Below are positions 1 to 12,828 of a stretch of DNA of 12,828 nucleotides, piece by piece. Position 1 is the first letter of the stretch. Every line of letters starts with the position of its first letter. The notes under the pieces were generated by a model. It made no database searches. It saw nothing but the letters and a program-made list of their open reading frames with translations, and was not told the origin of the DNA. A program made the position numbers and the translations under genes. This stretch comes from Candidatus Sumerlaeota bacterium. GTDB lineage: Bacteria; Sumerlaeota; Sumerlaeia; JAFGJS01. The stretch spans positions 1 through 12,828 of the forward strand of contig JAFGJS010000022.1 of assembly GCA_016928995.1 (NCBI GenBank). The letters are read 5' to 3'.

Positions 1-3000
1 ACGCACTGGATGCACTTCCGCGTGGTGGACGGCGCCAACGAGGCCCCCGATCAGTACTACGGCGATTTCTGGGGCATGTTCCTGGCGATGGAAGAATATG
101 ACAGGAATTTCCTGGAAGCGCATGGTCTTCCGGAAGGCAACATCTACAAATTATCCGGTCAAATCGAGGACGGTTTACTGCAAGCCCGCTATACGACGGC
201 GGATGGTGTGAAAGACGCCTCGGATTATGATAACATCCGCTTGAATTTTTATCTCTCCGCGCAGACGGAGGAATGGCTCAAGACATACTGCGATTTTGAC
301 GAATGGAACCGGTATCACGCCATCACTGACGCGATCAGACATTGGGACGTCTTTCCCCAGCCTTACTTGAGTTGGGAACCAAGCTGTCTGAAAAACCTGG
401 CGTGGTATTTCTATCCCACTGATTATTCAACTAATCCCTTGGGTCAATGCTGGTTCCTGCCGTATGATTTGGATTCCAGCTGGGGCCCGAAATTCAACTG
501 GGGCATGGATCAGGCCAAATATGCCATTTACCAGGCTTATAATCACGAGTCGATGCAATTGGAATACCGCAACACCTTGCGTGAAATGCGCGACTTGCTG
601 TTTAAGCAGGACGTGATCGATCCGATGATCGACGATTTCGCCGCGCTCATTGAAGACTTCGTCCCCGCCGATCGCGACTGCTGGCAAAACCATCCAGACA
701 CGCCGTATTATTCCGGTCCGCTCGAAGACAAAGTCGAGGATATGAAGAAGTTCGCCTGGGTCGGCGGAGTTTGGGCCGATATGGGCAGTAATGATAGTCC
801 CGATTTGATCAGTCCGAACGGCTATGTTCCTCCCGGCGGACAAGCGGCGTTTATCGACGGGCTCCTCGATGAGGGCGACGACGACATCAGCATCCCCACC
901 ACGCCGACGATCACATATACCGGCGAAGCGGGATATCCCAGCAACGACCTTTCATTCTCTTCGAGCGCCTTCAGTGATCCGCAAGGTGCCGGCACTTTCG
1001 CCGCCATGAAGTGGCGCATCGCGGAAATCACCGATCCGAGCTGTCCGGAATACGATCCGGATGATCCGGTCATGTACGAGATCGAGGAACTCTACAGCAG
1101 CGGCGAACTGACCACGTTCAGCGCCGCGTACACGTTCCCCGGCGGCATCGCGGTAACGGGCCACACCTATCGCGTACGCGTGCGGCATCAGGACGACACC
1201 GGCCGCTGGAGCCATTGGTCGGAGCCGATTGAATTCACCGCCGGCGATCCGAGCACCGCCGTCGATCTGGAAACCTACCTGCGCGTCAGCGAGGTGATGT
1301 ACGATCCGCCGGACGGCAGCGAATATGAATTCATCGAGCTGTATAACGCCAGCGCATCGACGACCATTGAGTTCAACGGCGAGACCTTCACGGCCGGCAT
1401 CGATTACACCATCCCGGCCGGGACGCAGATCGCTCCGCAAGGCTATTTGTTGCTCGTGCAGGATGAAAGCACGGATTTCAGCGATTTCAAAAACTATTAT
1501 GGCCTCGGCAGCGGCGTGGCGATCCTCGGCCCCTATGACGGCAGCCTGAGCAACGGCGGCGAGCGCGTGGAACTCAGCCGCACCGTGGACGGGGCGAAAC
1601 TGATCGCCTTTGAATACAGCGACAGCCGCGGCTGGTGGTTGCAGGCCGATGGCGCCGGCCACTCGCTGGTTCCGTTGAATATGGACACGCAGGTGACGAA
1701 CTCGCTCAATTACGGCCGCAACTGGCGACCCAGCACGTATATCAACGGCTCTCCGGGCGCTCAAGATCCTGCGGCGATCACGGACATCATCATCAACGAG
1801 GTCTCCCCGCATACCGACACCGGCTTGGCGGCGCCCGCGGACTCCGACGACTGGTTCGAGATCGTCAACATGACCGGCAGCGCGATCAGCTTGTCGGATT
1901 GGTACGTTTCCGACAGCGCGGACAGCCTCGACGACCTCAAGGCGTACCAGCTCTCCAGCGGCTATGCCAGCATTCCAGCGGGTGGACGGCTGGTTTTCAA
2001 TGAAAGCACTCATTTCCACGTTGGGTACGGCGATGACGGCTTCGGCCTCACGAAGAGCGGCGAGGAACTCTACCTGTCGTATCTGCCGGCCACAGGCTCG
2101 AGCCGCGTGGCGGACGTCGCGCGCTTCAAGGGCATCGAGAACGAAGGCGATCCCTCTTACACCACTTGGGGACGCACGCCGGACCTGGGCGATTGGTGGC
2201 AACTCACAACAACCTCCCAGGGTTCGTCCAATGATCCGCCGCGTGAGGACATCGTGATCAGCGAATTCATGTATCATCCGGTGGAAGATAATCTCGTCGG
2301 CGAATTCATCGAACTCTGGAATCCGACGGATGCAACCATCAATCTCTATCACGACACGGAAGGCCCCTGGCGGATCAATGGCGGCGTGGAGTACGATCTT
2401 CCGGCGGGGCTTTCGCTGGCTTCGCACGAGCGGTTGCTGCTGGTGGATTTCGTTGCCACCAACACGACGAGCATGGCGGCGTTTGAAACGCTGTATGGCT
2501 CAGTGAGCGGCAATATCTACGGTCCCTTCGACTCCGGCAACCTCTCCAACGAAGGCGAGCGTATTGCGTTAGAGCGTCCGCAACCGGAGGATGAACCCGG
2601 CGAGGGCATCTCCTGGGTGATCGTCGATGAAGTCATCTACTTCGATCAATCTCCCTGGACGCCGGACGCCGACGGCACGGGGAATTCGCTGATGCGCATG
2701 AACACCGACCTTCCCGGCAACGATTGGGACAACTGGGTCGCTGCAACGCCCACGCCAAACTCGTCATCGACGGAGCTCCTGGTTCTACTTTCATCCAGCG
2801 ATGTGGCATCCGGCGGAGCCACCAAGTTGACTTCCATCGCAATGACGGCGACCTTCAGCGAAGCCGTGAATGGATTTACATCGAGCGACATCGTCTTGAG
2901 CAACGCAACCATTGTTTCGGGCAGTTTCTCCGGCTCGGATGGCGATAGTGTCTATACTTTCACCGTGAGTCCAGCGTCAGTAGGCACAGTTTCGATTTAC

Positions 3001-3222
3001 ATCCCGGCGTCATCGGCGCAAACCGTTGCGGAAAGCGTGGATAACTCAATGTCGAATCTGTACACGTTCAGCTACTACATAATGGAACAAGATCCTGCGT
3101 CGCTCATCATTCCGTGGGTGTTGGGAGAACTCTATCTGACGCCCGAGCAACTTCTGGAAGTTGACATGAACCATGACGATCGGGTGGATGTCGCCGACCT
3201 TCGAGTTCATGTCGAGCCGTGA
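1..3222 (+). CDS. Secreted CotH / FN3-like / triple lamin-tail / Ig-like protein with dockerin-like C-terminus (5' partial)
   Basis: The frame is open from base 1 and starts upstream, so the ATG at 10 is probably internal; 1,070 residues from that ATG are visible. In order (residues from the ATG at 10): the C-terminal part of a CotH-type kinase-fold domain (about 1-260), with the YDLDSSWG motif typical of its metal-binding Asp; an FN3-like domain (about 297-415) with the GHTYRVRVRH and RWSHWSEP motifs; three lamin-tail domains (about 423-530, 591-700, 746-865), each opening with a SEVMY, NEVSP or SEFMY-like strand and an EFIELYN-like motif; a bacterial Ig-like domain (about 923-1035, FSEAVNGFTSSDI); and one dockerin-like loop (DMNHDDRVDVAD, from about 1052). 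CotH proteins are protein kinases in spores and fungi; this large secreted form has no known role. It probably acts outside the cell. The signal peptide and the start of the CotH domain lie outside the window. Domain calls are by motif recognition only. Confidence 0.85.
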   Translation, partial: THWMHFRVVDGANEAPDQYYGDFWGMFLAMEEYDRNFLEAHGLPEGNIYKLSGQIEDGLLQARYTTADGVKDASDYDNIRLNFYLSAQTEEWLKTYCDFDEWNRYHAITDAIRHWDVFPQPYLSWEPSCLKNLAWYFYPTDYSTNPLGQCWFLPYDLDSSWGPKFNWGMDQAKYAIYQAYNHESMQLEYRNTLREMRDLLFKQDVIDPMIDDFAALIEDFVPADRDCWQNHPDTPYYSGPLEDKVEDMKKFAWVGGVWADMGSNDSPDLISPNGYVPPGGQAAFIDGLLDEGDDDISIPTTPTITYTGEAGYPSNDLSFSSSAFSDPQGAGTFAAMKWRIAEITDPSCPEYDPDDPVMYEIEELYSSGELTTFSAAYTFPGGIAVTGHTYRVRVRHQDDTGRWSHWSEPIEFTAGDPSTAVDLETYLRVSEVMYDPPDGSEYEFIELYNASASTTIEFNGETFTAGIDYTIPAGTQIAPQGYLLLVQDESTDFSDFKNYYGLGSGVAILGPYDGSLSNGGERVELSRTVDGAKLIAFEYSDSRGWWLQADGAGHSLVPLNMDTQVTNSLNYGRNWRPSTYINGSPGAQDPAAITDIIINEVSPHTDTGLAAPADSDDWFEIVNMTGSAISLSDWYVSDSADSLDDLKAYQLSSGYASIPAGGRLVFNESTHFHVGYGDDGFGLTKSGEELYLSYLPATGSSRVADVARFKGIENEGDPSYTTWGRTPDLGDWWQLTTTSQGSSNDPPREDIVISEFMYHPVEDNLVGEFIELWNPTDATINLYHDTEGPWRINGGVEYDLPAGLSLASHERLLLVDFVATNTTSMAAFETLYGSVSGNIYGPFDSGNLSNEGERIALERPQPEDEPGEGISWVIVDEVIYFDQSPWTPDADGTGNSLMRMNTDLPGNDWDNWVAATPTPNSSSTELLVLLSSSDVASGGATKLTSIAMTATFSEAVNGFTSSDIVLSNATIVSGSFSGSDGDSVYTFTVSPASVGTVSIYIPASSAQTVAESVDNSMSNLYTFSYYIMEQDPASLIIPWVLGELYLTPEQLLEVDMNHDDRVDVADLRVHVEP

Positions 3223-3251
3223 CATAAAATGCAATGCCATTGACATGGAAT

Positions 3252-3294
3252 GCCGCCGCTTCTATCTTGTTTTTCGGATGAAGCGGCGGCTTTT
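3252..3294 (+). terminator. Rho-independent terminator after the CotH/lamin-tail gene
   Basis: A perfect 10-bp stem (GCCGCCGCTT at 3252-3261 pairing with AAGCGGCGGC at 3281-3290) encloses a 19-nt loop and is followed directly by TTTT. It lies 30 bp after the stop codon at 3220-3222 and separates this gene from the lipoprotein gene downstream. The loop is longer than usual and the T run is short, but the GC-rich stem is strong. Confidence 0.8.
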
Positions 3295-3380
3295 GCGTTA
3301 AATGGAATCAATTCAATCTAATATCGCTCAGTTTATTTTGGCGCGGGTTTTGCACTGTCATGGATCAAATCCATACTCAC

Positions 3381-3384
3381 GGAG
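3381..3384 (+). promoter_or_regulatory. Ribosome binding site that decides the lipoprotein start
   Basis: GGAG sits 8 nt before the ATG at 3393. The earlier in-frame ATG at 3360 is preceded by a T-rich stretch with no Shine-Dalgarno-like sequence. The start at 3393 is therefore preferred, and it also gives a more normal signal peptide length. Confidence 0.6.
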
Positions 3385-3392
3385 CCACGATC

Positions 3393-5654
3393 ATGAACGT
3401 ATCACCAGATGAAATGTCGTACAACGCCACACGGCGTCAGGCTTGGCGGCCCATCGCAGCGTGCCTGCTGCTGGGCGTCATGCTCGCCGCGTTGAGCGGT
3501 TGCTCGCGCATTTACATGGAAACTTCGCCCTTTGGCGAAAAGCAGGAATATCGCGTGGATACGCGCAAAACGGCGAATCGCGTGAACGGCTGGCCGCTTT
3601 TTTATCAGCGCGCGGAGAACGTCAGCGTCCTCTGGCCGCTGTACCAGCAGGACGACAAAGGCTTCGCGCTGTATCCGCTGTTCGAGTACGCCGCCGATCC
3701 GCCCACCTATGACGCCGCGCTCTACCTGATCCACCATCAGAATAATAATGGCAAAGTGCATAACCGCGTGCTGCCGTTCTGGTGGTACACGGGCGACGAG
3801 GAAAAGAGCATGTGGAATTTCATGCTGCTCGCCAGCGGTGAGCGTAAAGGTCCATACCGAAACCATCGTGTTTTTCCGATCTATAACTATGAAGAGAACA
3901 AAGAAGGCTTCGGATTGACTTATGTCTTGCTGGGGTGGTGCGATTTCAAGGAGCAATCGCTGGAGCATGGATTTGCTCCGTTATACTATTACAAATCATC
4001 GCCGGACGACTGGGGTTTCTTTACAATGATCGCTGGAGCTGGAGGTAAGGGCCAGGACGAAACTTTTAACTATTGCTTGCCCTTATGGTTTTATCTGCAC
4101 GACAAGGAAGGGGTCTGCTTGTTCTCCTGGCCTTATACGCAAGTGCAAGGCGACGGTTTTGTCTTGCGGTCGGCCTTCTTTCCGCTGACGTTTTACTGGA
4201 AGGACGAAGTGTGCAAGGGCCACGCTGTCGCGCCGCTCTACTTCTACGAGCGCGACCTGGACGACAAGGACGTCCGCTTCATCTCGCCGCTGTTCGCCCG
4301 CTACGAAGACGATGGCTTCCACGCGCAGTGTTATCTCGGACCGCTCTATTATGAGCAGCGCGAAGGCGAGCGCTACTATCAATCCGTCGCGTTTCCCTTG
4401 TTCCATCGTTGGGGCGACGGCGATGAGCGCACGCTGCTCGCGCCGCCGTTGATCTATCGCCGCGTGAATGAAACCGCGAAAGAATCGCTCACCATCACTC
4501 CGCTCTGTTTCGCCAAGCGCGACGGCGAGGATCTGAACGTGATCGGTCCCGTAGGCGGCATGAAACGCTCGAAAAACGACGGCAATTACAATAACCTGCT
4601 CGGACTGCTATATCATCATTGGTGGGACGACGATGATTATTTTGCCTTCCTCACGCCGCTGGCCGGATGCGGCCGCTCGCAGTGGAAGGATCACAAGGAG
4701 AATTACAGTTGGATTTTTCCGCTGTTTTTCAGTTCGCGCACCATGCAGCAAGATGCAGTGAGGTCGCGCACGCTGCTCACGCCGCTGTATTCCCGCACAA
4801 AATCCAAGGATTACTTCGACTGGAATCTGGGGATCATCCTCGCTGGCGGCACAAAAGCGCCGCTCTACAAGTCTTATCGTTCGCTGCTGAGTTTGATCGA
4901 ATACACCAGGAAACAAGACGGCGATTGGTCGTTCCATGCGATCCCGTTCATTGGCATGGATCAAAACGGCTTCACCACGCTCCTTTCATCGCTCCACAGC
5001 AACATTCCGGATCAGGAAGAGTTAGAAGCGGATTTGCTCTCAGCCCGTGGATTGGCAACCAAAATCCCGGATGACGGTCGAGTTATGCAAACCGCGAATA
5101 CTATTGAAGACTTTACGATTTTTTCAAACGAAGGCGCTGGATATCTCTGTTATTATAAGAACTGGCGCGCATTGCTGCTGGCTTCCGGTGAAACGACGCA
5201 TCGTTACACCGTGCATACATCCGACACGCTGGAACAGGCGCTCGATTCGCTCGAAGTTGAAAAAGAGTTCAAAATCTGGCCGATCCACAAGCACGAGTCG
5301 AACTCGAACTACGCGAAAACCCGCACGCTGTTCGGATTGCTCTGGCGCTCGGACATCTGGCGCGAAACGGTCGATGGCGAGTCAATGGTTCACGCCGACC
5401 GGCGGTTTTTATGGAAGTTCTATGACGAAGAGCAACGCGGCGATGTGCGGTCGGCGGACATCTTTCCCTTCATCACGCTCGATCGCGACGCCAGCCGCGA
5501 ATACCGGCAGTTCTCCTTCCTCGGTCCGGTGCTGCGACGCACGCGCCAGGCGGAGAAAATACAATGGCGAATCCTGGGGCTGAAGATCGGTCCGGAAATC
5601 GAATTGATCGAAGAAACCGCGGATTATCCAAAGCGAAAAGCTGGCGAGATTTAG
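3393..5654 (+). CDS. Large lipoprotein with ~18 'Pro-Leu-aromatic' repeats, unknown family
   Basis: I do not recognise a named family. With the start at 3393 the protein has 753 residues; the ATG at 3360 would add 11 more but lacks a ribosome site. The N-terminus has positive charges (RRQAWR), a hydrophobic stretch and a lipobox LSGC with the modified Cys at about residue 37, so it should be a signal peptidase II lipoprotein. Ser follows the Cys, which by the E. coli rule favours the outer membrane. Through about residues 45-510 a short motif recurs every 20-45 residues: a small or hydrophobic residue, then P-L/F/I-aromatic, then charged turns rich in D, E, G and K (for example WPLYQQ, YPLFEY, APLYYY, LPLWFY, APLYFY, GPLYYE, FPLFHR). 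This suggests a repetitive beta structure, either a barrel or a propeller. The last 240 residues have fewer motifs. The gene is alone between a terminator and a palindromic repeat, so context gives no function. Confidence 0.8.
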   Translation: MNVSPDEMSYNATRRQAWRPIAACLLLGVMLAALSGCSRIYMETSPFGEKQEYRVDTRKTANRVNGWPLFYQRAENVSVLWPLYQQDDKGFALYPLFEYAADPPTYDAALYLIHHQNNNGKVHNRVLPFWWYTGDEEKSMWNFMLLASGERKGPYRNHRVFPIYNYEENKEGFGLTYVLLGWCDFKEQSLEHGFAPLYYYKSSPDDWGFFTMIAGAGGKGQDETFNYCLPLWFYLHDKEGVCLFSWPYTQVQGDGFVLRSAFFPLTFYWKDEVCKGHAVAPLYFYERDLDDKDVRFISPLFARYEDDGFHAQCYLGPLYYEQREGERYYQSVAFPLFHRWGDGDERTLLAPPLIYRRVNETAKESLTITPLCFAKRDGEDLNVIGPVGGMKRSKNDGNYNNLLGLLYHHWWDDDDYFAFLTPLAGCGRSQWKDHKENYSWIFPLFFSSRTMQQDAVRSRTLLTPLYSRTKSKDYFDWNLGIILAGGTKAPLYKSYRSLLSLIEYTRKQDGDWSFHAIPFIGMDQNGFTTLLSSLHSNIPDQEELEADLLSARGLATKIPDDGRVMQTANTIEDFTIFSNEGAGYLCYYKNWRALLLASGETTHRYTVHTSDTLEQALDSLEVEKEFKIWPIHKHESNSNYAKTRTLFGLLWRSDIWRETVDGESMVHADRRFLWKFYDEEQRGDVRSADIFPFITLDRDASREYRQFSFLGPVLRRTRQAEKIQWRILGLKIGPEIELIEETADYPKRKAGEI

Positions 5655-5694
5655 GATTCGTTTGGTATATTGGTGTTGCGCATTTGCGGTTATA

Positions 5695-5795
5695 TGGAGT
5701 GCGGCGGCATGACGCCGCTTTGGGTGGCGCGACGTATCGCGCCATGAAACTATGAGGACACGACGAATAAAGCGGCGACGCGTCGCCGCACTCCA
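5695..5795. repeat. 101-bp palindromic repeat element with 12-bp terminal inverted repeats
   Basis: Perfect 12-bp ends, TGGAGTGCGGCG (5695-5706) and CGCCGCACTCCA (5784-5795), enclose three smaller hairpins. These are GCGGCG/CGCCGC (5701-5718), TGGCGCGA-CGTA-TCGCGCCA (5725-5744), and the perfect palindrome GCGGCGACGCGTCGCCGC (5772-5789). The element fills most of the 184-bp gap between two convergent genes and contains no credible ORF. From memory, GGAGTGCGGCG-type repeats that give spurious peptides such as 'ECGDASPL' are dispersed in genomes of Verrucomicrobia and relatives. That suggests a REP/MITE-like family, which is an inference. It could also act as a transcription barrier for both flanking genes, though no T run follows the hairpins. 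Confidence 0.8.
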
Positions 5796-5838
5796 AAATT
5801 AGCGCGTAATGCGTAACATCAGTCACTAAAATGCAACT

Positions 5839-7077
5839 TCATCGCTCGATGCTGAGTTTCATCTCGAGCGGCACAAGGCCGATGCTGGATTCGGCGCCCA
5901 GCACCTCGAAAGCGGCGCAATCCACGCGGTAATCGTAGAAATGACTCTCCGCGCTGTGCACGGCGAGCGAAAGTTGGCAAGTCCCCCGGCCGATGTGCAG
6001 CGCGGGAAATTCAAAGGCGACTTCAGCCGTGGAACCGGCGGCGAAGTCGCCCGTTTTTTGCTTTAGTAGATGCGTGTTCGTGCCGTAAATCTCTACGCCG
6101 AAGCGGTTGCGCAGCATCACGCCGAACACTGGATCGCGCAGGTCCTGCTTGAACGCGACGCGCATCCGCACACGAGCCGGCTCGCCGCTGATCAGGCGAT
6201 CTGTGATCCGCCCTTCGGCGTTCTCAATAGCAAAATTCTCGATGCGCGCCTCGAAAGTGCCATAGCGCCGCTCGGTCAAGCCGTCTTCCACCGCGCCGAT
6301 GTCGTGAAACTCCATCGTATCGTCATCGCCCGTCGTGGCCAGTCGCTCGGCGACCATCACCTCGTACTGCTGCACGATCTCCTTGGGCGAGCCATGCTGG
6401 ATCAGTGTGCCGCGCTCCATCAGCAGCGCTTCGTCGCAGATCCCGCGCACGGTGTTCGTATCGTGCGATACGAAAAAAATCGTCACGCCCTTCTCCTGCA
6501 AACGGCGAATGCGCTGCAGGCAGCGCTGGCTGAAGATCGCGTCGCCCACGGAAAGCGCCTCATCAATCAGCAGGATGTCCGGCTCCACGTTGATCGCAAT
6601 GCTGAACGCCAGCCGCGCGAACATTCCCGACGAATAGGTCTTCACCGGCATGTTGATGAACTGGCCCAGTTCCGAAAACTGCACGATGTTCTGGAAGATT
6701 TCGTCGAGCCGCTCCGGTTCAATGCCCAGGATCGCCGCGTTGATCCGCGCGTTCTCCGCGCCGGTGAACTCCGGATGAAAGCCCATGCCGAGTTCGATGA
6801 TCGAGGAGACCTTGCCGCGCACCTCAAGCCGGCCGCTGGTGGGGTGGATGATGCCCGCGAGGATCTTGAGTAGAGTCGATTTTCCCGCGCCGTTCTGGCC
6901 GACGACGCCGACCGTCGTGCCGCGGGAAATGCTGAGGCTGACATCGCTCAGCGCGGTGAATTCCCGGTGATAGCGCCGCCGGTTCAGCGACAGCACTTCC
7001 TTCAACCGCGCCGCGGGCGAATCGTACACCTTATAGCGCTTCACCAAGTCTTCGGCGATGATGACATGGTCGCTCAT
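5839..7077 (-). CDS. Wzt/TagH-type polysaccharide export ABC ATPase with C-terminal Wzt-like domain
   Basis: This is a 412-residue ATPase subunit of an ABC-2 exporter for surface polysaccharide (O-antigen or teichoic-acid type) at the inner membrane. Residues 1-245 are the nucleotide-binding domain: Walker A GQNGAGKST (60-68), ABC signature YSSGM (148-152), Walker B ILLIDE (168-173), D-loop SVGD (176-179) and switch His 205. The segment GKVSSIIELGMGFHPEFTG (88-106) is characteristic of the Wzt/TagH/RfbB subgroup. Residues about 270-405 form a beta-rich C-terminal domain with FGVEIYGTNT (326-335), as in Wzt proteins whose C-terminal domain recognises the end of the O-polysaccharide. The Wzm-type permease that normally sits directly upstream is absent; a toxin-antitoxin pair lies there instead, 157 bp away. 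No clear Shine-Dalgarno sequence precedes the ATG at 7077. The specific substrate cannot be read from the sequence. Confidence 0.93.
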   Translation of the reverse strand: MSDHVIIAEDLVKRYKVYDSPAARLKEVLSLNRRRYHREFTALSDVSLSISRGTTVGVVGQNGAGKSTLLKILAGIIHPTSGRLEVRGKVSSIIELGMGFHPEFTGAENARINAAILGIEPERLDEIFQNIVQFSELGQFINMPVKTYSSGMFARLAFSIAINVEPDILLIDEALSVGDAIFSQRCLQRIRRLQEKGVTIFFVSHDTNTVRGICDEALLMERGTLIQHGSPKEIVQQYEVMVAERLATTGDDDTMEFHDIGAVEDGLTERRYGTFEARIENFAIENAEGRITDRLISGEPARVRMRVAFKQDLRDPVFGVMLRNRFGVEIYGTNTHLLKQKTGDFAAGSTAEVAFEFPALHIGRGTCQLSLAVHSAESHFYDYRVDCAAFEVLGAESSIGLVPLEMKLSIER

Positions 7078-7106
7078 GGCACATCAGTTTCAATGGAATG
7101 GAGATC

Positions 7107-7133
7107 GTTATCGTTGTTCGGAAAATGTGACAA
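7107..7133 (-). promoter_or_regulatory. Possible promoter of the Wzt-like ATPase gene
   Basis: On the minus strand, TTGTCA (7133-7128) and GATAAC (7112-7107) resemble -35 and -10 boxes. The spacing is a short 15 bp. They lie about 30 bp before the start at 7077. The 157-bp gap from the toxin gene makes an own promoter plausible, but the match is weak. Confidence 0.25.
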
Positions 7134-7234
7134 TCGGATCGCGCGATAGCAACAGAAAACATGCTTCATCTGTGTGTCATCTTGCAGCGGTTATTGCGCA
7201 GAACGAGATAATAAAAGAATGATCGATATACGGG

Positions 7235-7564
7235 TTAATCCGGCTCAAGCAGGCGCCGCTCCAGGAAGGCTTGCATGTCGCGCCGTCCATCGGCGATCAG
7301 CATCACGTACACATTCCGGCCGGAAACCTTATAGATGATGCGATAAGGTTTGAAGAAAACCTGGCGGTATTCCCGAATCCCCAATGCCGCCAATTCCCTG
7401 GGATGCGATCCACGTTCGGGAGAACCTGCCAGCGACTGAAAGGCTTTTTCAATTTTGGCGAGAATCGTGTCCGCCTTGCGCGGGGAATCGTGAAGATCGA
7501 TGTATTCGTGGATTTCCGCGAGGTCGCGCGCCGCCGATTCCGTCAGGAGCACCGTGTACGGCAT
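7235..7564 (-). CDS. RelE/ParE-family toxin
   Basis: The 109-residue protein has the usual length and pattern of the RelE/ParE superfamily. It has an N-terminal helical hairpin (SAARDLAEIHEYIDLHD), a central SPERGSHPRELAALG segment, then the beta-sheet core YRQVFFKPYRIIYKV and the C-terminal VMLIADGRRDMQAFLERRLL. RelE members cleave mRNA on the ribosome and ParE members poison gyrase. The YRIIY and GRRD motifs look more like ParE, but I cannot assign the target from sequence alone. The start ATG (7564-7562) overlaps the antitoxin stop by one base (TGATG), and AAGGAG lies 9 nt upstream inside the antitoxin gene, so the two are translationally coupled. All conserved segments are present and the frame is intact, so the toxin is probably functional. 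Confidence 0.92.
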   Translation of the reverse strand: MPYTVLLTESAARDLAEIHEYIDLHDSPRKADTILAKIEKAFQSLAGSPERGSHPRELAALGIREYRQVFFKPYRIIYKVSGRNVYVMLIADGRRDMQAFLERRLLEPD

Positions 7565-7839
7565 CAGCGCGCGCTCCTTTTCTTGCGCAGTTTTTCAATC
7601 ACTTCAGCGGCGGGCCGGGTTTTGCCTTGTTCAATCTGACGATTGCCCAGAGCCAGAATTTTAAGCAAGGCCATCGTTTCCTGAGTTTGCTCATAACTTT
7701 CAATGCTTTGGACTGCCAGTTTTGCCTCGCCGTTTTGCGTAATAATCAACGCCTCTCCCTGGTCGCCGAGGGAGCGCGCCACATCCGCGGCATGGGCTTT
7801 CAGGTAACTGATGGGCTTGATCTGATTGGAATACTTCAT
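7564..7839 (-). CDS. Phd/YefM-family antitoxin
   Basis: The 91-residue protein matches the Phd/YefM antitoxin layout. The N-terminal DNA-binding and dimerisation part has the ISYLKAHAADVARSL helix and the strand-turn-strand ALIITQNGEAKLAVQSIESYEQ, a very typical Phd motif. It is followed by a charged C-terminal helix (about residues 55-91, ending EKLRKKRSAR) that would wrap the toxin. It is the first gene of a two-gene operon with the toxin and overlaps its start by one base. AGGAAG (7850-7845 on the minus strand) lies 5 nt before the ATG and supports this start. Such antitoxins, alone or with toxin, repress their own operon; two inverted repeats just upstream are candidate operators. Confidence 0.92.
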   Translation of the reverse strand: MKYSNQIKPISYLKAHAADVARSLGDQGEALIITQNGEAKLAVQSIESYEQTQETMALLKILALGNRQIEQGKTRPAAEVIEKLRKKRSAR

Positions 7840-7851
7840 GTCATCTTCCTT

Positions 7852-7885
7852 TTCTTTCCGAATAGAAAGAATTTAGTCTAAATTC
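7852..7885 (-). promoter_or_regulatory. Candidate toxin-antitoxin operator: two inverted repeats
   Basis: Immediately upstream of the antitoxin ribosome site are two palindromes. One is TTCTTTC-N6-GAAAGAA (7852-7871). The other is the nearly perfect 17-bp GAATTTAGTCTAAATTC (7869-7885; 8-bp arms and one central base). They overlap by three bases. Their place 13-46 bp before the antitoxin start fits binding by the antitoxin N-terminal domain over the promoter. No strong -35/-10 pair is visible; TAAATT on the minus strand within the second palindrome could be a -10 box. Confidence 0.55.
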
Positions 7886-7946
7886 AGTCTCCAATGCAAG
7901 TCTATTTTCGCACGAAGGGATTTTAGGAAATACTTCAAGCGCGGCA

Positions 7947-7974
7947 TTGACAAACCGGAAAAAATCGCTAAAAC
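7947..7974 (+). promoter_or_regulatory. Likely sigma-70 type promoter of htpG
   Basis: A perfect -35 box TTGACA (7947-7952) is followed after 16 bp by TAAAAC (7969-7974, 4 of 6 to the -10 consensus). Transcription would start near 7981, giving a leader of about 37 nt with GAGGTG (8005-8010) 7 nt before the ATG. No CIRCE element or sigma-32-like boxes were seen. Confidence 0.45.
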
Positions 7975-8017
7975 AGTCGTTTCGTATCGACGCAATCTGC
8001 CAATGAGGTGATTCGAC

Positions 8018-9994
8018 ATGGAAACACGTGAATTCCAAGCCGAAGCAGCGCAAGTTCTCGACTTGATGATCCACTCGGTTTATTCGAACAAGGACATCTT
8101 TCTGCGCGAACTGATTTCCAACTCTTCGGACGCGCTGGATAAGCTGCGCTTCGAGGCGCTGACGAACAAGGAACTGGAGCCGCAAACGAAGGATTTGCAC
8201 ATCCTGCTCGAAGCGGATGCCGAAGCCCGCACGTTGACCGTGCACGACAATGGCATCGGCATGTCGCGCGAGGAAGTGATCCAGTTCATCGGCACTATCG
8301 CCAAGTCCGGGACCAAGGAATTTGTGAACCTGCTGAAAGAGGCGAAGAAATCCACGGATCTGCCGCCGGAGTTGATCGGCCAGTTCGGCGTCGGATTTTA
8401 CTCCTCCTTCATCGTCGCGGATAAAGTGACGCTTGTTTCGCGCAAGGCCGGAGAGGAAGGCGCGACGCGATGGGAATCGACCGGCGACGGCAAGTACACC
8501 CTCGACGATGCGGAACGCGAGAACTGCGGCACGTCCGTCACGTTGCATCTGAAGCCGGCGGATGAGGACGACGCCATGCAGGATTACACAAAGGAATGGC
8601 CGATCCGCGAGATCGTGAAAAAGTATAGCGACTTCGTGGCCTATCCGATCCGCATGAACGTGGAGAAAACTGAATATCCCAAAGACGCAGATGGTAAAAT
8701 CAAGGAAGGCGCCGAACCAATCAAGACCGTCGAACTCGAGACGCTGAATTCGATGAAGGCGATCTGGTTGCGCGATCCGAAGGAAGTCAAGGACGAGGAG
8801 CATCACGAATTTTACCGCCACATCAGCCACGATTGGAACGAGCCGCTGCATCAATACACGCTGAAGGCTGAAGGCACGTTCGAATTTCGCGCGCTGCTGT
8901 ATCTGCCGTCCAAGGCGCCGTTCGATCTTTTTTACCGTGACGCCCAGCGTGGAGTGCAACTTTACATCAAGCGCATCTTCATCATGAGCGACTGCAAGGA
9001 ACTCATCCCGGAATACCTGCGTTTCGTGCGCGGCGTGGTGGACTCCGAAGACCTGTCGCTGAACGTATCGCGTGAAATCTTGCAACAGGACCGCCACATC
9101 CGCGTGATCCGCAAGCGCCTGATCGCCAAGACGTTCGAGACGCTGCATGAACTGCGCGAAAACGAGCCGGAAAAGTGGGCGGGCTTCTGGAAGGAATTCG
9201 GTCGTGTGCTGAAGGAGGGGCTTTTCGCCGATCCGGAAAATCGCGACAAGCTGTTCGAACTGGTTGAATTTCCCAGCACGCACGATCCGGTCAAGACGAC
9301 CACGCTGGCGGATTACGTCAGCCGGATGAAAGAGGGCCAGACGGCGATTTACTACATGACCGGCGAGTCGCGCGGGCAGATCGAAAACTCGCCGCACCTT
9401 GAGGCGTTCAAGGCTAAAGGCTTCGAGGTGCTGCTGCTCTCCGACAATGTGGACGAAGTCTGGACGCAGACGTTTTTGCAGTACACCGCAAAAGCCGAAG
9501 GCGAAGACCAGAAGGACAAAACCTATTCCTTCAAATCCATCGGCAAGGGCGAAGTGGAACTTGGCGGCGCGGAGGAGAAGAAAAAATCCGAGGAGGAGCG
9601 CAAGGAGAAGGAGACACAGTATAAAGACCTGCTTGCCGCGATGAAGCAAGCTCTTGATGAGCGCGTGAAGGAGGTGCGGCTTTCCTCGCGCCTGACCGAT
9701 TCGCCCGTCTGTCTGGTGAGCGACGAGGCGGACTTGACGCCGCAGCTGGAGCAAATGCTGCGCGAGGCCGGTCAGGATGTGCCGAAATCGAAACGCATCC
9801 TTGAACTGAATCCGGGGCATCCGATCCTGGAAAGACTCAAGGCGCGTCATGCGCTCAAGCCCGACGATCCGTCGATCGCGGAATACGCTGAGCTGCTTTA
9901 CGGCCAGGCTTGCCTCGCTGAAGGCCGCCAGCCGGATGATCCGGCGAGCTTCAGCAAAAAGATCGCCGAGCTGATGGTCAAAGCCATGGGCTAA
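8018..9994 (+). CDS. htpG: Chaperone protein HtpG (Hsp90 family)
   Basis: The protein is a cytosolic ATP-dependent chaperone that acts as a dimer to remodel client proteins. It has 658 residues, slightly longer than the roughly 624 of E. coli HtpG. The N-terminal GHKL ATPase domain is complete: ELISNSSDALDK (31-42, with the catalytic Glu and Mg-binding Asn), DNGIGM (77-82), GTIAKSGTKEF (92-102) and the lid glycine motif GQFGVGFYSSF (121-131). The middle domain carries LNVSREILQQ near residue 350, holding the Arg that contacts the ATP gamma-phosphate. A charged Lys/Glu-rich stretch lies around 525-545, before the C-terminal dimerisation domain. There is no MEEVD tail, as expected in bacteria. 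The start is supported by GAGGTG 7 nt upstream. It is transcribed divergently from the toxin-antitoxin pair and appears monocistronic. Confidence 0.97.
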   Translation: METREFQAEAAQVLDLMIHSVYSNKDIFLRELISNSSDALDKLRFEALTNKELEPQTKDLHILLEADAEARTLTVHDNGIGMSREEVIQFIGTIAKSGTKEFVNLLKEAKKSTDLPPELIGQFGVGFYSSFIVADKVTLVSRKAGEEGATRWESTGDGKYTLDDAERENCGTSVTLHLKPADEDDAMQDYTKEWPIREIVKKYSDFVAYPIRMNVEKTEYPKDADGKIKEGAEPIKTVELETLNSMKAIWLRDPKEVKDEEHHEFYRHISHDWNEPLHQYTLKAEGTFEFRALLYLPSKAPFDLFYRDAQRGVQLYIKRIFIMSDCKELIPEYLRFVRGVVDSEDLSLNVSREILQQDRHIRVIRKRLIAKTFETLHELRENEPEKWAGFWKEFGRVLKEGLFADPENRDKLFELVEFPSTHDPVKTTTLADYVSRMKEGQTAIYYMTGESRGQIENSPHLEAFKAKGFEVLLLSDNVDEVWTQTFLQYTAKAEGEDQKDKTYSFKSIGKGEVELGGAEEKKKSEEERKEKETQYKDLLAAMKQALDERVKEVRLSSRLTDSPVCLVSDEADLTPQLEQMLREAGQDVPKSKRILELNPGHPILERLKARHALKPDDPSIAEYAELLYGQACLAEGRQPDDPASFSKKIAELMVKAMG

Positions 9995-10000
9995 GCGCGA

Positions 10001-10019
10001 ATCCGGCGCGCGGATAGTT
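10001..10019 (+). terminator. Weak hairpin after htpG, possible terminator
   Basis: ATCCG (10001-10005) pairs with CGGAT (10011-10015) around GCGCG, followed by AGTTTTC. It lies 6 bp after the htpG stop at 9992-9994. The stem is short and the T run imperfect, so termination is uncertain. Confidence 0.3.
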
Positions 10020-10075
10020 TTCGCTGGACTTTGCGAGGGGATGGTCTTGAGAATGAGCGGAACAAACAGGTGAGC

Positions 10076-10080
10076 GGAGG
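10076..10080 (+). promoter_or_regulatory. Ribosome binding site supporting the TTG start of the glycosyltransferase
   Basis: GGAGG lies 6 nt before TTG at 10087. The family fold starts at once after this codon (SVIIPVFNE at residues 5-13) and no ATG or GTG is available nearby without losing the first strand. TTG is therefore the likely start. Confidence 0.75.
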
Positions 10081-10086
10081 AACGCC

Positions 10087-10971
10087 TTGAGCCTGGTCAG
10101 CGTCATCATTCCCGTTTTCAATGAGCGCGGCACGCTAGGGCAAACCGTGCGGGCGGTGCGCGATGCTCTGCAATCGCGAGAGCACGAGGTCGTCGTGGTG
10201 AACGACGGCTCGACCGACGCGCCGCACGCCAAGTATGAAGGCATCGGCGACGTGACGTTGCGCCATAAGGAAAATCGCGGATATGGCGCGGCGCTGCTGA
10301 GCGGTTTTCGCGCGGCGCGGGGCGAGACGCTCGTAATCATCGACGCTGATGGAACGTATCCGGCGGACGCGATTCCGGTTTTGCTCGCGGCGCTGGAGGA
10401 TGGCGCGGATATGGCTGTGGGGCGGCGCAAAGCGATTCCCGGCGAGCCGGGGGCGCTGACGCCGCGCAAGATCCTGCGCGCCGGGGCGAAGTGCGTGTTG
10501 CGGATGCTGGCGAATTATCTTTCCGGCTGCAAGATTCCCGATTTGAATTCCGGTCTGCGGGCGTTTCGCAAGGCCGACGCCATGCGTTTCGCGCATTTAC
10601 TGCCCAGCGGTTTTTCTCTCACCACCACAATCACTCTGGCTTACCTGTGCAACGGATTGTGCATTGAATACGTGCCGATTGAATACGCGGACCGGCCGAA
10701 GGATCAGCCGGCGAAGTTTCGCCCGGTCGGCGACACGTGGCAATTGCTGCTGACGATTTTGCGCACGATTCTGTTCTTCAATCCCCTGAAGGTCTGTCTG
10801 CCTGTGGCGCTGTGCAGTTGGGCGGTTTCGCTGCTGGCGCTGTTGTTCTCGTGGATCTTCACGGATCAAATCATGGACGGCACGGTCTCCGTCTTCGCCA
10901 TCTTCGGCGTGCAGATGTTGATCCTTGGCCTGCTCGCCGAAGTCATCATTAAAACCCCGCCGAAAATTTAG
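10087..10971 (+). CDS. Family 2 glycosyltransferase, polyprenyl-phosphate sugar transferase type, two C-terminal membrane helices
   Basis: The 294-residue protein has a GT-A glycosyltransferase domain: SVIIPVFNE (5-13), VNDGSTD (38-44), the NRGYGAAL motif (63-70), the DAD metal site in IIDADGTYP (84-92) and KIPDLNSGLRAF (149-160). This set is typical of dolichyl/undecaprenyl-phosphate mannose or glucose synthases (DPM1/GtrB-like), which load a sugar from a nucleotide donor onto the lipid carrier. Two hydrophobic stretches (about 232-257 and 267-288) should anchor it in the inner membrane. The protein stops right after the second one, a little earlier than many relatives that have a basic tail. 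The start is TTG with a strong ribosome site. It lies 92 bp after htpG and may have its own promoter. The sugar and acceptor cannot be assigned; a role in surface glycan synthesis is likely. Confidence 0.9.
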   Translation: MSLVSVIIPVFNERGTLGQTVRAVRDALQSREHEVVVVNDGSTDAPHAKYEGIGDVTLRHKENRGYGAALLSGFRAARGETLVIIDADGTYPADAIPVLLAALEDGADMAVGRRKAIPGEPGALTPRKILRAGAKCVLRMLANYLSGCKIPDLNSGLRAFRKADAMRFAHLLPSGFSLTTTITLAYLCNGLCIEYVPIEYADRPKDQPAKFRPVGDTWQLLLTILRTILFFNPLKVCLPVALCSWAVSLLALLFSWIFTDQIMDGTVSVFAIFGVQMLILGLLAEVIIKTPPKI

Positions 10972-11023
10972 CCCCGCCTTGCATATTGTCGCGCCCTTTC
11001 ATGACTTGAGAACTGTGATCACA

Positions 11024-11118
11024 ATTCACCACAGAGCGCACAGCACACAGAGAATAAATGATTATATTGCATCGTATATAATAACAGTTCTTTGTATCTT
11101 CGTGTCTTTGTGGTGAAT
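11024..11118. repeat. 95-bp imperfect palindromic repeat of the CACAGAG type
   Basis: ATTCACCACAGAG (11024-11036) and CTTTGTGGTGAAT (11106-11118) are inverted repeats matching at 12 of 13 positions. Further imperfect pairing continues inward (CACAGAGAA against TTCTTTGTA) to an AT-rich centre with ATTATA and TATAAT. The whole element could fold into one long hairpin. It fills the gap between two convergent genes. From memory, 'ATTCACCACAGAG...CTCTGTGGTGAAT' units are dispersed in many unrelated bacterial genomes, often in intergenic spots. That this is one of them is an inference. No ORF of interest lies inside. Confidence 0.7.
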
Positions 11119-11141
11119 GATTGGTTCCCTTCAGTTGGATT

Positions 11142-12828
11142 CTACTGGTTTTCGTATTCCCGCAGATCGACGATGATTGGACCATTTCCGGAGTGTTTGG
11201 TGTTATCGAGTTTCCAGATCGCTTCGGCGTATTTGCCGTAGCGGGAGCGATAGGATTCCATAGGGAACGGGCGGCGCTTGGGCATGAGTTTGGCCACGGG
11301 CGGCCGCCAGCGCGTGGGATAGCGTTGAGCGGCATCATTCGTACTGCGGGCATCTTCTCCGCTGCGGCCTGCATCGTACTGACGGGATTCTGCCGTCAGC
11401 TTAGGCTCAATGCCATGCGAGACAACGGCCGAGGGCAGGATGCCCTCAGTACGATTCTTCGCGTCCAGCGCGGCGGTCGATGAGGTTTGGCCGGTGATGG
11501 CCAGCACGATGTCGGCGATGTCGAGGCGGCCGTCGTTATTTACGTCGAGCGATGCGGTAGTGCTGACAGCGCCTGCTTGAAGCGAGTAAGAGGTCAACAT
11601 CGCAACGGCGGTCGTGGGCAGCTCGATGGCTTGCAGCTCCGCGATCCACTCTTCCGGCCATTCCGCGAGCCAGGGGGAGCCGGTCAGCGAATCCGTGGTC
11701 GGCCGGCCCAGGATGTAGCCGCGCATCGCGGCGATCCGGTCGCTTGGTGTGGTTTCATACGGCCCGATGTCGAAATCCAGTCCATCGCCCGTCGAGCCTG
11801 CGCCTAACCCTTCGCCATCCTGTGGTCGCGCATTCCCGATGAAATCCACTGTCATACCCGCGCTTGTTCCACCATCAATTCCTGGTGAACCCGGCAGCAA
11901 CCGAAAATCCAACGCCCAAGGATTGGAAAAAAGCGGTGTCGCCGTAGAATTCGTGTCATCGCCGTGCGTCGAGCCTTCGATGATACAAAATGTCGGCGTT
12001 GTAGAACCAATAATTTGCGCATCATCCCAGCCAGCCGTATTGCCCCACATGATATTATCTATGATCTCTCCCTGAAAACCAAACATGCCGCCTGCATACA
12101 TCGAAGCATGGTTAAATGCTACAACATTATGCATTATCGGCCCATCGCAATTATAAATCCCACCGCCATAACTATTATATCCGCCCAAATTATTGAAGCA
12201 GATGATGTTGTTAAAAACTGGAACATCAGATGAGTTTATACCAGGCCCCATTTGATTGAGCATGACAAAATTGCCGGATATTCTTGCAGGAGTGTTAAAG
12301 TAATCATCAATAGTCCCGATTCCTGAATAAGAATTTTCAATCACAATATTTCCTTCGACAATCCCATAAGAGTTCCCGCCAATACCTGAACGACAATACA
12401 TAATTAAATTATGATGTAAATTAAACGCGCAATTATCGATCCCATAACCCCTAGCGTCCCCTCTTCCCCGTATCAGGTTATATCCAATATCGCCTACGCA
12501 AGAATATAAGGAACTAGCAGATCCAAAAGACATGGAACCTCCGGGAGGCAAAACAATGTTATCTCGAATAGTATTATATGCCAAATTTCCCGCTCTCCAA
12601 GCCGCGAGAGCATCATGGCCGCTATTCTCGCGGATGATGCAATATTCCACATAAGCGTCAGTAAAATTGCCCAGAATCCCCGCGCCCCAGTATTCGATGA
12701 TTGTTTCATACATTAAAATAAACTGAACCGGCCTCCCCAAACCATTGCGCAAGGTGAAGCCGCTGAGCACGCAGGTTGTGCCTTCATCGCCCCGGAAAGT
12801 GACGACCGGCAGCAGCCCCTGGCCATCG
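11142..12828 (-). CDS. Secreted right-handed parallel beta-helix protein with dockerin-like module and repeat-derived tail (5' partial)
   Basis: The frame is open to the window edge (first full codon at 12827-12825), so the start lies outside; a GTG at 12770 is internal, in the conserved VLSGFTLRNG strand. About 12,770-11,950 encodes stacked turns with recurrent N-x-I/V and G-I/G-G patterns (HHNLIMY, VEGNIVIEN, ISGNFVMLN, VFNNIICFNN, MHNVVAFN, IDNIMWGN), typical of pectate-lyase-like beta-helices. It closes with the common end DFRLLPGSPGIDGG...DIGPYE. A helix with ILGRPT and a calcium-type loop DVNNDGRLDIAD (11546-11511) form a single dockerin-like module. The following tail (stop at 11144-11142) is basic and partly encoded by a palindromic repeat at 11338-11456. 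No catalytic site was identified; it may be a polysaccharide-binding or degrading, or adhesive, surface protein. The helix part is visibly more AT-rich than the rest of the window. Confidence 0.82.
   Translation of the reverse strand, partial: DGQGLLPVVTFRGDEGTTCVLSGFTLRNGLGRPVQFILMYETIIEYWGAGILGNFTDAYVEYCIIRENSGHDALAAWRAGNLAYNTIRDNIVLPPGGSMSFGSASSLYSCVGDIGYNLIRGRGDARGYGIDNCAFNLHHNLIMYCRSGIGGNSYGIVEGNIVIENSYSGIGTIDDYFNTPARISGNFVMLNQMGPGINSSDVPVFNNIICFNNLGGYNSYGGGIYNCDGPIMHNVVAFNHASMYAGGMFGFQGEIIDNIMWGNTAGWDDAQIIGSTTPTFCIIEGSTHGDDTNSTATPLFSNPWALDFRLLPGSPGIDGGTSAGMTVDFIGNARPQDGEGLGAGSTGDGLDFDIGPYETTPSDRIAAMRGYILGRPTTDSLTGSPWLAEWPEEWIAELQAIELPTTAVAMLTSYSLQAGAVSTTASLDVNNDGRLDIADIVLAITGQTSSTAALDAKNRTEGILPSAVVSHGIEPKLTAESRQYDAGRSGEDARSTNDAAQRYPTRWRPPVAKLMPKRRPFPMESYRSRYGKYAEAIWKLDNTKHSGNGPIIVDLREYENQ
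11338..11456. repeat. REP-like palindromic element inside the beta-helix coding region
   Basis: CGTACTGCGGGCATC (11340-11354) and GATGCCCTCAGTACG (11439-11453) are inverted repeats matching at 14 of 15 positions. A third copy of ATCGTACTG starts at 11373. Inside are the hairpins CTGACGG-N7-CCGTCAG (11379-11399) and GAGGGCA-GGA-TGCCCTC (11431-11447). The element lies wholly within the open frame of the beta-helix gene, downstream of its dockerin-like loop, and is read through without a stop. Confidence 0.7.

Follow-up and report, generated by a model that had tools for sequence, protein, structure and literature searches.

An in-frame cluster of REP-like palindromes in the variable linker of a predicted secreted protein family from Candidatus Sumerlaeota

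A stretch of 12,828 nucleotides from a Candidatus Sumerlaeota genome (contig JAFGJS010000022.1; hereafter the window) carries at positions 11338-11456 three REP-like palindromic units, clustered in the manner of a BIME, that belong to a family tagged with CGTACTG. The cluster lies in frame in a hypervariable linker that separates the dockerin-like region of a beta-helix-like predicted secreted protein from its conserved C-terminal tail; it was probably inserted there once, tolerated, remodelled and spread among related genes. The preliminary description had taken the element for the C-terminal tail itself, which misplaced it, as it sits in the linker in front of the tail.

The cluster is defined by its inverted repeats, a hairpin model and its fold; as DNA it is unstranded, and its predicted translation, NRTEGILPSAVVSHGIEPKLTAESRQYDAGRSGEDARST, is read from the minus strand. 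Its units start at 11339 (plus strand), 11374 (plus strand) and 11454 (minus strand), each consisting of TCGTACTG running into a hairpin. Model R1 recovered unit 1 (TCGTACTGAGGGCATCCTGCCCTCGG; 11429-11454, minus) at 44.9 bits (E 3.3e-9), unit 2 (TCGTACTGACGGGATTCTGCCGTCAG; 11374-11399, plus) at 39.8 bits (E 1.1e-7) and unit 3 (TCGTACTGCGGGCATCTTCTCCGCTG; 11339-11364, plus) at 38.7 bits (E 2.4e-7). The 7-bp stem of unit 2 is perfect and its bases differ from the family on both stem sides; that of unit 3 is partly decayed. The near-matching ends and two perfect 7-bp hairpins of the preliminary description were borne out: the outer ends form an inverted repeat with 15 of 16 bases in agreement (11339-11354 versus 11439-11454, direct reading), and the hairpins at 11379-11385/11393-11399 and 11431-11437/11441-11447 pair without a mismatch. 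A longer, 28-nt inverted repeat in the element is 82% complementary. The 119 nt fold at -32.2 kcal/mol versus -18.5 kcal/mol in shuffles (z -5.6), with none of 200 shuffles as good.

The units have the tag-plus-palindrome arrangement of REPs: in them, TCGTACTG runs into a 9-bp stem that shares the CTG of the tag and is closed by a 3-nt loop. Across 11 aligned units, 94% of stem cells are paired, two-sided stem changes number 10 cells versus 2.6 in shuffles (also well above slid controls), and the stem covariation score is 0.327 versus 0.099, none of 500 shuffles being equally high. The tag is CGTACTG in all aligned units, which show CGTA in the place of the terminal tetranucleotide of the GTAG or CGTC REP superfamilies, and Rfam gave no match for the window element.

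That the element is dispersed, as had been proposed, was confirmed in its own genome. A first similarity search returned partial copies, and a covariance-model search gave eight strong units spread over four loci, namely C63 (two), C137 (two), C62 (one) and C64 (three, the window element), together with a decayed unit of 25.5 bits at a fifth locus, C156; the model was built from 11 units that include most of those in the genome, and the scores partly reflect this inclusion. A pattern search allowing up to three mismatches gave nine matches, and the reversed pattern, run as a control, gave none. Inverted pairs of the BIME type are found at C63:96-147 and C137:30334-30389, in apparently intergenic DNA near contig ends, and the assembly may lack further CGTACTG copies. 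Two of the five loci are apparently intergenic and three lie in linkers of paralogues, at a copy number far below that of REPs in general, which usually exceed 100 copies per genome and are mostly intergenic.

A search of 38 other genomes of the class, allowing at most one mismatch, gave no copy of the family. Exact matches are present in the Planctomycetota metagenome-assembled genome (MAG) MohnsGC08_bin187 (G061; L069-L082), where the model detects at least 76 units, many of them in inverted pairs 29-30 nt apart; this distribution points either to transfer or to a very old family. The idea that the insert is ordinary protein sequence, resembling a palindrome by chance, has the open frame alone in its favor and is refuted by the dispersed copies; given also the blank reversed-pattern control, the stability of the fold and the abundance of units in an unrelated MAG, its probability is negligible.

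The host gene is a partial open reading frame (ORF) on the minus strand (11142-12827) with 561 codons inside the window, its 5' end cut off by the contig end. The missing N-terminus, with the signal-like MRFLLTTSLALLIAIPGIRAFA, is on contig C33, whose sequence overlaps the end of the window. The product encoded in the window runs from a choice-of-anchor Q region through a dockerin-like region and the linker to the conserved tail. The choice-of-anchor Q domain (11751-11912, minus) matches NCBIfam choice_anch_Q (NF041518; E 7.3e-7, 29.3 bits, cut-off 25), while the dockerin-like region with DVNNDGRLDIADI (11505-11603, minus) matches Pfam Dockerin_1 weakly (E 0.045, below the gathering score); Pfam searches of the ORF and of the tail gave no match above the cut-off. 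A single-sequence AF2 model has a mean pLDDT of 43.6, with values below 50 in the linker and most of the dockerin-like region alike. As described previously, the frame passes through 11338-11456 without a stop. Two of the six frames of the insert are open, compared with 1.8 expected (~0.30 per frame); since this agrees with the chance expectation, openness is not in itself evidence of selection, and we rejected it as such.

Five paralogues in the same genome, C64 (window), C62, C157, C50 and C156, all comprise the beta-helix, a dockerin-like region and the tail. No other part of the protein is as well conserved as the tail, 61 residues from QRYPTRWRPPVAK to GPIIVDLREYENQ in the window (11145-11327, minus), which has 72-90% identity among the five and, with a dN/dS of 0.13-0.27, is under purifying selection in them. 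Its consensus reads YPTRWRPPVAKPMPxRRPFPxESYRxRYGKYAEAMWKLDNTxHPGNGPIIVDLREYEN, and it occupies the position expected of an anchoring or sorting signal. A profile search found exactly five tail copies in the own genome, whereas 39 other genomes of the phylum yielded no copy. Because no copy occurs elsewhere in the genome or in those 39, the tail is a lineage-specific module of this paralogous family, and for the same absence from the phylum we compared paralogues in place of orthologues. Weak translated matches of a linker-plus-tail query in other genomes (E >=0.003) drew no support from the tail profile search and were discarded.

The linker, by contrast with the tail, is the replaceable part of the protein. 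Measured up to the RW of the tail, it ranges from ~29 residues in C157 to ~84 in C156, and its identity between paralogues is 19-38%, except in the close pair C50/C157 (67%). REP-derived DNA is present in the linkers of three of the five paralogues, with three units in C64, one in C62 and one decayed unit in C156, whose linker also contains the tandem repeat STDVMDSSMDIMDSSMDGAD. The latter (L061 ~1030-1160) encodes MDSSMDI/MDSSMDG, so that palindromic and tandem repeats alike have been gained by one linker. In C50 and C157 the linker is short and serine-rich, with no recognizable REP, and the tail follows it. An inverted pair of GTAG-type REPs lies outside the C157 paralogue, at G000:C157:20848-20924, 54 nt past its stop codon; the position just after a stop codon is the usual one for REPs.

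Of the two interpretations offered previously, that of a dispersed repeat tolerated as a linker is supported by this variability and by the REP-derived sequence in three of five linkers. For the C64 protein there is no such support for the other, an insertion that lengthened the product and joined a new basic tail to it. The alignment proposed at that time, here made with paralogues, gave C50 and C157 as proteins with the tail and no recognizable REP, and none of the five ends after the dockerin-like loop. Because C50 and C157 have the tail without a recognizable REP, the insert appears not to have joined the C64 protein to a new tail, the REP preceding a tail that is common to all five paralogues. 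A version of the fusion can be framed in which a dockerin-ending ancestor lost its stop on REP insertion and gained the tail from downstream DNA, C50 and C157 having lost the REP later. Such a history would fit the more distant paralogue C156b (39% identity), which has no tail and which, used as an outgroup, roots the tree on the side of C62/C156 (support 0.88), allowing a REP-bearing ancestor; the outgroup branch is very long (1.16), however, and the rooting weak. A REP-bearing common ancestor of all five paralogues is thus possible. Given the short linkers of C50 and C157, with no recognizable REP, and a tail that is conserved more strongly than the rest of the protein, unlike spacer DNA translated only recently, we regard the fusion as quite improbable, and give equally little credence to the REP pair being the junction at which a dockerin-ending ancestor acquired its C-terminal module. 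If this reading were true, a mobile palindrome would have created a domain architecture, which amplification then turned into a gene family and further repeat turnover kept variable.

Comparison of the three REP-bearing linkers suggests one old insertion that was afterwards reshaped and spread through duplication and gene conversion, because C62 and C156 share with C64 the REP family, the linker, the frame and the right boundary codon. The first unit is read in the identical frame in C62 (NRTVGFQPTA), C156 (PRTVGFQRAA) and C64 (NRTEGILPSA). The right-hand tag CAGTACG starts 19 nt before a conserved CAACGC in C62 and C64, and C156 has a decayed CAGCGCG at the corresponding offset. The common frame and right-hand boundary favor a single ancestral insertion; the left-hand boundary of C64 differs from that of C62/C156 by ~40 nt, a difference that two insertions explain as well as one insertion with a later deletion. 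Separate insertions into this permissive linker, one in C64 and the other in the lineage of C62/C156, would account for the differences in left boundary, unit number and stem sequences, and for the overall tree, in which C64 groups with the REP-free C50/C157. We consider this doubtful, if the most credible of the alternatives: the frame and the right-hand boundary base are identical, a coincidence estimated at a few per cent given the linker length, and exchange by gene conversion immediately upstream, between C62 and C64, offers a simple route of sharing.

Regional trees bear on the last point. For alignment columns 440-540 (support 1.00) and for the tail (0.96), the partner of C62 in the trees is C156; for columns 540-660, immediately upstream of the linker, it is C64 (0.94-0.98), and there C64-C62 synonymous divergence falls to 0.29-0.41 versus 0.72-0.84 further upstream. 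The simple reading of these conflicting trees is that paralogues underwent gene conversion, which could have carried the REP-bearing linker among them. Under the single-insertion history, one REP pair would have entered the linker of an ancestral gene, been tolerated owing to the little sequence constraint there, and come to encode a hydrophilic spacer in a stretch of protein that accepts changes of length and sequence. The comparisons point to no protein function of the insert other than spacing. Later remodelling would have removed internal sequence from C62, added tandem repeats to C156 and given C64 its three units, with the REP-bearing linker passing between copies by duplication and gene conversion.

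The repeat might instead have been kept for a role in DNA or RNA, such as mRNA 3' stability, supercoiling or transposase binding, with translation incidental. Strong hairpins do survive although synonymous sites in the gene body are near saturation (pS ~0.5-0.8), and REPs often lie near gene ends (PMC3733652); the decayed C156 unit, the broken stem of window unit 3 and the absence of units from C50 and C157 nevertheless make such a role unlikely.

The preliminary description cited repeat-to-protein conversion for some bacterial palindromic elements, with Rickettsia as the example, and knew of none for this sequence, which was fair for the sequence itself; translated intragenic REPs have, however, been published outside Rickettsia (PMC3733652). 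In that catalogue, short GTAG- and CGTC-tagged palindromes lie wholly inside ORFs, often as inverted dimers or groups, with copies near coding-region ends among them; the clusters of Thauera and Rickettsia conorii account for 43-82 residues of protein, and recB of two Xanthomonas species carries different REPs at about one common site (PMC3733652). The window element resembles these in being a cluster of tagged palindromes within an ORF, and differs in its CGTA tag and in the confinement of all clear intragenic copies to one family of secreted-protein paralogues. With Rickettsia palindromic elements (RPEs) it shares, in general description, a palindromic repeat in frame inside a protein gene. 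RPEs occur in many unrelated proteins, whereas searches of the own genome gave clear intragenic copies of the CGTACTG family in one paralogous family.

Tagged hairpin units in inverted pairs also recall the REPs and BIMEs mobilized by RAYT (TnpA-REP) transposases; unlike RAYT-linked REPs, the CGTACTG family has a low copy number in its own assembly and no RAYT gene was found flanked by it. A CGTACTG unit flanks a Y1_Tnp gene, as in a REPtron, at 0 of 9 loci in the own genome, whose assembly is fragmented, and at 0 of 5 in the Planctomycetota MAG; the cognate RAYT is possibly missing from the fragmented assembly. Two RAYT genes of the own genome are flanked by other REP families, of GTAG type (C156:36967) and CGTGG type (C56:3005). 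The first, a RAYT-like Y1_Tnp gene at G000:C156:36555-37360 (L026), forms a REPtron with GTAG-tagged REPs of the GTAGCGCCGGCGTCTCGCCGGC family, which has ~36 units in the own genome within two mismatches. The second, at G000:C56:2700-3650 (L027), has hairpins on both sides, CGTGGCATGGGCATCTTGCCCATG and CGTGGTACGGGCGTCCCGCCCGTG, of a separate family with a stem similar to the CGTACTG one; L027 gives only a weak match of 18 bits, assigned to a CGTGG family.

Events of this kind are known already, and the present case extends them to a further lineage and protein family; the few translated REP insertions on record are thereby joined by one for which paralogues can be clearly compared. The CGTACTG tag, common to a Planctomycetota MAG and with no transposase partner found, is a small lead on REP diversity. 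Lastly, REP-bearing and REP-free paralogues within one genome separate the conserved part of the protein, the tail, from the replaceable part, the linker.
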